Shown: positions 1 to 11,931 of the stretch, piece after piece
How positions within the stretch are numbered: position 1 is the stretch's first letter
Layout of the letters: each line of letters opens with the position of its first letter
NCBI GenBank assembly: GCA_002718095.1
Contig: PBDP01000007.1
Location: 1-11,931 of the forward strand
Origin: Chloroflexota bacterium
GTDB taxonomy: Bacteria; Chloroflexota; Dehalococcoidia; Lucifugimonadales; UBA826
Length of the DNA: 11,931 bases
Direction of reading: 5' to 3'
Notes under the pieces: generated by a model
Told to the model about the DNA's origin: nothing
Databases searched by the model: none
What the model saw: the letters and a program-made list of their open reading frames with translations, nothing else
Translations under genes and position numbers: made by a program

Positions 1-24
1 TCGTGATGTTCAAAAAGATTACTA

Positions 25-144
25 TTTAGCTACAAAAACGACTTAATGTGGCAGGGGTGGCAGGGATCGAACCCACGACCTTTGGTTTTGGAGACCGAAG
101 GTCTACCAACTAAAATACTAGTCCGAAATGCTGATTTTAGCTAC
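25..144. repeat. Nine-base direct repeat TTTAGCTAC flanking the tRNA fragment
   Basis: TTTAGCTAC occurs at 25-33 and again at 136-144, one copy on each side of the tRNA fragment. Both copies are followed by A-rich sequence. Such repeats could be accessory binding sites for a recombinase, but a nine-base match in AT-rich DNA can be chance. Confidence 0.3.
49..110 (-). tRNA. Partial tRNA-Trp (CCA) 3' fragment, likely not functional; possible attachment site
   Basis: Read on the minus strand, this has the whole 3' part of a tRNA: encoded CCA (49-51), discriminator G (52), seven-base acceptor 3' strand (53-59), a 17-base T arm with a TTCGATC loop (60-76), a five-base variable region (77-81), and an anticodon arm whose loop CTCCAAA (87-93) carries CCA, the tryptophan anticodon. 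The anticodon stem has one C-A mismatch. A D-loop-like GGTAGA is still visible near 103-108. Beyond that the match fails: no AGGGGTG-like acceptor 5' strand exists up to position 140 and the D stem does not pair properly. A 3' tRNA fragment without its 5' half is what integration into a tRNA gene leaves at one end. A decayed tRNA copy is the alternative. Confidence 0.6.
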
Positions 145-170
145 GAAATCTGTGGTTACCTATGAAATCT
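141..170. repeat. Direct repeat CTAYGAAATCT, 19-base period
   Basis: CTACGAAATCT (141-151) and CTATGAAATCT (160-170) differ by one base and are spaced 19 bases start to start. A looser relative, TCCGAAATGCT, lies at 122-132. The function is unknown. The position beside a tRNA fragment fits arm-type recombinase sites. Confidence 0.35.
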
Positions 171-187
171 TAATTCTTTAAAAAAGA

Positions 188-208
188 TTTTGACCCAGTT
201 TTGACCCA
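188..208. repeat. Tandem repeat TTTTGACCCA, 11-base period
   Basis: Two exact copies of TTTTGACCCA lie at 188-197 and 199-208, separated by one base, so they face the same side of the helix. This spacing is typical of paired protein-binding sites. Candidates are integrase arm sites, given the tRNA fragment nearby, or an operator for the gene at 301. Confidence 0.4.
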
Positions 209-289
209 TTATTTCTGAAAACCGATTTTTAAGGACACTTGTTATACATTAACTAAGTAAAAAACCCTCATGTATTTGACGCTTTGAGT

Positions 290-295
290 TATAGT
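290..295 (+). promoter_or_regulatory. Candidate -10 box for a leaderless transcript
   Basis: TATAGT ends five bases before the ATG at 301, so transcription would be expected to begin at or next to the start codon. This would explain the absence of a Shine-Dalgarno sequence just upstream. No good -35 hexamer lies 17 bases further up. An alternative -10-like TATACA preceded by TGT is at 240-248, again without a -35. Confidence 0.25.
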
Positions 296-300
296 GAATT

Positions 301-2523
301 ATGCCAACTAAAAAATGTGAGTTTTGCAAATCAGATATTTCGGATTTTGATGATTATTGTCCTCTTTGTGGGTCCGCAGTAAGAAACCCCAAAATAGACA
401 ATAGACTTTCCGTTTGTGAAAAATGTAATGCTCCATTGGATGACCCAGATGCTTTGTGTCGAAGTTGTGGACATTCATTCGGTTTTCTTGAAAAAGTATC
501 ATCGGAACTACTCTGCGAAAAATGTAATTTTCAAATAAATTCATCAGACAAGTTTTGCCGAAATTGCGGGTATAAAATCGAGATAAAATCTAAACAACAT
601 GGGAATAGAAAAGAAATAAATTCTGTAACCAAAGATTCGAAAAATAAGCAAAAAGGATATACGGGAAGTATATTCGAAAGGATTACTGTACTACCAATAG
701 TAATTTTGGGAGTTATTGGAATACTTGTACTAATTGCGATATTTGCAAATTATCGAGAAGAGACAGGTGATTTTGATGAAGTAACTGTTTCTAATCCAAG
801 GCCAGCACCAACTCATAGCTCTAGTGTTCGAAACACTCCTGTCCCTGAACCAACCTATACTACTTTGTTAACTTATACGCCAGTACCTGTCCGGCCTGTT
901 GCAACATCAGTACCTGTTGCTCCTATTGCAACATCAGTACCTGTCCCAACCGCTACTACACAATCAATACCTAGTACAAATCCTCTTTATGGTGGTCATT
1001 TACGATATGGTGGAAGCACTGGTTTCCCTCCAAAATGGGATCACACCCAAACAAGTACATGGATCGCACTATTCCACTATGGTGGAAGAATCTGGAACGG
1101 TCTTCTTCAATTCTCACCTAGAGACGGAGTTTCTATCTGGGAGGACATGGCCACAGATTGGTATATTAGTTACGACGGTTTGACCTACACGTTCGCTATA
1201 GATCCAAATCTTAAAGAATGGCATGACGGTACCCCTTTCGATATCGATCAGATCATTTACGGATACAACCGATGGAAGAATCCACCAGAAGGTATTATCC
1301 AGCCAAGAGTTGGTGCATTAGTGCTAATCGACTCTATGGAAAAGCAAGGTAGCAATCTCGCTATTACTTTGAGCGAGCCATTTGGTGACTTCCTTGCTGA
1401 GACTGCTAATGGATGGCACTTAATCCTTCCACAGCACATTCTTGAAGCTAACAACAATACAATTCCTTATCCTGATCTTATGGTTGGTACTGGGCCTATG
1501 AAATATTATGACTCGCAAGAAGGTGTTTCTGTTACAACTGTACGAAATAATAATTACTTCCGAAGCGATCCAAATGGAAATCCTTATCCATACTTAGATG
1601 CAATCTCTACATATACTTTCGCTGACGCTGAAGTTGAAGTTGCTGCTCTAAGAACTCAACAGCTTGATGCTGCTAGGTTAATAGAGAACCAGTTCCCTGG
1701 ACAGCAGGCCATCATGGATGAGAATCCTGGTGAATTCACATTTAGCGTTGAGCCTATGGTTGACGTTGCTAGTATTCAGTTGAATAACACGGCTGCTCCT
1801 TTCAACGACATCAACGCTCGAAGAGCTTTATACTACGGTGTTAATAGGCAAAGAATTATTGACTTCAATGGTAAAGAGAATCCTGTTAATCCAATTAGCT
1901 GGTTCTCCAACCTATTCCCATCTTATGATGAAATCGCAAGCTACCCTGGATATAACCAGGATACTCGTGATGCTGACGTAGCTAAAGCTGGAGAATATGC
2001 AGCAGAAGCTGGGTTAACTGAATTCGACTTGATCTCTGTACCATTTAGAGTGCAGGACGCAGAGCTTGTAGCTCAGGATATGATGGAGTGCTGTAATGTA
2101 AAAGTTAACATCACAACTCAGGACTGGACTACTATGGTTGCTGCTGTTGAAGGACGAAACTATGACGCTGCTACCGGTGGAACAGCACCTAGCTATGCTG
2201 GAATTATCCCAGTTATAGATATTATGCTTGCACCAGGTGGTGGACGAAACGGTGGCTGGGATCCACCTCAGAATTGGCAAGACACTTGGGGCAAAGCTAA
2301 GAAGATGCAGCCAGGTGCAGAGCGTGACGCTCTCTTCGCTGAACTCGAGAGAATCCAGCTTGAAGAATGGGTACCAACACTTCCATATTATGGAGTTGTA
2401 TCCAACAAGTCATGGTGGCACTATGTCAACAACATGAATAACACTGCGCAAGAATTGTTCAGTAACAACAAAATGGAAGATTTGTGGTTGAGCAGTAATG
2501 CACCAGAAGCTGGTGGTAACTAA
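301..2523 (+). CDS. Membrane-anchored solute-binding protein (SBP family 5) with N-terminal triple zinc ribbon
   Basis: The 740-residue protein begins with three CxxC-x10-CxxC zinc ribbons (Cys 6/9/20/23, 39/42/53/56, 72/75/86/89) repeating every 33 residues. A Lys/Arg-rich stretch follows, then one hydrophobic helix at about 128-149, a Pro/Thr/Ser/Val linker (about 162-228), and a family-5 extracytoplasmic solute-binding domain from about 229 to the end. The solute-binding part shows the usual YDGLTYTF and WHDGTPF motifs (291-313). Positive charges before the helix predict ribbons inside and the binding domain outside. Family-5 proteins deliver oligopeptides, nickel, opines or sugars to DppB/DppC-type permeases, which lie downstream. 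There is no signal peptide or lipobox; the helix would be the anchor. No in-frame Met occurs between residues 1 and 283, so a shorter ATG start does not restore a normal protein. The solute is unknown. The zinc-ribbon fusion is atypical for the family. Confidence 0.85.
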   Translation: MPTKKCEFCKSDISDFDDYCPLCGSAVRNPKIDNRLSVCEKCNAPLDDPDALCRSCGHSFGFLEKVSSELLCEKCNFQINSSDKFCRNCGYKIEIKSKQHGNRKEINSVTKDSKNKQKGYTGSIFERITVLPIVILGVIGILVLIAIFANYREETGDFDEVTVSNPRPAPTHSSSVRNTPVPEPTYTTLLTYTPVPVRPVATSVPVAPIATSVPVPTATTQSIPSTNPLYGGHLRYGGSTGFPPKWDHTQTSTWIALFHYGGRIWNGLLQFSPRDGVSIWEDMATDWYISYDGLTYTFAIDPNLKEWHDGTPFDIDQIIYGYNRWKNPPEGIIQPRVGALVLIDSMEKQGSNLAITLSEPFGDFLAETANGWHLILPQHILEANNNTIPYPDLMVGTGPMKYYDSQEGVSVTTVRNNNYFRSDPNGNPYPYLDAISTYTFADAEVEVAALRTQQLDAARLIENQFPGQQAIMDENPGEFTFSVEPMVDVASIQLNNTAAPFNDINARRALYYGVNRQRIIDFNGKENPVNPISWFSNLFPSYDEIASYPGYNQDTRDADVAKAGEYAAEAGLTEFDLISVPFRVQDAELVAQDMMECCNVKVNITTQDWTTMVAAVEGRNYDAATGGTAPSYAGIIPVIDIMLAPGGGRNGGWDPPQNWQDTWGKAKKMQPGAERDALFAELERIQLEEWVPTLPYYGVVSNKSWWHYVNNMNNTAQELFSNNKMEDLWLSSNAPEAGGN
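899..944 (+). repeat. 27-base repeat unit in the Pro/Thr linker coding region
   Basis: The 19-base string TTGCAACATCAGTACCTGT occurs at 899-917 and again at 926-944. It encodes the repeated ATSVPV segment of the linker, and a partial copy (CAGTACCTGT) precedes it near 881-890. It lies between the zinc-ribbon half and the solute-binding half of the gene, so it could be the site where two genes with similar linkers recombined. Confidence 0.7.
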
Positions 2524-2530
2524 CAGCTAA

Positions 2531-2547
2531 CAACAATTTCATTGTTG
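2531..2547 (+). other. Small hairpin after the binding-protein stop codon
   Basis: CAACAAT and ATTGTTG form a perfect seven-base-pair stem with a three-base loop, starting seven bases after the stop codon and just ahead of the terminator. It has no U-tract of its own. It may protect the transcript's 3' end. Confidence 0.4.
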
Positions 2548-2556
2548 AATAAAGAG

Positions 2557-2597
2557 GCGCCTCATCCGGGCAACTGGGTGAGGCGCTGATTTTTTTT
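2557..2597 (+). terminator. Intrinsic terminator of the binding-protein gene
   Basis: GCGCCTCA (2557-2564) pairs with TGAGGCGC (2579-2586). The stem extends inward by a U-G and two C-G pairs to 11 pairs, with an eight-base loop. Eight T residues follow closely (2590-2597). This would end the binding-protein transcript before the permeases, allowing the binding protein to be made at a different level. Confidence 0.9.
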
Positions 2598-2792
2598 GTA
2601 AAAAAACAATCTTAAAATAACTAAAAGTAAACCAATTAAAAAACCGTAATATTTGCCTTTCGTATAACTTATTGAGTTCATTATTCCTGTACGGAATACT
2701 TAAAATTACGCTAAAACTTCTTTGAAATCACTATAATAGTATTATTTGGGAAAAAATCCCTTGTTGATGCCTAGATCGTGCCTAAATCACTG

Positions 2793-2821
2793 TTGATAAA
2801 ATTCAACTTGTCTGTTACATT
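2793..2821 (+). promoter_or_regulatory. Candidate sigma-70-type promoter of the permease operon
   Basis: TTGATA (2793-2798) is followed after 17 bases by TACATT (2816-2821), and a TGT directly before the -10 gives an extended -10. Transcription would start near 2828, leaving a leader of about 50 bases before the ATG at 2878. It is the best-spaced match in the gap. Confidence 0.45.
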
Positions 2822-2877
2822 ACAGCAATCATTAATATTTTGTTAATCCATAGCGTAATTAAGGTTGTGAGAATAAT

Positions 2878-3825
2878 ATGCTTAGATACATAATTAGACG
2901 ATTGTTATTAGTAGCACCAACTGTCTTGCTTGCTGGGACTTTAGTTTTCTTTATGCTACGTGTTTTGCCTGGAGACGTTGTTACTGCGATGACATCTGAG
3001 GGTGGAGCTACACCAGAGACGAAAGCTAAACTTAGAGAAGAATTGGGATTAAATGATCCTATAATTGTTCAATATGGGCGATGGCTTGCAGAGACAGTAC
3101 AAGGTAACTTAGGGTACTCTCACTTTCAAGATAGGTATGTAAGTGAAACTGTTAAAGATAAAATTGAAACTACACTTACTATGGCTGTTTTGTCGATGAT
3201 AATATCCCTAGCTGTTGCTATTCCTGCAGGTGTTATATCAGCAGTTAAAAGAGGTTCTTGGTTAGATCAGATTATTAGAATACTTACAGCAGGAGGATTG
3301 GCGATTCCGCCTTTCTGGTTGGGTATGCTTATCATTTTGACAGCTTCCCAGTACTTTAACTGGGCGCCTCCGGTAATGTATCGAGCTATATACGAGGATC
3401 CGTTGACTAATTTAACCCAGATGATGTTCCCTGTTTTCTCAGCTGGAATCGCATCTGCAGCTGTTATAAGTAGGCTTACGCGTTCTATGATGCTTGAGAC
3501 ACTTTATCAAGACTATATTAGAACTGCCCGTGCTAAAGGCTTACTAGAAGCTAAGGTCGTTATTAAACATGCTATTCAGAATGCCATCATCCCAGTTATA
3601 ACGATGTGTGGATATCACTTTAGCTATATTTTGGGTGGTGTTGTTGTTATTGAGAACGTATTTAATTTACCAGGTCTTGGACGACAATTAATTGTTTCGG
3701 TAAATGCTAGAGATTACGATATGATCATTGGTATTGTTCTGGCACTTACTATTATTTTATCCATATGGATTCTTATAACGGATCTCGTCTACTCATTCGT
3801 AGATCCTAGAATAAGATACGAATAA
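2878..3825 (+). CDS. ABC transporter permease, DppB/OppB type
   Basis: This 315-residue inner-membrane protein is the usual size for the first permease of peptide/nickel/opine-type ABC importers. The N-terminus (RRLLLVAPTVLLAG) is the typical first helix, ending in a VLPGD motif (29-33). Further hydrophobic segments lie at about 100-122, 136-160, 183-200, 236-260 and 282-306. The cytoplasmic EAA loop that contacts the ATPase is clear at 212-240 (YIRTARAKGL, then HAIQNAIIPV). It would pair with the next gene product to form the channel for the solute captured by a family-5 binding protein. The start has only weak ribosome-binding matches (AAGG 13 bases upstream, GTGAG closer). It is 18 bases from the next gene, so the two are co-transcribed. 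Family assignment is secure; the substrate is not determinable. Confidence 0.93.
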   Translation: MLRYIIRRLLLVAPTVLLAGTLVFFMLRVLPGDVVTAMTSEGGATPETKAKLREELGLNDPIIVQYGRWLAETVQGNLGYSHFQDRYVSETVKDKIETTLTMAVLSMIISLAVAIPAGVISAVKRGSWLDQIIRILTAGGLAIPPFWLGMLIILTASQYFNWAPPVMYRAIYEDPLTNLTQMMFPVFSAGIASAAVISRLTRSMMLETLYQDYIRTARAKGLLEAKVVIKHAIQNAIIPVITMCGYHFSYILGGVVVIENVFNLPGLGRQLIVSVNARDYDMIIGIVLALTIILSIWILITDLVYSFVDPRIRYE

Positions 3826-3843
3826 TATAAATAGGAAGTAAAA

Positions 3844-4779
3844 ATGGCTACTAATACACAAATAGAAACAGAAGAAAAGAAAATAGATTTGGGTGCTGTT
3901 TGGATCTCTGTTAAGAGATTTTCAAAGACATTTCCCTCAGCAGCTGTTGCTATTGGAGTTTTATGCTTTATAGCATTTTTAGCATTTAGTGCTGAACTGT
4001 GGACACCATTCCCTAGGGATAAAACTATCTCTGGAAGATTATTGCCTCTAATGGATTCGGCTAAAGGCAGTTATACTTGGTTCGGTCTTGCTGTTCCTCA
4101 TTATTTAGGTACAGATGACATCGGCAGAGACTTCTTTACACGTATGTTACACGGAGGACGTGTATCAATATTAGTAGGTTTGATTTCCCCTACAATTGGA
4201 ATAGCATTTGGAGCTATAATGGGAATTATTGGTGCCTACTTTGGTGGAGCAACGGATCTTATTATTCAAAGGTTCACTGATACACTTATGTCAATTCCAA
4301 GTATTGTTGTCTCCATGGCGGTTACAATAGCACTAGGATTTACACTTCCAGTTGTTATACTTGCTATCGCTATAGGTATTTCACCTTATGCTTCGAGACT
4401 TTTACGCTCACACGCCTTAACTTTACGTGGAGCGCAGTATATTGATGCTGCTCAGGCAATTGGGGCAAGCCATTGGCGAATAATATTTAGACATATAGTG
4501 CCAAATTCTTGGGCTCCTTGGATTGTTATGTTGGCTGTAAATGTTGGAAATGCAATTGTATTAGAAGCGTCATTAAGCTATCTAGGAATAGGAATTGCAC
4601 CACCTACACCTTCATGGGGGAACCTATTATCTAGAGCCAATTCTTTCTGGCATGATAACCCTCATTTGGTTATTATTCCAGGGTTGACAATTACTATTGT
4701 AGTGTTATGCGCTAACATATTTGGTGACGCAATTAGAGATAAGTTAGATCCAAGACTTAGAGGTGTTGGAGCTAGTTAA
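3844..4779 (+). CDS. ABC transporter permease, DppC/OppC type
   Basis: This 311-residue membrane protein is the partner of the preceding permease. It has a charged cytoplasmic N-terminus, a first helix at about 31-50, and the OppC-family motif LGTDDIGRDFFTR (88-100) in the outer segment. The EAA loop is at 199-228 (YIDAAQAIGASHWRIIFRHI, then PNSW), and the conserved SYLGIGIAPPTPSWG follows at 245-259. An AGGAAG ribosome-binding site sits five bases before the ATG. The gene is followed by a terminator, and neither ATPase subunit (DppD/DppF type) follows, so the energy-coupling subunits must come from elsewhere in the genome. Confidence 0.93.
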   Translation: MATNTQIETEEKKIDLGAVWISVKRFSKTFPSAAVAIGVLCFIAFLAFSAELWTPFPRDKTISGRLLPLMDSAKGSYTWFGLAVPHYLGTDDIGRDFFTRMLHGGRVSILVGLISPTIGIAFGAIMGIIGAYFGGATDLIIQRFTDTLMSIPSIVVSMAVTIALGFTLPVVILAIAIGISPYASRLLRSHALTLRGAQYIDAAQAIGASHWRIIFRHIVPNSWAPWIVMLAVNVGNAIVLEASLSYLGIGIAPPTPSWGNLLSRANSFWHDNPHLVIIPGLTITIVVLCANIFGDAIRDKLDPRLRGVGAS

Positions 4780-4801
4780 ACAAATCATATATATGGTTAA
4801 T

Positions 4802-4837
4802 AAAAAAGGGATACCAGTTAACTGGTATCCCTTTTTT
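4802..4837. terminator. Bidirectional intrinsic terminator between convergent operons
   Basis: This is a perfect 36-base palindrome: six A, then GGGATACCAG, a TTAA loop, CTGGTATCCC and six T. The ten-pair stem is flanked by A and T tracts, so it can terminate both the permease transcript on the plus strand and the alcohol-dehydrogenase transcript on the minus strand, whose stop codon is only 21 bases away. Confidence 0.93.
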
Positions 4838-4858
4838 ACATGTTGAATTTATTATAAA

Positions 4859-5968
4859 TTATTTTGGGAAAGCAATAACTCCTCGACCATCCTTTCCACT
4901 GACTAAGTCATCATATGCCTCATTTATTTGGTCTAACGAATAAGTTCTTTCTATTACAGTATCTATATTTAACTTTCCGGTTTTGTAAAAATCTATAATT
5001 CTTTCGAATGTTACATGAGGAGATACTGATCCATAATATGATCCAACAATTTTCTTGTGATCTTTGACCATGTCAACAGGATTGATCTTTGCCATTTCTC
5101 CCACAGGAGCAAGGCCGATAACTACTCCAGTGCCTCCTTTTTTAAGTGAGGCTATCATTTGAGTGATTATTTGTGTACTGCCAAAAGTGTCGAGGGCAAA
5201 ATCAACTCCAAGCCCATCAGTTATTTCTCTGATTTTTTTAACAGGATCTTCAGACATTGAGTTTACGGTATGAGTTGCTCCAAATTTATAGCTGAACTCT
5301 AATTTAGAGTCATTTATGTCTACAGCAATGATTCTAGTGGCATTCATGATTTGTGCCCCTAAAATAGCATTTAAACCTACTCCACCGGTTCCAAATACAG
5401 CGATTGAAGCACCGGGAAACATATCGGGTTGGTTTATTACTCCTCCAACACCTGTTGTGACAGAACATCCTATTAGAGCTGCTACATCAGTAGGGAAGTC
5501 ATCATCAATTTTAAAGCAAGCGCTTTCAGGGATAACAATTTTTTCCGCAAATACACCTAATTTGGCAAATTGATGTATCTCTTTGCCGGCTTCATCTTTT
5601 AAGCGAAATGTTCCGTCGTATTGACGTGTTCCTGTTAGGCGATTTGTGTCGCATATATTCCCTAATCCTGATCTGCATGCATTACAAAATCCACAACTTG
5701 GAACAAAAGACAGAATGCATTTGTCACCTTGTTTGACAGAGGTTACATTTTCCCCGACTTTATCTACTATTCCAGATCCTTCATGTCCTAGAACTATAGG
5801 GAACTCGAAAGCCGTATCTCCCGTCATTACATGATGGTCAGAAGCACATACTCCCGCATGCAACATCTTTATTCTTACTTCACCGCTTTTTGGCTCTTCT
5901 TGTTCTAATTCTTTTATTACGATAGGAGTATTAGGTTTATACAACACAGATGCTTTTACTTTTGCCAT
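4859..5968 (-). CDS. Zinc-dependent alcohol dehydrogenase, class III-like (copy 1)
   Basis: This 369-residue medium-chain dehydrogenase would oxidise an alcohol to an aldehyde with NAD. Likely catalytic zinc ligands are Cys41, His62 (in GHE) and Cys168. Structural zinc is held by Cys92, 95, 98 and 106 (CxxCxxCx7C). The Rossmann motif GTGGVG is at 193-198, and Asp217 at the end of the second strand favours NAD over NADP. Length and layout fit the group of class III formaldehyde/glutathione and NDMA-dependent alcohol dehydrogenases; which one cannot be decided. A strong GGAGGT ribosome-binding site (5973-5978) sits four bases before the ATG. It lies 20 bases after copy 2, of which it is a close paralogue (last 43 residues identical, N-terminal substrate loops different). 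It is the last gene before the shared terminator. Confidence 0.92.
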   Translation of the reverse strand: MAKVKASVLYKPNTPIVIKELEQEEPKSGEVRIKMLHAGVCASDHHVMTGDTAFEFPIVLGHEGSGIVDKVGENVTSVKQGDKCILSFVPSCGFCNACRSGLGNICDTNRLTGTRQYDGTFRLKDEAGKEIHQFAKLGVFAEKIVIPESACFKIDDDFPTDVAALIGCSVTTGVGGVINQPDMFPGASIAVFGTGGVGLNAILGAQIMNATRIIAVDINDSKLEFSYKFGATHTVNSMSEDPVKKIREITDGLGVDFALDTFGSTQIITQMIASLKKGGTGVVIGLAPVGEMAKINPVDMVKDHKKIVGSYYGSVSPHVTFERIIDFYKTGKLNIDTVIERTYSLDQINEAYDDLVSGKDGRGVIAFPK

Positions 5969-5988
5969 ACTGACCTCCGTGTATTTAA

Positions 5989-7095
5989 TTATTTAGGGAA
6001 AGCAATAACTCCGCGGCCGTCTTTTCCACTTACTAAATCATCATATGCTTCATTTATTTGATCTAATGAATAAGTTCTTTCGATTACAGTGTCTATATTT
6101 AATTTTCCTGTTTTGTAAAAATTAATTATTCGTTCAAATGTTATATGAGGAGTAACAGAACCATAAAATGAACCAAGTACTTTTTTGGAATTTCTAACCA
6201 TATCGACAGCATCTAGGTCAGCCATATCTCCGTCTGGAGCTAACCCAATAATAACTCCTGTACCACCTTTTTTAAGTGAAGCCATCATTTGAGTGATTAT
6301 TTGTGTACTACCAAAAGTGTCGAGGGCAAAATCAACTCCAAGCCCATCAGTTATTTCCCTGATTTTTTTAACGGGATCTTCTGATTTGGAGTTTATGGTA
6401 TGCGTAGCTCCAAATTTATAACTGAATTCTAATTTAGAGTCATTTATGTCTACAGCAATCACTTTCGAAGCATTCATTATTTGGGCACCTAAAAGAGCAT
6501 TTAATCCTACTCCACCAGTTCCAAATACAGCTATAGTTGCCCCTGGAAACATATCGGGTTGGTTTATTACTCCTCCAACACCTGTTGTGACAGAACATCC
6601 TATTAGAGCCGCTACATCAGTAGGAAAATCATCATCAATCTTAAAGCAAGCGCTTTCGGGAATAACAATTTTTTCCGCAAATACACCTAATTTCATCATT
6701 TGATATACTTCCTCACCATTTTCATCTTTTAGTCGTAAAGTCCCGTCATATTGTCGACTAGTACCTGTTGATCTATGGGTATCACATAGATTACCTAAGC
6801 CAGATCTACAAGCGTTACAAAAACCACAACTAGGAATAAATGAAAGGATACATTTATCACCTTTTTTGACAGAAGTCACATTTGGTCCAACTTCATCAAT
6901 TATTCCGGCTCCTTCATGACCTAACACTACAGGTAATGGTTGATTTTGCTCACCTACCATAAAATGATGATCTGAAGCACATACTCCAGCGTAAAGCATT
7001 TTTACTCTTACCTCACCACTTTTCGGGTCTTCTTGTTCTAAATCCTTTATTACTAAAGGTTTGTTTGGTTCATATAAAACGGCTGCCTTAACCAT
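5989..7095 (-). CDS. Zinc-dependent alcohol dehydrogenase, class III-like (copy 2)
   Basis: This 368-residue paralogue of the neighbouring dehydrogenase has the same zinc and cofactor plan: Cys39, His60 and Cys167 for catalytic zinc; Cys90, 93, 96 and 104 for structural zinc; GTGGVG at 192-197; and Asp216 for NAD. It differs from copy 1 mainly near the active-site entrance (residues about 45-57 and 107-135) and around 285-310, which suggests different alcohol substrates or kinetics, though that is inference. An AAAAGGAGA ribosome-binding site (7100-7108 on the minus strand) precedes the ATG at good spacing. It is 67 bases downstream of the acyl-CoA ligase and may be expressed from both the ligase promoter and a local one. 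Confidence 0.92.
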   Translation of the reverse strand: MVKAAVLYEPNKPLVIKDLEQEDPKSGEVRVKMLYAGVCASDHHFMVGEQNQPLPVVLGHEGAGIIDEVGPNVTSVKKGDKCILSFIPSCGFCNACRSGLGNLCDTHRSTGTSRQYDGTLRLKDENGEEVYQMMKLGVFAEKIVIPESACFKIDDDFPTDVAALIGCSVTTGVGGVINQPDMFPGATIAVFGTGGVGLNALLGAQIMNASKVIAVDINDSKLEFSYKFGATHTINSKSEDPVKKIREITDGLGVDFALDTFGSTQIITQMMASLKKGGTGVIIGLAPDGDMADLDAVDMVRNSKKVLGSFYGSVTPHITFERIINFYKTGKLNIDTVIERTYSLDQINEAYDDLVSGKDGRGVIAFPK

Positions 7096-7131
7096 TGCAT
7101 CTCCTTTTACTGTTAGTAGCTTTTTGCAGAC

Positions 7132-7161
7132 ACTTTATTACTTTATATGATATTGTGTCAA
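7132..7161 (-). promoter_or_regulatory. Candidate internal promoter for the two alcohol dehydrogenases
   Basis: On the minus strand a perfect TTGACA (7156-7161) begins one base after the ligase stop codon. It is followed after 18 bases by TAAAGT (7132-7137), a four-of-six -10 match. Transcription would start near 7125, about 30 bases ahead of the copy 2 start codon. The -35 is strong and the -10 is mediocre. Confidence 0.4.
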
Positions 7162-7162
7162 C

Positions 7163-8782
7163 CTATATATTGGATCCCTGAATACGTTTCTCTTTACCGG
7201 CCCATTCGCGATCTCTTAAGATATATTTTTGTATTTTACCTGTAGATGTTTTAGGCAAGTCTCCAAATTCAACATATTTTGGAGCTTTAAATCTAGCTAT
7301 TCTTTCTTTTGCGAACTCGATCAATTCTTCTTCTGTTAGGGTAACCCCATCTCGTGTTGTTACAAATGCTTTTGGGACTTCACCCCATTTATCATCAGGA
7401 ACTCCAATGACACTTACTTCAGCTACTCCATCATTTTCCATTAATACTTTTTCTACTTCTTGTGTTGATATATTTTCTCCACCAGATATGATGATATCTT
7501 TAGCTCTATCTTGTAATTCAATATATCCGTCACTATGCCATACAGCTAAATCTCCTGAATGAAACCATCCACCTTTAAATGCAATATCTGTTGCCTCTTT
7601 ATCATTTAAATATCCTGACATAACCATATTGCCTTGCATCACAACTTCTCCCATATGTTTGCCGTCTCGGATTACATCATTCATATTTTCGTCTACTACT
7701 CTCAAACTATCACCAGCTATCAAATAGGGTACCCCTTGCCGAGCTTTTATTTTTGCTAGATCAGCAGTTTCCATAGATTCCCATGACGGCTGAGGGGCGC
7801 ACACTGTTATCGGGCCATAAGTTTCTGTTAATCCATAGCCATGAATTATTTTTGCCCCCATTTCTTCTATGCTTCTTATTACGATAGGTGCAGGTGGGGC
7901 CCCGGCAGTCATAACCGTTACTTTACCTAAATCTTGTCCTGCAGCATGTTTACTCGTATACATAGCTGTTAGAACAGTTGGGGCACAACACATATTTGTA
8001 ACTTCTTCTTCGGATATTAGTCGGAATATTTCATCAGCTCTTACTTGACGCAAACATATATGTGTCCCTCCTGCAGCTGTTACAGCCCAAGGATATGTCC
8101 ATCCATTGCAGTGGAACATGGGAAGTGTCCAGAGATAATTTGTTGTTGAAGACATGGATGATTCCATTACATTTCCCAAAGCTGATATGTAAGCCCCTCT
8201 GGAACTATATTGAACACCTTTTGGTAATCCAGTAGTACCAGAAGTGTAATTTATAGTCACATGATCTTCTTCTGAATCTAGGTCTACAAAATGATCTCCG
8301 TCTGGAGAAGTTTCAAGAAATTTTTCATATTCAATAGAATCAATATTTTTATTTTCTGGCTCGGTATCAATTATCTGGACGAAACAATCTATATTTGTAA
8401 GTTCAGGTTTAATTTTTTCAATAATGTCGCCAAATTCAGAATCAAATACAAGCACTTTAGATTCTGAGTGATTTAGGATATAGGATATTTCACGGCCCGA
8501 TAAACGAGTATTTATTGCTACTAAAATTCCTCCTATTTTTAGAGGAGCAAAATGACCTTCTAACATTTCGGGTATATTGGGTACTAGGAATCCAACTTTG
8601 TCACCTTTTTTAATACCTTGAGCTTTTAGTGCTCCGGCTAGTTTATTTACTCTGTCCGAAAATTCTTTATAGGTATATGATTTATCTTTATATTTAACGG
8701 CAGGTTTGTCTGGATAGACGTAAGTACTTCTTTCTAAAAAAGAAATTGGTGTTAATTTAGAATAATGGGGATTGTTGTCCAT
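7163..8782 (-). CDS. AMP-forming acyl-CoA ligase (ANL superfamily)
   Basis: This 539-residue enzyme is expected to activate a carboxylic acid with ATP to an acyl-AMP and then to a CoA thioester. All core motifs are present: phosphate loop YTSGTTGLPKG (179-189), GYGLTE (315-320), the ATP-ribose aspartate in WFHSGD (Asp411), hinge region LQDRAKD (424-430), GGENIS (434-439), and the C-terminal TSTGK with catalytic Lys516. The N-terminus (TPISFLERSTYVYPDK) and length resemble medium/short-chain and methylmercaptopropionate-type ligases, including the DmdB group, more than long-chain FadD. The acid substrate cannot be assigned. AGAGGT sits five bases before the ATG. It heads the minus-strand group ahead of two alcohol dehydrogenases, which fits an alcohol-aldehyde-acid-CoA route, although no aldehyde dehydrogenase is present in the window. 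Confidence 0.92.
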   Translation of the reverse strand: MDNNPHYSKLTPISFLERSTYVYPDKPAVKYKDKSYTYKEFSDRVNKLAGALKAQGIKKGDKVGFLVPNIPEMLEGHFAPLKIGGILVAINTRLSGREISYILNHSESKVLVFDSEFGDIIEKIKPELTNIDCFVQIIDTEPENKNIDSIEYEKFLETSPDGDHFVDLDSEEDHVTINYTSGTTGLPKGVQYSSRGAYISALGNVMESSMSSTTNYLWTLPMFHCNGWTYPWAVTAAGGTHICLRQVRADEIFRLISEEEVTNMCCAPTVLTAMYTSKHAAGQDLGKVTVMTAGAPPAPIVIRSIEEMGAKIIHGYGLTETYGPITVCAPQPSWESMETADLAKIKARQGVPYLIAGDSLRVVDENMNDVIRDGKHMGEVVMQGNMVMSGYLNDKEATDIAFKGGWFHSGDLAVWHSDGYIELQDRAKDIIISGGENISTQEVEKVLMENDGVAEVSVIGVPDDKWGEVPKAFVTTRDGVTLTEEELIEFAKERIARFKAPKYVEFGDLPKTSTGKIQKYILRDREWAGKEKRIQGSNI

Positions 8783-8870
8783 GGATGACCTCTAAATGGT
8801 TATTAACGTTTATATACTATTGAAACTCTGTTATTTTATAGAGTGAAATTGACTATAAAGGTTTTTTAAA
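8783..8870. promoter_or_regulatory. Divergent promoter region
   Basis: These 88 bases separate the start of the minus-strand ligase from the start of the plus-strand amidohydrolase, so both operons must be driven from here or from further away. The DNA is AT-rich with several TATA-like strings but no well-spaced -35/-10 pair that can be chosen with confidence. An inverted repeat, ACTCT (8825-8829) and AGAGT (8840-8844), lies near the middle and could be an operator. Confidence 0.45.
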
Positions 8871-9734
8871 TTGAAAGCAATTGATATGCATGTGCACATA
8901 CCTAGGCAGCCGGGATTGCCTGATTCACATATGGAGAGCACACTTCGTAAATATTTTAGTGTCGAAGATAACTATGCAACTATTGAATCCATGGCAAGTA
9001 TGTATAGAAAATTAGATATGATGGCTCTTCTTTTATCTATTGATTCAGAAACAACCACAGGAGAAATACCTGACTCTAATGATTATATATCTAGCATTGT
9101 TCAAGAATACCCAGACGTATTTATAGCTTTTGCAGCGATAGATCCTTGGAAGGGGAATAATGCCATAGAAGAGTTAGAGAGATCAGTATTAGAACTAGGA
9201 CTTAAGGGATTAAAACTACATCCGGTTCAGCAAGCTTTTTTCCCAAATGATGAAAGAATTTACCCTCTATATGAAAAATGCTCTGCCTTATCTGTTCCTG
9301 TACTTTTTCATACAGGGATGGCAGCATCTGGTACTGGTACTCCAGGAGGTGGAGGATTGAAATTAAAATATAGTGCTCCAATTCCTGGTATGGATGATGT
9401 TGCAGCAGATTTTCCTGATTTGAAGATTATATTAGCTCATCCGGGATGGCCCTGGATTGATGAACAAATTGCTGTAGCGTTACATAAACCTAATATTTTT
9501 ATTGATCTTTCAGGATGGATGCCTAGGTATATACCTAAAAATCTTATTGAAGAGTCGGTTACACGACTTAATGGCAAGATTTTATTTGGGTCTGATTATC
9601 CTTTTATTACTCCGGAACGCTGGATAAATGATTGGGATAGATTAGATATACCTAATATATCTAAAGATTTAGAAAAGAATATATTTTTAAATAATGCATT
9701 GAAGATATTTGAAGATTTAAGTGAGGACGTATGA
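8871..9734 (+). CDS. Amidohydrolase-related TIM-barrel metalloenzyme (amidohydrolase 2 family)
   Basis: This 287-residue protein belongs to the group that includes decarboxylases and hydrolases such as ACMSD-like and 2-pyrone-4,6-dicarboxylate lactonase-like enzymes. Metal-site residues are in order: His7 and His9 in DMHVH, His147 in VLFHTG, His190 in ILAHPGWPW and Asp242 in FGSDYPF. LKLHP at 114-118 is another family signature. No signal peptide, so cytoplasmic. The start is TTG: a stop codon lies in frame 15 bases upstream, AAAGG sits nine bases ahead of it, and it preserves the first barrel strand. The next ATG (8886) would begin directly at the metal motif. It overlaps the following oxidoreductase by four bases. 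The reaction (C-N/C-O hydrolysis or decarboxylation) cannot be resolved. Confidence 0.88.
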   Translation: MKAIDMHVHIPRQPGLPDSHMESTLRKYFSVEDNYATIESMASMYRKLDMMALLLSIDSETTTGEIPDSNDYISSIVQEYPDVFIAFAAIDPWKGNNAIEELERSVLELGLKGLKLHPVQQAFFPNDERIYPLYEKCSALSVPVLFHTGMAASGTGTPGGGGLKLKYSAPIPGMDDVAADFPDLKIILAHPGWPWIDEQIAVALHKPNIFIDLSGWMPRYIPKNLIEESVTRLNGKILFGSDYPFITPERWINDWDRLDIPNISKDLEKNIFLNNALKIFEDLSEDV

Positions 9735-11275
9735 TATATGACTACATAGTAATTGGAGCAGGTGCGGCAGGTGCTGTTGTTGCAAGTAGGTTGTCAGAAG
9801 ATAAAACCAAATCCATTTTATTATTAGAAGCAGGTCCGGATTATCCTGATTTTGAGAGATTACCGGACGAATTAAAATTTGGATACGCATCTGGTACAGA
9901 TGTTATGACTAGTGATCATAATTGGCAATTTCTTGGGCAGCCAACTCCAATAGCTGAACCTATGTTAGTTCCTAGAGGTAGAGTTACGGGAGGATCCACT
10001 GCAATCAATGGACAAATTTTCCTCAGAGGAATGCCTGAAGATTATGATACCTGGGCATCTTTGGGGAATACGGAATGGAGTTTTGATAAATTATTGCCAT
10101 ATTTCCGTAAATTAGAAACAGATTTAGATTTCAGCGATGATTTTCATGGAACAGAAGGCCCTATACAAGTTAGGAGATATAAAGAAGACGAATGGGTTCC
10201 CATAACAAAAGCCTTTAAAGAATCAGTTGTTTCTGCCGGTTATCCAATGTCAGAAGACGCTAATAATCCTGATGCAACAGGTTTGTCCGCAACTCCTTTG
10301 AATAACACTAAAGGAATACGATGGAGTACGAGCCTAGGATATCTCTCGGAATCTAGGGATAGATTAAATTTAACAATAAAAGCAGACAGCGTAGTTCAGA
10401 AAATTATTTTTGAAGGAAAAAAGGCTGTTGGGGTAGAGGTGAAAAGTAAAGATGAAATATTTGAACTTTATTGTGAAAATTTAATTTTATCTGGAGGTGC
10501 AATTGCATCACCTCAATTGTTAATGATTTCAGGAATAGGTCCTTCAGACCAGTTAGAAAATTTTGATATAAAACTAATACATGAATTGCCAGGAGTAGGA
10601 AAAAACTTACGAGACCACCCGTTATTGCCAATCACTGTTAAAACTAAAGAGCATATTGAGTTTGATGGAGATTCTCCGAGAAATCAACATATTCTAAAAT
10701 ATACAGCTTCTGGATCGAATAGAAGAAACGATATGATTGTTATAATGCAAGCTTTAGCGACTGAAAGATTGGTTGCAGGCGGAAATTTAGATCCGATTGG
10801 GTTTAGATTACTACTTTCATTGTATTCAGCTGAAAGCGAAGGAGCTCTTACCTTGCGATCAACTGATCCTTCCGTACAACCTTTATTAAATTATAATTAT
10901 TTGGATACTCCTTTTGACAGATCGAGAATGAGAGAAGGTGTATTTAAATGCCTAGAATTATTTAAGGAAGATGCTTTTATAGACATTGTTGATGAAGTAC
11001 TTGAGCCATTGCCTGAAAACTTAGAGACCGATCAAGCACTTGATGATTGGATGTTGCGAAATGCAACTACAGCACATCATATATCTGGAACCTGTAAGAT
11101 GGGTCCTAGTACTGATGAGATGGCCGTTGTAGACCAAAAAGGACGTATACACGGATTAGAGAATATAAGAATTATAGACGCTTCAATTATGCCTGATTGT
11201 ATACGTGCTAACACAAATGTTACCACTATGATGATTGGAGAACGGATGTCTGATTTTTTAATTCAAAATGATTAA
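9731..11275 (+). CDS. GMC-family FAD-dependent oxidoreductase (choline dehydrogenase-like)
   Basis: This 514-residue flavoprotein would oxidise an alcohol group. It starts with the FAD dinucleotide motif GAGAAG (9-14) and LLLEAGP at 30-36. GMC signature 1 is at about 82-100 (GRVTGGSTAINGQ, then IFLRG) and signature 2 at about 256-270 (GAIASPQLLMISGIG). The catalytic pair is probably His450 in HHISGTCKMG and Asn494 in the ANTN motif. Length is near the family norm and it appears complete and cytoplasmic. The ATG overlaps the amidohydrolase stop (ATGA), so translation is probably coupled; GAGGA lies three bases upstream. The family includes choline, glucose, polyethylene-glycol and other alcohol dehydrogenases or oxidases; the substrate is unknown. 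trhO follows after 18 bases. Confidence 0.93.
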   Translation: MIYDYIVIGAGAAGAVVASRLSEDKTKSILLLEAGPDYPDFERLPDELKFGYASGTDVMTSDHNWQFLGQPTPIAEPMLVPRGRVTGGSTAINGQIFLRGMPEDYDTWASLGNTEWSFDKLLPYFRKLETDLDFSDDFHGTEGPIQVRRYKEDEWVPITKAFKESVVSAGYPMSEDANNPDATGLSATPLNNTKGIRWSTSLGYLSESRDRLNLTIKADSVVQKIIFEGKKAVGVEVKSKDEIFELYCENLILSGGAIASPQLLMISGIGPSDQLENFDIKLIHELPGVGKNLRDHPLLPITVKTKEHIEFDGDSPRNQHILKYTASGSNRRNDMIVIMQALATERLVAGGNLDPIGFRLLLSLYSAESEGALTLRSTDPSVQPLLNYNYLDTPFDRSRMREGVFKCLELFKEDAFIDIVDEVLEPLPENLETDQALDDWMLRNATTAHHISGTCKMGPSTDEMAVVDQKGRIHGLENIRIIDASIMPDCIRANTNVTTMMIGERMSDFLIQND

Positions 11276-11293
11276 TTACTTTTAGAGGAATTA

Positions 11294-11931
11294 ATGACTA
11301 CTTCAAATTCAGAATCAAATCAGAAAGAATGGAAGATTGCTTCTTTATATCAATTTGTAAAATTGAAAAATGTTGCAAATAAGCAAAAAGATTTACAAAT
11401 TGTTTGTGAACGAAATAGTATATTTGGCACATTAATATTAGCTGAAGAAGGTATAAATGGGACTATCACTGGAAGCCCAGACTCAATCGACGTAATCATT
11501 TCTGAGATAAAAAAATGGCCGGAAATCAAAACGTTAGAAGTTAAATATGCCTCAAGTACTATATCGAATTTTAGACGACTTAAAATTAAGCTAAAAAACG
11601 AAATAGTTACGATGGGTCAAGATAATGTATACCCTGAAGAGATTACAGGGGAATATGTAGCTCCCAAAGATTGGAATAATTTTGTTAAAAGAGAGGATGT
11701 TTTATTAATTGATGCTCGGAATGAGTATGAAACTATGATTGGACATTTTGAGGATGCGATTGATCCTCATACTGATACATTCACAGAATTTCCTGAGTGG
11801 ATTACAGAATTTATAGATCAGAATTTAGGGGATAAAAAGATAGCAATGTATTGCACTGGAGGAATCAGGTGTGAGAAAGCATCTTCTTATCTTAAATCAA
11901 AAGGGGTAGAGGAGGTATATCAGTTACAAGG
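11294..11931 (+). CDS. trhO: tRNA uridine(34) hydroxylase TrhO (rhodanese-like), partial at right edge
   Basis: The window carries the first 212 codons; the gene continues beyond the edge. The N-terminal part (about 13-110) contains the typical LAEEGINGTI motif (49-58). A rhodanese domain begins near 125, with LLIDARNEYE (137-146) and the active-site loop CTGGIRCEKAS, whose catalytic Cys is residue 187. TrhO (YceA) uses molecular oxygen to hydroxylate uridine 34 of certain tRNAs to ho5U, so it suggests aerobic life. An AGAGGA ribosome-binding site (11284-11289) lies four bases before the ATG. It is 18 bases after the GMC oxidoreductase, so it probably shares the same transcript. This is a housekeeping function at the end of a catabolic operon and may have no metabolic link to it. 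Confidence 0.9.
   Translation, partial: MTTSNSESNQKEWKIASLYQFVKLKNVANKQKDLQIVCERNSIFGTLILAEEGINGTITGSPDSIDVIISEIKKWPEIKTLEVKYASSTISNFRRLKIKLKNEIVTMGQDNVYPEEITGEYVAPKDWNNFVKREDVLLIDARNEYETMIGHFEDAIDPHTDTFTEFPEWITEFIDQNLGDKKIAMYCTGGIRCEKASSYLKSKGVEEVYQLQ

What the first reader, a model, noticed from the sequence alone, without database searches (positions are those of the whole stretch)
301..2523. Three cytoplasmic zinc ribbons fused through a membrane helix to an ABC solute-binding domain
Seen directly: three CxxC-x10-CxxC ribbons with an exact 33-residue period, one hydrophobic helix, a Pro/Thr linker and a complete family-5 binding domain in one open frame, with no internal in-frame Met until residue 283. 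Family-5 binding proteins normally have a cleaved signal or lipobox and no cytoplasmic part. Inference: the ribbons could sense metal, bind nucleic acid or a protein, or tether the receptor to cytoplasmic machinery, making it a receptor able to signal inward. If conserved in relatives, this would be a new domain architecture for nutrient uptake.
Basis: partly seen in the sequence, partly recalled or inferred. Interest (0 to 1): 0.75.

Follow-up and report, generated by a model that had tools for sequence, protein, structure and literature searches.

The report
Zinc-ribbon anchored peptide-binding protein fusion
In one uncultured Chloroflexota genome, the signal and lipid anchor of an ordinary peptide-transporter binding protein appear to have been replaced by the membrane-anchoring front half of a different gene (three zinc ribbons, one membrane helix, a flexible linker); the pairing was not seen in any relative examined, so it looks like a lineage-specific gene fusion and not a conserved new type of nutrient receptor.

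Summary
One 740-residue frame (301-2523) carries three CxxC-x10-CxxC ribbons with a 33-residue period, one membrane helix (about 127-148), a disordered Pro/Thr linker and a complete family-5 solute-binding domain, followed by two permease genes. The proposed conserved, inward-signalling receptor is not supported. No relative whose N-terminus I read has a ribbon; nearly all are plainly lipoproteins, including the closest (54-56% identical, same order with the two permeases). The same genome holds an 85-87% identical lipoprotein copy elsewhere. Codon bias changes sharply between the two halves. The gene starts just after a repeat found beside tRNA genes; another copy of part of that repeat precedes a second zinc-ribbon membrane gene. 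Ribbon-helix front ends precede other extracytoplasmic domains in this genome and its class, and in S. aureus TcaA. Best explanation: a lineage-specific fusion in which an uncleaved zinc-ribbon signal-anchor replaced the lipid anchor of a binding protein. Any role of the ribbons beyond anchoring is open. An assembly join cannot be excluded without reads, but no contig end holds the missing halves. New variant of a known kind; moderate-low interest.

The parts
301..2523 (+). Fusion gene: three zinc ribbons, membrane helix, linker, family-5 solute-binding domain (740 aa)
   Evidence: ORF, Pfam, structure model
316..369 (+). Zinc ribbon 1 (residues 6-23)
   Evidence: CxxC-x10-CxxC; Pfam DZR
415..468 (+). 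Zinc ribbon 2 (residues 39-56)
   Evidence: CxxC-x10-CxxC; Pfam DZR
514..567 (+). Zinc ribbon 3 (residues 72-89)
   Evidence: CxxC-x10-CxxC; Pfam Zn_Ribbon_1
679..744 (+). Membrane helix, likely uncleaved signal-anchor (residues 127-148)
   Evidence: Hydropathy, AlphaFold2 helix
745..981 (+). Pro/Thr-rich disordered linker (residues 149-227); the join of the two source genes most likely lies in its last part
   Evidence: pLDDT about 30; codon bias and homology boundary; linker comparison weak
982..2520 (+). Family-5 solute-binding domain (residues 228-740)
   Evidence: SBP_bac_5 2.4e-45; Foldseek matches to OppA/DppA/NikA
2556..2587 (+). Terminator-like hairpin after the fusion gene, before dppB
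   Evidence: 14-pair stem followed by T run
2878..3825 (+). dppB-type permease gene
   Evidence: BPD_transp_1 4.8e-37; 56-65% identical to permeases of the nearest relatives
3844..4779 (+). dppC-type permease gene
   Evidence: BPD_transp_1 2.2e-30; 60-67% identical to permeases of the nearest relatives
48..123 (-). Damaged tRNA-Trp-like piece (3' part kept, 5' side altered)
   Evidence: Aligned with the intact tRNA-Trp at C10:1532-1607; not called a tRNA by ARAGORN; Rfam tRNA below gathering score
124..280 (.). Repeat that also occurs beside tRNA genes or tRNA remnants elsewhere in the genome
290..295 (+). TATAGT box five bases before the ATG, shared with two other genes that follow copies of the repeat

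Best explanation
It is a lineage-specific gene fusion. The 5' part of a zinc-ribbon, single-helix, Pro/Thr-linker membrane gene was joined, near the end of its linker, to the mature part of a family-5 (peptide/glutathione/nickel-type) solute-binding gene that sits before its own dppB-dppC permease genes. The helix works as an uncleaved signal-anchor (N-terminus in, C-terminus out), so the binding domain is tethered to the outer face of the membrane by a protein anchor and a flexible linker of about 80 residues instead of by a lipid, and still delivers solute to the permease. The ribbons are cytoplasmic and most likely came along with the anchor, with at most a stabilising or docking role. Shown: frame, domains, gene order, second copy, codon-bias break, absence of the join in the relatives examined. 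Inferred: topology in the cell, transport function, order of events, role of the ribbons.
For: Intact frame and domains. The nearest relatives have lipoprotein SBP genes before DppB and DppC, so the lipoprotein form and the gene order are ancestral. The genome's own second copy, 85-87% identical, is a lipoprotein. Codon bias breaks at the join: pyrimidine-ending two-fold codons end in C at 0.20 in the front half and 0.54 in the SBP half, GC3 0.20 against 0.37; the C5 copy's SBP is 0.47 and 0.34. Ribbon-helix front ends precede a peptidase-like domain in this genome, a trypsin-like domain in the same order and FN3-like domains in the class. The gene follows a tRNA-linked repeat, as does another ribbon membrane gene at C5:449770. 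SBP parts of the two copies differ with dN/dS 0.18-0.21 and are equally far from outgroups, so the fused copy is not decaying. Residues 72-147 weakly match the N-terminus of TcaA, 2e-4, for which an intracellular zinc finger, a single membrane span and an external bulk have been predicted (PMC10328498).
Against: Only one genome shows the join, and no reads are available. No close match to a donor of the front half exists in the genome. dN/dS covers the time since the duplication, not since the fusion. The ribbons are modelled only at low to medium confidence.
Confidence: 0.6

Rival explanations
1. Assembly artefact: sequence of a ribbon membrane gene beside a tRNA-linked repeat was wrongly joined to the SBP-dppBC operon; the real SBP before dppBC is a lipoprotein.
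For: Unique to one genome. The contig starts 300 bases before the gene in a repeat with several copies, at which other contigs also end. The assembly has many ambiguous bases elsewhere.
Against: The join (about 900-984) is 600-700 bases past the repeat, in frame, at a domain boundary, with no ambiguous base in the whole window. No contig end holds a stray SBP start or ribbon-gene end.
Confidence: 0.17
2. Inward-signalling or metal-sensing receptor: the ribbons bind a cytoplasmic partner, nucleic acid or metal and report solute binding, or tie the receptor to cytoplasmic machinery.
For: All 12 cysteines are intact in three regular ribbons. Cytoplasmic ribbons on single-helix proteins occur in envelope-stress and cell-wall contexts (B. 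subtilis YdjG in PMC11237479; TcaA in PMC10328498).
Against: Not conserved. No regulatory gene beside it in the window. The linker is predicted to be disordered, a poor path for a conformational signal.
Confidence: 0.12
3. Dead-end or poorly expressed fusion: the lipoprotein copy on contig C5 serves the permease and the fused gene does little.
For: A complete lipoprotein copy exists. The fusion gene has no clear Shine-Dalgarno site, unlike the C5 copy.
Against: No stop or frameshift in 740 codons; the two copies are equally far from outgroups. The SBP half keeps strong codon bias. Two other genes that follow the repeat share the same TATAGT box before the ATG.
Confidence: 0.09

Closest known systems
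Family-5 solute-binding lipoproteins (DppA/OppA/NikA/GsiB type, Pfam PF00496) with DppBC permeases
   Same: Complete SBP_bac_5 domain, same fold, followed by dppB and dppC
   Different: They start with a cleaved signal or lipobox and have no cytoplasmic part; this one has three ribbons, a helix and a linker instead
TcaA of Staphylococcus aureus (NCBIfam NF053815)
   Same: Plan: cytoplasmic zinc ribbon, one membrane span, larger external part (PMC10328498); weak match 2e-4 over residues 72-147
   Different: External part unrelated; score 20 bits against a cut-off of 550; three ribbons here
Chloroflexota ribbon-helix proteins with an external domain (L004 9796-11541, L069, L057)
   Same: Same order of parts; two of the three have a Pro/Thr linker in the same place
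   Different: They carry peptidase-like, trypsin-like or FN3-like domains, and one or two ribbons

Membership tests
Family-5 ABC solute-binding proteins (PF00496) | SBP_bac_5 domain above the gathering score | tested here: met
   155.7 bits against 32.4
Family-5 ABC solute-binding proteins (PF00496) | Type of fold (OppA/DppA-like) | tested here: met
   Foldseek 6e-33 to 3e-28, target TM 0.67-0.82
Family-5 ABC solute-binding proteins (PF00496) | Permease genes of the Dpp/Opp type next to it | tested here: met
   BPD_transp_1 in both following genes
Family-5 ABC solute-binding proteins (PF00496) | Cleaved signal peptide or lipobox (usual, not strictly defining) | tested here: not met
   No lipobox; ribbons and internal helix instead
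A named solute type (DppA, NikA, GsiB, OppA) | Score above the NCBIfam equivalog cut-off | tested here: not met
   Best GsiB 57 bits against 594, NikA 57 against 393
Zinc-ribbon domains (DZR PF12773 / Zn_Ribbon_1 PF13240) | Score above the gathering score, cysteines complete | tested here: met
   36.7 against 27.3 and 32.4 against 25 bits; 12 of 12 cysteines
Zinc-ribbon domains (DZR PF12773 / Zn_Ribbon_1 PF13240) | Binds zinc | not testable with these tools
   Needs metal analysis of the protein
TcaA (NF053815) | Score above the equivalog cut-off over the whole protein | tested here: not met
   20.2 bits against 550
   No ribbon in any SBP N-terminus read; nearest relatives are lipoproteins before dppB/dppC

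The most novel reading that the evidence does not exclude
A membrane-spanning ABC solute receptor whose cytoplasmic zinc ribbons dock a partner or sense metal and so tie solute capture outside to a response inside, assembled at the edge of a tRNA-linked mobile region.
Probability: 0.1. Interest if true: 0.75.

Novelty: new variant of a known kind. Interest (0 to 1): 0.36.

Why it matters
If the fusion is real and used, it shows a solute-binding lipoprotein trading its lipid anchor for a modular zinc-ribbon signal-anchor, and it points to a little-studied front end (ribbon, helix, Pro/Thr linker) that this lineage places before several surface domains. It would not by itself establish a new signalling route.

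Tried and rejected
Conserved architecture: searched 40 relatives, the family (16 genomes), the class (393) and the phylum (400), and the named species genomes with an alignment; related SBPs were found but none with ribbons (N-termini read). Not every SBP hit of those searches was opened, so a distant second case is not excluded. Scans of genome and viral contigs with the single protein found nothing. Twenty stretches with mostly long SBP frames were opened for hidden ribbons: none. Donor of the front half in the same genome: no close match. Separate SBP start inside the ORF: only TTG codons before residue 283, and a product from the last of them (189) would lack the membrane helix. Linker homology: not significant with SBP lipoprotein linkers (p 0.05-0.27), slightly better with ribbon-protein linkers (p 0.012-0.018); low-complexity sequence, so weak. 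In that script the C5 protein linker was read in a wrong frame and is ignored; the DNA comparison (p 0.22) stands. Literature for a ribbon-SBP fusion: none found in the held library.

Full report
What is there. Three ribbons with all 12 cysteines, 33 residues apart, precede one hydrophobic helix, a Pro/Thr-rich linker and a full SBP_bac_5 domain. The residues before the helix are rich in K/R and those after it in D/E, which predicts the ribbons inside and the binding domain outside (inference from the positive-inside rule). AlphaFold2, with an alignment of 14 SBPs, gives a helix at 127-148, a linker without structure and a well-folded SBP; the ribbons are modelled only at low to medium confidence because the alignment holds no other ribbons. 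The SBP matches OppA, DppA, glutathione- and nickel-binding proteins; no NCBIfam equivalog cut-off is reached, so the solute is not settled.

Surroundings. A terminator-like hairpin follows the fusion gene, then dppB- and dppC-type permease genes. Beyond them lie two tandem zinc-type alcohol dehydrogenases, an AMP-binding (acyl-CoA ligase type) enzyme, an amidohydrolase and a GMC oxidoreductase. No regulatory gene is beside the fusion in the window.

Relatives. The genome (G000, 1.44 Mb, 10 contigs) is the only species of its genus held. It has a second copy of the SBP on contig C5, 85-87% identical, with a normal lipoprotein signal, and a third, distant family-5 SBP, also with a lipoprotein-like start, with its own permeases. 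A scan of named genomes gave 18 related loci; the nearest are a SAR202 cluster MAG (MPND01000001.1) and an uncultured Dehalococcoidia MAG (CATQHF010000003.1), 54-56% identical, with lipoprotein SBP genes followed by DppB and DppC genes 56-67% identical to the window's. None of the relatives' N-termini read has a ribbon (some genomes occur in more than one of these sets). So the order SBP-dppB-dppC and the lipoprotein form look ancestral, and the ribbon front end is particular to this genome as far as sampled.

Where the front half comes from. Its codon bias is that of an ordinary gene of this genome, while the SBP half has the stronger bias seen also in the C5 copy. The 300 bases before the gene hold a damaged tRNA-Trp-like piece and a repeat whose copies lie at C5:450990, C10:2, C10:19450 and, in part, C5:449710 and C8:89654, beside tRNA-Lys genes or tRNA remnants. 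At C10:163 and C5:449758 a TATAGT box stands a few bases before an ATG, as it does at 290 in the window; the gene at C5:449770 is another zinc-ribbon membrane protein. Ribbon-helix front ends precede a peptidase-like domain in this genome (Pfam matches just below cut-off), a trypsin-like domain in the same order and FN3-like domains in the same class. The simplest reading is that a ribbon membrane gene at the edge of a tRNA-linked island was joined by deletion or recombination, in its linker, to the mature SBP. This order of events is inference.

Is it real and in use? The join is in frame, at a domain boundary, 600-700 bases past the repeat, in a window without ambiguous bases. No contig end holds the halves that a misjoin should leave behind. 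The SBP parts of the two copies differ with dN/dS 0.18-0.21 and are equally distant from outgroups, so the fused copy is not decaying. Reads are not available, so an artefact keeps a probability of about 0.17.

How it most likely works. As a protein-anchored binding protein: the helix is a signal-anchor, the linker lets the SBP reach the permease, the ribbons stay inside. The plan is that of TcaA, predicted to have an intracellular zinc finger, a single membrane span and an external bulk (PMC10328498). Whether the ribbons do more than come along with the anchor is unknown; I give a docking or sensing role about 0.1.

Verdict. Observation confirmed; interpretation partly supported; new variant of a known kind; moderate-low interest, because the join is not conserved and each of its parts is known.

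Noticed in passing
window 1-300; also G000 C5:450990-451220, C10:2-154, C10:1503-1594, C10:19450-19639, C8:89654-89799, C5:449710-449746: A repeat family at tRNA-Trp and tRNA-Lys genes or their remnants. The remnants at C7:48-123 and C5 have a tRNA-Trp 3' part and a 5' flank shared with the tRNA-Lys copies. Several contigs end in it, and small genes follow its copies (SnoaL-like, small membrane protein, zinc ribbon): perhaps a tRNA-targeting mobile element with cargo.
   Followed up: partly
L112 (G000 C10) 2003-3403, minus: A large serine recombinase (Recombinase and Zn_ribbon_recom domains) about 400 bases from the intact tRNA-Trp gene; a candidate integrase for the repeats.
   Followed up: no
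L004 9796-11541 and 12771-13148 (G000 C5): Two more zinc-ribbon membrane proteins about 2.5 and 5.5 kb after the lipoprotein SBP copy: one with a Pro/Thr linker and a weak M61/DUF5700-like peptidase domain, one short.
   Followed up: partly
window 290-300; L112 163; L004 12759: A TATAGT box 5-6 bases before the ATG, without a Shine-Dalgarno site, at three genes that follow copies of the repeat: possible leaderless transcripts.
   Followed up: partly
window 4859-7095, minus: Two tandem, very similar zinc-type alcohol dehydrogenase genes.
   Followed up: no
L086 1870-7431: Three tandem lipoprotein SBP genes of this subfamily before one dppB-dppC pair in a SAR202 MAG.
   Followed up: no
G000 loci L004, L005, L049, L050, L052; window end 11931: Many single ambiguous bases, often at third codon positions by eye, suggest a population consensus assembly; the window ends just before the first ambiguous base of its contig (11932).
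   Followed up: partly
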